Shown here: piece by piece, positions 1 to 48,812 of the stretch
Position numbering within the stretch: position 1 is the stretch's first letter
Layout of the letters: each line of letters opens with the position of its first letter
NCBI GenBank assembly: GCA_016218705.1
Contig: JACRDC010000016.1
Coordinates: forward strand, 1-48,812
Source of the DNA: Desulfarculus sp.
Lineage (GTDB): Bacteria; Desulfobacterota; Desulfarculia; Desulfarculales; Desulfarculaceae
Reading direction: 5' to 3'
Length of the DNA stretch: 48,812 nt
The notes under the pieces: model-generated
What the model was told of the DNA's origin: nothing
The model's database searches: none
Seen by the model: only the letters and a program-made list of their open reading frames with translations
Made by a program: the position numbers and the translations under genes

Positions 1-9
1 ACTTGGTAT

Positions 10-156
10 GCGGGCCATGGATCCACCCCAAGCAAACTGCGTTTGCTTGGGGACCCCGGGGAATGGCCCGCCGGGCGCGAAAGCGCCCGGGAGGCCGGGC
101 AAAACCACGTTTTTGCCCGGCCGATCAGCAATCAAAGCCATGAATGGCTTTGATTG
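10..156. other. Array of four consecutive perfect hairpins
   Basis: Four back-to-back inverted repeats fill this gene-free left edge. Hairpin 1 pairs 26-37 with 41-52 (12 bp, 3-base loop) and sits inside an outer stem pairing 10-18 with 63-71. Hairpin 2 pairs 71-78 with 83-90 around a GAAA loop. Hairpin 3 pairs 94-104 with 111-121. Hairpin 4 pairs 129-140 with 145-156 around TGAA. None has the T-run of an intrinsic terminator on the plus strand. The flgM terminator lies separately at 183-213. The stems are all perfect but differ in sequence, so this is not a tandem repeat. Function unknown: a structured RNA end, a multi-hairpin transcription stop or a mobile-element end are all possible. Confidence 0.75.
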
Positions 157-182
157 CATATTTGTATGAGGCCCTCGCCCCC

Positions 183-213
183 AAAAAAGCGCACCGGCCC
201 CTGGCGGGGCCGG
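183..213 (-). terminator. Rho-independent terminator of the flgM operon
   Basis: Read on the minus strand, an 8-bp GC stem (206-213 with 194-201, four-base loop) is followed within about five bases by a run of six T (188-183). It lies about 35 bases after the flgM stop codon, as expected for the end of this two-gene transcript. Confidence 0.8.
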
Positions 214-247
214 CAAGAGAAGGCGGCGCGGTGGGGCGGCGGGGGCT

Positions 248-565
248 TTAGACCACCTCGCGCAGAAAGTCCATAATCATCTTCTGGGCCACCTTGTCGG
301 CATCCACCTGGTATTCGTGGTTGTCTATGCGGCGGCGGATCTCGGCCACGCGCCCCTCGCGCACCTCGGGGGTGTTGGCCAGGGTTTCGGCGGCCTTGGC
401 CATCTCGCGGCTGCGCCCGGACAACTCCACGCGGTCGCTGGCCGCCGCGGCGGCCGCGGCCCCCGAGGCGGTGGCCGCCTTGTCGCCGGCCCGGCCGGCG
501 GCGCCGGCGCGGCCTCTCTCCTCCAGGGGCTTGCTGCCCAGCCCCAGGGTTTCCTTGATCTGCAT
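248..565 (-). CDS. flgM: Anti-sigma-28 factor FlgM
   Basis: Small (105 aa) FlgM-family protein, which holds the flagellar sigma factor FliA (sigma-28) inactive until it is exported through the finished hook-basal body. The C-terminal half carries the family pattern: DRVELSGRSREMAKA, then EVREGRVAEIRRRIDNHEYQVDADKVAQKM and a final MIMDFLREV helix, which is the sigma-binding part. The N-terminal half is a low-complexity Ala/Gly-rich linker, as expected for a secreted, largely unfolded protein. It is the second gene after the DVU0524-like partner (12-base gap), and both follow the sigma-28 promoter at 1041-1068. This gives the classic loop in which FliA drives its own inhibitor. The ATG at 565 is the only sensible start. 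Confidence 0.93.
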   Translation of the reverse strand: MQIKETLGLGSKPLEERGRAGAAGRAGDKAATASGAAAAAAASDRVELSGRSREMAKAAETLANTPEVREGRVAEIRRRIDNHEYQVDADKVAQKMIMDFLREVV

Positions 566-577
566 GGCCTGCCTACC

Positions 578-1015
578 TTACACCATGTTGCTGTCAATGA
601 TGTCCTGGGTTATGACGAAGAGCCGCTCCTGCAAGTGGGCCGACTCCTCGGGGGCCAGGGCCTTCACGACCTCCCCCGATTGGGGGTCCAACACCTTGAA
701 CTGCAACTGCCCGCTGACCGCGTCCTGGCCGATGTCCAGGTCCTGGCCGTACTCCAGGGAGAGCTGCTTGAGGGCCATCTCTTCCACACCGCCCAAACCG
801 CCCCCCAGACCTGGCAGGCGATATCCGATATTGCTGACGATTTCGGCGGTGATCTTCTCTATGACCTGCTTGCGCCTGGCCTCGATGCTGATGTTCACCT
901 GATCCGAGGGTGCCGGCCCACTGGCCGCGCGGCACCGCGCCAAGCGCTGCCCACGGCTAAGCTGCTTGGCGTAGGTCCTTAGGATATTCTGCACCTGGTA
1001 TGAGGTGATGGCCAT
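578..1015 (-). CDS. FlgM-associated protein, DVU0524 family
   Basis: A 145-aa protein matching my recollection of the DVU0524 family, found just upstream of flgM in sulfate-reducing Desulfobacterota. It begins MAITSYQVQNILRTYAKQL and continues with a helical SDQVNISIEARRKQVIEKITAEI stretch. The C-terminal part resembles a FlaG-like fold with QLQFKVLDPQSGEVVKALAPEE and ends in ERLFVITQDIIDSNMV. The open frame runs upstream to 1087, but the sigma-28 promoter lies inside that extension and a purine-rich AGGTGAAGGG precedes the ATG at 1015, so 1015 is preferred. It has no signal peptide or membrane segment. It probably works with FlgM or the late flagellar programme; its biochemical role is not known to me. 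Confidence 0.85.
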   Translation of the reverse strand: MAITSYQVQNILRTYAKQLSRGQRLARCRAASGPAPSDQVNISIEARRKQVIEKITAEIVSNIGYRLPGLGGGLGGVEEMALKQLSLEYGQDLDIGQDAVSGQLQFKVLDPQSGEVVKALAPEESAHLQERLFVITQDIIDSNMV

Positions 1016-1040
1016 GAAGCTATACTTCCCTTCACCTCTT

Positions 1041-1068
1041 TTATCGGCCAACCTGCCAAAAAACTTTA
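1041..1068 (-). promoter_or_regulatory. Sigma-28 (FliA) promoter for the FlgM operon
   Basis: On the minus strand the sequence reads TAAAGTTT, 12 bases, GCCGATAA. This matches the enterobacterial FliA consensus at every named base, with a spacer one base longer than the usual 11. Predicted transcription starts near 1034, leaving a short leader before the ATG at 1015. It makes the flgM pair a late flagellar (class 3) operon. The divergent plus-strand gene at 1188 shows no recognisable sigma-28 or sigma-54 motif in the remaining 1069-1187 interval. Confidence 0.9.
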
Positions 1069-1187
1069 TAGCTTTTTGGGTGCCCATGTCAAATAATCGC
1101 GCACGGCAGGCGCCCTTGCGTGGCCTCGCGGGTATATATTATGATTATAACTGAACTACGATAATTTGGGCCGGAGTATTTGCTCCC

Positions 1188-1661
1188 ATGCCTAACCTAA
1201 GCGCCGCCAGTGCCGCCCAGACGGCCGCCCCAGGGTGTGGGCCGGCGCTCCCCCATGTACAGCCCGCGGCGGCGGCCGGCCCGGACCCGGCCGGCCCCTT
1301 GAGCGTCACCAGCCACAGCTTGAGCCTGAGCACGCGGGCCTTCAGCGTGGACTTTTCCTGGAGCCGGGTGGAGACCCAGGAGCCCGCCAGCCGCGGGCCG
1401 GCCCAGGCCCCGGCGGCCGCCCCGGCCATCCTTGCCCAGTCCGCGCTGGCGCGGACCCAGCGGCCACTCCAGAGCTTCCAGGAGATCCTGCGCCGCCAGC
1501 AGTTGGCCCAACTGCTGGTGGTGGTGCCGCCCACGCCCCGGGACGCGGTACTGCTCTGGGGGGCCGACCCGCCGGCACCTGCCCTGCCCGGGCCGGTGTG
1601 CCGGGCCTATTCCCAGGCCCAAGGCCCCCTGGCCCAGTCCTCCCTGCTCTATAGCGCCTGA
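1188..1661 (+). CDS. Hypothetical protein (157 aa)
   Basis: Unrecognised protein. Codon third positions are overwhelmingly G or C, as in neighbouring real genes, and the frame is followed 28 bases later by a terminator in the same direction. Both support this frame over the overlapping minus-strand ones. The N-terminal 35 residues are Ala/Pro-rich. The middle (LSVTSHSLSLSTRAFSVDFSWSRVE) looks like beta-strand, and a helical QSFQEILRRQQLAQLLVV follows. No signal peptide, membrane helix or catalytic motif is visible. It is divergent from the FlgM operon, so a flagellar link is possible but only by position. Confidence 0.5.
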   Translation: MPNLSAASAAQTAAPGCGPALPHVQPAAAAGPDPAGPLSVTSHSLSLSTRAFSVDFSWSRVETQEPASRGPAQAPAAAPAILAQSALARTQRPLQSFQEILRRQQLAQLLVVVPPTPRDAVLLWGADPPAPALPGPVCRAYSQAQGPLAQSSLLYSA

Positions 1662-1689
1662 TCGGCAGGGGCGGGGGGCTTCTTTAACA

Positions 1690-1734
1690 GCCCCGCTCCG
1701 TTAGTACCCCATATCCCTGGCGGGGCCGTTTTTT
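1690..1734 (+). terminator. Probable intrinsic terminator
   Basis: GCCCCGC at 1690-1696 pairs with GCGGGGC at 1720-1726 across a 23-base loop, followed by six T at 1729-1734. It fits the end of the hypothetical gene at 1188-1661. The long loop lowers confidence. Confidence 0.55.
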
Positions 1735-1835
1735 CCCTGTTTGGCACATATTGCCGCCGTCAGGGGACGCGTGGCGCTCCCGCGTTTTATCATGCTGAAA
1801 TAGCAGCGTATATATCCGCAAAAATTCTTGGCGCC

Positions 1836-1851
1836 TGGCACGATGGTTGCA
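1836..1851 (+). promoter_or_regulatory. Sigma-54 promoter for the glycosylation operon
   Basis: TGGCACG, four bases, TTGCA: an exact match to the RpoN -24/-12 consensus, with GG at 1837-1838 and GC at 1849-1850 exactly ten bases apart. Transcription would start near 1862, about 47 bases before the GTG of the first glycosyltransferase at 1909. Sigma-54 with a flagellar activator is a common way to time middle flagellar genes, so this ties the glycosyltransferase operon to the motility programme. An activator-binding site would lie in the AT-rich stretch around 1780-1830 but is not identifiable by eye. Confidence 0.9.
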
Positions 1852-1908
1852 TTTTTGCCTGGGTGGAGAAAACCGCCCGGCCCCTAGCGGGGCGGCAAGG
1901 GGGACACC

Positions 1909-3465
1909 GTGCGCATCCTGGCGTTGGGCAGTGACAATTTCGTCAAGCCTCTCAGAGCCTTGGGGCATGAGGTGCGACTGGCGGCCCCCCAGGACGGCGC
2001 CGATCTACCCCTGACCAGCCCGGACCCGGAGTGGCAGCGACTGTCGGCGGCCGTTCAGGCCAAGAGACTTAATTTTGACGCCATACTGGTCACGGACGAC
2101 GTGGGCCGCCGCACCCTGCCCACCGGCCTATGGGCCGCCGAGGCGGTGACGGTCTTCTACGGCGTGGACGCGCCGCTCAACCGCTCTTGGCAGATGTCCT
2201 ACGCGCGCCTGTTTGACGTGGCCCTGCTGGACCAGCCCCAAGAGGCCTCGGACCTGGCTGCCCTGCATGGGGGGGCGGGCTGGCTGCCAGTGGGGGTGGA
2301 CTTGAGCCTCTATGACAGCCCCCCCGCGCCGGGCCAGGTGGCGGGCGTGGGCTTCGTGGGTGTGGTGAACGAGGCCGTGCGGCCCAAGCGCTCAGCTATA
2401 CTAAATAAAATTGCCAAGCGCGCGTCGCTGCGCCTGCGCGGGGGGCGTCAGGGGCAGTGGTTCGACACCCGCCAGGCGGCCGCGCTTTACCGCCAGTGCC
2501 AGGTGGTGCTCAATGAGAACCTGTTCCCCGGGGTGACCACCCGGCCCCTGGAGGTGATGGCCGCCGGTGGCTCGTTGCTCAGCGAGGCGGCGCCAGGGTC
2601 CATGGACCGCTTTTTCCGGGACGGCGAGCACCTGTGCTTCTTCGGCCCCGATGACATAGAGCAAAAGCTTGAACTGTTGCTGGGCAGCCCGGACCTGCGC
2701 CGCCGCCTGGCCGAGCAGGGCCGGGATCAGGTGCGCCAACACCACGGACTGGAGCGGCGCGCCCAGGATATAGTACGTAATATCGAGCTGATGATGGCCA
2801 AGGCCATTGGTGAGCGGCCCCGGGCCAGGGGCGGGGAGGCCCTGCGCCTGGAGGGCGAGGCCCTGCTGTGGGCGGGGCTGCGCTGGCCTGCCCAGGGGGG
2901 GCGCCAGCGTCTGCTGCGGGCCGCCGGGCGCCTGCAAGCCGCCGCCAGCGACGGGGCCGACTCCCTGCGGGCGGCGCGGGGCGCGGGGCGGGCCTTGCTG
3001 GCGATTGGCAAGCATGATGAGGCCTTGTCCCATCTGCGCCGGGCCTGGGACCAGGGCGGACCCGCCGACGGGCTGGTCTGGGCCTTGGCCGCCTGGGAGG
3101 CTGGGCAAGGCCAAGCCGCCAGGCAGGCCCTGGCCAGCCTGGGCGAAATCTCCGCTGAGCCCGGGCAGGCTAGTTTTCACCTGGACATGGGGCGCCGGCT
3201 GGTTGAGCTGGGCCTGGACCTGGCCCCCGGCTTCAACCGCCAGGGCCTGGGCATGCCTCTCTGGGAAGGTTTTGAGCATTTGCTGAAAGCAACCAGTCTG
3301 GAGCCAAGTCTGGCCCCGGCCTGGGAGTGCCTGGGGGACCTGCTGCTGGCCCGGGGGGCGGCCAACCAGGCCCACCACTGCCTGGGCCGGGCGCGCGCCC
3401 TGGCCGACCGGCCAGAGCTGGCCGCCAAAGAGGCCCAGGCCGCCCGGGAAGGATACCTGACGTGA
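1909..3465 (+). CDS. CgeB-type glycosyltransferase with C-terminal helical repeats
   Basis: 518-aa protein, first gene of the sigma-54 operon. Residues 1-300 resemble the CgeB/DUF3880 glycosyltransferases (GT-B fold): an N-terminal MRILALGSDNFVKPLRALGHEV strand-loop, then YRQCQVVLNENLFPGVTTRPLEVMAAGGSLLSE, the donor-site loop of this group, and a FFGPDDIEQKLELLL segment. Residues about 320-518 are TPR-like helical pairs that could hold the protein acceptor. The start is GTG at 1909, with AAGGGGG seven bases upstream; no ATG fits better. The stop overlaps the start of the MAF gene, so translation is probably coupled. It probably adds a sugar to flagellin or to the MAF-added glycan; donor unknown. 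Confidence 0.82.
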   Translation: MRILALGSDNFVKPLRALGHEVRLAAPQDGADLPLTSPDPEWQRLSAAVQAKRLNFDAILVTDDVGRRTLPTGLWAAEAVTVFYGVDAPLNRSWQMSYARLFDVALLDQPQEASDLAALHGGAGWLPVGVDLSLYDSPPAPGQVAGVGFVGVVNEAVRPKRSAILNKIAKRASLRLRGGRQGQWFDTRQAAALYRQCQVVLNENLFPGVTTRPLEVMAAGGSLLSEAAPGSMDRFFRDGEHLCFFGPDDIEQKLELLLGSPDLRRRLAEQGRDQVRQHHGLERRAQDIVRNIELMMAKAIGERPRARGGEALRLEGEALLWAGLRWPAQGGRQRLLRAAGRLQAAASDGADSLRAARGAGRALLAIGKHDEALSHLRRAWDQGGPADGLVWALAAWEAGQGQAARQALASLGEISAEPGQASFHLDMGRRLVELGLDLAPGFNRQGLGMPLWEGFEHLLKATSLEPSLAPAWECLGDLLLARGAANQAHHCLGRARALADRPELAAKEAQAAREGYLT

Positions 3466-5000
3466 ACGCGGCCATGGTGATAACAGAGCAGGGTGACTGC
3501 TTTTTGGGCAATAGCCTTCTGCACCCCGGCCAGGGCGCCCTGGCGGCGGCCCGCCGGGAGCTGGCCCCCCTGCTGGCTGGCGCCCAGCCTGGCGACACCC
3601 TGGTGCTGGCCGGGTTGGGCCTGGGCTGGCACGCCCGCGCTGCCCGCGAGCATGACCCGGCGCCCCATCTGGTGGTCTACGAGCCCGACGCCCGGCGCCG
3701 CGCCCTGGCCGCAGCCCTGGGGCCAGCCTGGCTGAATGGGTCCGGCACCATATTGGCCAAGGATAGCCAGGAGTTGATTGAAGCGTTGGCCGCTCGCCTG
3801 GTCTACGGCCAGGGGGGGCGCCTGGCCCTGTTCAGCCCACCGGCCTATCGCCAGGCCGCCCCGGAGGTGCTGGCCCAGGCCCAGGAAATGGCGCGCCGCA
3901 GCCAGGAGCGGGGCCAGGTGGAGCGCGCCAACCGCGGCGCCAAGCAGGGCCTGTGGCTCGGCCACCTGGCCCATAATTTCAAGTATGTACTTAATCATCC
4001 CGATATCTCCCGGCTGGCGGGCATGGGTCGGGGGCTACCGGCCCTGGTGGTGGGCGCCGGCCCCTCTCTGGACGCCAGCCTGCCCCAATTGCGGGGCCTT
4101 GAGCAGCGCTGCCTGGTGCTGGCCGCGGCCTCGGCCCTGGGGCCGCTGGCCCAGGCGGGTGTGGCCCCCCACCTGGCCCTGGCCATGGAGGCCAAGGACG
4201 AGTCGCGCCAGTTTGCCGGCGCCGACCCCAAGACCACCATCCTGGCGGCGGCCACCAGCTCCCACCCGGCCCACTTCACGGCCTGGCCAGGGAGGCTGGC
4301 CCTGTTCCACCTGCAACCGTGGGTGGTTAAACTTATTGGTGTAGGTGCGGCCCTGCCCTCGGGAGGGCACGTGACTAGCGTGGCCTTTTCGCTTGCCATT
4401 CTGATGGGGTGCGACCCGTTGCTCCTGCTGGGCCAGGACCTGGCCTTCAGCAATGGACGTCAGCACGCCAGCGGCCGCCCCGGCGGCGAGGACGACAACC
4501 GGCCTTGGACCGTGCGGGTGCCGGCCATCGGCGGGGGCCTGGTGGAGACCTCCCTGGTGATGCAGAGCTACATCGCCTGGTACCAGGAGTCGGCGGCCTA
4601 CCTGGCCCGGGAGCAGCCCGGCCGGCGGGTCATCAACGCCAGCGCCCAGGGCGCTCTGTTACCAGGTTTCGCGCATCTTCCCCTGGCCCAGGCCTTGGAG
4701 ACCCTACCGATGTCTAGCTTTGACTTTAAGTATATGGCCACTGCCCTGCAAGGCCAGGAGCGGCCCCGCGCCGCTGATCTGAGCATGCGACTGGGGCTGG
4801 CCCGGGCCGGCCAGCGCCAGGCCCTTCGGCTTTTGGAGCAGTGCGGCCTGGAGGCCTGCCGCCAGGGACTGGACCCCGCGAGCCCAGGGGCCGTCGCCCT
4901 GCGGGAGTTGCCGCCCGGGGCCGGCCTGGAGCAGGCCCGCGAGGCCTTGTCATCTATGTCCGCTACCTTACGAAACATGGCCGAGGGGTTGTATGCCTGA
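3462..5000 (+). CDS. Motility accessory factor (MAF) flagellin glycosyltransferase, DUF115/MptE-like
   Basis: 512-aa protein of the MAF/6-hydroxymethylpterin-pyrophosphokinase-MptE-like group. Known members transfer nonulosonic acids (pseudaminic or legionaminic) onto flagellin Ser/Thr in the cytoplasm. Near residues 190-205 it has the core GLPALVVGAGPSLDASL. GHVTSVAFSLAILMGCDPLLLLGQDLAF follows, a hallmark of the family and of its GT29/GT42-like fold. The N-terminal domain has LVLAGLGLGWHARA and VVYEPDARR, shared with the gene at 9598. Start GTG at 3462 overlaps the previous stop (GTGA) with GGAAGG upstream; ATG 3474 is an alternative. No nonulosonic acid synthesis genes are in this window, so the donor sugar must be made elsewhere or may differ. 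Confidence 0.88.
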   Translation: MNAAMVITEQGDCFLGNSLLHPGQGALAAARRELAPLLAGAQPGDTLVLAGLGLGWHARAAREHDPAPHLVVYEPDARRRALAAALGPAWLNGSGTILAKDSQELIEALAARLVYGQGGRLALFSPPAYRQAAPEVLAQAQEMARRSQERGQVERANRGAKQGLWLGHLAHNFKYVLNHPDISRLAGMGRGLPALVVGAGPSLDASLPQLRGLEQRCLVLAAASALGPLAQAGVAPHLALAMEAKDESRQFAGADPKTTILAAATSSHPAHFTAWPGRLALFHLQPWVVKLIGVGAALPSGGHVTSVAFSLAILMGCDPLLLLGQDLAFSNGRQHASGRPGGEDDNRPWTVRVPAIGGGLVETSLVMQSYIAWYQESAAYLAREQPGRRVINASAQGALLPGFAHLPLAQALETLPMSSFDFKYMATALQGQERPRAADLSMRLGLARAGQRQALRLLEQCGLEACRQGLDPASPGAVALRELPPGAGLEQAREALSSMSATLRNMAEGLYA

Positions 5001-6168
5001 ACCCAGCCTAGGCCTAATTATGATCCTGCGCGACGAGGCCGCCAATCTGGAGCGCTCCCTGGCGCCGGTGGCCCGCTGCTTCGATGAAGTGGTGGTGGTG
5101 GACACCGGCTCTCGCGACCAGACCCCCAGCCTCTGCGCCCAGATGGGGGCCAGGGTGACGCACATGCCCTGGCAAGACGATTTCGCCACCGCGCGCAACC
5201 GCTCCATAGAGGAGGCCCGGGCGGACTGGCTCTTCTGGCTGGATGGCGATAACGCCATCACCCCAGAAGATGTGTCGGCATTGCGCATGATTATTACCAA
5301 GACTGGTCCGGCGGTGGTCTGGGCCCAGGAGATGGTGGTGCCCTCGGGCCAGCGTCTGTGGCAGAAGCGCTGCTTCCCCCGCCACCCCCAGGTTCGCTTC
5401 CAGGGTCTGGTGCACGAGCAACTGACCCACCCCCCCGCCTGGCCCGCCCTGGTGGCGCCGGTGGTGGTGCGCCACTGGGGCTACCACGACCCCGCGCGGG
5501 CCGCCCAGAAGGGCCGCTACTATCTTCAACTGCTAGCTAGAATAATTGCCCAGGACCCCGAGGACTTCTACGCCCTGTGGCAGGCGGCGCGTTGTCATTA
5601 CAACCTGCGCCAGTTCGAGGATGCCGCTCGATACCTGGAACGCATGGCCGCCCTTCCCGAGGCCCGCCGCCAGAACCCCGAGCTGTGGGCGTCCGGCCAT
5701 CACCTATGGAGCCAGGCACTGGAACGTCTGGGCCGCTTTGCCCAGGCCGAGGGCATATTAAACCTATTGCTTGATGTAATGCCCTGGCATGGCCCCAGCC
5801 AATACCAGCGGGGCCGTTTGGCCTACGCCCGCCAGGACTGGCCAAGGGCCGTCAAGCACCTCATGCTGGCTCTCAACTGTGGGCTAGGGGTCCCCCTGGT
5901 GGACCTCGACCCGCATAAGACGATGTTTTTAGCCGAGTATTTCCTGGGGCGCAGCCTGGAGCGCCTGGGCCAGCCGGCCGAGGCCGCCGCCGCCCTTAGG
6001 CGGGCCATAGGGCGCGAGCCCCAGAACGTGGCGGCCCGCAATGACCTAGCCCGCCTGCTGGCCGGGCAAGGCCAGCGCCAGGAGGCCCAGGAACATTTGG
6101 AACATGTACTCAAGATGCGCCCCCAGGACCGGCAGGCTCAGGCCCTGTGGGCGGCCATGGGGGGATGA
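4993..6168 (+). CDS. GT2 glycosyltransferase with TPR tail
   Basis: 391 aa. Residues 1-110 are a GT-A glycosyltransferase family 2 domain: LIMILRDEAANLERSL at the start, VVVVDTGSRDQT, and a metal-binding DGD at 84-86 in WLFWLDGDNAI. The group is that of short bacterial GT2 proteins fused to TPRs. Residues about 190-391 are TPR units (for example YALWQAARCHYNLRQFEDAARYLERM and EYFLGRSLERLGQPAEAAAALRRAI). It overlaps the MAF gene by 8 bases and the next gene by 4, so all are translated from one message. It probably extends the flagellin glycan or recognises the protein acceptor through the TPRs. Confidence 0.85.
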   Translation: MPEPSLGLIMILRDEAANLERSLAPVARCFDEVVVVDTGSRDQTPSLCAQMGARVTHMPWQDDFATARNRSIEEARADWLFWLDGDNAITPEDVSALRMIITKTGPAVVWAQEMVVPSGQRLWQKRCFPRHPQVRFQGLVHEQLTHPPAWPALVAPVVVRHWGYHDPARAAQKGRYYLQLLARIIAQDPEDFYALWQAARCHYNLRQFEDAARYLERMAALPEARRQNPELWASGHHLWSQALERLGRFAQAEGILNLLLDVMPWHGPSQYQRGRLAYARQDWPRAVKHLMLALNCGLGVPLVDLDPHKTMFLAEYFLGRSLERLGQPAEAAAALRRAIGREPQNVAARNDLARLLAGQGQRQEAQEHLEHVLKMRPQDRQAQALWAAMGG

Positions 6169-7958
6169 AAGTGGCCAACGTCAATTTGCATATCGCTCTG
6201 CTCACCGATGGCGAGCCCTTCCACGGGGCCTCGCCCGAGGAGCAGGCCTTGGGCGGCTCGGAGACGGCCTGCGTGCAGATGGCCCGCGCCTTGGCCGCCC
6301 GCGGCCACCGGGTCCAGGTCTTCTGCCGCTGCCCCCGGCCCGGCATGTGCCAGGGAGTGGTGTACCGCGACCGCCGCGACCTGGTGCAGGCCGCCGGCGA
6401 GGAGCGCTTCGACGTGCTGGTGGTCAGCCGCTTCTTCGCCGCCCTGGACCTGCCCTTGCAGGCCGGGCTCCGGGTGCTGTGGAACCACGACATCCTGGAT
6501 ACCCCCCTGGCCCTGGCCCAACGGCTTGACCGCCTAGACCTGTGCCTGGTGCTGAGCCGCTTCCACGCCCAGGACTACGCAGGCAAGCTGCCGGAACTGG
6601 CCGGCCGCCTGGTGGGCACCGTGAACGGCCTGGACCTGGACCTGCTGGAGCACGCCAGCCAGGGCGTCACCCGCGACCCCCGCCTGGTCACCTACGTCTC
6701 CCGCCCCGAGAGAGGCTTAAGGTTATTACTGGAATATATCTGGCCCCGCCTGCGCCAGGCCTACCCGGACCTCACTCTGGCCCTGTGCGGCTACGGCGTG
6801 GAGAACACCCCCCTGCCCGCTGCCGTGCGCCGCGAGCACGCGGCCATCGCCCGGCTCATCCAGGAGAGCCCTGGCGTCAGACTCCTGGGGCCACTGGCCA
6901 AGCGTGAATACTACCGCCACCTGGCCTCCTGCGCCCTGCTGCTATATCCGTGCGTATTTCCAGAGATATCTTGCATCAGCGCCTTGGAGGCCCAGGCCCT
7001 GGGCACGCCCATGGTCACCAGCGACGCCTTCGCGTTATCCGAAACCGTGGTTCAGCCGCGCTTTTTGGTGCCAGGCGCGCCGGGCTCGGCGGAATACCTG
7101 GAGACTTACTTAGAGCGAGCGCTAGAATTTCTGCAAAGACCCGAGGAGGCCCTGGCCCTGGCCGCCCAGGCCCAGGCCACGGTGCGGTCCCGCCACGACT
7201 GGGCAATGATCGCCGGCCAATGGGAGGACCTGTTCCTGGCGCGGCTGGGGGCGCGGGCCGCCGCCCAGGCCCCGGCTCTGGCGGCCAGCCTCTTGCTCTC
7301 CGGCGCCCGGGGCGCGGCCGAGACCCTGCTGGCCCGGCCACTCAACCTGCCCATCGAGGGACCGGCCCCGGCCGACCCCGACGAGGCCGGCCTCATAACC
7401 ACCCTGGCCGAGACCCTGCGTGGGGTGGCGGCCCACCTGGGCGGCCCCGGCGAGGTGGGGGTGATCTCCGCCGACCAGGGGCGCACCGCCACCGAGCTTG
7501 CCAACCGCTTGCCCTGGCCGGTGTGCGAGCTGGATCCCGAGGCGCCCGCGGCGGGCCAGTGCCTGGCGGTGGTGATACGCGACCGCCTGGAGCGCAGCCC
7601 CGAGCCGGCCCGGTTCCTGGGGCAGGCCGCGGCCTGCTGCCGGCCCGGCGGCTATCTGCTGTTGTGCGTGGCCAGCGGGGCCTGGCCCCTACTGATGCCC
7701 GGTCACCTGGCCCGCCTGCACGACCTGGGGCGCGAGGACATCTTGAGCCTCTTGCCCGGCCGGCCGGTGTGCCTGAGCTTTATGCCCCGGGGGCTGGTGG
7801 GGCAGGGCGGCGAGCGCTTTCACGCCGGCCGCTGGCTGGCCCTGGCCCCGGCCCAGGGGCCGGCCCTGGGCGCCCTGGACCCCCAGGCCGCCCTGCGCCG
7901 TGTGCGCCCGGCGCCGCCCGAGCTTCTGGCCGAGGTGAAGCGTGCCGGCCTTATCTAG
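6165..7958 (+). CDS. GT4 glycosyltransferase with methyltransferase-like C-terminal domain
   Basis: 597 aa from the ATG at 6165, which overlaps the previous stop (ATGA); an in-frame ATG at 6147 is less likely. Residues about 1-370 are a GT-B glycosyltransferase: GGSETACVQMARALAARGHRV near the start (nucleotide-sugar GT4 loop), VTYVSRPERGLRLLLEYIWPRL, and FPEISCISALEAQALGTPMVTSDAFALSE containing the E-x7-E-type donor motif. Residues about 400-595 resemble a class I methyltransferase (a strand then GGYLLLCVASG), but the SAM-binding glycine loop is degenerate, so it may be a pseudo-enzyme or a scaffold. Three TTA codons occur within five codons at 6717-6728, odd for such GC-rich coding. Confidence 0.82.
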   Translation: MKVANVNLHIALLTDGEPFHGASPEEQALGGSETACVQMARALAARGHRVQVFCRCPRPGMCQGVVYRDRRDLVQAAGEERFDVLVVSRFFAALDLPLQAGLRVLWNHDILDTPLALAQRLDRLDLCLVLSRFHAQDYAGKLPELAGRLVGTVNGLDLDLLEHASQGVTRDPRLVTYVSRPERGLRLLLEYIWPRLRQAYPDLTLALCGYGVENTPLPAAVRREHAAIARLIQESPGVRLLGPLAKREYYRHLASCALLLYPCVFPEISCISALEAQALGTPMVTSDAFALSETVVQPRFLVPGAPGSAEYLETYLERALEFLQRPEEALALAAQAQATVRSRHDWAMIAGQWEDLFLARLGARAAAQAPALAASLLLSGARGAAETLLARPLNLPIEGPAPADPDEAGLITTLAETLRGVAAHLGGPGEVGVISADQGRTATELANRLPWPVCELDPEAPAAGQCLAVVIRDRLERSPEPARFLGQAAACCRPGGYLLLCVASGAWPLLMPGHLARLHDLGREDILSLLPGRPVCLSFMPRGLVGQGGERFHAGRWLALAPAQGPALGALDPQAALRRVRPAPPELLAEVKRAGLI

Positions 7959-9507
7959 GCAGGGCCAGCCGCCCGGGCGGCGTTTAAGCCTGGTGCGCGG
8001 CCAGGCGCGCTCCCTGATGGTCATCCAGTTGGCCCGCCTGGGCGATTTTTTGCAAACCACGCCCCTCCTGGCCGCCCTGCGCGCCAGCCATCCCCAGGCC
8101 CGCATCGCCGTGGCCGTGGCCCCGGCGGTGCTACCCCTGGCCCGGGCCTGCCGCCATGTGGACCAGGTCCACATTCTGGACCCGGCCCATATGCGGGAGG
8201 CCGCCGCTGGCCCGCCCCACCTGGGCCTGGCCCGCCTGCGCGGCCTGTGCGAGCCTCTGTGGGCCGAGGAGGCGCAGGAGGTCTACAACCTCAACCTTAG
8301 CCACCTGGCCGCCGGCCTGGCCGCCGGCTGGTCCGGGGCCAGGCTCAGGGGCTGGCGGCCCGACCCGGCCAGGGGCGCCCTGACCGGCGAGGCCTGGACA
8401 CCCTTTGTCATGCACATGGTCAGCGACCGGCGCCTGACCCGCCTGCATCTCTGCGACATCCTGGCCTCCTATGCCCAGCCCCACGGACCGCCAGCCACCC
8501 GCCTGGACCAGCGGGTGGAGCCCCAGGCCCTGGCCGCCGCCCGGGCGCTCCTGCCCAGCGCCGGGCCGCGGGTGGTGTTGCAATTGGGGGCCAACCACGA
8601 TTTGCGGCGCTGGCCCCTGGAGAGCTTCGCCCAGTTGGCCCGGGGCCTGGCCGGGCAAGGGGCCAGGCTGGTGATAACCGGCGCCGGCGGCGAGCGCCCC
8701 CTGGGCCACCGCCTGGCCGCCGCCCTGGGGCCAGGCGCGCCGCTGACCGACCTCATGGGCCAGACCGACCTGCCCACCCTGGCCGGGGTGCTGGCCCAAG
8801 CCGACCTGGTGGTCTCGGCCGACACCGGCACCCTGCATCTGGCTACCGCCGTGGGGGCCAGGGTGCTGGCCCTATTCATGGGGCCGGCCCAGGCCCACGA
8901 GACCGGCCCCTACGGCCCCGGGCACCTGGTCTTGCAGGCCCGCGACGCCTGCGGCCCCTGCCTGGAGGACCGCCCGGCCTGCCAGGGCCAGGCCCCATGC
9001 CGGCGGCTCATCGGCCCGGCGGCGGCGTTCCAGGCGGGGTTGCGCCTGTTGCATGGCGCCCCCGCCGACCTGGCCGCCGCCGGTCTGGACCTGCCGCCCG
9101 GCGTGGAGGCCCTGGCGGGCGAGATGGACGGCTTTGGCCAGCGCTACCGCCCCCTGGCGGCCCAGCCCCTGGACCAGGCCGGCGGCCTGGCCCTGGCCCT
9201 GCGCCAGGCCGGGCGGCGCCTGCTGCGCCCCAGCCAGGCCCCAGGCCAGACTTGGCGCCAGGAGTTGCGCGCCGAGCATCTGCCCCCCGGCCCGGACCAC
9301 CGCGCGGCCCTGGCCGGTCTGTCCCGCGCCGCCGGGGATCTGGCCCGCGCCGCCGCCCAGGCTGACCAGGCCACCGCCCAACGGCTCTTGCGGCAGGCCC
9401 CGGGCCTGGGTGCCCTGGCCCGCCTGGTGGGGCCAGACGCCCCGCCGGGGCTGGAGGCCGCTTGCCGCGAGGCGGCCGAGGTGCTGGCCCTGGCCGCCGA
9501 TCTGTAG
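7942..9507 (+). CDS. GT9 (heptosyltransferase-like) glycosyltransferase
   Basis: 521 aa, last gene of the first glycosylation operon. The family 9 pattern is clear: SLMVIQLARLGDFLQTTPLLAALR (N-terminal acceptor domain), VVLQLGANHDLRRWPLESFAQLARGL, LVITGAGGERP and ADLVVSADTGTLHLATAVGARVLALFMGPA (donor-binding D-T-G-T-H segment). GT9 enzymes usually add heptose to LPS core. Here the operon context favours a role in flagellin glycan assembly, possibly with ADP-heptose. The C-terminal 170 residues are Ala-rich and not recognisable. GTG 7942 overlaps the previous gene by 17 bases and is preceded by GAGGTG. Confidence 0.85.
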   Translation: MPALSRQGQPPGRRLSLVRGQARSLMVIQLARLGDFLQTTPLLAALRASHPQARIAVAVAPAVLPLARACRHVDQVHILDPAHMREAAAGPPHLGLARLRGLCEPLWAEEAQEVYNLNLSHLAAGLAAGWSGARLRGWRPDPARGALTGEAWTPFVMHMVSDRRLTRLHLCDILASYAQPHGPPATRLDQRVEPQALAAARALLPSAGPRVVLQLGANHDLRRWPLESFAQLARGLAGQGARLVITGAGGERPLGHRLAAALGPGAPLTDLMGQTDLPTLAGVLAQADLVVSADTGTLHLATAVGARVLALFMGPAQAHETGPYGPGHLVLQARDACGPCLEDRPACQGQAPCRRLIGPAAAFQAGLRLLHGAPADLAAAGLDLPPGVEALAGEMDGFGQRYRPLAAQPLDQAGGLALALRQAGRRLLRPSQAPGQTWRQELRAEHLPPGPDHRAALAGLSRAAGDLARAAAQADQATAQRLLRQAPGLGALARLVGPDAPPGLEAACREAAEVLALAADL

Positions 9508-9548
9508 CGCGCGGGCCATGGACGGCTTCGATAACGGGCAATAGCCAC

Positions 9549-9564
9549 TGGTATTGTTCTTGCT
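9549..9564 (+). promoter_or_regulatory. Second sigma-54 promoter
   Basis: TGGTATT, four bases, TTGCT: -24 GG at 9550-9551 and -12 GC at 9562-9563, exactly ten bases apart. Transcription would start near 9575, about 23 bases before ATG 9598, with AGGGGCG as ribosome site between. It is weaker in the -24 block than the copy at 1836 but well placed in the only gap of this gene cluster. Confidence 0.75.
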
Positions 9565-9597
9565 TTACCTGGGGGCAAAGGCCGCATAGGGGCGAAA

Positions 9598-11271
9598 ATG
9601 GACTTTTGGAAGGAAAATTTGGCCGCCTTGGCCCGCCGGGCGCCCGCTTTGGCCCACCTGCTGGAGGAGAGTCAACCCCATCCCCAGGCCCGCCTGGAGC
9701 CCAGCCGCTCCGGCGCGCCGGGGCTCATCGTGGGGCAGGCGCGGCTCACCTCCTCGGTGGACCCGGTGGCCGAGGGCAAGGGCCTGGCCACCCGCGCCCC
9801 GGACGGCCCCCTGGTGGCCCTGGGTTTCGGCCTGGGCTACCACCTGGAGCCCCTGTTGGGCCGCGACCTCTTGATCTGGGAGCCCGACCCCCGGCTCTTG
9901 CGCCTGGCGCTGACCGCCCGCGACCTGCGCCCCCTCATGGAGGGCGCGCGCCTGGTGGTGGACCCCGGCGAGCTGGGCGACCTGCAAGGCCGCTCCCTGT
10001 ACCTGCACCGGCCCTCGGCAAGGCTTTATCCCGTGGAGGTCCAGGGGCTCGAGCGCCGCCTGGCCGCGCCGCCCGCCGCCCGCCAGAGCCGGCCTCGCCG
10101 GCCCCGGGTCATGGTGGTGCCAGCCATCTTCGGCGGCTCCCTGCCCGTGGCCTACTGGTGCGGCCAGGCCCTGGAGGCCCTGGGCTGCCAGGTGCTGACC
10201 CTGCCCCTGGACCAGGTGGCCCCCCTGCACCAGCGCCTGCTTACCTGGCGCGGCCCCCTGGAGCGCCTGGACCGGGTGCGCGCCCCGCTCATCCGCTTTT
10301 TGGGCGAGCTGACGGTGCTGGAGGCCGAGAAGTCGCCGCCGGATTTGCTCCTGGCCCTGGCCCAGGCCCCCCTGGACCGCAAGGCCATCAAGGACCTCAA
10401 GGACCTGGGCGTGGCCACGGCTTTTTGGTTCGTGGAGGATTTTCGCCTCATGGCCTACTTCCGCGAGGTGGCGGCGGCCTACGACTTTTTCTTTCACATC
10501 CAGGGGCCGGAGCTGGAGCGCGAACTGGACGGCCTGGGGGCCAACCACGCCTATCTGCCCATGGCCGCCCACCCGCCGGTGCATTGCCCCCGGGAGCTGA
10601 CCCCGGCCCAGCGCCGGGAATACGGCGCGCCGGTGGGCTTCATGGGCGCCGGCTACCCCAACCGCCAACGCATCTTCAAGGACCTGGTGGCCCGCGGCTT
10701 GAACCTGCGGCTGTGGGGCGTGGGCTGGCGGGGCCTCAAGGAGCTGGAGCCCTTTTTGGCCCAGGAGCGCTACCTGGACAGCGAGGAGGTGGTGGCCATC
10801 TACAACGCCTGCCAGGTGGTCATCAACCTGCATTCATCCCCGCTGTGCGAGACCCGTGTCGGCGGGGCCGACTTCGTCAACCCCCGCACCCTGGAGGTGC
10901 CGGCCTGCGGCGGCTTCCAGTTGGTGGACCGGGTGCGCGGCCTAGAGGACTTTTTGGTCCCGGGGCGGGAGGTGGCGGTCTTCGACAATGAGGACCAGCT
11001 CTTGGAGATGACCGCCCACTACCTGCGCCACCCCGGGGAACGCGCGGCCATGGCCCAGGCCGGGCGGCGGCGGGTGCTGGCCCAGCACACCTATTACCAC
11101 CGCATGGAGGCGCTGCTCACGCGCTGCCTGGGGCCGGCGGCCCCGGTGGAAATGGACGGCGCGGCCCAGGCCGCCGGCCTGGCCGCCCTGGCCCAGGGCC
11201 GGGGTGCCGGCCCCCAGACAGCCGCGCAATGGATGCTCGAGCGCCTGGCCCCCGGGCCGGGCTTGAACTGA
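9598..11271 (+). CDS. MAF-N-like/CgeB glycosyltransferase fusion
   Basis: 557 aa. Residues about 45-160 resemble the N-terminal domain of the MAF protein at 3462: VALGFGLGYHLEPLL followed by LLIWEPDPRLLRLAL matches LVLAGLGLGWHARA and VVYEPDARRRALA there. Residues about 165-540 are a CgeB/DUF3880 glycosyltransferase: RPRVMVVPAIFGGSLPVAYWCGQAL, FWFVEDFRLMAYF, GFMGAGYPNRQRIFKDL, YNACQVVINLHSS and NPRTLEVPACGGFQLVD (donor-site loop). It follows its own sigma-54 promoter. Probably another cytoplasmic flagellin glycosyltransferase; the shared MAF-N domain suggests both bind the same acceptor. Confidence 0.82.
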   Translation: MDFWKENLAALARRAPALAHLLEESQPHPQARLEPSRSGAPGLIVGQARLTSSVDPVAEGKGLATRAPDGPLVALGFGLGYHLEPLLGRDLLIWEPDPRLLRLALTARDLRPLMEGARLVVDPGELGDLQGRSLYLHRPSARLYPVEVQGLERRLAAPPAARQSRPRRPRVMVVPAIFGGSLPVAYWCGQALEALGCQVLTLPLDQVAPLHQRLLTWRGPLERLDRVRAPLIRFLGELTVLEAEKSPPDLLLALAQAPLDRKAIKDLKDLGVATAFWFVEDFRLMAYFREVAAAYDFFFHIQGPELERELDGLGANHAYLPMAAHPPVHCPRELTPAQRREYGAPVGFMGAGYPNRQRIFKDLVARGLNLRLWGVGWRGLKELEPFLAQERYLDSEEVVAIYNACQVVINLHSSPLCETRVGGADFVNPRTLEVPACGGFQLVDRVRGLEDFLVPGREVAVFDNEDQLLEMTAHYLRHPGERAAMAQAGRRRVLAQHTYYHRMEALLTRCLGPAAPVEMDGAAQAAGLAALAQGRGAGPQTAAQWMLERLAPGPGLN

Positions 11272-11327
11272 TACGGCGCACGCCGCCGCATGGGGTCTGC
11301 AACCTTTAGCAAGGAAGCGATTAAGAC

Positions 11328-11939
11328 ATGGAAGTCTATCTGGATGGCAAGCCGCTTGAAGGCGGCCTGGCGGGGGGCAACCTGCAGGAGATGTTGCAGG
11401 CCCTCATGGACAGCAGCCTGACCCAGGACCGCACCCTCACCGAGGTGCGCATCAACGGCCAGCCCTTCGAGGAGGCCAGGCTGGGCGCCGCCACGGCCCT
11501 GAGCCGGGAGAGCATCGAACGCCTGGAGGTGGAGACCCTGGACGCCCGCCAGGTGGCCCTGCACTTTTTGGGCAACGCCGGCCAGTACCTCAACACCCTG
11601 GCCGCCGCCGTGGAGCGGGTGGCCGAGCTGTTTAGGGTCAGCGACGAGAGCGAGGCCAGCGAGCACTATTTGACCTGCCTGGAGAGCCTGCAACTGTTCA
11701 TGCAGGTCTTGCAGACCACCCGCGACGCCCTGGAGCTGGACTTCACGGCCATCGAGGTGGAGGGCGTGAGTCTGGAGGAGCGCCTGGAGCGCCTGGCCAG
11801 GCTGGTGCAGGAGCTTTTGAGCGCCCAGGAGCAGGAGGACTGGGTGCTCTTGGCCGACGTGTTGCAATACGACCTCTGCCAGCAGCTTCATGACTGGCGC
11901 CGGCTGATGCCGCTGATCAGGGAGAAGGCCCTGTCATGA
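11328..11939 (+). CDS. Uncharacterised flagellar-locus protein
   Basis: 203 aa, no family I can name. The N-terminal 70 residues look like a small beta-rich domain (MEVYLDGKPLEGGL, RTLTEVRINGQPFEE). The rest is continuous amphipathic helix (residues 75-200), acidic, without membrane segments. A ribosome site (AGGAAG) precedes the ATG. It overlaps the FlgN-like chaperone gene by four bases, so the two are co-translated. Position suggests a flagellar export or filament-assembly accessory, inferred from context only. Confidence 0.75.
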   Translation: MEVYLDGKPLEGGLAGGNLQEMLQALMDSSLTQDRTLTEVRINGQPFEEARLGAATALSRESIERLEVETLDARQVALHFLGNAGQYLNTLAAAVERVAELFRVSDESEASEHYLTCLESLQLFMQVLQTTRDALELDFTAIEVEGVSLEERLERLARLVQELLSAQEQEDWVLLADVLQYDLCQQLHDWRRLMPLIREKALS

Positions 11940-12376
11940 ACCTTCTGGGCCATCTGGAGCGCCTGGCCGGCCTGCAGGCCGAGTTGACCGGCCAGGCTTT
12001 AGCCTGCCAGGGGCTCATCGAGCAGGAGCAGTTCGCGCCCCTGGAGGACGCCATGCAGCGGCGGCGGCTCCTGTTCGCCCAGGTCATGGCCCTGCACCAG
12101 GAACTGGGCCAGGCCTGGCCCGGCCTGGAAGAGGCCCTGGCCGGCCTGCCGCCGGAACAGGCCGTTCTGGCCAGGGAGGTCCTGCGTCAGATCACGGAGC
12201 AGTCGGCGCGTCTGGGGGAGTTGGACCGGCGCTCCGCCGTCCTCCTGGAGGAAGTGCTGGCGCGTCTTAGGGGCGAGCTCAAACGCCTGGGCCAGGGGCA
12301 GCGGCTCTTGAACGCCTACCGCGCCTTGCCCGCCGGCACCCGCTGGGGGCCGGACCAGCTCTCGCGCATGGGCTAG
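11936..12376 (+). CDS. FlgN/FliT-like flagellar export chaperone
   Basis: 146 aa, nearly all alpha-helical with heptad-like Leu spacing. It has the LxxLxxLxxxQxxLxxQALACQGLIEQEQFAPLEDAMQRRR pattern typical of FlgN/FliT chaperones, which escort hook-associated proteins or FliD to the export gate. Length fits (FlgN about 140 aa). ATG overlaps the previous stop (ATGA). The stop TAG shares a palindromic CTAG with the stop of the convergent histidine kinase, leaving no intergenic space. The assignment rests on helical pattern and neighbours, not on a catalytic motif. Confidence 0.65.
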   Translation: MNLLGHLERLAGLQAELTGQALACQGLIEQEQFAPLEDAMQRRRLLFAQVMALHQELGQAWPGLEEALAGLPPEQAVLAREVLRQITEQSARLGELDRRSAVLLEEVLARLRGELKRLGQGQRLLNAYRALPAGTRWGPDQLSRMG

Positions 12377-15300
12377 GGAACGGCCGGCCGGTCCAGCACC
12401 TGGCGGATTACCCCCAGGAGTTCGGCCTTGCGGAAGGGCTTGGCCACGAAGGCATGGGCCCCGGCGTCCAGGGCCTGTTGGTCCTGGCCGCCGCTGGTGT
12501 AACCCGAGGCCACCACCACCTTGGCCCCGCGGGCCAGGGCCAGGATTTCTTGCAGACACCTCTGGCCGCCCATGCCGGGCATGCCCAAATCCAAGAGCAC
12601 CAGGGCGATGGCCGCCGGGTCTTCCCGGAATAGGCGCAAGGCCTCCTCGCCATTGGGGGCGGTCAGCACCGTGTAACCAGCCTGGCCCAGCAGGCGCCGG
12701 CCCAGGTCGCGCAGGGCCTCCTCGTCATCCACCAGCAAGATGGTTTCATGGCCGCCGCCGCCAGCCAGAATAGGGGACGCCTCCGGCATGGCGGCACCCT
12801 GGCCGGCGTGGTAGACCGGCAGGTAGACCTCCAGGCAGGTGCCCTGGCCCGGGGCGCTCTGGCAGACGATGTGTCCGCCGTGGCTCTTGATGATGCCCTG
12901 GGCCACCGAGAGCCCCAGGCCCACGCCGCCGCCCACCCCCTTGGTGGTGAAGAAGGGCTCGAAGACGCGTTGGGCCGTCTCGGGGTCCATGCCCGGGCCG
13001 CTGTCGCGTACCTTGAGAAGAACGAAGTCGCCGGAAAAGGTCTCGCCGCAGCTGGCGCAGACCGTGGGCCCCAGGGTGACGCCGGCGGTTTCGATGTCCA
13101 GGCGGCCGCCGGCGGGCATGGCCTGGGCGGCGTTGTTGGCCAGGGCGATCAGCACCTGCTGGAAATGCCCGGCGTCCATGCCCACGATGGGCAGCTCCGG
13201 GGCTAGGCCGGCATGCACCGTCACCGCCCGGGGCAGCAGCCTGGCCAGCATCTCGCCGGTGGCGGCGATCTGCTGGTTGAGGTTCAGCGGCCTGGCCTGG
13301 GGCTCCGCCTGGCGGCTGAAGACCGCCAACTGCTTGACTAGGTCCCGCCCGCGCTGGCAGGCGGTCAGGATGGGGGCCAGGTCGTCCAGGATGTCCCGCC
13401 GGCCCTGGGCCTCGTCACGCACCAACTCGGCATAGCCCATGATGACCGCCAGCAGGTTGTTGAACTCGTGGGCCACGCCGGCGGCCAGGGTGCCCACGGC
13501 CTGCATCTTGTGGGCCTGCCGGAGCTGGGCCTCCAGTTGCCAGCGCTTCTCCTCGGCCAGCCTGCGCCGCATGGCCATGGCCAGGATATCGGCCAGCGAC
13601 TTCATGAAGTCAAGCTCCTCGGCGTCGAACTTGACCCGGCCGCGCGTGCCGAAGGAAAGGGTCCCCAGTACCTGGCCCTGGCACAGCAGGGGGTGGCAGG
13701 CGTAGGCCGAGATCCACAGGGACTTGATCAGCTCCGTGCGTTGGTCGGCTGAATTGGGCACGTCCTCGGCCACCACGCGGTAGGCCTGGGCGGCGGCGTG
13801 GCCGCACACGGTGGATTCCCCTTCCAGGCAGGTGATGTCCTGGGCTTCTTGATCGGAGATGCCGCCCCAGGCGTTGAGCCTCAGCGCCCCGGTGGCGCTG
13901 TCGCGAAGGTAGTTGGTAAACACCTGGCAGTCCAGCAGGGCCAGGGCCTCGGCGCACAGCGCGCGCACCACGCTGGCCGGCGTGTCGGCGTCGAGCAGGG
14001 TGCTGGCCGCGCGGGCCAGGAACATCCTGCGGCCCTCGGACCGCTTGCGCTCGCTGATGTTGAGTGACGCTCCGGCCACTCCCACCACCGCCCCGTCCTG
14101 GTCCCGCAAGGGCTCCACCACCAGGTCGAAGGTCAGGGTGCCATGGGCGGTGGTGACCGGCACCTCCTGGCGGGCGCCCCGGCCGCTGGCCACCACGCCC
14201 CTCTTGATCTCCGTCACCAGCGCCGCGTCCTGGGCGGGCAGCAGTTCGGCGTCGGTGTGGCCCACCACTTGGCTGGCGTCGTAGCCCAGTTGGGGCTTGT
14301 ACATCCAGGTGTAGCGCAGATCGCGGTCCTGTTGGAACACGGCCAGGTCCACCGGGGCCAGGGCCACCTGCAACCGTTCCTGGTTGAGGCGCAGTTCCTC
14401 CTCGGCTTGCTTGCGCTGGGCGATGTCCCAGGACCAATCGGCCAGGCGGCTGACCAGGGCCACGTCTTCGTCAGTGTAGGGCCTCGGCTTGTTGCCCACG
14501 CCCAGGATGGCCACTATGCGCCCCTCCCTGAATATGGGCACCACCAGCTCACGCACCACCTTGGCGTGGCCCTCGGGCAGACCCTTGCGATGGCTCAGGC
14601 CGGCGTAATCGTTGTGCACCACTGGCCGGCGCTGATGCACGCAATCCACCCATACCCCGGCCTGGTCAAGGCCGTAGTGCAGGTTATCGCCCTGGGCGGC
14701 GCAGAATTCGTTGATGGTCCTGGTGGACCAGGCCTGTAGGCACAGGGTCTTCTGGTCGGACTCCACGAAGTGGAAAAAACCGAGGGGGCTCTCCACCAGG
14801 GCGCCAACCTCGTCCAGGGTCTTGCGCAGCAGGTCCTTTACGGAGCCAGCGGTACCCAGCTCCATAAGGCGCAGCCGCGCCCGCAAGGCTTCTTCCATGC
14901 GCTTGCGCTGGGTGATGTCGTGGGCCACCACCGAGGCCACCATACGCCCATCAGGCCGGCGCTGCGCGCTGACGTCGAGCAGCACGTGGAAGATGCCGCC
15001 GTCCTTGGCGCGGATGGCAAACTCCACCGAGGGCGGCACCGCCTGGCCGGCGGCCGCCCGCATCTGCCGCTGGCGGAACAGGGCGGCGCTCTCGGGGGTC
15101 AGGATGTCCAGGGCATTGAGGGCCAGGAACTCCTCGCGGCTGTAGCCGGTGTAAAGGCACATCACGTCGTTGACGCTTAGGAAGCGGCCGGTGGCCAGGT
15201 CAATCTCGTAGATCCCCGCCGGCGCGTGCTCCACCAGTTGGCGGTAGCGCTCCTCGCCTTGGCGCAGGGCCTCCTGATCGAGCCTTTGCTGGCTGATGTC

Positions 15301-15660
15301 GCGGAAGGATATGACCACCCCGCTGGGCTGGTCTTGGCCCGGTTCGAAGACGGGCCTGGTGTTTATGGACAGCCAGGTGACGCCGCCGCCAGGGCGGGGC
15401 ATGCCGCGCACCTGGTTGTGCAGGGCCTGGCCGGTGCGCAGGGTGATGACCGAAGGGTGCTCGCCGCCGGGGCAGGGGGAGCCGTCCTCGTGGAGCATGC
15501 CCCAGTCGTGGCCCACGGAGGTGAGCCCCAGGGCCTGCTCCCTGCTCAGGCCCAGGATATCCTCGGCGGCCTGGTTGAAGAGCCTGATCCGCCCGCTGGC
15601 ATCCTTGTAGACCACGCCCTCGCTGATGCAATCAAAGACCGCCGTCAGCTCTTTTTCCAC
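12373..15660 (-). CDS. Soluble multi-PAS/GAF hybrid sensor histidine kinase
   Basis: About 1095 aa. Order: PAS (about 5-130), PAS (140-255), GAF (265-415), PAS (425-540), GAF (550-705), HisKA with VAHEFNN (phospho-His near 729), HATPase with DSGPGMDPETAQRVFEPFFTTK and GLGLSVAQGI, then a receiver with ILLVDDEEALRDLGRRLL and phospho-Asp near 1025 in VLLDLGMPGMGG. No membrane helix, so it senses a cytoplasmic signal. The HEFNN H-box and the attached receiver fit hybrid kinases that signal to a separate phosphotransfer or response protein, none of which is adjacent. The open frame reaches a TTG at 15684, but GTG 15660 has GAGGAAGGG about eight bases upstream and is preferred. Confidence 0.9.
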   Translation of the reverse strand: MEKELTAVFDCISEGVVYKDASGRIRLFNQAAEDILGLSREQALGLTSVGHDWGMLHEDGSPCPGGEHPSVITLRTGQALHNQVRGMPRPGGGVTWLSINTRPVFEPGQDQPSGVVISFRDISQQRLDQEALRQGEERYRQLVEHAPAGIYEIDLATGRFLSVNDVMCLYTGYSREEFLALNALDILTPESAALFRQRQMRAAAGQAVPPSVEFAIRAKDGGIFHVLLDVSAQRRPDGRMVASVVAHDITQRKRMEEALRARLRLMELGTAGSVKDLLRKTLDEVGALVESPLGFFHFVESDQKTLCLQAWSTRTINEFCAAQGDNLHYGLDQAGVWVDCVHQRRPVVHNDYAGLSHRKGLPEGHAKVVRELVVPIFREGRIVAILGVGNKPRPYTDEDVALVSRLADWSWDIAQRKQAEEELRLNQERLQVALAPVDLAVFQQDRDLRYTWMYKPQLGYDASQVVGHTDAELLPAQDAALVTEIKRGVVASGRGARQEVPVTTAHGTLTFDLVVEPLRDQDGAVVGVAGASLNISERKRSEGRRMFLARAASTLLDADTPASVVRALCAEALALLDCQVFTNYLRDSATGALRLNAWGGISDQEAQDITCLEGESTVCGHAAAQAYRVVAEDVPNSADQRTELIKSLWISAYACHPLLCQGQVLGTLSFGTRGRVKFDAEELDFMKSLADILAMAMRRRLAEEKRWQLEAQLRQAHKMQAVGTLAAGVAHEFNNLLAVIMGYAELVRDEAQGRRDILDDLAPILTACQRGRDLVKQLAVFSRQAEPQARPLNLNQQIAATGEMLARLLPRAVTVHAGLAPELPIVGMDAGHFQQVLIALANNAAQAMPAGGRLDIETAGVTLGPTVCASCGETFSGDFVLLKVRDSGPGMDPETAQRVFEPFFTTKGVGGGVGLGLSVAQGIIKSHGGHIVCQSAPGQGTCLEVYLPVYHAGQGAAMPEASPILAGGGGHETILLVDDEEALRDLGRRLLGQAGYTVLTAPNGEEALRLFREDPAAIALVLLDLGMPGMGGQRCLQEILALARGAKVVVASGYTSGGQDQQALDAGAHAFVAKPFRKAELLGVIRQVLDRPAVP

Positions 15661-15715
15661 GCTAGGGCCCTTCCTCTCCCCCAAGAAGGCCGCGAGACTG
15701 TCTAGCGACTACAAA

Positions 15716-15740
15716 TTTTACAGTCTTTTTCGCGTGTCAA
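15716..15740 (-). promoter_or_regulatory. Possible promoter of the histidine kinase
   Basis: On the minus strand a perfect TTGACA (15740-15735) is followed by an AT-rich stretch including TAAAAT, though spacing to that hexamer is only 14 bases; AAATTT or AATTTG at 16-17 bases are alternatives. It is the only AT-rich patch between the kinase start and the next gene. The rest of 15741-15831 is GC-rich without visible features. Confidence 0.4.
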
Positions 15741-15832
15741 GCGAGAAAAAGGGGGCTCCCCCTGGTGGGCGGGGCCGCCGGGGGAGGAGGGCCAGGGCGC
15801 GGGGCGGGGACGGGGGCGCTGGGGCCTGGCGC

Positions 15833-15871
15833 CTAGGAGGCTGTCTTCGTATTACGCAGACAGCCTCCTAG
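15833..15871. terminator. Perfect 14-bp hairpin after the acyl-CoA synthetase gene
   Basis: Arms 15833-15846 and 15858-15871 are exact complements with an 11-base loop. The right arm overlaps the stop codon of the minus-strand acyl-CoA synthetase gene. No T-run follows on either strand, so it is terminator-like or an mRNA 3'-end stabiliser rather than a textbook intrinsic terminator. Confidence 0.55.
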
Positions 15872-17679
15872 CGTCCGTAGATTTCGGCGATCTCGGTGGC
15901 GAACTTCTTGTTGATGTTGGCCCGGCGCACCTTCATGGTGGCGGTCAGCTCGTCGTCGTCGTGGTCCAGGGCCTTTTCCAAGAGCTTGAACTTGCGCACG
16001 TTCTCCACCCGGGCCACGCGGGCGTTGACCTGGTCCACCTCGCCCTGGATGAGCCCGCGCACCTCGGCCAGTTGGGCCAGGTTCTTGAAATTGGTGTAGG
16101 CCAGGCGGTTGTCGGTGGCCCACTTGCCCACGTTGTCGAAGTCAATCTGGATCAGGGCCGCCAGGTAGTTGCGGCCATCGCCCACCACGATGGCCTCGTT
16201 TATGTAGGGGCTGACCTTGAGCGCGTTCTCGATCTCCGAGGGGCTGATGTTCTTGCCGCCGCTGGTGATGATGAGGTCCTTCTTGCGGTCCACGATGCGC
16301 AGGTGTCCCTGGGGCGTCACCTCGGCCACGTCGCCGGTGTGCAGCCAGCCGTCAATCACCGTGTTGGCCGTGGCCTCGGGGTTCTTGTAGTAGCCCACGA
16401 AGATGCTCTGGCCCTTCTTGAGCAGCTCGCCGTCGGCGGCGAGCCGGAACTCGATACCCTCGATGGGCCGGCCCACGGTGCCCATGCGGATGTCCTCGCC
16501 CTGGTGGATGAAGGACAGGCCCGTGGACTCGGTCATGCCGTAGCCCTCCTTGACCCGTATGCCCAGGTCGTGGAAGAAGCGCAGCACCTCGGGGCTGATG
16601 GTGGCCGCCGCCGAGAAGCAGAAGCGCACGCGCCGGAGTCCCACGTAGTTTTGCAGGGCGCGCAGCATCAGCCAAAAGGCCGCCCGCCAGGCCAAGGCCA
16701 GGCCCGGCCCCAGGGGCTTCTGCTCCAGGCGGGCCTCGGCGGCGGCGTGGCCAACGGCTAGCGCGCGCTTGAACAGCCAGCGCTTCAAGGGCCGGCTGTC
16801 CTTGATCTTGATGAGGATGGAGGATTGCAGCTTCTCCCAGATGCGCGGCACCCCCAAAAACACCGTGGGGCCTATCTCGCGCAGGTCGTTCTGGATGGTG
16901 TTCACGCTCTCGGCGAAGTTGACGGTGCTGCCCAGGTACAGGGGCAGGAACAGCGAGAAGATGCGCTCGGCCACGTGGCACAGGGGCAGGTAGGAGACCA
17001 CGGTGTCGGCCTCGCTGGCCCCGATGGCCTTGACCGTGGCGGCGGTCATGGCCTCCACGTTCTGGTGGCTGAGCATGGCGCCCTTGGGCGGGCCGGTGGT
17101 GCCCGAGGTGTAGACCATGATGGCCACGTCCTGGGGCCGGCCCTGGTTGACCTCCTCCAGGAAGAGGCCCGGGTCCTTGGCGTGCAGGGCCGCGCCCAGG
17201 GCCTCCACCTCGGCGAAGGACATGATGCGCTCCCTGGGGTAGTGGCGCAGGCCCTTCATGTCCATGACGATGATCTTGGTCAAGAGCGGCAGGCGGTCCA
17301 GGGCCTCCAGGATCTTGTCGGTCTGCTCCTGGTCCTCCGCCACCACGAAGCGGCTGTCGGAGTGCCCCACCACGTAGCCCACCTCGGCCGCCGGGCTGGT
17401 GGGGTAGACGCCCACGGTCACGCCCCCCAGGCAGATGGTGGCGATGTCGGCGTAGAGCCACTCGCGGCAGTTCTCGCTCAGGATGGCCAGGTGGTCGCCG
17501 CGCTCAAAGCCCAGGGCCTTGAGCCCCAGGGCGAAATCGCGCACGTGCTCCAGGTAGCCGTTCCAGGTCACCCGCTGCCAGATGCCGAAGTCCTTCTCGC
17601 GCAGGGCCACCCGCTGGCCGCGCTCGGCCACCCGCTCCAGGAAGAACTGGCCCAGCGTGCGGCCGCTCAGCTCAGCCAT
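15868..17679 (-). CDS. Long-chain acyl-CoA synthetase (AMP-forming)
   Basis: 603-aa ANL-superfamily ligase that adenylates a carboxylic acid and transfers it to CoA. The AMP-binding P-loop MVYTSGTTGPPKGAML lies near residue 190. EGYGMTESTGLSF (A5 motif), GWLHTGDVAEVTPQGHLRIVDRKKDLIITSGGKNISPSEIENAL (A7-A8 hinge) and a C-terminal lysine region follow. Its length and features (LPLCHVAER, PRIWEKLQSSI) fit the FadD15/long-chain group. The frame stays open far upstream, but MAELSGRTLGQFF at 17679 has GGAGGAAGAG just before it and overlaps the end of livF by 13 bases. Last gene of the Liv operon, so it probably activates what the transporter brings in. Confidence 0.92.
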   Translation of the reverse strand: MAELSGRTLGQFFLERVAERGQRVALREKDFGIWQRVTWNGYLEHVRDFALGLKALGFERGDHLAILSENCREWLYADIATICLGGVTVGVYPTSPAAEVGYVVGHSDSRFVVAEDQEQTDKILEALDRLPLLTKIIVMDMKGLRHYPRERIMSFAEVEALGAALHAKDPGLFLEEVNQGRPQDVAIMVYTSGTTGPPKGAMLSHQNVEAMTAATVKAIGASEADTVVSYLPLCHVAERIFSLFLPLYLGSTVNFAESVNTIQNDLREIGPTVFLGVPRIWEKLQSSILIKIKDSRPLKRWLFKRALAVGHAAAEARLEQKPLGPGLALAWRAAFWLMLRALQNYVGLRRVRFCFSAAATISPEVLRFFHDLGIRVKEGYGMTESTGLSFIHQGEDIRMGTVGRPIEGIEFRLAADGELLKKGQSIFVGYYKNPEATANTVIDGWLHTGDVAEVTPQGHLRIVDRKKDLIITSGGKNISPSEIENALKVSPYINEAIVVGDGRNYLAALIQIDFDNVGKWATDNRLAYTNFKNLAQLAEVRGLIQGEVDQVNARVARVENVRKFKLLEKALDHDDDELTATMKVRRANINKKFATEIAEIYGR

Positions 17680-18473
17680 CTCTTCCTCCGTTTGTAATGC
17701 TTGACCTCGTGGTAGCTCTTGCGCCCGCCACCGCTGCCCAGGCCCAGGTAGAACTCCTGCACGTCCTGGTCGGCCAGGAGGCGTTCCACCGGACCGTCCA
17801 TGACCACGCGGCCGTTTTCCATGATGTAGCCGTAGCTCGATACCGACAGGGCCATCTGGGCGTTCTGCTCCACCAAGAGGATGGTGGTGCCCTCCTGGCG
17901 GTTGATCTGGCCGATGATGCCGAATATCTCCTCCACCAGCAGGGGGGCCAGGCCCAGGGAGGGCTCGTCCAGGAGCATCAGCTTGGGCCGGGCAAGAAGC
18001 GCCCGGCTGATGGCCAGCATCTGTTGCTCGCCGCCGCTCAGGTAGCCGGCCAGGTTCTTCAGCCGTTTCTTGAGCGGCGGGAAGTAGGCGAAGCACTTGT
18101 CCAGGTCTGAGGCCACGCCGCCCTTGTCGCGGCGGGTGTAGGCCCCGCAGGCCAGGTTCTCCTCCACCGTGAGGTCCTCGAAGACCCGCCTACCCTCCAG
18201 CACCTGGAAGACGCCGGCGCGCACGATCTGATGGGGGGCCAGCCCCTTGAGCGGCTGGCCGTCGAAGTCCACGCCGCCGTCGGTGATCTCGCCGTTCTCC
18301 AGGGGCAGAAAGCCGCTGATGGCCTTGAGGGTGGTGGTCTTGCCGGCGCCGTTAGAGCCCAAGAGGGCTACCACTGCCCCCCGGGGCACCTTGAGCGACA
18401 TGCCCTTGAGCACCAGCACCACGTGGTTGTACACCACCTCGATGTTGTTCACCGCCAGGATGTGGTCTTCCAT
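17667..18473 (-). CDS. livF: Branched-chain-type ABC transporter ATPase LivF
   Basis: 268-aa ATPase of the HAAT (Liv) family. Walker A LLGSNGAGKTTT, Q-loop region VFQVLEGRRVFEDLTVEENL, signature LSGGEQQML, Walker B LMLLDEPSLGLAP and a switch-region LLVEQN are all present, so it should hydrolyse ATP. The C-terminus is extended by a basic tail (YHEVKHYKRRKRWLS). ATG at 18473 is preceded by GAGGGGAAAG. It is separated from livK by a 223-base gap but keeps the operon's direction, and it overlaps the ligase start. Confidence 0.92.
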   Translation of the reverse strand: MEDHILAVNNIEVVYNHVVLVLKGMSLKVPRGAVVALLGSNGAGKTTTLKAISGFLPLENGEITDGGVDFDGQPLKGLAPHQIVRAGVFQVLEGRRVFEDLTVEENLACGAYTRRDKGGVASDLDKCFAYFPPLKKRLKNLAGYLSGGEQQMLAISRALLARPKLMLLDEPSLGLAPLLVEEIFGIIGQINRQEGTTILLVEQNAQMALSVSSYGYIMENGRVVMDGPVERLLADQDVQEFYLGLGSGGGRKSYHEVKHYKRRKRWLS

Positions 18474-18696
18474 CCTTGTTCTTTCCCCTCTCCCCCGTTT
18501 TGATGGGGCAGAGAGTTGGGGTGGGGGGGTCTGCGCTCGTCTGTCAGATTCCCCCCTCACCCTGGCCCTCCCCCCCGCTGGGGGGAGAGGGCGATGCAGC
18601 TTTCCTTGTGGTTCCACTACGGCCCCCAATGGGAGCCGCCGGCCTTGGTTATGCCATGGCCCCACCCGACCCGTTATGCCCGCCCGGGCACCGGGC
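18474..18696. repeat. Intra-operon spacer with GC-rich repeats
   Basis: No gene. It holds a C-run/G-run hairpin (about 18568-18587). Read on the minus strand directly after the livK stop, it also holds a copy of the dispersed repeat (core CATAACGGGTCGGGTGGG, about 18659-18676), followed by the shared GGCCGGCGGCTCCC block near 18630-18645. A structured spacer between livK and livF could set their expression ratio. Confidence 0.6.
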
Positions 18697-19887
18697 TCAG
18701 TCCAGATAGATCCAGTCCGAGGCCGGCACGAAGATGCCCTTCTTGACGTCGGCCTTGTAGACCCGGCCCACGTTGGTGCTGTTGGTGTCCTTGATGCTCA
18801 CCTTGCCGGTCAGGCCGTTGGTGTCCCAGTCCTTGATCTGGGGGACCATGTTCTTAAGGTTCTCGCCGGTGATGGGCAGCTTTTTCTCGGCGCACATCCG
18901 CATGGCCTTGACGAAGATCATGCCCGTGAACCAGCCCTGCATGTAGGAATTGGGGCGGTAGGTGATCTCGGGATGGTTGCGCTTGTTGAAATCGCGGATG
19001 GCCTTGATCTCGGGCACGTCCTCGTCCCACCAGTAGGCGTAGGGGTTGACACCCATGTAGCCCTCGCCGTCGGGACCCAGGGCGTCCAGGAGCTGCTTGT
19101 CCATGGTCCAGAAGGTGCCCATGAAGGTGGTGTCCATGCCATAGTCGCGGGCGCCCTTGATGACGTCGGCGATGGGGGCCACCACGTAGCCCTGGAAGAT
19201 GCAGTAGTCAGGCGCCTTGCGCTTCATGTCCAGAAGCTGGCTGGTGACGTCCACGGCGCCCACCTGGGTCACCTCCTCGGCCACCACCTCCACGCCCAGC
19301 TTCTTGGCCATCTCGCGGGCATGGGGGATGGGGTCGCGGCCGAACTCGGTGTCGCTGTAGAAGAAGGCCACCTTGGGGGCCACGCCCTTCTTCTTGGGAT
19401 TGGCGGCGATGTACTTGAGCAGGATGCCGAACTGCTGGGCGTAGGTGGGGCCGCTGACGATCATGTAGGGATTGGCCTTGCGGTCGGCCAGCTCCTCGCT
19501 GAAGGAGGTGGAGCCGTAGAGCACCTTGTAGGTGTTGTTGATCTCCGGGGCCATGGCCTTGCCCACGCCGGTACTCTCGCCATACATGATTACCGGCTTG
19601 TGCTGGGCCATGAGCTTCTTGAAGGAGGCCACGGCGCGGTTGGTGTCGTAACCGGTGTCCTCGAAGATGTACTCGATCTTCTTGCCGGCGATGCCGCCCT
19701 TCTCGTTGGCCAGCGCCAAGCTGTCGGCCAGGCCGTCGTTGATGTGCTTGCCGGCGAAGGCGAAGCGGCCGGTGATGGGCTGGCCGGCGCCCACCACGAT
19801 CTTTTCCTGGGCGCTCGCCGCGCCCGCCGATAGCCCCAGGGCCAAGACAAGGGCCACGCCCACCCGCCAATAGCGACTTGCTTTCAT
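18697..19887 (-). CDS. livK: Liv-type periplasmic substrate-binding protein
   Basis: 396 aa with a Sec signal peptide (MKASRYWRVGVALVLALGLSAGAASA, cleavage before QEK). The mature part has the Peripla_BP_6 pattern: KIVVGAGQPITGRFAFAGKHINDGLADSLALANEKGGIAGKKIEYIFEDTGYD, then KKLMAQHKPVIMYGESTGVGKAMAPEI. Substrate is not predictable; many Desulfobacterota paralogues bind aromatic or fatty acids rather than leucine, and the acyl-CoA ligase in this operon favours a carboxylic acid. AGAGGGAGGG lies before the ATG. Confidence 0.9.
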   Translation of the reverse strand: MKASRYWRVGVALVLALGLSAGAASAQEKIVVGAGQPITGRFAFAGKHINDGLADSLALANEKGGIAGKKIEYIFEDTGYDTNRAVASFKKLMAQHKPVIMYGESTGVGKAMAPEINNTYKVLYGSTSFSEELADRKANPYMIVSGPTYAQQFGILLKYIAANPKKKGVAPKVAFFYSDTEFGRDPIPHAREMAKKLGVEVVAEEVTQVGAVDVTSQLLDMKRKAPDYCIFQGYVVAPIADVIKGARDYGMDTTFMGTFWTMDKQLLDALGPDGEGYMGVNPYAYWWDEDVPEIKAIRDFNKRNHPEITYRPNSYMQGWFTGMIFVKAMRMCAEKKLPITGENLKNMVPQIKDWDTNGLTGKVSIKDTNSTNVGRVYKADVKKGIFVPASDWIYLD

Positions 19888-19956
19888 CCCTCTTCCCTCC
19901 CTCTGGGTGCGTTATGAAAACCAGGCCCGGCGGCCAACGCGCGCCGGGTCGTGTCC

Positions 19957-21000
19957 TTAATACTCAAAAGGCCACAGCCGGAAGTAGGCCTTGGCCCGCC
20001 GCCACATCTCGGCCAGGCCGTGGGGCTCGAAGACCAGAAACCCCACGATCAGCGCGCCGAAGATCACGGTTTGCAGGGGGAACAGGTAGCTCATGATCTG
20101 GGGGTCCAGGCCCTGGAACAGGCCCAGGGCGCTGCGCAGAAGCTCGGGCACGATGGTCATGAAGATGGCCCCCAGGATGCTGCCCAATATGCTGCCCAGG
20201 CCGCCCACGATTATCATGGCCAAATACTGGATGGACAGGTGCAGGGGGTACTGCTCCGGGGTGACCACCTTGAGCAGGTTGACCATCAGGCAGCCGGCCA
20301 TGCCGGCAAAGAAGGAACTGAGCGCGAAGGCGTAGAGCTTGTACTGGAAGAGATTGATGCCCATGAGCTGGGCGCTGATGTCGCGGTCGCGGATGGCGAT
20401 GAAGGCCCGGCCCACGCGGGTGCGGAAGAGATTGCGGCTGGCCGTCACCGAGATGGCCGCCACGATCATGATGACGTAATAGAAGGCCGGGCCGCTGGCC
20501 AGGGACAGGCCGAAGAGGGTGGGCGCCGGCACGTTGAGCCCCCGGATGCCGTGGGTCAGGGACTCCCAGTGCACGAAGGTGAACTCCAGGATCACCTGGG
20601 CGGCGAGCGTGGCGATGCACAGGTACAGGCCCTTCATGCGCAAGCTGGGCGCGCCCACGATCACCCCGCACAGGGCCGCCGCCAGGCCCGAGATGGGCAG
20701 GGTGAGGATGAAGGGCACGCCAAACTTGGTGATGAGGATGGCCGAGGTGTAGGCCCCCACGCCCATGAAGCCGGCGTGGCCCAGGGAGATGAGCCCCGTG
20801 CAGCCGGTGAGCAGGTTGAGCCCCACGGCCCCCACCACGGCCACGGCGGTGATGTTGGCCATGTAGATCAGGTACTCTCCCGCCAAGAGGGGAAAGACCA
20901 GGAGCGCCGCGGCCAGGGCCCACAGCCAGAAGCGCACCGTGGGCGTGCGGAAGACCGCCTCGTCGGCGGCGTAGGTCTCCTTGAAGTCTCCTATGCGCAA
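19957..21000 (-). CDS. livM: Liv-type ABC transporter permease LivM
   Basis: 347-aa inner-membrane permease with about nine hydrophobic segments. It has the LivM signature GLNLLTGCTGLISLGHAGFMGVGAYTSAIL and the coupling segment RNLFRTRVGRAFIAIRDRDISAQLMGIN, where EAA-loop-like residues contact the ATPases. The start is TTG at 21000, one base after the livH stop, with GAGAGG eight bases upstream; no other start gives the conserved N-terminus. Forms a heterodimer with LivH. Confidence 0.92.
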   Translation of the reverse strand: MRIGDFKETYAADEAVFRTPTVRFWLWALAAALLVFPLLAGEYLIYMANITAVAVVGAVGLNLLTGCTGLISLGHAGFMGVGAYTSAILITKFGVPFILTLPISGLAAALCGVIVGAPSLRMKGLYLCIATLAAQVILEFTFVHWESLTHGIRGLNVPAPTLFGLSLASGPAFYYVIMIVAAISVTASRNLFRTRVGRAFIAIRDRDISAQLMGINLFQYKLYAFALSSFFAGMAGCLMVNLLKVVTPEQYPLHLSIQYLAMIIVGGLGSILGSILGAIFMTIVPELLRSALGLFQGLDPQIMSYLFPLQTVIFGALIVGFLVFEPHGLAEMWRRAKAYFRLWPFEY

Positions 21001-21001
21001 C

Positions 21002-21886
21002 TCACAGCCTCTCTATCTCTTCCTTGCCGAACAGGCCGTAGGGCTTGAGCAACAGCACCAGCACCATGAACACAAACGGCGCTACCTCCTTGACCCCGCC
21101 GCCGAAGAAGGGGTCCAGGTAGCCGCCGGCCAGGTTCTCCAGGACGCCGATGATGAGCCCGCCCAGCACGGCCCCGCCGATGGAGTCCAGGCCGCCCAGG
21201 ATCACCACCGGGAAGATCTTGAGGCCCACGGCCCCCAGGGTGGGGCTGATGCCGCCGATGGCCCCGATGATGACCCCGCCCAGGGCGGCGGCGATGCCGC
21301 CCAAGGCCCAGGCCAGGCTGAACATGCTTTTCACGTTGATGCCCATGGAGAAGGCCGCCATCTGGTCCCCGGCGGTGGCGCGCATGGCCACGCCCGCCTT
21401 GGCGTACTTGAAGATGAGCGCGAAGGCCCCCACGGCGGCCATGGAGATGATAAAGCCGTAGGCCAGGTTGGAGCGCACCACCGCCACCCCCAGGTTCAAG
21501 GGCGCCCGGGGGAACATGGGCGGCAGGTTCTTGAACTGGCTGGTCCAGATGATCTCGGCCAGGCCCATCAGTATGGAGCTGAGCCCGATGGTCACCATGA
21601 TGATGCTGATGACCGGCTGGCCCAGCATGTGCCTGAGGATGACCCGCTCCACCATAAAGCCCAGGATGGCCGCGCAGACCATCACCAGCAGGAAGGCCGG
21701 CAGCACCGGCACGCCGGCCAGGGCCATGAAGGTGTAGCAGAAGTAGGCCCCGATCATCATGAACTCGCCGGTGGCGAAGTTGATGATGTGGGTGGCCTTG
21801 TAGATGAGCACGAAGCCCAGCGCGATGAGGGCGTAGACCCCGCCGGTGGCCAGGCCGCTGACTATGAGCTGGGGCAGGATGTCCAT
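21002..21886 (-). CDS. livH: Liv-type ABC transporter permease LivH
   Basis: 294-aa permease with about eight membrane segments. It begins MDILPQLIVSGLATGGVYALIALGFVLIYKATHIINFATGEFMMIGAY, the typical LivH N-terminus, and has AMRATAGDQMAAFSMGIN as the cytoplasmic coupling loop. AGAGG lies ahead of the ATG at 21886; only six bases separate it from livG. Confidence 0.93.
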   Translation of the reverse strand: MDILPQLIVSGLATGGVYALIALGFVLIYKATHIINFATGEFMMIGAYFCYTFMALAGVPVLPAFLLVMVCAAILGFMVERVILRHMLGQPVISIIMVTIGLSSILMGLAEIIWTSQFKNLPPMFPRAPLNLGVAVVRSNLAYGFIISMAAVGAFALIFKYAKAGVAMRATAGDQMAAFSMGINVKSMFSLAWALGGIAAALGGVIIGAIGGISPTLGAVGLKIFPVVILGGLDSIGGAVLGGLIIGVLENLAGGYLDPFFGGGVKEVAPFVFMVLVLLLKPYGLFGKEEIERL

Positions 21887-21892
21887 GCCTGG

Positions 21893-22672
21893 CTACCTCT
21901 GCTGCTTCTCACCCAGGTATGCTTTTATTACCTCGGGGTGGTGCTGCACCTCCCCTGGCGTGCCGTCTGCTATCTTCTGGCCGAAGTTCATCACCACCAC
22001 GTGGTCGCTGATGTCCATAATCATGTGCATGTCGTGCTCGATCATGACGATGGTGATGTCGCGCTCCTCCTTGATGTCCAGGATGAAGCGCGCCATGTCC
22101 TCGGTCTCCTCCAGGTTCATGCCCGCCACCGGCTCGTCCATGAGTAGCACCTTGGGGCGCATGGCCAGCGCGCGGGCCAGCTCCACCCGCTTTTGCAGGC
22201 CATAGGCCAGGGAGGCCACGGGCTGGTTGCGGATGTGCTCTATCTCCAGGAAGTCTATGATCGTCTCCTCCACCTCGCGCCGCAGCTCCAGCTCCTCGCG
22301 CTGGGCCGGCCCCCAGTAGGCCAGGGCCGGCAGGAGCCCCGTGCGCAGGTGGGCGTGGCGGCCCAGCTTGATGTTGTCCAGCACGGTCATGCCCCGAAAC
22401 AGCGCGATGTTCTGGAAGGTGCGCGCCAGGCCCAGGGCGGCGCGCTTGTCCGGGGCCACGCGGGAGATGTCCTGGCCATCGAAGAGCACCCGCCCCTGGC
22501 GGGGGCGGTAGAAGCCGCCTATGCAGTTGAGTATGGACGTCTTGCCCGCGCCGTTGGGGCCGATGATGGCGAATATCTGCCCCGGCTGCACGGCGAAACT
22601 CACATCGGTGAGCACGTTGAGCCCGCCGAAGGCCAGGGTGAGGTTCTCCACGGCCAGGATGGGGGCGCTCAT
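21893..22672 (-). CDS. livG: Branched-chain-type ABC transporter ATPase LivG
   Basis: 259 aa. Walker A IIGPNGAGKTSIL, Walker B VLLMDEPVAGMN and H-loop IEHDMHMIM are present. The signature is the LivG variant SLAYGLQKRVELARAL in place of LSGGQ. Its start overlaps the TetR stop (ATGA), so the regulator and transporter are translated from one message. It pairs with LivF. Confidence 0.93.
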   Translation of the reverse strand: MSAPILAVENLTLAFGGLNVLTDVSFAVQPGQIFAIIGPNGAGKTSILNCIGGFYRPRQGRVLFDGQDISRVAPDKRAALGLARTFQNIALFRGMTVLDNIKLGRHAHLRTGLLPALAYWGPAQREELELRREVEETIIDFLEIEHIRNQPVASLAYGLQKRVELARALAMRPKVLLMDEPVAGMNLEETEDMARFILDIKEERDITIVMIEHDMHMIMDISDHVVVMNFGQKIADGTPGEVQHHPEVIKAYLGEKQQR

Positions 22673-23409
22673 GGTGTCTTGACCTTCTGGCCCCGGGCCG
22701 GGCGGGCCTTGGCCCGGGCCGGCGCGGCGGGCACGGGCGGGGGCGCGGGTGCCTCCAGGCCCCGGGCGATGATCTCCAGGGCCATGTCCAGGGTGGGTTT
22801 GAGAAAGTCCTTGCCAGGGTCGAAGATGCGCTTGTTCTCCTCGAAGAGCACCAGGCCCGAGAAGACCGCCCAGACCATGTCGGCCAGGGCGATGGGGTGG
22901 CCGGGGCGGAACACGCCCTGGTCCATGCCCTGCTGGAAGATGGCCCCCATGGCGCGCAGGGCCTGGGCGGACAGGCCGTTGATCTTCTCCACCATGGGCG
23001 GCGACAGGGCGCCCAGGGCCTCGCTGGACTGCATGTGGAAGACGTTGAACAGGATCAGGGGGTCGAACTGGAACACGTCATATAGGGCGCCGGAGAGGGC
23101 GCGCACCTTCTGGCCGCTATCCAGGGAGGCGTCCTGGGCCACCTTGTCCAGGCGCTCGCGCAAGAAGGTGAGCATGCGCAGGTTCAAGGAGGCGTAGAGC
23201 TCGTTCTTGTTCTTGAAGTAGAGGTAGAGCGTGGCCGGGCTAAGCTCCGCCGCCTGGGCGATCTCCTCCATGGTGGCCCCGCCAAAGCCCTTGGCCGAGA
23301 AGACCCGCTTGGCCGCGTCCATGATCTGGAGGGCGCGCTGCTGGCGCTCGCGGGTTTTGCGTTCGGCTATGCCCATGATGTTATTGGCAAAACCCTTGTT
23401 GGTGAACAT
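22669..23409 (-). CDS. TetR-family transcriptional regulator
   Basis: 246 aa. Residues about 20-75 are a TetR helix-turn-helix: ALQIMDAAKRVFSAKGFGGATMEEIAQAAELSPATLYLYFKNKNELYASL. The C-terminal ligand domain (about 85-215) is all helical, followed by an unusual Pro/Ala/Lys-rich basic tail. It heads the Liv-ligase operon and probably represses it, released by the substrate or its CoA ester, as in PsrA/FadR-type TetR regulators (inference). The ATG at 23409 has almost no leader and no clear ribosome site; ATG 23376 (MGIAERKTRERQQ) is a real alternative. Confidence 0.88.
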   Translation of the reverse strand: MFTNKGFANNIMGIAERKTRERQQRALQIMDAAKRVFSAKGFGGATMEEIAQAAELSPATLYLYFKNKNELYASLNLRMLTFLRERLDKVAQDASLDSGQKVRALSGALYDVFQFDPLILFNVFHMQSSEALGALSPPMVEKINGLSAQALRAMGAIFQQGMDQGVFRPGHPIALADMVWAVFSGLVLFEENKRIFDPGKDFLKPTLDMALEIIARGLEAPAPPPVPAAPARAKARPARGQKVKTP

Positions 23410-23459
23410 GGTTCATTTACTAAATACCATTAATAGTTCATCGGCCTCGGCCACGTCAA
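23403..23459 (-). promoter_or_regulatory. Promoter and candidate operator of the TetR-Liv operon
   Basis: On the minus strand TTGACG (23459-23454), 18 bases, TATTAA (23435-23430) predicts a start near 23423. Just downstream is a perfect inverted repeat TGAAC-ATG-GTTCA at 23403-23415 that includes the ATG at 23409, plus a direct GTTCAT repeat at 23411 and 23436. An operator at the start site would allow TetR autoregulation. The remaining 23460-23587 shows no gene. Confidence 0.5.
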
Positions 23460-23587
23460 CGGCAATTGACAATTGTGAAACTAATATCAATTGAGTAGGT
23501 AGGATTAGGGGAAAGAGGGGATGGGAGCGGGGCAAGAAAAGACAATAAGAGCGAAGAATATCAGGGAAATGGGGGAAGGGGCGGGCG

Positions 23588-26227
23588 CTAGCCGTCCAGG
23601 CCCTTGGCCTGGCGCTGGGCCTTGAGGGCCTGGGCGCGGGCGCGCAGTTCGGCGGCCTGGCCGTGGTTGCCCTGCTTTGCGTGGCAGGCCGCGAGGTTTG
23701 AAAGTGTCACAATGATGTTGGGATGATCAGCCGGGAGACTTTGCTCTATAATCTTCAGTGCTTTGATCCCATGGTCTAATGCATCTATGTATCTACCTAG
23801 AAGAAATAGCACACCCCCCAGGGCGAGACGGTCCCTGGCTACCTGACAGTGGTCTGGGCCGTAGATTTTCAAGTCGATATCAATAGCACACTCAAACTGA
23901 GTCCGCGCAGCATTAAGTTCCCCCATGTCTTGAAGCACACTACCCAGGATATTATGGGTATGAGCCACCTCGGGGTGGCCGGGACCATAGACCTTTAAAT
24001 CAATGGCAAGCGCATGCTCACACTGTTCCCGGGCTGCTGGTAAATCACCAATATCCCGTAACACCATTCCTAAATGGCGCTGGTGGACGGCCACTGCAAG
24101 GTGTTCTGGGCCGAAAACCTCCGAGTCAATTGACAAGGCTAACTCAAATTGCGCCCGAGCACCCGATAGGTCACCAAGTGATTTTAACACCAAGCCTAAG
24201 TCACCACGACAAGTGGCCACGTTAGAGTGCCGATCGCCAAGTAATTTAGTAAAAATATTAAGCGCTAATTCGATTTGTTCTTTTGCTTCTTGATAATACC
24301 CAAGCGCCATAAATGTCTGCCCAAGCAACCCACGCCTAACACCCACAATAGTGTGGTCAGGGCCAAAGGTATTCAAATCGCTCGCCAGGGCCTGCTCAAA
24401 CAAATTCCGTGCAGCGGTTAAGTCCCCAAGCTCTTTTAAGACTATCCCAAAATCACTACGCCTACTTGCAACGTCAGGGTGGTCATCACCATAAGCATCA
24501 ATGCCAATTTGCAGGGCTCGTTTAAACAATATCTTTGATTGGACGTAATCAGCCCTAGCCTGGAGATAAGTTGCAACCCTATCCAATATGTAACTGGCAT
24601 CTCCTAGCTCAGAATTGAGTTCGACCGCATACTCGACGACCATTTTGCCATGCAACACTAAGCGTGTAATTAGCGGCCAGGTCGTAGTCGCCGTCAATAC
24701 GTCAATATCTACAGCCCTATTCACCACCCTCACCGCCGCCCCGGCCCACTTCTTCCTTCCCTTTTCCCCCAGCCGATCTCGCGTCACGGCCTGCACCAGG
24801 CGATGCACCGAGAGGCTGTCGCCCTCCCTCTGCACCAAGGAATAGGCCTTGAGCGCCGCCAGGGCCTCGTTCCATGGCAGCGGGTCATCCACGGCCCCGG
24901 CCAGGGCCGGCGGTAAGAACTCTTTTCCTTCCTTGATGATTTCCAGGGGTATGTCATCGGGCGCCAGGAAGGCGCACAAATTAAGCAATTCGGCGGCGGC
25001 GGGGCTTTTCTTTTGCACCTCCGCAAAGGCCGGCAGCCAGGTGGTGGCCACGTTCTTCTCGTAGCCGCTCAGGCCCTTGCCCCATTCCATCAACTTGGGC
25101 AGGTTGTCCTTGAGCATGTCCAGATAGCCAGACACGCCGCAACCGCTCTTCTTGATGTAGGCCCCGGCCTGTTCCAAGGCCAAGGGCAGGCGGCCAAGTT
25201 CGGTGGCCAAGACCTTGGCCGCTTCTTGGTCCTTTTCGCCAGTGCGCTTGAGGAGAAAGGCAATGGCTTCATCCTCGGGCCAGACGGTCACGTCCATGGT
25301 GCTGGCAATGTCAGACATGTCCTCGCGCGAGGTAATCAGCACATGCCCCTGCCCACCCTGGGGCAGGTAGTCGCGCAAATCTTCGGGCTTCTCCACGTTG
25401 TCCAGCACCAAGAGCCAGCCGGGGTGGGCCGCCAGCCAGGCGCGCACGGCGGCCACGGTCTGGGTCTGGTCTGGGTTGGGGGGTATGCCCAGGTGGGGGG
25501 CCAGGCCGGCGTAGTCGCTGGCCAGGGTGGCCGGCTCCTCGCAGCGCACCCACCAAATCAGGGGGTAGTCGCCCCGGCGGCGGTAGCAGTACTCCAGGGC
25601 CAGTTGGGTCTTGCCCACGCCGCCCAGCCCGGCGATGGCCTGCTGGGTCAGGGCGGCGGGGCCGCCGGCCAGGGCCGTGCCCAGGGCCGCCAGGTAGTCC
25701 TCGCGCCCACTGAAGTTGGGGTTGCGCTGGTGGGGGACGGAGAAAACAGGAAAGGGTGGCTTGGGGCCGGTGGCCGTGGTGGCCGTGCAGACCTGGGCGC
25801 CTGGAAAACTTGGCGCCGTGCTGGGCTCGCCGAAATTCAACAAGCCATCTATTAACATCCGCTGGGCCTCAGCCTCGGGTGAGGCACCCAACAGGTCAAT
25901 GTACGAGATGGGACCGAGAAGCCCGTCGGGCCTGCAATCCCTCACCCGCACGGGCATGATCTTGCGTAGCGCACCGGTGGGGTCTTGGGCAAAAAAGGCG
26001 GACCACTCGGGGCTGGTGAACTCGGAGGTCAGGAAGTCCGGCGAGAGCACCAGCAGGATTTTTTCACTTTCCCTGATGGCTTTGTGCATTTCCAGCGGGA
26101 AGTTGCAGCCCGGCCCGAAATGCCAGGCCTGGATTACCACCTGCTTGCCTTGCTCTTTTAGCGCCCAGGCGATCCACTCCGCCCATTGGCGGTCGGCCTT
26201 GTTGTAGCTGATGAAGAAGTCCTTCAC
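23588..26227 (-). CDS. TIR/NB-ARC/TPR STAND protein (NLR-like immune receptor)
   Basis: 879 aa. Residues 1-135 are a TIR domain: MKDFFISYNKADRQWAEWIAWAL, LLVLSPDFLTSEFTSPEWSAFF with candidate NADase Glu74, and PVRVRDC. Residues about 165-400 are NB-ARC: P-loop GLGGVGKT at 200-207, Walker B WLLVLDN near 271-277, VLITSRE, and a GLPLA-like LGRLPLALEQAGAY at 344-357. Residues about 560-870 are seven or so 42-residue kinesin-light-chain TPRs ending in Y/FGPDHP-like turns. Bacterial TIR-STAND proteins sense phage and deplete NAD; the TPRs would be the sensor. The start is GTG with GGGGG upstream. The TPR-encoding part is far poorer in GC than the rest. Confidence 0.9.
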   Translation of the reverse strand: MKDFFISYNKADRQWAEWIAWALKEQGKQVVIQAWHFGPGCNFPLEMHKAIRESEKILLVLSPDFLTSEFTSPEWSAFFAQDPTGALRKIMPVRVRDCRPDGLLGPISYIDLLGASPEAEAQRMLIDGLLNFGEPSTAPSFPGAQVCTATTATGPKPPFPVFSVPHQRNPNFSGREDYLAALGTALAGGPAALTQQAIAGLGGVGKTQLALEYCYRRRGDYPLIWWVRCEEPATLASDYAGLAPHLGIPPNPDQTQTVAAVRAWLAAHPGWLLVLDNVEKPEDLRDYLPQGGQGHVLITSREDMSDIASTMDVTVWPEDEAIAFLLKRTGEKDQEAAKVLATELGRLPLALEQAGAYIKKSGCGVSGYLDMLKDNLPKLMEWGKGLSGYEKNVATTWLPAFAEVQKKSPAAAELLNLCAFLAPDDIPLEIIKEGKEFLPPALAGAVDDPLPWNEALAALKAYSLVQREGDSLSVHRLVQAVTRDRLGEKGRKKWAGAAVRVVNRAVDIDVLTATTTWPLITRLVLHGKMVVEYAVELNSELGDASYILDRVATYLQARADYVQSKILFKRALQIGIDAYGDDHPDVASRRSDFGIVLKELGDLTAARNLFEQALASDLNTFGPDHTIVGVRRGLLGQTFMALGYYQEAKEQIELALNIFTKLLGDRHSNVATCRGDLGLVLKSLGDLSGARAQFELALSIDSEVFGPEHLAVAVHQRHLGMVLRDIGDLPAAREQCEHALAIDLKVYGPGHPEVAHTHNILGSVLQDMGELNAARTQFECAIDIDLKIYGPDHCQVARDRLALGGVLFLLGRYIDALDHGIKALKIIEQSLPADHPNIIVTLSNLAACHAKQGNHGQAAELRARAQALKAQRQAKGLDG

Positions 26228-26280
26228 GATGATCCCCCCGGGGCAATGGACCAGGCGGACGCTGGGCAGGCGGCTCGCCC

Positions 26281-26310
26281 ATTAAAGACTTCACCCCCGC
26301 GCCCTGTCAA
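26281..26310 (-). promoter_or_regulatory. Promoter of the TIR-STAND gene
   Basis: Minus strand: TTGACA (26310-26305), 18 bases, TTTAAT (26286-26281). A full -35 and five of six -10 bases, with transcription near 26274 and about 47 bases of leader before GTG 26227. This implies a vegetative, constitutively read defence gene. Confidence 0.65.
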
Positions 26311-26405
26311 GCTCTGCATGCTCGCGGCCCTTGGCCTGGCGGGCGATTTGCGGTATTAGGTATGCATCCGCAATCCCACGATGCACCCGGCAGCGAGCAA
26401 GGCCC

Positions 26406-27311
26406 ATGAGCCCCGCCCCCCTGGAGAGCCAGGGCCTCAAGCCCCTGGAATTGGCCGACAAGCAGGCCATCAACGCCTTTTTACGCGCGCACCCGCCCCA
26501 GACCTCGGAGTTAACCTTCACCAATCTATTTATGTGGCGGGGCTATTACCGCCCGGTCTGGCGGGTCTGGGGCGAGTATCTGCTGATCTGGGCCCAGCCG
26601 CCGGGGCACGAGGCCTTCGCCCTGCCGCCCATTGGCCCCGGCGACCTCACCCCGGCCTGCCGCGAGCTGTGCCGGGTGCTGGAGCAGGCCGGGGCCGCGC
26701 CCAGCATCCAGCGGGTGGGCGCCGACCTGCTGGAGCGCATCAGCCCGGAGGCCTTCGCGGCCAGCCTGGACCGCGACCAGAGCGACTACGTGTATCTCAG
26801 CGCCGAGCTTATCGCCCTGGCCGGCAACCGCTTCCACGGCAAGAAGAACCACCTCAACAAATTCCGCAAGGCCTATCCGGGGCACGAGTATCGCCCCCTG
26901 GACGCCGGCCTGGTGGCCCAAGTGCTGGCCATGCAGCAGGACTGGTGCACCCTCAAGGACTGCGCCAGCGATGTCAGCCTGGCCAACGAGGACCAGGCCA
27001 TCTACGAGGCCTTGAGCAATTTCGAGGCCTTGGACTTCGTGGGCGGGGCCATCCTGGTGGAGGGCCGGGTGGAGGCCTTCAGCCTGGGCGAGGCCTTGAA
27101 CCCCGGCACGGCGGTGATCCACATCGAGAAGGCCAACCCGGCGCTGGCCGGGCTCTACGCGGCCATCAACCAGCGCTTCGCGGCGGAGGCCTGGGCCGGC
27201 CACACCTACATCAACCGCGAGCAGGACCTGGGCCTCACCGGCCTGCGCGGCGCCAAGGAGTCCTACAACCCCCACCACCTGGTGGACAAGTACACGCTAA
27301 CCCCTCGCTGA
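26406..27311 (+). CDS. DUF2156-domain protein (GNAT-like)
   Basis: 301 aa from ATG 26406 (CAAGG upstream; the frame is open earlier but the extension looks non-coding). It matches the DUF2156/phosphatidylglycerol-lysyltransferase C-terminal fold, a double GNAT-like domain: FTNLFMWRGYYRPVWRVW early, NRFHGKKNHLNKFRKAYPGHEYRPL in the middle (the aminoacyl-tRNA-lipid transferase-like K-x3-L-N-x-F motif), and HIEKANPALAGLYAAINQRFA with YINREQDLGLTGLRGAKESYNPHHLVDKY at the end. No membrane domain, so it is not a full MprF. It may transfer an acyl or aminoacyl group; substrate unknown. An inverted repeat TGCGG/CCGCA lies near 26349-26372. Confidence 0.8.
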   Translation: MSPAPLESQGLKPLELADKQAINAFLRAHPPQTSELTFTNLFMWRGYYRPVWRVWGEYLLIWAQPPGHEAFALPPIGPGDLTPACRELCRVLEQAGAAPSIQRVGADLLERISPEAFAASLDRDQSDYVYLSAELIALAGNRFHGKKNHLNKFRKAYPGHEYRPLDAGLVAQVLAMQQDWCTLKDCASDVSLANEDQAIYEALSNFEALDFVGGAILVEGRVEAFSLGEALNPGTAVIHIEKANPALAGLYAAINQRFAAEAWAGHTYINREQDLGLTGLRGAKESYNPHHLVDKYTLTPR

Positions 27312-27319
27312 GACGGCGC

Positions 27320-28081
27320 ATGCAACCATATCAAGAAAACCTGGCCCGGCTGCTGGCCCAGAGCGGGGCCTTGTTCTTCCGCTCGGGGCTACGGCTCAAG
27401 GATGGCCGCCCCACGCCCTACTTCGCCAACCTGGGGGTGTTCCGCTCGGGCCGCCTGGCCCTGGAATTGGGGCGCTGCTTCGCCCAATGGCTGGAGCACA
27501 CGGGCAAGGCCGGCGAGGTGGACGTGCTGCTGGGGCCGTCGTACAAGGGCAGCGCCATCGCCCAGGCCACGGCCATCGCCCTGTGGCAGGACCATGGCCG
27601 GGACGTGCTCTTTGAGTACGACCGCAAGGAGCAAAAGACCCACGGCGAGGCCAGCGGCCAGGGCAACATGTTCGTCACCGGCGCGCTCAGCGATGGCGCC
27701 CGGGTGCTCATCCTGGACGACGTGGGCACCTCCATGGCCACCAAGGTGGAATTGCTGGACAAGCTAGCGGCCCATGAGCAGGCCCAGGGCATCAGGCTCA
27801 ACATCGTGGGCGTGGCGCTGGCCGTGGACCGCGAGCAGGTGCAGGCCGTCTACGACGCCGAGGGACGGGTGATGGAGGGCGCCCGCGGGCCGGACGCGTG
27901 CGCCGCCTTCACGCAGAAGACCGGCCTGGCGGTGTGGCCCTTATTGGGCATTCGCCAGTGCGTGGAGTATCTGCACCAGTGCGGCGAGCCGGTGCTGGTG
28001 GAGGGGGCGCGCCGGCCCCTGGACGACGGCCTTTTGCAACAGGTGCGCGATTATCTGTCAGTGTATGGCCGGGAGGTCTAG
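27320..28081 (+). CDS. pyrE: Orotate phosphoribosyltransferase
   Basis: 253 aa. Converts orotate and PRPP to OMP in pyrimidine synthesis. FRSGLRLKDGRPTPYFANLG is the N-terminal substrate hood. LLGPSYKGSAIAQATAIAL, FEYDRKEQKTHGE (flexible loop Lys) and the PRPP motif RVLILDDVGTSMATK are all in place. It is longer than the usual 210 aa because of a C-terminal helical extension. It starts nine bases after the DUF2156 gene and is followed three bases later by a small membrane protein, so it is one operon. Confidence 0.92.
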   Translation: MQPYQENLARLLAQSGALFFRSGLRLKDGRPTPYFANLGVFRSGRLALELGRCFAQWLEHTGKAGEVDVLLGPSYKGSAIAQATAIALWQDHGRDVLFEYDRKEQKTHGEASGQGNMFVTGALSDGARVLILDDVGTSMATKVELLDKLAAHEQAQGIRLNIVGVALAVDREQVQAVYDAEGRVMEGARGPDACAAFTQKTGLAVWPLLGIRQCVEYLHQCGEPVLVEGARRPLDDGLLQQVRDYLSVYGREV

Positions 28082-28084
28082 GCC

Positions 28085-28432
28085 ATGCGCAAGGCCATTG
28101 TCTCGCCGCTGTTGTCGCTGTTGGTGCCGGGCATGGGGCAGATACTAAACCGTCAGTTGTTCAAGGGCTCGCTCTTGGTGGCGGCCATGAGCCTCTTGTT
28201 CATCATCCTGCTGGCTTTTGGCATGCACCAGTTCGGCCAGGCGGTGATGGCCGCCCAGGAGGCCGGGGCCGCGCCCGGCGACTTCGCGGCCGTGGGCGCC
28301 CAGATGCGCGCCCAGGGCGCCACCTGGTTCCTGGTGCTGGGGGGGCTGCTGGCTGTTTTGTGGACCTACGCCGTGCTGGACGCCTATAGGGGAGGCCGCG
28401 CCGCCGACGCCATGCCCGAGGAGAAAAACTGA
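28085..28432 (+). CDS. Small two-helix membrane protein
   Basis: 115 aa with hydrophobic segments at about 3-47 (SPLLSLLVPGMGQILNRQLFKGSLLVAAMSLLFIILLAFGMHQF, probably two spans or a hairpin) and 80-98. The SLLVPGMGQILNRQLFKG motif recalls small TM2-like/DUF5683-type proteins with a conserved PG-GQ turn. No enzymatic residues are seen. Its stop overlaps the next ATG (TGATG). Role unknown. Confidence 0.72.
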   Translation: MRKAIVSPLLSLLVPGMGQILNRQLFKGSLLVAAMSLLFIILLAFGMHQFGQAVMAAQEAGAAPGDFAAVGAQMRAQGATWFLVLGGLLAVLWTYAVLDAYRGGRAADAMPEEKN

Positions 28433-28764
28433 TGCGCTCGCTGGTCTTGGATGAACTCAGGCGGCCGGATATCGAGAAGCTCCTGGAGTATCTGGGCGCC
28501 ACCCTGACCCCGGCGGCCATGGAGGGCGTGTACTGGCTGGACCTGCCGCCGGACCTGCTCAGCCCCGAGCAGACGGCCCACGCCGAGTGCGGCCCCCACC
28601 GCATGGCCCTGGTGCTGGAAGAGGAGAGCCTGCGCCTGGAGCTTCTGGTGCGCGCCCACAACAGCCTGCGCTGCCACTGCACCGGCTACGCCAGCCCGGC
28701 CCAGCGCCAGTTCTTGCTGGGCTATATGGACCGGCTCATCGCCGAGCTGGGGCTGATGACCTAG
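28432..28764 (+). CDS. Conserved small hypothetical protein
   Basis: 110 aa, soluble, acidic. It contains RRPDIEKLLEYLGATLTPAAMEGVYWLDLPPDLLSPEQTAH and a Cys/His cluster LRCHCTGYASPAQRQFLL that could bind a metal, although only two Cys and one His are close together. I recognise no family. Translationally coupled to the membrane protein before it. Confidence 0.7.
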   Translation: MRSLVLDELRRPDIEKLLEYLGATLTPAAMEGVYWLDLPPDLLSPEQTAHAECGPHRMALVLEEESLRLELLVRAHNSLRCHCTGYASPAQRQFLLGYMDRLIAELGLMT

Positions 28765-28788
28765 GGGCCTGGAGAATCTGCTATAATC

Positions 28789-28797
28789 ATTGGTGAA
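28789..28797 (+). promoter_or_regulatory. Extended -10 promoter
   Basis: TGCTATAAT: a perfect -10 with the TGn extension and no good -35, typical of extended -10 promoters. Transcription would begin near 28804, just ahead of the zinc-ribbon gene. Confidence 0.5.
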
Positions 28798-28818
28798 TCC
28801 GCTGGGAGGATGACCCTC

Positions 28819-29040
28819 ATGGACCCACGTTCCCGCCCCGGCCCGGGCCGCGCCAGCTACGGCGAGTTGGAGGCCAGTAGCCTCTACTGCCCCAAGTGCC
28901 GCCAGGCCCAGCCGGTCAGGCGCAAGCTCCTCTTGGTGCTGCCCCAGGGCGAGAAGTTCGCCTACTACTGCGCGGTCTGCGGCTCCGAGGTGGGCTCCAA
29001 GCTGGACCAGGGCAAGCCCTGGGGCCTGTCCAGCCGCTAA
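28819..29040 (+). CDS. Small zinc-ribbon protein
   Basis: 73 aa. Two CxxC pairs (CPKC and CAVC, about 32 residues apart) form a zinc ribbon, followed by GSEVGSKLDQGKPWGLSSR. GGGAGG abuts an ATG at 28810, whereas the ATG at 28819 has it nine bases upstream, so 28819 is chosen. The 29041-29180 gap holds a TATAAT at 29117-29122 (weak -35) that may serve the next gene. Confidence 0.72.
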   Translation: MDPRSRPGPGRASYGELEASSLYCPKCRQAQPVRRKLLLVLPQGEKFAYYCAVCGSEVGSKLDQGKPWGLSSR

Positions 29041-29180
29041 AGTCCAGGGAGCGGTGCGGATTTTCACTGCCCTTCCGGCAAGATAGCCAAAGCTAGTATC
29101 TGACGGCCCCTGGAGGTATAATCGGGACGCCCCCGGCCCACCCGGCGGCGGGGAAACGCTTGTCCAGAGGAAAGGACCAG

Positions 29181-30167
29181 ATGAACCAGCTTCAACCCAA
29201 GGCCACCCGCGCCCTCATCACCGGCGGGGCCGGCTTCATCGGCTCCCACCTGGCCGAGCACCTCTTGGACCAGGGCCAGGAGGTGCACGTGGTGGACGAT
29301 CTGTCCACCGGCTCCATCGAGAACCTGGACGCCCTGCGCGGCCTTCCCGGCTTTGGCCACACCATCGCCGACGTGCGCGAGGAGCCCCTCCTGGCCGAGC
29401 TGGTGGACCGCGCCGACGTGGTCTACCACCTGGCCGCCGCCGTGGGCGTCAAGCTCATCGTGGAAAATCCGGTGCGCACCATCGAGACCAACATCGGCTG
29501 CACCGAGGTGCTCTTGCGCCTGGCCAACAAGAAGCGCAAGAAGGTCATCATCGCCAGCACCAGCGAGGTCTACGGCAAGAACGACGCGGTGCCCTTTTTG
29601 GAGGACCACGACCTGGTCATGGGACCCACCAGCAAGGCCCGCTGGTCCTACGCCTGCAGTAAGGCCATAGACGAGTTCCTGGCGCTCGCCTACCACAAGG
29701 CCCGGGGCCTGCCGGTGGTGGTGGCCCGCCTGTTCAACACCGTGGGACCCCGCCAGACCGGCCGCTACGGCATGGTGCTGCCCACCTTCGCCCTGCAGGC
29801 CCTGATGGGCAAGCCCATCACCGTCTTCGGCGACGGCAACCAATCCCGCTGCTTCTCCTACGTCTCCGAGGTGGTCACGGCCCTGGCGGCCCTGGCCCAG
29901 TGCGAGGCCGCCGTGGGCCAGGTGGTCAACGTGGGCAGCCAGCAGGAGATATCCATCGCCGCCCTGGCCGGGCTGGTCAAGGAGGTCACCGGCTCCAACT
30001 CCAAGATAGTGCTGGTGCCCTATGACCAGGCCTACGAGGAGGGCTTCGAGGACATGCAGCGCCGGGTGCCCGAGGTCAGCAAGCTCAAGACCCTGGTGGG
30101 CTTCAGCCCCCAGATGGGCATCCGCGAGATCGTGGAGTCGGTGGTGGCCTATTACCGGGAGCGCTAG
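29181..30167 (+). CDS. NAD-dependent epimerase/dehydratase (SDR)
   Basis: 328-aa extended SDR acting on a nucleotide sugar. Rossmann motif LITGGAGFIGSHLAEHLL, VVDDLSTGS, YHLAAAVGV, catalytic STSEVYGK and YACSK (YxxxK), then FNTVGPRQTGRYGMVLP and FGDGNQSRCFSYVSEV. It most resembles UDP-glucose 4-epimerase or UDP-glucuronate decarboxylase-type enzymes. ATG 29181 has AGAGGAAAGG ahead; the earlier TTG at 29160 lies within that region and is not used. It sits six bases before the WecA-like fusion, so its product may be a donor in the same polysaccharide pathway. Confidence 0.9.
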   Translation: MNQLQPKATRALITGGAGFIGSHLAEHLLDQGQEVHVVDDLSTGSIENLDALRGLPGFGHTIADVREEPLLAELVDRADVVYHLAAAVGVKLIVENPVRTIETNIGCTEVLLRLANKKRKKVIIASTSEVYGKNDAVPFLEDHDLVMGPTSKARWSYACSKAIDEFLALAYHKARGLPVVVARLFNTVGPRQTGRYGMVLPTFALQALMGKPITVFGDGNQSRCFSYVSEVVTALAALAQCEAAVGQVVNVGSQQEISIAALAGLVKEVTGSNSKIVLVPYDQAYEEGFEDMQRRVPEVSKLKTLVGFSPQMGIREIVESVVAYYRER

Positions 30168-30173
30168 GCCCCC

Positions 30174-31955
30174 ATGGCGTGGACCCTCACCGGCGCCTTT
30201 CTGCTGGCCCTGGCCATCTCGGCCGGCCTGACCCCCCTGGTCATCTGGCTGGCCCGCCGCCAAGGCTGGGTGGTGGCCCCCCGCGAGGACCGCTGGCACC
30301 AGAAGCCCACCGCCGTCTACGGCGGGGTGGCCATCTTCCTGGCCTTCGTGGCCGCCTTCCTGCTCCTGGGCCTGCACAACCGCCTGTACTGGACCCTGCT
30401 GGCCTGTTCCGGGGCCATGTTCTGCGTGGGCCTCTACGACGACGCCCGCGAGATGAAGCCACAAGTCAAGTTCATCTGCCAGTTGGTGGTGGCCCTGGTG
30501 GCCGTCAGCCAGGGCATCCGTCTGGGCCAGGGCATAATCCCCTGGGCCTGGCTGGCGGTGCCGCTGACCGTGTTCTGGCTGGTGGGCGTCACCAACGCGG
30601 TCAACATCCTGGACAACATGGATGGCTTGAGCTCGGGCGTGGTCTGCGTGGCCGGCCTGGTGCTGACCGTGGGGGCCGTGACCGAGGGCGCCGGCTCCAC
30701 CGGACTCATGGCGGCCATGCTGGCCGGGGCCGCCGGTGGCTTTCTGATCTACAACTTCAACCCGGCCAAGATATTCATGGGCGACTGCGGCTCGCTCTTT
30801 CTGGGCTTCACCCTGGCCGCCACCACCATCCTGAGCGCCAACCGCGCCTCCCAGGCCTCCCATCTGACCATGGCCCTCCTGGTGCCCCTGGGCGCCCTGG
30901 TGGTGCCCATCTTCGACACCACCCTGGTCTCTTTCCAGCGCACCAGCCACGGCCGCTCCATCGCCCAGGGCGGCCGCGACCACAGTAGCCACCGCCTGGT
31001 CTTCCTGGGCCTGTCGGAGCGGCGCTCGGTGCTGCTGTTGTTGTGCATAAGCCTGGCCGGCGGCCTGGGCTCGCTCATGCTCTCGCGCCTGGCCACCCCG
31101 CTGACCGCGGCGGTGATCGTGGCGCTCATCGCCGTTGGCCTGGTGTCGTTCGGCATCTACCTGGGCGAGGTCAAGGTCTACGAGGGCCAGGAAAAGCTCT
31201 CCTGGCTGCAAAAGAGCCCCATCCTCAGCCGGGTTCTGTTGTTCAAGAAGCAAATCCTGCAGATCGCCCTGGACCTGGCCCTGGTCTCGGCGGCCTACGC
31301 CGCCGCCTGGCTCCTTAGGTTCGAGGGCAACCTCACCCACTGGGAGATGACCATCCTGGCCCAATCCCTGCCCTGGCTCCTGGCCGCCAAGCTCACCAGC
31401 TTCTGGCTCTTCGGCCTCTACCGGGGCGAGTGGCGCTACCTGTCGGTGCACGACCTGGTGCAGATGGCCAAGGCCAGCCTCACGGGCAGCGGGCTCACCG
31501 CCGTCATCTTCGTGCTGCTCTACGGCCCCAGGGGCTTCTCGCGGGCGGGCCTGGTCATAGACTTCCTGTTGTGCTACTGCTTCATCGCCGGCGCCCGGGG
31601 GCTCCTGCGCGTCTTTCGCGAGAAGGTGCGCGGCCAGCAGGGCGTGCCGGTGCTCATCATGGGGGCCGGCGACGGCGGCGAACTCCTGCTCAGGGAGCTG
31701 CGCAACAACCCCCGGCTGCCCTTCGTGCCCGTGGGTTTCGTGGACGACGACCCGGCCAAGCAGGGCCACCTCATCCACGGCGTCAAGGTGCTGGGCAGCC
31801 GCCGCGAGTTGACCCAGCTCATCCACAAGCTCAAGGTGGAGCGGGTCTTCATCTCCATCCTCTCGGCCCCCGAGGAGGGCTTTGAGGAAATCTTCGACAT
31901 CTGCGCCACCATGGGCGTGGAATGCACCCGCATCCAACCCATGATCAAATTCTAG
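30174..31955 (+). CDS. WecA-like polyprenyl-phosphate transferase fused to FlaA1/CapD N-terminal region
   Basis: 593 aa. Residues 1-330 are a MraY/WecA-family integral-membrane sugar-1-phosphate transferase: LYDDAREMKPQVKF, NAVNILDNMDGL and MGDCGSLFLGF supply the catalytic Asp residues. This step loads the first sugar phosphate on undecaprenyl phosphate. Residues about 360-593 match the N-terminal half of FlaA1/CapD/WbpM proteins: four membrane helices followed by a CoA-binding-like Rossmann domain (VLIMGAGDGGELLLRELRNNP, FVDDDPAKQGHLIHGVKVLG). It stops before the SDR dehydratase domain that those proteins normally carry. The attached half may bind nucleotide or regulate. Fusion status looks genuine: no stop, no frame change. 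Confidence 0.88.
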   Translation: MAWTLTGAFLLALAISAGLTPLVIWLARRQGWVVAPREDRWHQKPTAVYGGVAIFLAFVAAFLLLGLHNRLYWTLLACSGAMFCVGLYDDAREMKPQVKFICQLVVALVAVSQGIRLGQGIIPWAWLAVPLTVFWLVGVTNAVNILDNMDGLSSGVVCVAGLVLTVGAVTEGAGSTGLMAAMLAGAAGGFLIYNFNPAKIFMGDCGSLFLGFTLAATTILSANRASQASHLTMALLVPLGALVVPIFDTTLVSFQRTSHGRSIAQGGRDHSSHRLVFLGLSERRSVLLLLCISLAGGLGSLMLSRLATPLTAAVIVALIAVGLVSFGIYLGEVKVYEGQEKLSWLQKSPILSRVLLFKKQILQIALDLALVSAAYAAAWLLRFEGNLTHWEMTILAQSLPWLLAAKLTSFWLFGLYRGEWRYLSVHDLVQMAKASLTGSGLTAVIFVLLYGPRGFSRAGLVIDFLLCYCFIAGARGLLRVFREKVRGQQGVPVLIMGAGDGGELLLRELRNNPRLPFVPVGFVDDDPAKQGHLIHGVKVLGSRRELTQLIHKLKVERVFISILSAPEEGFEEIFDICATMGVECTRIQPMIKF

Positions 31956-32040
31956 CCGGGTGCCCGCGGCTGGGCATGGCGGGTCGGGTGAGGCCGTATC
32001 CCCACCCGGGCCGGCGGCTCCCCGGGCGGTCATGCCCCCC
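31956..32040 (+). repeat. Dispersed GC-rich 3'-end repeat, copy B
   Basis: It begins directly after the stop codon at 31955. Shared parts with the copies near 18610-18696 and 35320-35384 are a GGTGCCCGxGGCxGGGCAT block, CGGGTCGGGTG, and about 25 bases later GGCCGGCGGCTCCC. It can fold into GC hairpins. Confidence 0.6.
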
Positions 32041-32094
32041 GCCGGCAAGGAGATGTGCCCCGTCCGCCCTTCACTAAAGGCGGCAACAGCATGG

Positions 32095-32123
32095 TTGACG
32101 CCCCAGCGGCCATGTCATAGAGT
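32095..32123 (+). promoter_or_regulatory. Promoter of tRNA-Leu
   Basis: TTGACG (32095-32100), 17 bases, TAGAGT (32118-32123). Predicted transcription starts near 32130, about 20 bases before the tRNA. Confidence 0.6.
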
Positions 32124-32150
32124 TTACGCCGGCCCAGGGCGGCGGCGCGC

Positions 32151-32236
32151 GCGAGAGTGGCGGAACTGGTAGACGCACTGGACTTAGGATCCAGCGGGCC
32201 TGGCCCTTGGGGGTTCGAGCCCCCCCTCTCGCACCA
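32151..32236 (+). tRNA. tRNA-Leu (anticodon UAG), CCA encoded
   Basis: 86 nt including CCA. The acceptor GCGAGAG pairs with CTCTCGC, discriminator A then CCA. The anticodon stem CTGGA/TCCAG flanks loop CTTAGGA, giving UAG (reads CUA/CUG-type Leu codons). A long variable arm (class II) and the T-loop GGTTCGAGCC are present. D-loop has TGGTAGACG, as usual for Leu. Confidence 0.96.
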
Positions 32237-32259
32237 AACCATCCCCGGCAGGCGTGCCC

Positions 32260-34254
32260 ATGACCCCCACGCGGCCCCGCTCAGGCAAGAAATGGCTGCT
32301 TCTGGCCGGGGCCGGGCTGTACACCCTGCTGGCCTACCCCCTGTACCAGTTCTGGGGCCACCAGGTCATCGCGGCCATGTACCAGGGCCGCCTGGGCCGC
32401 GCGCTGGCCTTCCGCAATGTCAACGGCCTCCCCCTGGACCACTACACCGCCCTGGCCGACCGCCTGTTTTACGGCTACCTGTGGCTCACCCCCCTGGGCA
32501 GCGTGCTGGCTTGGTTGGGGCTGTATCACCTGGCCCGCCACCTGCTGCGCATGGAGGACCCCAGCCCCCTGGCGCCAGCCGCCGCCGGCCCGGCCCCGTG
32601 GCGCCATGACTACCTGCTGGCCGGCCTGGTCTATCTGGCCATCACCCTGGCAACCTACCACCACATCATCCCTCTCTTCAGCGACCACATCATCGGCCAG
32701 GCCCACGACAACCTGAAGTACATCTGGACCATGTGGTGGGGCAACCTGGCCCTGGGCGACCCCTCGCTGAGCTTATATTTCTCCCGGGCACTGTTCTATC
32801 CCGAGGGCGCCAGCCTGCTCTACAACGACTACTCCTGGTACAACCTGATCCTGTCCTTTGCCCTCAAGCCCTTTTTGGGCTACGCCGCCATATACAACAC
32901 CCTGACCCTGCACTCCTTCGTGCTGGCGGGCCTGGGGGCCTTCGCCCTGGCCCGGCACCTGACCCAAAACTCCCTGGCCAGTCTGGTGGCCGGGGCCATC
33001 TACGCCTTCACCCCTTCCCACCATGCCCATGCCGCCCTGCATATGAACATAGGCGCCATCCAGTTCATCCCCTGGTTCGCGCTGTATCTGCTCAAGGCCC
33101 TGCCCCAGGGCCGCTGGTCCCAGGTCTGGGCCGCCGGCGGATTTTTGCTGCTCAACGCCCTGTGCGACTGGTACTACCTGATCTTCTGCCTGATCTTGAT
33201 GGCCATGGGCTACACCTACCTGGCCATCCGGGAGGGCAGGCTGCTGCTGGGAGGGGTGCTGGCCCGCCTGGGAGCGATGGCCGCGCTCACCTTCCTGGCC
33301 CTGTCGCCCTGGGTGGTGCCCATGATGCTGGCGGCCCTCCGGGACCCCGGCGTGTACATGGGCGGCCACTTCGATTACGTCACCGACCTGGCCGGATTGT
33401 TCATCCCCACCGGCTTCCAGTGGATCAGCGGCCTGACCCCCGGTTTCCTGTCGGCCGCCAACTGGGCCTACACCGGCAATCACGTGGAGACGGCCTCCTA
33501 CCTGGGCCTGGTCAACCTGGGCCTGGTGGCCTATGCCGCACGCAAGCTCAAGGGCCGGGTGGCCCCCTACCTCCTGGGCCTCTGCTGCGCCCTGCTACTG
33601 GCCATGGGGCCGCTGTTGCACCTGTGGGGACGCACCCTGCCGGTGGCCCTGCCCTGGCTGGCCCTGGTCAAGCTGCCCTTTGTCTCCAACGTGCGCAACC
33701 CGGGGCGCTTCATGGTGGTGGCCTACCTGTTCCTGGCCGTGATCGCCGCCTTTTCCCTGGACCACTATCTGCGCCTGCGCGGCCAGACCCGGGGGGCCAG
33801 GCTGGCGGTCTGCCTCCTGGGGCTGTTGATCCTGGCCGAGTTCCACTGCCCGGCCACGCGCGCCACGGCCATAGGCATGCCCCGGGTCTACGAGCACCTG
33901 AGCCAGGAGGCCGAGCCCTACGGCGTGCTGGACCTGCCCGGGGGCGCCCAGTCCCACAAGCATCACTACATGGTCTACGCCACCCTCCACGGCCGGCCCA
34001 TCGTGCAGGGCGCCCTGCCCCGGCAGGTGGGGCAGTCCCTCAAGGACCGGTTGGAATACGGCGACCTGGCCCGCCAGAAAAGGCAGTTGGAGGAAGGCCG
34101 CGTAAAGTACGTGGTGATACACAAGCGGTTCGTGGCGGGCTACGAAAAGAGGCGGTCCTACGGCGAGCCCAATATCAGCGACATCGGCGCCTACCTGGCC
34201 ACCTACGAAAAGGTCTACGAGGACGAGGAGCAGTTGCTGCTGCGGGTGTATTGA
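32260..34254 (+). CDS. Large polytopic membrane protein, YfhO/GT-C-like
   Basis: 664 aa with about 12-14 membrane segments and a soluble C-terminal domain (about 545-664). Loops hold GQAHDNLKYIWTMWWGNLAL and SLYFSRALFYPEGASLLYND; the early D of AHDN could be the GT-C catalytic acid. VSNVRNPGRFMVVAYLFLAVIAAFSLDHYL matches the YfhO/GT-C style of polyprenyl-linked sugar transferases. It probably transfers a sugar on the outer face of the inner membrane, but the substrate is unknown. GGCAGG is seven bases before ATG 32260; the in-frame GTG at 32254 is too close to it. It lies just after the tRNA. Confidence 0.78.
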   Translation: MTPTRPRSGKKWLLLAGAGLYTLLAYPLYQFWGHQVIAAMYQGRLGRALAFRNVNGLPLDHYTALADRLFYGYLWLTPLGSVLAWLGLYHLARHLLRMEDPSPLAPAAAGPAPWRHDYLLAGLVYLAITLATYHHIIPLFSDHIIGQAHDNLKYIWTMWWGNLALGDPSLSLYFSRALFYPEGASLLYNDYSWYNLILSFALKPFLGYAAIYNTLTLHSFVLAGLGAFALARHLTQNSLASLVAGAIYAFTPSHHAHAALHMNIGAIQFIPWFALYLLKALPQGRWSQVWAAGGFLLLNALCDWYYLIFCLILMAMGYTYLAIREGRLLLGGVLARLGAMAALTFLALSPWVVPMMLAALRDPGVYMGGHFDYVTDLAGLFIPTGFQWISGLTPGFLSAANWAYTGNHVETASYLGLVNLGLVAYAARKLKGRVAPYLLGLCCALLLAMGPLLHLWGRTLPVALPWLALVKLPFVSNVRNPGRFMVVAYLFLAVIAAFSLDHYLRLRGQTRGARLAVCLLGLLILAEFHCPATRATAIGMPRVYEHLSQEAEPYGVLDLPGGAQSHKHHYMVYATLHGRPIVQGALPRQVGQSLKDRLEYGDLARQKRQLEEGRVKYVVIHKRFVAGYEKRRSYGEPNISDIGAYLATYEKVYEDEEQLLLRVY

Positions 34255-34262
34255 GCCCGGGG

Positions 34263-34643
34263 CTAGCCGCCCACCAGCTTGGCGTAGGCCGCCGCGTCCA
34301 GCAGGTTGGCGGGCAACGGCCCGGCCAGCTCTATCATGGCCAGCCAGCCGCTACCGTAGGGGTCGCCGTTCAAGGGCGCGGGGTCGGCGGCCAGGGCCTG
34401 GTTGACCTCCACCACCGTGCCCGTCACCGGCGCGATGAAGTCGGTTATGCTCTTGGAGCTTTCGGCGGCGAAACCCATCTCCTGGCCGGCGGTCACGGCC
34501 TGGCCCACTGAGGGCAGGTCCACGTAACCCACGCGTCCCAGGAGGCCCTGGGCGTATTCGCTGATGCCCACGGTGACGGTGGCGCCTGCGGCGCGCACCC
34601 ACAGGTGGCCGGGGCTGTATAGCAGTTCATCGGGAAAGTTCAC
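34263..34643 (-). CDS. Glycine cleavage system H-like protein (copy 1)
   Basis: 126 aa, full length for GcvH. Lipoyl-attachment segment AESSKSITDFIAPVTGTVVEVN keeps the ESxK lysine. YSPGHLWVRAAGATVTVGISEYAQGLLGRVGYVDLP matches the barrel. Start is GTG with AAGGAG upstream. It is 21 bases after its paralogue, and no gcvT, gcvP or lipoate ligase is nearby, so it may serve a system encoded elsewhere or carry lipoyl groups for another purpose. It converges on the membrane-protein gene with an eight-base gap. Confidence 0.88.
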   Translation of the reverse strand: MNFPDELLYSPGHLWVRAAGATVTVGISEYAQGLLGRVGYVDLPSVGQAVTAGQEMGFAAESSKSITDFIAPVTGTVVEVNQALAADPAPLNGDPYGSGWLAMIELAGPLPANLLDAAAYAKLVGG

Positions 34644-34664
34644 GCGAGCACTCCTTGCCGGGGC

Positions 34665-35042
34665 CTAGGCCCCCACCAGCTTGCGGTAGGCCGCCGCGTC
34701 CACCAGCTCCGCCGGCAGTGCTCCGCTCAGCTCTATCCTGGCCAGCCAGCCGCTGGCATAGGGGTCGTCGTTGAGGGGCGCGGGGTTGTCGGCCAGGGCC
34801 TCGTTGATCTCGGCCACCCTGCCCGACACCGGCGCGATGAGGTCGCTGACGCTCTTGGCGCTCTCCACGGCGCCCATCTCCTGGCCGGCGGCCACGGCCT
34901 GGCCCACGGATGGCAGGTCCACGTAGACCACGCGCCCCAGTTGGTCCTGGGCGAAGTCGCTGATGCCAACCGTCACGGTGCCGCCCTGGGCGCGCACCCA
35001 CAGGTGGCCGGGGCTGTAGAGCAGGTCGTCGGGGAAGTTCAC
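34665..35042 (-). CDS. Glycine cleavage system H-like protein (copy 2)
   Basis: 125 aa from GTG 35042 (VNFPDDLLYSPGHLW), which has AGGAGG upstream; the frame extends to 35090 but without homology. The lipoyl lysine is in VESAKSVSDLIAPVSGRVAEINEAL. It is about 70% alike copy 1 by eye, including the C-terminal LPAELVDAAAYRKLVG block, so this is a tandem duplication that has since diverged. Confidence 0.88.
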   Translation of the reverse strand: MNFPDDLLYSPGHLWVRAQGGTVTVGISDFAQDQLGRVVYVDLPSVGQAVAAGQEMGAVESAKSVSDLIAPVSGRVAEINEALADNPAPLNDDPYASGWLARIELSGALPAELVDAAAYRKLVGA

Positions 35043-35101
35043 GAAGGCCTCCTTGGCTGGACGAGTCGGGCCGGTGGTATCCGGCCTCATATAATCAGAG
35101 A

Positions 35102-35221
35102 AATAATGTCATTGCGAGCGGGAGCGAAGCAATCTCCCGTTTCGCTCTTTTCCTTGTCTGGCATTAATAAGCGCGAAACGGGAGATTGCTTCGTCGCTAC
35201 GCTCCTCGCAATGACACTATT
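35102..35221. repeat. MITE-like 120-bp inverted repeat
   Basis: Long imperfect palindrome: GTCATTGCGAGCGGGAGCGA from 35108 pairs with its complement ending at 35215, and AATAATG/CACTATT extend the ends to 35102 and 35221. The inner arm CGAAGCAATCTCCCGTTTCGC is mirrored at 35173-35193. The ATTGCGAG...GAAGCAATCTC motif is a widespread bacterial intergenic palindrome. It has no transposase and lies in the spacer before the GcvH pair. Confidence 0.8.
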
Positions 35222-35319
35222 GCTTGATTTGCCAGAAGAATAAACCATGCTCGCAGATAAAACTTCGCTGTTTGGTGCCTAAGCTAATTTCTTGCCTAAA
35301 TGAAGCACCTTTCAACGGG

Positions 35320-35384
35320 AGCCCGTAAGGCCCGTTGGCGCGGCGGCGCCACCCGACCCGTTTACGCCCGCCGCGGCTCGCGGC
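35320..35384 (-). repeat. Dispersed GC-rich 3'-end repeat, copy C
   Basis: Starts directly after the lspA stop on the minus strand. It carries GCGGCGGGCGTAAACGGGTC, GGGTGG and, after about 30 bases, GGGCTCCCGTT, aligning with copies A and B. The rest of 35222-35319 is AT-richer with no visible gene. Confidence 0.55.
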
Positions 35385-35855
35385 TCAGGCCTTGCCCCGC
35401 AAGAGCTGCACGGCCAAGAGCACCCCGCCGATGGTGATGGCGCTGTCGGCCAGGTTGAAGGCCGGCCAGTACCATTGGCGGTAGTAGAGCAGCACGAAGT
35501 CAATCACCTGGCCCAGGCGCAGGCGGTCCACCAGGTTGCCCAGGGCCCCGCCGCAGATCAAGGCCACGGCCCACAGCATCACCCGGCTGGCGGCCAGGTG
35601 GCGGGTTACCATCCAGGCGCAGACCCCCAGGGCGATGAGTGTCAGGCCCACCAGTATCCAGCGGCCGCCGGGCACGCCGGTAAGCAAGCCAAAGGCCGCG
35701 CCGGTGTTCTTCCACAGCACCAGGTCAAAAAAGCCAGCGATCACCGGTATGCGCCCCCGGGGGGCGATGTAGTACACCGCGATAGCCTTGGTAAGTTGGT
35801 CCAGGCCCACCAGGGCCAGGCAGACCAGGGCCAGGAACTTGAGGCGCGAGGCCAA
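35385..35855 (-). CDS. lspA: Lipoprotein signal peptidase
   Basis: About 156 aa from TTG 35855. Aspartyl protease that removes signal peptides from lipidated prolipoproteins in the inner membrane. Four hydrophobic segments, LVDRLRLGQVIDFV and FNLADSAITIGGVLL with the two catalytic Asp, and NTGAAFGLL are all present. It begins about seven bases after the ileS stop, as in many bacteria. The open frame reaches 36014, but that part overlaps ileS and is low complexity; TTG 35855 gives the family's usual length. Confidence 0.88.
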   Translation of the reverse strand: MASRLKFLALVCLALVGLDQLTKAIAVYYIAPRGRIPVIAGFFDLVLWKNTGAAFGLLTGVPGGRWILVGLTLIALGVCAWMVTRHLAASRVMLWAVALICGGALGNLVDRLRLGQVIDFVLLYYRQWYWPAFNLADSAITIGGVLLAVQLLRGKA

Positions 35856-35862
35856 GCCCGGC

Positions 35863-38655
35863 CTAGCCCTGGCCCACGGCGGCGGCGCAGCGGCCGCACA
35901 GCTCGGGGTGCTCGGCGTCGCCGCCGATGTCGGCGGCGCGCATCCAGCAGCGCGGGCACTTGGCATGGGCGCTGGGAGTGATGCCCACCTTGAGTCCGGC
36001 CGGCTCCTCGGCAACGAGCAAGGGCGCGGCCACTTCCTCCACCAGGTCCAAATGGCTGACCATGGTGATTTCCATGAGCGCGGCCCGGTTCTCTTGCAGG
36101 AAGGCCATGAGGTCGGCGGGGCCGGAGAGCGCCAGGCTGGCCTCCAGGGAGTTGCCCACGGTCTTGTCCTTGCGGGCCAGGTCCAGGGCCTTGTTCACCG
36201 CCCCGCGTACCACCAGCAGGCGCTCCCAGCGGGTCGCCAGGTCGGGGGCCAGGCTCTCCGGCCGCTCCTGGGGGAAGCCCGTGAGGTGCACGCTTTGCGC
36301 CTGCTCCTTGGCGCCTGGCAAGAAGTCCCAGACCTCCTCGGCGGTGAAGGACAGGATGGGGGCCATGAGCCGCACCAGGCTGGCGGCGATGCGGTGCAGC
36401 ACCGTCTGGGCGGCCCGGCGCTCGGGGCTCTTGGCGGCGCTGGTGTAGAGCCGGTCCTTGAGCACGTCCAGGTAGAAGCCCGAGAGGTCCACGGCGCAGA
36501 AGTTGTGCAGGCCCTGGAATACCTGGTGGAAGGCGAATTCCTGATAGGCGCGCTTGAGGCGGGCGGTCAGCTCCTCCAGGCGGTGCAGCAAGAGGCGGTC
36601 CAGTTCGCCCATGGCCGCCGGGTCCACGCCGTCCCTGGCCGGGTCGAAGTCGTAGAGGTTGCCCAGCATGAAGCGCATGGTGTTGCGGATGCGGCGGTAG
36701 GCCTCGGCCAGTTGTTTGAGTATCTCCTCGCTGATGCGGATGTCGTCGGTGTAATCCTCGGCGGCCACCCACAGGCGCAATATCTCGGCGCCGTAGCGGT
36801 CTATGACCTGCTGGGGCGGGATGACGTTGCCCACCGACTTGCTCATCTTGCGCCCCTCGCCGTCCACCACGAAGCCGTGGGTCAGCACCATCTTGTAGGG
36901 CGGCTGCCCCCGGGTGCCCATGGCGCACAACAGCGAGGAGTGGAACCAGCCCCGGTGCTGGTCGCTGCCCTCCAGGTAGAGGTCCGCCGGCCAGGTCAGG
37001 TCGGGGCGGTCCTCCAGCACCGCCGCGTGGCTCACCCCGGAGTCGAACCACACGTCCAGGATGTCGTGCTCCTTGTTCAGCTCCGCGGAGCCGCACAAGG
37101 GGCAGGCGGCCAGCTCGCCCAAAAGCTCGCCGGGGGTCTTGGCGAACCAGGCGTCGGCGCCCTCCTGCTCAAAGGCCTTGACCACCTTCTCGCTCATCTC
37201 GGGGGTCAGCACCGTCTCGCCGCAGGCCGCGCACTTGAAGACGATGATGGGCACTCCCCAGGAGCGCTGGCGGCTGATGCACCAGTCGGGGCGGTTCTCG
37301 ATCATGCCGTGGATGCGCTCGCGCCCCCAGCGGGGCACGAACTTCACGTCGTTCTGGATGGCGTTGAGGGTGCGGCTACGCAGGCCGTTCTCCTCCATGG
37401 AGATGAACCACTGGTCGGTGGCGCGGAAGATCACCGGCTTCTTGCAGCGCCAGCAATGGGGGTAGGAGTGGCTGATCTTCTCGGTGGCCAACAGCGACCC
37501 CACCTCCTGGAGCTTGGCCACCACCTGGGGATTGGCGCTAAAGACCTCCTGGCCGGCGAAGAACTCCACCTCACTGGTGAAGCGGCCGCCGTCGTCCAGG
37601 GGCGAGTAGACCTCGAGGTTGTAGCGCAGGCCGGTCTCGTAGTCCTCGCGGCCGTGGCCGGGCGCCGTGTGCACCAGGCCGGTGCCGGCCTCCAGGGTGA
37701 CGTAGTCGGCCAGCACCGCCAGGCTATCGCGGCCGTAGAGGGGGTGTTTGGCCTTCTTGTGCTCCAGGTCGCGCGGGTCAATCTGGGCGATCTTCTTCCA
37801 GTCCTTGAAACCAAAGGCCTCCAGGCACATGGGCGCCAGGCGCTCGGCCAGGATGTAGGCCTTGCCCTGGTGCTCCACGGCCACGTACTCGAATTCCGGG
37901 TGCAGGGCCACGGCCAGGTTGGCGGGGATGGTCCAGGGGGTGGTGGTCCAGATCACCAGGTAGGTGGGCAGGCCCTTCAAGGCCGGATACAGGGCCGACA
38001 GGTCGTCCACCAGGGGGAAGGCCACGTAGATGCTGGGGCTCTGATGGTCGGCGTACTCGACCTCCGCTTCAGCTAGGGCGGTGCGGCAGGAGTTGCACCA
38101 GTAGATGGGCTTCTTGGAGCGGTAGACGCTGCCGTTGTGGTAGAAGCGGGCGAACTCCCGGGCGATGATGGCCTCGTAGCGGAACTTCATGGTCAGGTAG
38201 GGGTCAAACCAGTCGCCCAGCACCCCCAGGCGGATGAAGTCACCCCGCTGGATGTCAATGAACTTCTCGGCGTAGGCCCGGCAGGCCTGGCGCACCTGGG
38301 TGACGTCCATCTGGCGCTTCTTGGCCCCCAGCTTCTTGTCCACCTCGTGCTCGATGGGCAGCCCGTGGCAGTCCCAGCCGGGCACGTACACGGCGTTGGC
38401 GCCGGCCATCTGGCGCGACTTGACGATGAAGTCCTTGAGCACCTTGTTCAAGGCCGTGCCCATGTGGATGTAGCCGTTGGCATAGGGCGGGCCGTCGTGC
38501 AGGATGTAGGGCGGCCGGTCCTTGGCCTGGGCCCTAAGTTGGGCGTAGAGGTCCATCTCTTGCCAGCGCTTCAGGAATTCCGGCTCGCGGCTGGGCAGGT
38601 TGGCCTTCATGGCAAAGGCGGTCTGGGGCAGGTTGAGGGTGCTCTTGTAGTCCAT
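35863..38655 (-). CDS. ileS: Isoleucyl-tRNA synthetase
   Basis: 930-aa class Ia aminoacyl-tRNA synthetase, charging tRNA-Ile with editing of valine. HIGH-like GYIHMG at 61-66, VPGWDCHGLPIEHEVDKKL, the CP1 editing domain (WTTTPWTIPANLAVAL), DVWFDSGVSHAAVL, KMSKS (GRKMSKSVGNVIPP) near 600, and a C-terminal zinc knuckle CPRCWMRAADIGG...CGRC. Length is typical for the bacterial form. No T-box leader is seen upstream. Confidence 0.97.
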   Translation of the reverse strand: MDYKSTLNLPQTAFAMKANLPSREPEFLKRWQEMDLYAQLRAQAKDRPPYILHDGPPYANGYIHMGTALNKVLKDFIVKSRQMAGANAVYVPGWDCHGLPIEHEVDKKLGAKKRQMDVTQVRQACRAYAEKFIDIQRGDFIRLGVLGDWFDPYLTMKFRYEAIIAREFARFYHNGSVYRSKKPIYWCNSCRTALAEAEVEYADHQSPSIYVAFPLVDDLSALYPALKGLPTYLVIWTTTPWTIPANLAVALHPEFEYVAVEHQGKAYILAERLAPMCLEAFGFKDWKKIAQIDPRDLEHKKAKHPLYGRDSLAVLADYVTLEAGTGLVHTAPGHGREDYETGLRYNLEVYSPLDDGGRFTSEVEFFAGQEVFSANPQVVAKLQEVGSLLATEKISHSYPHCWRCKKPVIFRATDQWFISMEENGLRSRTLNAIQNDVKFVPRWGRERIHGMIENRPDWCISRQRSWGVPIIVFKCAACGETVLTPEMSEKVVKAFEQEGADAWFAKTPGELLGELAACPLCGSAELNKEHDILDVWFDSGVSHAAVLEDRPDLTWPADLYLEGSDQHRGWFHSSLLCAMGTRGQPPYKMVLTHGFVVDGEGRKMSKSVGNVIPPQQVIDRYGAEILRLWVAAEDYTDDIRISEEILKQLAEAYRRIRNTMRFMLGNLYDFDPARDGVDPAAMGELDRLLLHRLEELTARLKRAYQEFAFHQVFQGLHNFCAVDLSGFYLDVLKDRLYTSAAKSPERRAAQTVLHRIAASLVRLMAPILSFTAEEVWDFLPGAKEQAQSVHLTGFPQERPESLAPDLATRWERLLVVRGAVNKALDLARKDKTVGNSLEASLALSGPADLMAFLQENRAALMEITMVSHLDLVEEVAAPLLVAEEPAGLKVGITPSAHAKCPRCWMRAADIGGDAEHPELCGRCAAAVGQG

Positions 38656-38715
38656 GGGGTTCCTCGCCGGGCTGGGCCTGGGGGGGCCGCCTGAGTAAAC
38701 TCTTAAGATTTCAGC

Positions 38716-38743
38716 TTTCTACCACAGGGGGCGGGCAAGTCAA
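38716..38743 (-). promoter_or_regulatory. Promoter of ileS-lspA
   Basis: Minus strand: TTGACT (38743-38738), 16 bases, TAGAAA (38721-38716). It marks the left edge of the AT-rich island that starts just beyond it. Confidence 0.5.
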
Positions 38744-38821
38744 GGGTGGGGTGGGGCGGGAGAGGGCATCAGCACCTTGAACATCTTCAACTAGGCTGCC
38801 ATATTTAGTAGCTTGTTCTGC

Positions 38822-38850
38822 TTGACTACTATATGTTGATTGTGTTATTT
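38822..38850 (+). promoter_or_regulatory. Promoter of the first restriction-modification unit
   Basis: TTGACT, 17 bases, TTATTT. Around it TAGTAG near 38806 and CTACTA near 38826 form a short inverted repeat overlapping the -35, which might be an autoregulatory site. No control (C) protein gene is present in the unit. Confidence 0.5.
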
Positions 38851-38872
38851 TTCATTATATTTGAGGTTTTTC

Positions 38873-40009
38873 ATGACCAGTAGGCCTACTGCAATAGATT
38901 TATTCTGTGGAGCCGGCGGACTGAGCGAGGGCCTTTGCCAAGCAGGATTTGAAATCCTGGCAGCAAACGACTTTGATAAATTTGCCGAATCAACCTTTCG
39001 CCAGCAACATCCAAAAACTAAGTTCTTCTCCGGCCCTATAGAGAGAATATCCGTAAAGGATATTTTTGTCAGCCTCGGCTTGAGGAAAGGGGAACTGGAC
39101 TGTCTGGCAGGTGGACCACCGTGCCAAGCCTTTAGTGTCTATAACCACCAGCGGGGGCTCCACGATTATAGGAGTTCCCTTTTTCGTGAATACCTCCGAA
39201 TTGTCGAAGGACTTAGGCCCAAATGGTTGATTATGGAAAATGTCCCGGGGATGCGGGATATCGGAAATGGCCAGACTATTAACGAGATTATATATCAACT
39301 TAGTAGGCTTGGATATGCCGTTCAGACCAGGATATTAAAGTCCGAAGAGTTTGGAGTTCCACAAGAAAGGAGAAGACTGTTTTTCATAGGGACTAATACT
39401 GACGGTACATTTTTTTGGCCTAATCCAACCCACGGATATGGGAAACTTGATTTTGTCAATGTATGGAATGCAATTAGCGATTTGCCAGTCCTAATCAATG
39501 GGCAAAGTGGTACTGGTAGGCCATATCCTTCTAAGCCACAAAATGCCTTTCAGCGAGAGTTAAGAAGGGGGCAAAAAATAGTAAACAATCATGACGCTCC
39601 TAGACTGGCTCACATTAACCTTGAGCGCATGAAATATATACCCATGGGTGGTAATTGGACAAATATTCCCGAGTATTTACTGCCAGAAGGCATGAAACGT
39701 GCCAGGCGTTGCGACCATACAAAAAGATATGGACGCCTCGATCCTAACGGTTTATCCTCAACTGTATTAACAAAATGTGATCTTCATTGGGGTGCTTTTA
39801 TTCATCCATTCCAAGATCGTGTTCTAACTGTACGCGAGGCCGCCAGAATTCAATCTTTCCCGGATAACTTTGAGTTCAAAGGGCCGCGCACTGAACAATA
39901 TATACAAGTCGGTAACGCAGTCCCCGTAATGCTAGCTAGATGTTTGGGCAATAGCATATTGGCAGCGCTGACAACTCACAGCTATCAGAACGTGGCTTGT
40001 GCCAGTTAA
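38873..40009 (+). CDS. DNA (cytosine-5) methyltransferase
   Basis: 378 aa. Motif I DLFCGAGG, catalytic Cys84 in GGPPCQAFS (motif IV), ENVPG at 122-126 (motif VI), QERRRLFFIG (motif VIII) and VGNAVPV (motif X) are complete, so it should make 5-methylcytosine. The target-recognition part lies at about 205-310. The start is ATG 38873 with GAGG seven bases upstream, rather than 38840. Coding is AT-rich (23 of 60 GC at 39421-39480). It protects the host against the NotI-like nuclease that overlaps its 3' end. Confidence 0.95.
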   Translation: MTSRPTAIDLFCGAGGLSEGLCQAGFEILAANDFDKFAESTFRQQHPKTKFFSGPIERISVKDIFVSLGLRKGELDCLAGGPPCQAFSVYNHQRGLHDYRSSLFREYLRIVEGLRPKWLIMENVPGMRDIGNGQTINEIIYQLSRLGYAVQTRILKSEEFGVPQERRRLFFIGTNTDGTFFWPNPTHGYGKLDFVNVWNAISDLPVLINGQSGTGRPYPSKPQNAFQRELRRGQKIVNNHDAPRLAHINLERMKYIPMGGNWTNIPEYLLPEGMKRARRCDHTKRYGRLDPNGLSSTVLTKCDLHWGAFIHPFQDRVLTVREAARIQSFPDNFEFKGPRTEQYIQVGNAVPVMLARCLGNSILAALTTHSYQNVACAS

Positions 40010-40842
40010 TCCAATCAATATAATTGCTGAGTCGCTTGGGAAAAAGCCATTCCCAGGCTTTAAACCGTCTGCTACTGAGTATCGTTGCCCTTTTACTAAC
40101 AACCAATGCACGAAGAGAAGTCATCAATCCAGCACCCCTTACCCGGTATGTACTATTTGGAGGTGGGCGGGGAGGGGCAAAAAATCTTGCCCTAAAGATT
40201 TAATTTGTATTTGCCCTAAGCGGTTCTATTCTATTGATTTTTTGGCAGATGTTGTTGCCCATTGTTGGGCTATGGGACACTGGCGGTGTAATGAGTTTTG
40301 CCCCTGAAGTACGTATGGAAGGTTTTGGGAATGTTGATTTTGTGATCGCAGATGTAGACCAGAGTAATAACGTAAGGCAATTTCTGAGCGTGGAACTACA
40401 AGCTATCGATATTACAGGCTCAGTATACCCTGCATATGAGTCAATGATTCAGAACAATCCGCTCCCATCGAAACCTAGTTATAGTTTTAACTGGGATAAT
40501 GTCTATAAACGGTTTATCACCCAGTTGATAAGAAAGGGATACTACCATCATCATTGGAATTCTAAGATAGTTGCCATAATACAAGAAGCGGTGTACCAAA
40601 ATATTAGAGCGCGGGCTGATTTTATTACTAGCAACGACTTAATGAGTCCTAATGTTAACATTATCTTTTTAACTTACGACTATGAAGAGGAAGAAAATGG
40701 CTCAGGATATACCCTCACAATGAAAACTATAGCCGGTACTCATCACTCTAATTTGCAATCGGCTATCTTATATAAGACGCCCCCATCGAGAGATGCATTC
40801 TGCAGTCATATCATTAGGAATTTACGCCCGCTTAATGGATAA
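39999..40842 (+). pseudogene. NotI-like restriction endonuclease, interrupted by a +1 frameshift
   Basis: The first frame (GTG 39999 to about 40240) has a Cys-rich RCPFTNNQCTK, PVCTIW and ICPKRF pattern. The second (to 40842) has GNVDFVIADVD, FLSVELQAIDITGSVYPAYE, RFITQLIRKGYYHHHWN. Together they match my recollection of the NotI family (PD-(D/E)XK fold with Fe-Cys4 site). The join is a T6 run at 40238-40243: removing one T links ...YSIDF to WQMLLPIVGLWDTGGV in frame. Start overlaps dcm by 11 bases and the end overlaps vsr by 8, so order is preserved. It may be a sequencing error, phase variation or a real inactivation. Recognition sequence not deducible. Confidence 0.72.
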
Positions 40843-41248
40843 GGTATCACCGGAAACTCGTAGCCGCAACATGAGGCGCATTAAAAGTACTGGAATGCGT
40901 CCAGAGGTATTTGTCAGAAAGCTAGTTTATGCCTTGGGTTTCCGCTACAGATTGCATGTAACCAAACTGCCCGGTAGGCCAGACCTAGTTTTCTCTTCTC
41001 GTAAAAAAATTATCTTTGTCCACGGATGTTTTTGGCACCAGCATGAGGATCCTCAATGCCGCATCTCTCACCGGCCTAGGTCCAATCTTGATTATTGGGC
41101 GCCAAAACTAACCAGAACTAAAACCCGCGATCTTAACAACTTGGAAAAATTATCTGAAATGGGTTGGTCAAGTCTTGTTGTCTGGGAATGCCAATTAAAG
41201 GACACGGCCAAACTAGCTTCGGTGATTACCGGTTTTTTGAAAGGCTAG
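40835..41248 (+). CDS. vsr: Very short patch repair endonuclease Vsr
   Basis: 137 aa from ATG 40835 (MDKVSPETRSRNMRRIKS). Nicks 5' of T in T:G mismatches left by deamination of 5-methylcytosine. KLPGRPDLVF holds the catalytic Asp, FVHGCFWHQHEDPQC the zinc/active-site His and Cys, and YWAPKL with NLEKLSEMGWSSLVVWECQ completes the family. It overlaps the endonuclease, so the unit is M-R-Vsr and the methylase mark is probably 5-methylcytosine in an exposed context. Confidence 0.95.
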   Translation: MDKVSPETRSRNMRRIKSTGMRPEVFVRKLVYALGFRYRLHVTKLPGRPDLVFSSRKKIIFVHGCFWHQHEDPQCRISHRPRSNLDYWAPKLTRTKTRDLNNLEKLSEMGWSSLVVWECQLKDTAKLASVITGFLKG

Positions 41249-41310
41249 CCTCCCCTGGCCACAGAAGATCGCTTCATACCCTGCCCAGGCCTGCTACCGA
41301 AGGAACCCGC

Positions 41311-41339
41311 TTGACTTAACCGCCCGCCCGGGCTAAAGT
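41311..41339 (+). promoter_or_regulatory. Sigma-70 promoter of the phosphodiesterase/APS kinase pair
   Basis: TTGACT, 17 bases, TAAAGT: strong match. Transcription would start near 41346, about 28 bases before GTG 41374. Confidence 0.7.
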
Positions 41340-41373
41340 TTATGCCAAATTGCCTTTGGTATGCGGGGGTTAA

Positions 41374-42732
41374 GTGGGACTACTCAAGCGGCTGTTGGGC
41401 AAAAGCCCTCAAATCGCCCGGCTGTTCGTCCTCAGCCTGGACGGCGTGCCCCACTCCCTGGTGCTGGGGGCGGTGAAAAGCGGGCTGATGCCCAACATGG
41501 GCCGGCTCTTGCGCGAGGGCGCCTGGGCGCGCATGAACTCGGTGCTGCCCGCCGTCTCCACCGTGGCCTGGGCCACCTACATGACCGGCGTAAACCCCGG
41601 CAAGCACGGCATCTACGGCTACGTGGAGCGCGAGCCCAACCCCTTCGGCGCCTACATCCCCACCGCCAAGGACCTGAAGGCCCCCACCCTGTGGGAGATG
41701 ATAAGCCGGGGCGGCAAGCGCCTGGGGGCCATGGGCGTGCCGCTCACCTACCCCCCCAAGCAGGTCAACGGCTTCATGGTAGGCTGCTTCCTCTCCCCCG
41801 ACCTGGGCAAGGCCACCTTCCCCGTGGACCTGGCCACCCGCCTGGTGGAGATGGAGTACAAGATAGACGCCGACCTCTCCCTGGCCCGCCAGGACATGGG
41901 CGCCTTTCTGGAGGACCTCAACCACGCCATGGAGCGGCGCTTCGCCGCGGCCTTCAAGCTGATGGCCAGCGAGCCCTGGGAGTTCTTCCAACTGCACGTC
42001 ATGGACACCGACCGCCTCAACCACTTCCTGTGGGGCTCCTGGCAGGACGGCGCCGAGGGCCTGGCCGGCGAGTTCGAGGCCTTCTACCACCGGCTGGACT
42101 CCTACATCGGCGAGCTGGTGCAGAACTTGCCCCCCGAGTGCCGCCTGGCCATCCTCTCCGACCACGGCTTCACCCGCAGCCAGGCCCACGTGCAGATCAA
42201 CCACTGGCTGGAAAAAAACGGCTACCTGCTCTTCGGCCGGGGCAAGAAGGAATTCATGAACCTGCACCCCGAAACCAAGGCCTACAGCCTGGTGCCGGGG
42301 CGGGTGTACATCAACTTGGAGGGGCGCGAGGAAAAGGGCCGCGTGGGCCGGGGCAAGCCCGCCGAGGACCTGCGCCAGGAGTTGCTGCACCGCCTGGGGG
42401 GCATCAAGCACCCCGAGAGCGGCCAGCCCCTCATCCGCCGGGTCTACAAGCGCGAGGAGATCTACGCCGGCCCCCAATTGGCCAAGGCCGCCGACCTCAT
42501 CATAGACCCCATGCCCGGCTGCGAGCTCAAGGCCAACTGGGACGCCCCGGGGCTGTTGGCCCCGCCCGACCTGAGCGGTGCCCACACCTACGACGACGCC
42601 TTCTTCTACCTGCAAGGGGCCAAGTCCCTGCCCGAGGACAACAGCTTCTCCCTAATGGACATGGCCCCCACCCTGCTCGGCCTCCTGGGGGTGCAGCCCC
42701 CCCCGGGCCTGGACGGGCAAAACCTGCTATGA
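41374..42732 (+). CDS. Alkaline-phosphatase-superfamily phosphodiesterase
   Basis: 452 aa. Type I phosphodiesterase/nucleotide pyrophosphatase fold: LFVLSLDGVP (metal Asp), LPAVSTVAWATYMTGVNPGKHGIYGY (Ser/Thr nucleophile region and the HG that follows), VMDTDRLNHFLW (Asp/His), ILSDHGF (Asp/His) and GAHTYDDAFF (His) supply the two-metal site. No signal peptide, so it is cytosolic. The substrate could be a phosphodiester, phosphonate or sulfate ester. GTG 41374 with GGGGG upstream is the start; its stop overlaps the APS kinase start (ATGA). Confidence 0.87.
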   Translation: MGLLKRLLGKSPQIARLFVLSLDGVPHSLVLGAVKSGLMPNMGRLLREGAWARMNSVLPAVSTVAWATYMTGVNPGKHGIYGYVEREPNPFGAYIPTAKDLKAPTLWEMISRGGKRLGAMGVPLTYPPKQVNGFMVGCFLSPDLGKATFPVDLATRLVEMEYKIDADLSLARQDMGAFLEDLNHAMERRFAAAFKLMASEPWEFFQLHVMDTDRLNHFLWGSWQDGAEGLAGEFEAFYHRLDSYIGELVQNLPPECRLAILSDHGFTRSQAHVQINHWLEKNGYLLFGRGKKEFMNLHPETKAYSLVPGRVYINLEGREEKGRVGRGKPAEDLRQELLHRLGGIKHPESGQPLIRRVYKREEIYAGPQLAKAADLIIDPMPGCELKANWDAPGLLAPPDLSGAHTYDDAFFYLQGAKSLPEDNSFSLMDMAPTLLGLLGVQPPPGLDGQNLL

Positions 42733-43355
42733 CCAGGGCCTTCACGATCTGGCTCACCGGCCGGCCCAGGGCCGGCAAGACCACCCTGGGCGGCCTCTTG
42801 TGCCGGGCGCTGACCGACCTGGGCCTGGCCGCCGAATACCTGGATGGCGACGAGTTGCGCCGGGCGTTGTCGCCAGGCCTGGGCTTCTCGGCCCAGGAGC
42901 GGCGCAGCCACGCCCTGCGCGCGGCCTACTTGGCCGGCATGCTCAACCGCCACGGCGTGATCTGCGTGGTGGGGCTCATCAGCCCCCAGGCCGAGGCCCG
43001 CCGCGAGGCGCGCCGCCAGTTGGGCGAGTTCGTGGAGGTCTACCTGGACTGCCCCCTGGAGCAGGCCATCAACCGCGACCAGACGGGCCTGTACCAGAAG
43101 GCCCTGGCCGGCCAGATCAAGAACCTCACCGGCCTGGACGACCCCTACGAACCGCCTCAAGACCCGGAGCTGCATCTGCACACCCACCGCCAGGGGCCGC
43201 GCGAATGCCTGGAGGCCATCTTCGGCTTCCTGGACCAGGCCGGGCTGCTGCCGGCCCTGGGGGCCCGCGCCGATTCTGGCCAGGCGGCCGAGGTCTACAG
43301 CCCCGCCGAGGAGCGCCAGATCAAACAGCGGCTCAGGGCCTTGGGCTATTTGTAA
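42729..43355 (+). CDS. APS kinase-like protein (CysC family)
   Basis: 208 aa. P-loop is GRPRAGKTT instead of the common GLSGAGKST. YLDGDELRRAL, GFSAQERRSHALRAAYLAGML and YQKALAGQIKNLTGLDDPYEPPQDPELHL match CysC, which phosphorylates adenylyl sulfate to PAPS. In sulfate reducers PAPS is not needed for dissimilation, so a sulfotransferase or sulfated product elsewhere is implied. The FSxxDRxxNxRR substrate motif is altered (QERRSHALR), so specificity may differ. Overlaps the phosphodiesterase. The following 43356-43448 has a GC hairpin (GGCCGC/GCGGCC) but no adjacent T-run. Confidence 0.85.
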   Translation: MTRAFTIWLTGRPRAGKTTLGGLLCRALTDLGLAAEYLDGDELRRALSPGLGFSAQERRSHALRAAYLAGMLNRHGVICVVGLISPQAEARREARRQLGEFVEVYLDCPLEQAINRDQTGLYQKALAGQIKNLTGLDDPYEPPQDPELHLHTHRQGPRECLEAIFGFLDQAGLLPALGARADSGQAAEVYSPAEERQIKQRLRALGYL

Positions 43356-43448
43356 GGTTTAGGCCGCGGCCCCGCCCGGCGGCCCTGGAGGCTTTACTCT
43401 TTCGCGTTTTTTCCACGGCGCGCCCCGCGCCCGGGAGGCAGATGATCC

Positions 43449-44168
43449 ATGGCCAGGAGGCATCAACGCTTGAGCGCGGCCCTGGGGGCCTTCCTGTTGC
43501 TGGCGGCCTTGACGGCTGGGTGCGGCCCCTCGCCCGACCCGCCGCCGCCGCCGGGCCTGGTGGACAGTAGCCTGGAGATGGCCCTATGGAAGGCCGCCCA
43601 GGCCTGCGATCCCCCCACCCTGCGCAACCTGCTCTCGGCCGGCGCCCAGGTGAACACCTGGAAGGGACCGGCCAAGACCACGCCCCTGATGGAGGCGGTG
43701 CGCACCTACGGCGAGGCCTGCCCCCGCCAGAACGTGGAGATACTCCTGGCCGCCGGCGCCCTGCCCAACGCCCGCGACCTCTTGGGCAACACCGCTCTGC
43801 ACTACCTGCAACGCACCGAGTGCATCGGCATCTACCAGGAGATGGTGGTGCTGCTCTTGGCCAGCGGCGCCGACCCCACCATCCACAACAAGGACTGCCA
43901 GACCCCCATGATGGTGGCCACCAAGCAGGGCTGCCAGGAGAAGGTGGCCATCCTGGCCGAGGCCCTGCGCGCCCGCAACGCCCAGGGGCTCACCCCCTCG
44001 CCCAAGCCCGAGGAGTGCCTCAAGAAGGAGCGCGAGGAGCGCGAGAAGCGCAAGGCCCTGGGCCTGCCGCCGGTGGACGAGGTGCAGCCCGGCGAGTTCC
44101 CGCCGGCCGAGCCCCCGGCCCCGGGCCAGCCCCAGGCCGCGCCGCCGGCCAGCCCGCCGGGCCAATAG
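43449..44168 (+). CDS. Ankyrin-repeat lipoprotein
   Basis: 239 aa. Signal peptide with lipobox LTAGC (Cys25) and Gly at +2, so likely outer-membrane anchored. Ankyrin repeats follow: ALWKAAQACDPPTLRNLLSAGAQVNTW, TTPLMEAVRTYGEACPRQNVEILLAAGALPNARD, GNTALHYLQ and EMVVLLLASGADPTIHNKDCQTPMMVAT. The tail (about 175-239) is Lys/Glu-rich then Pro/Ala-rich, likely a periplasmic spacer. Acts in protein binding; partner unknown. Confidence 0.85.
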   Translation: MARRHQRLSAALGAFLLLAALTAGCGPSPDPPPPPGLVDSSLEMALWKAAQACDPPTLRNLLSAGAQVNTWKGPAKTTPLMEAVRTYGEACPRQNVEILLAAGALPNARDLLGNTALHYLQRTECIGIYQEMVVLLLASGADPTIHNKDCQTPMMVATKQGCQEKVAILAEALRARNAQGLTPSPKPEECLKKEREEREKRKALGLPPVDEVQPGEFPPAEPPAPGQPQAAPPASPPGQ

Positions 44169-44176
44169 AATAGGCC

Positions 44177-45070
44177 ATGAAGGAAAACGAGCAAGCCCAG
44201 CAAGCGCTGGCCCGAATCCTGGCCGAAGGTATAACCCATGGCGACGCCCTGGAGTTGCTGCCCCGTCTGCCGCGAGGCGGCATAGACCTCTTTTTCACCA
44301 GCCCACCCTATGCCGACGCCCGCTCCTACAGCCGCATCCACCCCGACAGCTACAAGGAGTGGTTTCTGCCCTTTGCCCGGGAAATGTATGGGGCTACCAG
44401 TCAAACTGGCAGTCTGGTGCTGAACATCAAGAACCGGGTGGCCAACAACGGGCCGCTAAAGGGCCAGAGACACCCCTATGTCTATGAACTGGTCCTGGCC
44501 TTACAGCATATCGGCTGGCGCTGGATAGAGACCTACATCTGGGCCAAGCCCAACGCCGTGCCCGGCCGCTTCGGCCCCCGCACCAAGGACAGCTTCGAGT
44601 ACGTCTATCACTTTGCCCGGGGGGCCAAGCCCTATTTCGACCTTAACGCGGTCAGGGTGCCCTACAAGGCCGACCCCGCCGAGATCGCCCGGCGCAAGCT
44701 GGACCGGCTGGGCCGGCGCAACACCCAGGCCGGCTTTGGCCGCGACCGCACCAAGACCTACCTGCTGGGTGGCGCCGACCCCGGCAACGTGGTTTCCGTC
44801 CCCCAGACCTACAACCAGTACAAGGGCGTGGCCCACACGGCGGCCATGCCCGAGGGTCTGGCCGAGTTCTTTGTCAAAGCCTTCAGCCCGGCTGGTGGCG
44901 TGGTCATTGATCCCTTCGCCGGCAGCGGCACCACCGTGGTGGTGGCCCGCCGCCTGGGGCGCAGGGCCGGCGGCTTCGAGATTCACGAGCACTTCATCCA
45001 GGTGGCCCGCCAGCGCATCGCCCAGGATGTGGCCGAGGATGTGCCTGGCTTCCTGTCCCAGGCCGGCTAG
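44177..45070 (+). CDS. DNA methyltransferase (beta class, TSPPY)
   Basis: 297 aa. FFTSPPYADARSYSR (motif IV) comes before DPFAGSGTTVVVARRLGRRAGGFEIHEHFIQVARQRI (motif I and X-side), the beta-class order. TSPPY is more common in N4-cytosine than N6-adenine enzymes. The 60-250 stretch contains the target-recognition part. Starts eight bases after the lipoprotein gene. GC is slightly below that of neighbours. It pairs with the next gene as the modification half of a second restriction-modification system. Confidence 0.92.
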   Translation: MKENEQAQQALARILAEGITHGDALELLPRLPRGGIDLFFTSPPYADARSYSRIHPDSYKEWFLPFAREMYGATSQTGSLVLNIKNRVANNGPLKGQRHPYVYELVLALQHIGWRWIETYIWAKPNAVPGRFGPRTKDSFEYVYHFARGAKPYFDLNAVRVPYKADPAEIARRKLDRLGRRNTQAGFGRDRTKTYLLGGADPGNVVSVPQTYNQYKGVAHTAAMPEGLAEFFVKAFSPAGGVVIDPFAGSGTTVVVARRLGRRAGGFEIHEHFIQVARQRIAQDVAEDVPGFLSQAG

Positions 45071-45074
45071 CCCC

Positions 45075-46175
45075 ATGCCAACCGTAGAAGAGACCATCAC
45101 CAGAATTATCGAGGCCTCCACCTGGGACCAGCGCATAGCCCAGATTCGCCTCGTTCCCCATAACCACGGTACCAACGAACACCAGCAAATATACGCCGCC
45201 GTGGCGCGCTCATTGTATGTGCCGCACCTGAGCCCAGATTTCGCCTATATCCACCAGCCACCCTTCTACGGCGCTGAATATTTCCAGCGGGTATACCGCG
45301 CCGCACATCAGGCGACGCAGGGGTTCAGCAGGGTCAGCGAAAATGACTTGGCCAAAGTAATCGAGGATGACCCCCGTACACTGCTGGTATTCCGCACCAT
45401 CATGGGCCTGACCAAGGAGGAGTTTGCCCACGCCACCAAATTGGCCGCCGAAGTCATGGGCCTTTCAGCCCTGACCGGCTCCAAGGTGGATTCCATGGAA
45501 AGAAAGGGCACAACCGTTACCAGGCAGCAGGCCCGTCTTACCGCCAAAACCCTGAGCCAAATCATTGATGGCAGCCTGTTTGGCACCCCTCCCGGCGATC
45601 TTTTCAGCAAGCAGGCCAAGCCTGACACCCAGGAAGGCTGGAACAGCGTGCGGCGCTTGGCCGCCGAGGGCGTGCCCTTCTCCATGTTTTTGCACCAACG
45701 TCATTACGGAGGGGCCTTTCGCCAAGTGCTGGACGCCACTTCCACCCTGCGCGGCGACCTCATAGAGGACGCCGTGGAGGCCTTGTTCAAGGAAAACGGC
45801 GTGCCCTACCTCCGCACCGGCAGCCACAATCAGGGCGAAATCGCCGAGCGCTTCGAGGTCAGGGTCACGCCCGCCCCTGACTTCGTGGTCTTCGATCCGG
45901 CAGGGGCACTTAAGGGCATGCTGGAATGCAAGGGGACCAACGACGGCGGCACGGCCCGCGACAAGGCCATGCGCTTCGAGCGGCTGCGGCAAGAGTCCGT
46001 TCGTCTGGGCGGCGTTCCACTGATCGCGGTGCTGGGCGGCCTGGGCTGGAAGCGGGTCAACGACACCCTGGGGCCGGTGGTGCGCGACACCGAAGGCCGC
46101 GTGTTCACTATATCTACGCTCGCCGAGATGCTGGAAGTAACGCCTTTCCCCTTCTTGACGGGTCTACAAAGCTAG
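45075..46175 (+). CDS. HTH-containing PD-(D/E)XK endonuclease of the second R-M system
   Basis: 366 aa, four bases after the methyltransferase. Residues about 225-290 hold a PD-(D/E)XK core: GDLIEDAVEALFKENGVPYL, then APDF (Asp269) and, 14 residues on, ECK (Glu284, Lys286), with FVVFDPAG and GTNDGGTARDKAMRF. Residues about 105-165 (GLTKEEFAHATKLAAEVMGLSALTGSKVDSMERKGTTV) resemble an Xre-type helix-turn-helix, so it may also bind its own promoter. The N-terminal HQQIYAAVARSLYVPHLSPDFAYIHQ is unfamiliar. I recognise no named restriction enzyme. The gene is complete and less GC-rich than the genome. Confidence 0.8.
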   Translation: MPTVEETITRIIEASTWDQRIAQIRLVPHNHGTNEHQQIYAAVARSLYVPHLSPDFAYIHQPPFYGAEYFQRVYRAAHQATQGFSRVSENDLAKVIEDDPRTLLVFRTIMGLTKEEFAHATKLAAEVMGLSALTGSKVDSMERKGTTVTRQQARLTAKTLSQIIDGSLFGTPPGDLFSKQAKPDTQEGWNSVRRLAAEGVPFSMFLHQRHYGGAFRQVLDATSTLRGDLIEDAVEALFKENGVPYLRTGSHNQGEIAERFEVRVTPAPDFVVFDPAGALKGMLECKGTNDGGTARDKAMRFERLRQESVRLGGVPLIAVLGGLGWKRVNDTLGPVVRDTEGRVFTISTLAEMLEVTPFPFLTGLQS

Positions 46176-46201
46176 TCACCTCGGCAATCGCCAAATAGCA
46201 A

Positions 46202-46227
46202 AAGGGCGAGGCCAACGCCCCGCCCTT
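46202..46227 (-). terminator. Terminator of the SDR-GNAT operon
   Basis: AAGGGCG (46202-46208) and CGCCCTT (46221-46227) pair; read on the minus strand the stem is followed by TTTT. It lies 35 bases after the epimerase stop and also separates this operon from the convergent restriction gene. A degenerate copy of the dispersed repeat (GAGCCGCGGTAGGCGATAAT on the minus strand) sits in 46235-46255. Confidence 0.6.
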
Positions 46228-46261
46228 GCCATTATCGCCTACCGCGGCTCGTGGCCGGTAA

Positions 46262-47236
46262 CTAGGCCCCGCTACGGACGATGGGCCGGTAGAAGTCTAT
46301 GGTCTTCTTCAGGCCGTCCTCCAGGGAGGTAGTGGCCTGCCAGCCGATGACGTCCTTGATGCGGCTGACGTCGGGGATGCGCCGGGGGATGTCCTCGTAG
46401 GACTTGCCGAAGACCTCCAGGTGGGTCTGGTAGATCAGCTCGTTGCTGAACCCGCCCGCCTTCTTCATGGCCTGGGCCAGCTCCAGGATGCTGGTCTCGC
46501 GGTCAGAGCCGATGTTGAAGCACATGCCCAGGGCCTTGTCGCTCAGGGCTAGGTCCACCACGGCCTGGGCGGTGTCCTCGATGTAGGTGAAGCAGCGGGT
46601 CTGGCTGCCGTCGCCGTGCACCACCACCGGCTGGCCCTTGAGGAACTTCTCCAGGAAGATGGGGATGACCCGCCCCTGGCCCAGGTCGTCGCAGCGGGGG
46701 CCGTAGACGTTGAAGAATCGCATGATGACAAAGGGCAGTTCCTCCTGCTGGCCGTAGGCGTAGCAGTAGTGCTCGATCAAGGCCTTGCCCGTGGAGTAGC
46801 ACCAGCGGTTGATGTTGGGCGGCCCCAGCAGACGGTCGGCGTCCTCCTTCCAGGGCACGTGGGGGTTCTTGCCCAGCACCTCGCTGGTGGAGGCGAAGAC
46901 AAAGCGCTTGCCCTGGCGCGAGCAGCGGTCCAAGAGGCCCAGCGAGCCCTTTAGGTTGACGTTGAGCACGTTCAGGGGCTCGTTGACGTAGCGCTTGGGG
47001 TCGGCGATGGCCGCCAGGTGGATGACCACGTCGTTCTGGTCCACTAGGCGCTCCACCACGTCCTTGACCAGGACCGAGTCCTGCACGAACTTGAAGCGGC
47101 CCGAATCGAACAGGTGCTCCACCTTGAGGGAGGGGCCGTTGTCCAGGGCGGTCACCTGGTGGCCGCCAGCGATCAGGTATTCGCAGACGTAGGAGCCGAT
47201 GGAACCGGCCCCGCCCGTCACCAGGAAGCTTTTCAT
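46262..47236 (-). CDS. NAD-dependent epimerase/dehydratase (SDR)
   Basis: 324-aa extended SDR. FLVTGGAGSIGSYVCEYL (NAD loop), VIHLAAIADPKRYVNEP, FASTSEVLGKNPHVPWKEDADRL, and YSTGK as the YxxxK catalytic pair. FNVYGPRCDDLGQGRVIP and HGDGSQTRCFTYIED follow. The pattern is near UDP-glucuronate decarboxylases and ArnA-type dehydrogenases, so the product may be a pentose or 4-keto sugar. ATG 47236 with AAGGAGA upstream overlaps the GNAT stop (ATGA). It is a distant relative of the SDR at 29181, not a recent duplicate. Confidence 0.9.
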   Translation of the reverse strand: MKSFLVTGGAGSIGSYVCEYLIAGGHQVTALDNGPSLKVEHLFDSGRFKFVQDSVLVKDVVERLVDQNDVVIHLAAIADPKRYVNEPLNVLNVNLKGSLGLLDRCSRQGKRFVFASTSEVLGKNPHVPWKEDADRLLGPPNINRWCYSTGKALIEHYCYAYGQQEELPFVIMRFFNVYGPRCDDLGQGRVIPIFLEKFLKGQPVVVHGDGSQTRCFTYIEDTAQAVVDLALSDKALGMCFNIGSDRETSILELAQAMKKAGGFSNELIYQTHLEVFGKSYEDIPRRIPDVSRIKDVIGWQATTSLEDGLKKTIDFYRPIVRSGA

Positions 47237-48240
47237 GCCGTCTCCTTGTGCCCTGTTCTCCACAGGTGAAAGGTCATGTCGCTGTAAACCTGCCTGGCCC
47301 CCAGGCGCGACCAGGCCCGGATCACCGCGCCCTGGCTGAGCTTGGTGCGCACCCGCGCTTTGGTGGCCCCCTGGGCGGCCAGCCACTCCAGGCCGTGGCG
47401 CAAGAGCAGGTTGTAGAGCCCCCGGCCGCGCAGGCCGGGAGCAATGGCGTTGAGGTTCACCCAGCCGCAGCCCGCCGCCGGGCCGTCGCCTGGGGCGGGC
47501 TTCTTGAGGGTGATGAAACCCTGGGGCGTCCCGCCAGCCTCAAGCACCAATACCATGTCGGCCTGGCTGCCGCCGAAGCAATTGCCTAGCCAGCGCCGGT
47601 AAAGTTCAGGACACTGGTCCCGCATCACCGGGTCCAGGGCGAAGCGGTCGGCGTAGGAGTCCAGGTCGCAGAAGGCGGCCGCCGCCAGGTCCATGAGCGG
47701 CCCCTCGTCCGGCGGCCTCCAGGGGCGCACCGCCAGGCCCGCCGGAGTCTCCGGCCGGGCCAGGGGCCGGTCCTTGAGCTCCAGGAGCCACTCCACGCTC
47801 AGGTCGGCCAGGCCGAAGCCCGCCGCCTCCAGTACCCGGGCGGCCAGAAAATCCCGTGAGCCCACCCGGGCCACCAGCCCCTCCAGGCCCTCATGCCAGG
47901 CCTGGCCCAGCACCTGGGCCAAAAGCCGCTCGCCCTCTGCCTGGGCCTCGGGGCCGGGCCAGGGCTCCAGGTGGGCCAGGGGCGCCAGGCGGCCCATGGC
48001 CTTGCCGAATACCTGGCTATCGAAGGCCAAGGGCTCCAGGCCCATGAGCCATTGCCACCCGCCTTGGCGGCTGGCCGCCCACCAGCGGGCGTTTTCGCCG
48101 GCCTGGGCCAGCAAGGCCGCCGCCGCCCGCTCTCCGCCCCAGCCAGGCCAGGCCTCGGCCAGGAAGGGGCACTGCCCCAGGAAGGCCAGGACCTCCCGGG
48201 AGGCGCGGATGCTCTGCGCGTCCAGGCCGATTATCTGCAA
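47233..48240 (-). CDS. GNAT N-acetyltransferase (WecD-like, tandem fold)
   Basis: 335 aa with two GNAT-like halves. The C-terminal one (about 170-320) has FITLKKPA, VNLNAIAPGLRGRGLYNLLLRHGLEWLAAQGATKARVRT (acetyl-CoA pyrophosphate loop RGRG) and a YSDMTFHLWR strand. The N-terminal half (about 20-165) is degenerate. The pattern of an N-terminal degenerate domain plus active GNAT is that of WecD-type amino-sugar acetyltransferases. Start TTG 48240 follows GGGTGG. Together with the SDR it could make an N-acetylated amino sugar, but no aminotransferase is nearby. Confidence 0.82.
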   Translation of the reverse strand: MQIIGLDAQSIRASREVLAFLGQCPFLAEAWPGWGGERAAAALLAQAGENARWWAASRQGGWQWLMGLEPLAFDSQVFGKAMGRLAPLAHLEPWPGPEAQAEGERLLAQVLGQAWHEGLEGLVARVGSRDFLAARVLEAAGFGLADLSVEWLLELKDRPLARPETPAGLAVRPWRPPDEGPLMDLAAAAFCDLDSYADRFALDPVMRDQCPELYRRWLGNCFGGSQADMVLVLEAGGTPQGFITLKKPAPGDGPAAGCGWVNLNAIAPGLRGRGLYNLLLRHGLEWLAAQGATKARVRTKLSQGAVIRAWSRLGARQVYSDMTFHLWRTGHKETA

Positions 48241-48319
48241 CTAGCCACCCTTTGCTGGGTATTGACCCCAAGTTGCCCGGAATGCCTGAATTTACCCCAC
48301 CCTCACCCCCCGGTCAAGG

Positions 48320-48486
48320 TGGGGTGCCCCCCTCGGGGCATGGACGGGTCGGCCCGGTGCCCCGGGCTGGGCCATAGCGGGCCGGGCTCGGCTGTTGGCC
48401 TGGCAGGCCCTGATGGCTCCCGCCGCCGGGTTGCGGGATGAGCAAACCAATGGCCCGGTGCCCCGGGCTGGGCCACAACGGGCCGG
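48320..48486 (+). repeat. Cluster of the dispersed GC-rich repeat, copies D0, D and E
   Basis: D (48351-48385) and E (48452-48486) are 35-base direct repeats differing at two positions, 101 bases apart. D0 (about 48320-48352, with GGGGCATGGACGGGTCGG) is a degenerate copy. D also has GGCTCCCGCCGCCGGG downstream as in copies A and B. The flanking 48241-48319 has a CCCCACC/GGTGGGG hairpin and no gene. The 48487-48604 stretch contains an ATACG/CGTAT inverted repeat and a weak AAGAAA/TTTCTT stem-loop at about 48580-48603. Confidence 0.65.
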
Positions 48487-48604
48487 TTGGAGTTGTGGAT
48501 TAATACGCATTTCAGATCAGACGTATGGTTTTCTCGTCAGGTTTCCTCTGGGTACAGCCCTTACGGTATAGGCGGCCCAAGAAAGCCTAAGCGGTTTCTT
48601 TTTA

Positions 48605-48776
48605 TGTCCCGCTCAGCCGCCCGGCCATACTGGCTTTGCCGATGCGGGTGCCGGCGCGGGGTGGACTCTCCGCCCTGGCGTGGGCAGGGGCCGCAGGTAT
48701 CCCGTATTCTTTGCCGGGTTGGATCATAGCCGCCCCCTGCCGGTGCCCTAGGAATGGCCGGGCTAAGAGCGGGACA
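48605..48776. ncRNA. Long structured RNA candidate
   Basis: Three nested helices: 48605-48614 with 48767-48776 (10 bp), 48620-48628 with 48754-48762 (9 bp), and 48646-48661 with 48733-48748 (16 positions, one mismatch and three G-U pairs). The apex (48662-48732) has two small hairpins. A 17-against-5-base asymmetric bubble lies between the second and third helices. Total length is about 172 nt, with no codon bias in any frame. Size and bubble recall 6S RNA but I see none of its sequence motifs, so family and strand are unsettled. Confidence 0.5.
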
Positions 48777-48812
48777 CGGGGCTTGGGCGGCCAGAAAACC
48801 AAAGCTCGCCGG

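Follow-up and report, generated by a model that had tools for sequence, protein, structure and literature searches.

The window analysed here, a stretch of 48,812 nucleotides, is contig C63 of a 126-contig, 4.2-Mb Desulfarculaceae-type MAG (G000). An array of hairpins lies at its left edge, next to the host gene flgM (Table 1). A base-by-base check of bases 10-157 gave perfect stems of 9, 12, 8, 12 and 13 bp, and the stem sequences are mutually unrelated. The original prediction had described unrelated, uniformly perfect stems and had argued against their formation by tandem duplication, and both statements are borne out. Its 9-bp outer stem, its 12-bp stem with a loop of 3, its 8-bp stem with a loop of 4 and its remaining loops of 6 and 4 bases also agree with our reading, while the last two stems measure 12 and 13 bp instead of the proposed 11 and 12 bp. 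Four of five hairpins and the enclosing stem had thus been recognised. The fifth lies across the contig start, and window bases 1-9 (ACTTGGTAT) represent the 3' arm of this 20-bp hairpin. The array is distinct from the flgM terminator, as had been stated. Folded as RNA, window bases 1-175 reach -105.7 kcal/mol, compared with -66.9 +/- 4.6 kcal/mol for shuffled sequences (z -8.5, 0/200), and the opposite strand of the array folds similarly (z -8.6 vs shuffles).

Table 1. Features at the left edge of the window and further features located in it.
Feature	Position	Strand	Basis and remarks
MITE copy, right-hand part	1..166	+	Copies of 98% identity at other genomic sites; complete copies with ends
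3' arm of left terminal 20-bp hairpin ATACCAAGTTGCGATCAAAC-GARTA-GTTTGATCGCAACTTGGTAT	1..9	+	Alignment of complete copies; truncated by contig start
Outer stem	10-18/63-71	+	9 bp, perfect; encloses 26-37/41-52
Inner hairpin	26-37/41-52	+	12 bp, loop 3; swappable module, missing from the 161-bp class
Hairpin CCGGGCGC-GAAA-GCGCCCGG	71-78/83-90 (71..90)	+	8 bp, loop GAAA
Hairpin GGCCGGGCAAAA-CCACGT-TTTTGCCCGGCC	93-104/111-122 (93..122)	+	12 bp, loop 6
Hairpin adjoining the element's right end	128-140/145-157 (128..157)	+	13 bp, loop 4
Right terminal inverted repeat	149..166	-	TACAAATATGCAATCAAA; one change relative to family TACCAATATGCAATCAAA
TNA target-site duplication, right copy (TGA)	167..169	+	Pattern of 56/70 complete copies; left copy beyond contig end
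flgM intrinsic terminator	192..215	-	Separate from the MITE
flgM (FlgM, PF04316), neighbouring host gene	248..565	-	Domain match
tRNA gene	32151-32233		Rfam RF00005, 56 bits
Second dispersed, strongly folding repeat	48503-48812		At least 310 bp, running off the window

A DNA search of the MAG with window bases 1-172 returned dozens of copies with identities of up to 98%, many of them located at contig ends. Pattern searches place the element at about 130 loci (about 97 left hairpins listed, 119 right ends, about 132 clusters). In intact copies, 36 further bases precede window base 1 and complete a 45-bp palindrome; complete copies read TACCAAGTTGCGATCAAA...TTTGATTGCATATTGGTA and open with the 20-bp hairpin. 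The window therefore holds the right-hand four-fifths of an element read TACC...GGTA, the first ~36 bases having been lost at the contig start, and for this copy itself the left end and the left duplication are missing. Copies range from 80 to 326 bp, mainly 161 and about 203 bp, and consist of hairpins only, with no transposase gene; the 77 complete ones fall into sizes of 80-82, 123-124, 148, 160-164, 199-209, 241-242 and 326 bp. Terminal inverted repeats of the form ATACCAAnnTGCrATCAAA are present at both ends. Identical 3-bp TNA sequences flank TACC...GGTA on both sides in 56 of the 70 copies with both flanks, and most of these duplications sit within YTNAR. Removing the element together with one TNA restores element-free sequences that are present elsewhere in the genome: the joined flanks of L137 equal L095 at 77 of 77 bases, and L124, L125, L038, L108 and L149 behave alike. 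Such empty sites can be recovered within the genome because these MITE copies sit in another dispersed repeat. The hairpin row is, with near certainty, a copy of a gene-less MITE, and the proposed option of a multi-hairpin element end was essentially right, the array being part of a transposable element.

Left hairpins of 45 bp and right palindromes of 50 bp that occur alone were considered as minimal elements and rejected: among six inspected by eye, only L138 has matching flanks, and they look like remnants. The second repeat at the window's right edge was found whole or in part at 20 other loci examined, one of them represented twice. It hosts several MITE insertions, and the right edge of the window represents its uninterrupted form.

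A REP/BIME-type repeat mobilised by a RAYT (Y1) transposase would likewise consist of short, dispersed, intergenic palindromes. The MITE, however, carries TNA duplications and terminal inverted repeats, and the genome contains a single Y1 match, a broken IS200-like relic (an IS200/IS605-type transposase, L050 4950-5172, G000:C126:14949-15171). A REP/BIME origin is thereby refuted for this assembly, and we give it practically no weight.

The element is modular in its organization. The slot inside the outer stem is occupied by different hairpins in different copies and is empty in the 161-bp class, and the copies of 241/242 bp contain one more hairpin within the loop of the 12-bp hairpin found at 93-122 in the window. 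Modules lost or exchanged at hairpin boundaries would be consistent with replication slippage or template switching. The 326-bp copy (L110 949-1274, G000:C118) bears the extra hairpin modules GGGCAGGGTATGACCCTGCCC, CCAAGGGG..CCCCCTTGG and ACCCTGGGGCAAGCCCCAGGGT and is flanked by matching TCA duplications.

The copies are mostly inserted outside long open frames, with 9 of 48 interrupting a frame of at least 200 codons compared with 77-83% of control positions. Such an intergenic position would suit a MITE that, once inserted, insulates transcription or terminates it in both directions, the host tolerating structured copies for this reason, and the right-hand hairpin followed by T-rich sequence does score as terminator-like. 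The intergenic bias is, however, what any tolerated insertion should show, and changes private to one copy that break a stem are not depleted after insertion. We consider the insulator or terminator role improbable, and a host function at each MITE site is not indicated. At some loci, such as L085 and L096, the TNA flanking the copy (TGA, TAA) seems to coincide with the stop codon of a gene, and the element may sit directly behind that gene.

Comparison with relatives separates the flgM locus from the element family. In the genus relative G003, the flgM region matches at 94% identity as far as window base 181, and the orthologous locus has no MITE copy, so that the insertion in the window is lineage-specific. 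Strong matches to the MITE are nevertheless present in three other genus genomes (G001-G003), and a fourth genus genome and other members of the family contain weak fragments. A lack of the stems in close relatives, which had been named as the observation that would count against a structured element, is hence seen at the flgM locus and does not extend to the element family. The array has no Rfam match at gathering score; two Rubella_3 matches below that score (E 0.14 and 0.38) were rejected as chance.

Beyond the genus, a scan of the genome collection for the MITE ends, written to leave out canonical copies and surely including some single matches that are due to chance, gave matches in Desulfobacterota, Nostoc, Calothrix, Acidobacteria, Victivallaceae and others. 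We delimited 46 short two-ended elements in other genomes across phyla, and 38 of these have a 3-bp TNA duplication. At three sites in one genome (L169, L176 and L181 of G031), the sequence starts with ATACCAAGTTGCGATCAAACATTTRCTAATGAATCGTCATTGCGAG, the same end being joined to a widespread GTCATTGCGAG repeat.

A candidate for the mobilising enzyme comes from a 1,137-bp transposon of Ca. Hydrogenedentes (L210). Both of its termini fit TACCAAnnTGCRATCAAA with zero mismatches, it is flanked by a TCA duplication, and it contains two reading frames matching HTH domains and DDE_3 (E 4.8e-22), assigned to IS630 by NCBIfam. The homologous IS630 elements L377 (on an Acaryochloris plasmid), L356 and L363 show TACC ends and TNA duplications, and in L351/L370 and L355 a right end of the form TACCAAGTTGC(A/C)ATCTAA lies past the transposase gene. 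IS630 elements usually duplicate TA as their target, and the L210-type elements and the MITE therefore look like a TNA-using branch of IS630. A search of the open-licence literature gave no paper on IS630 with a TNA duplication. Among the autonomous elements, L210 was the only one found with exactly the ends of the MITE at both termini; most IS630 relatives scanned lack TACCAA-type ends, and the DDE_3 loci of class relatives have no ATACCAA ends. No autonomous partner appeared among the end-to-end spacings or DDE_3 matches of the window's own genome, where a DDE_3 search of the 126 contigs, from which multi-copy insertion sequences can be missing, gave no match; the genus as a whole gave two weak matches. 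MITEs commonly, but not necessarily, share a genome with their cognate transposase. Shared ends and a shared target connect the IS630 transposase to the window's element, and on these grounds mobilisation of the MITE by an IS630-type enzyme is likely.

An alignment of 14 copies from the genus has pairing bases in 94.3% of the consensus-structure cells, and 17 of 69 pairs have changed on both sides. None of 500 shuffles scored as high, and no slid structure comes near, the consensus being favoured over slid versions by its derivation from the same alignment. This covariation and the very stable fold are the features expected of a structured non-coding or cis-regulatory host RNA that is selected for its fold, for example a 3' element of flgM, and the original prediction had offered an undescribed structured RNA at this site, to be checked by covariation of the stems. 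Compensatory pairs do occur, but the variation within the genome speaks against a host RNA. In six subclasses comprising 61 copies and grouped by motifs chosen by eye, variants common to at least two copies affect 6 of 780 stem sites compared with 41 of 358 loop sites (Fisher p 7e-16). For private changes, to which MAG assembly errors contribute, the rates in stems and loops are alike (0.0138 and 0.0161 per site, respectively; p 0.39), and pairing is lost in 66 of the 97 single private stem changes. As there is no loop hot spot among the private changes, the pattern of the shared variants indicates that the multiplying lineages were subject to constraint or correction, which did not act at single sites later. 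Maintenance of the structure therefore takes place in the breeding lineages of the element and not site by site through the host. Selection on structure, as previously suggested, is thus borne out in part, for the amplifying lineages, whose shared variants avoid stems, and single copies show no sign of it. With about 130 copies bearing target-site duplications, no copy at the orthologous locus of G003, no Rfam match above threshold and unconstrained stems in single copies, a host-level RNA function is unlikely, and we see very little chance that the array is a host RNA.

The hairpins seem to be of importance for the spread of the element itself. Their perfection in particular could be due not to selection but to replication template switching (quasipalindrome correction), a documented mechanism (PMC8794818, PMC7202029) that imitates compensatory change. 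In its favour, three private pair-restoring double changes were seen in single copies where random placement predicts 0.43. This excess is weak, and such doubles are too few to serve as proof of either selection or template switching. The 66 broken pairs stand uncorrected, which implies that correction is slow relative to copy age, and template switching alone leaves the stem avoidance of the subfamily-defining variants unexplained. We regard it as a possible, though doubtful, account that concerns hairpin perfection only.

The array is best explained as a modular multi-hairpin, non-autonomous DNA transposon (MITE) with IS630-type ends that is mobilised in trans by an IS630-type transposase, a reading to which we assign a probability of roughly 0.87. 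We postulate that an IS630-family (Tc1/mariner-like) DDE transposase provided in trans recognises the ~18-bp ends TACCAAnnTGCRATCAAA and mobilises the MITE, inserting it at YTNAR sites with duplication of the central TNA. The interior contributes no gene and consists of an array of swappable perfect hairpins. These hairpins may be retained through a better spread of well-folded copies, or through replication template switching that keeps rewriting one arm from the sequence of its partner within source copies. It is also conceivable, though rather doubtful, that the array itself is needed for mobility, with folded single strands or cruciforms bringing the ends together or presenting them to the IS630-type transposase.

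Comparable elements have been described in other bacteria. RUP of Streptococcus pneumoniae, an IS630-Spn1-type MITE, is a short gene-less repeat with IS630-like ends and a target-site duplication that is thought to be moved in trans (PMC3049150). The window's MITE shares its shortness, lack of genes, IS630-like ends and target-site duplication, but RUP is simple, AT-rich and 107 bp in length, whereas the present element is G+C-rich, comprises as many as five or six hairpin modules and duplicates 3-bp TNA. The BOX elements of Streptococcus are MITE-like repeats that vary in length and are composed of base-paired modules (PMC3049150). Modularity is the only feature compared here; BOX has ISSpn2 as its proposed partner and varies by the number of tandem boxB units, while the window's MITE varies by the presence, absence and swapping of unlike hairpins. 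Chunjie of Geobacter uraniireducens, a MITE family of 178-235 bp (PMC10969869), and Nezha of cyanobacteria, a MITE family linked to ISNpu3-like elements (PMC3049150), come from bacterial groups in which related ends also occur, and they are likened to the present element by description and not by end sequence. Compared with IS630 insertion sequences, the MITE has the ends and TNA duplication of L210 and encodes no transposase of the IS630 type that L210 carries. A search of the open-licence literature for the MITE end sequences returned no relevant paper, only unrelated matches, and an earlier description elsewhere is possible. We describe the MITE as an undescribed family of a known kind, modular MITEs (BOX) and IS630 MITEs (RUP) being already known.

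What appeared to be a unique multi-hairpin RNA is a copy of a mobile element, and it illustrates a trap for covariation-based RNA discovery, as the MITE alignment passes covariation tests although single copies show no constraint. The element further directs attention to a set of TNA-targeting IS630-type elements that spans phyla. If the hairpin array is needed for mobility, it would define a structure-dependent, mosaic class of IS630 MITEs whose breeding lineages are selected to stay perfectly paired. As a whole, the family lends itself to testing whether structure is maintained by the spread of the element, by template switching or by host function.
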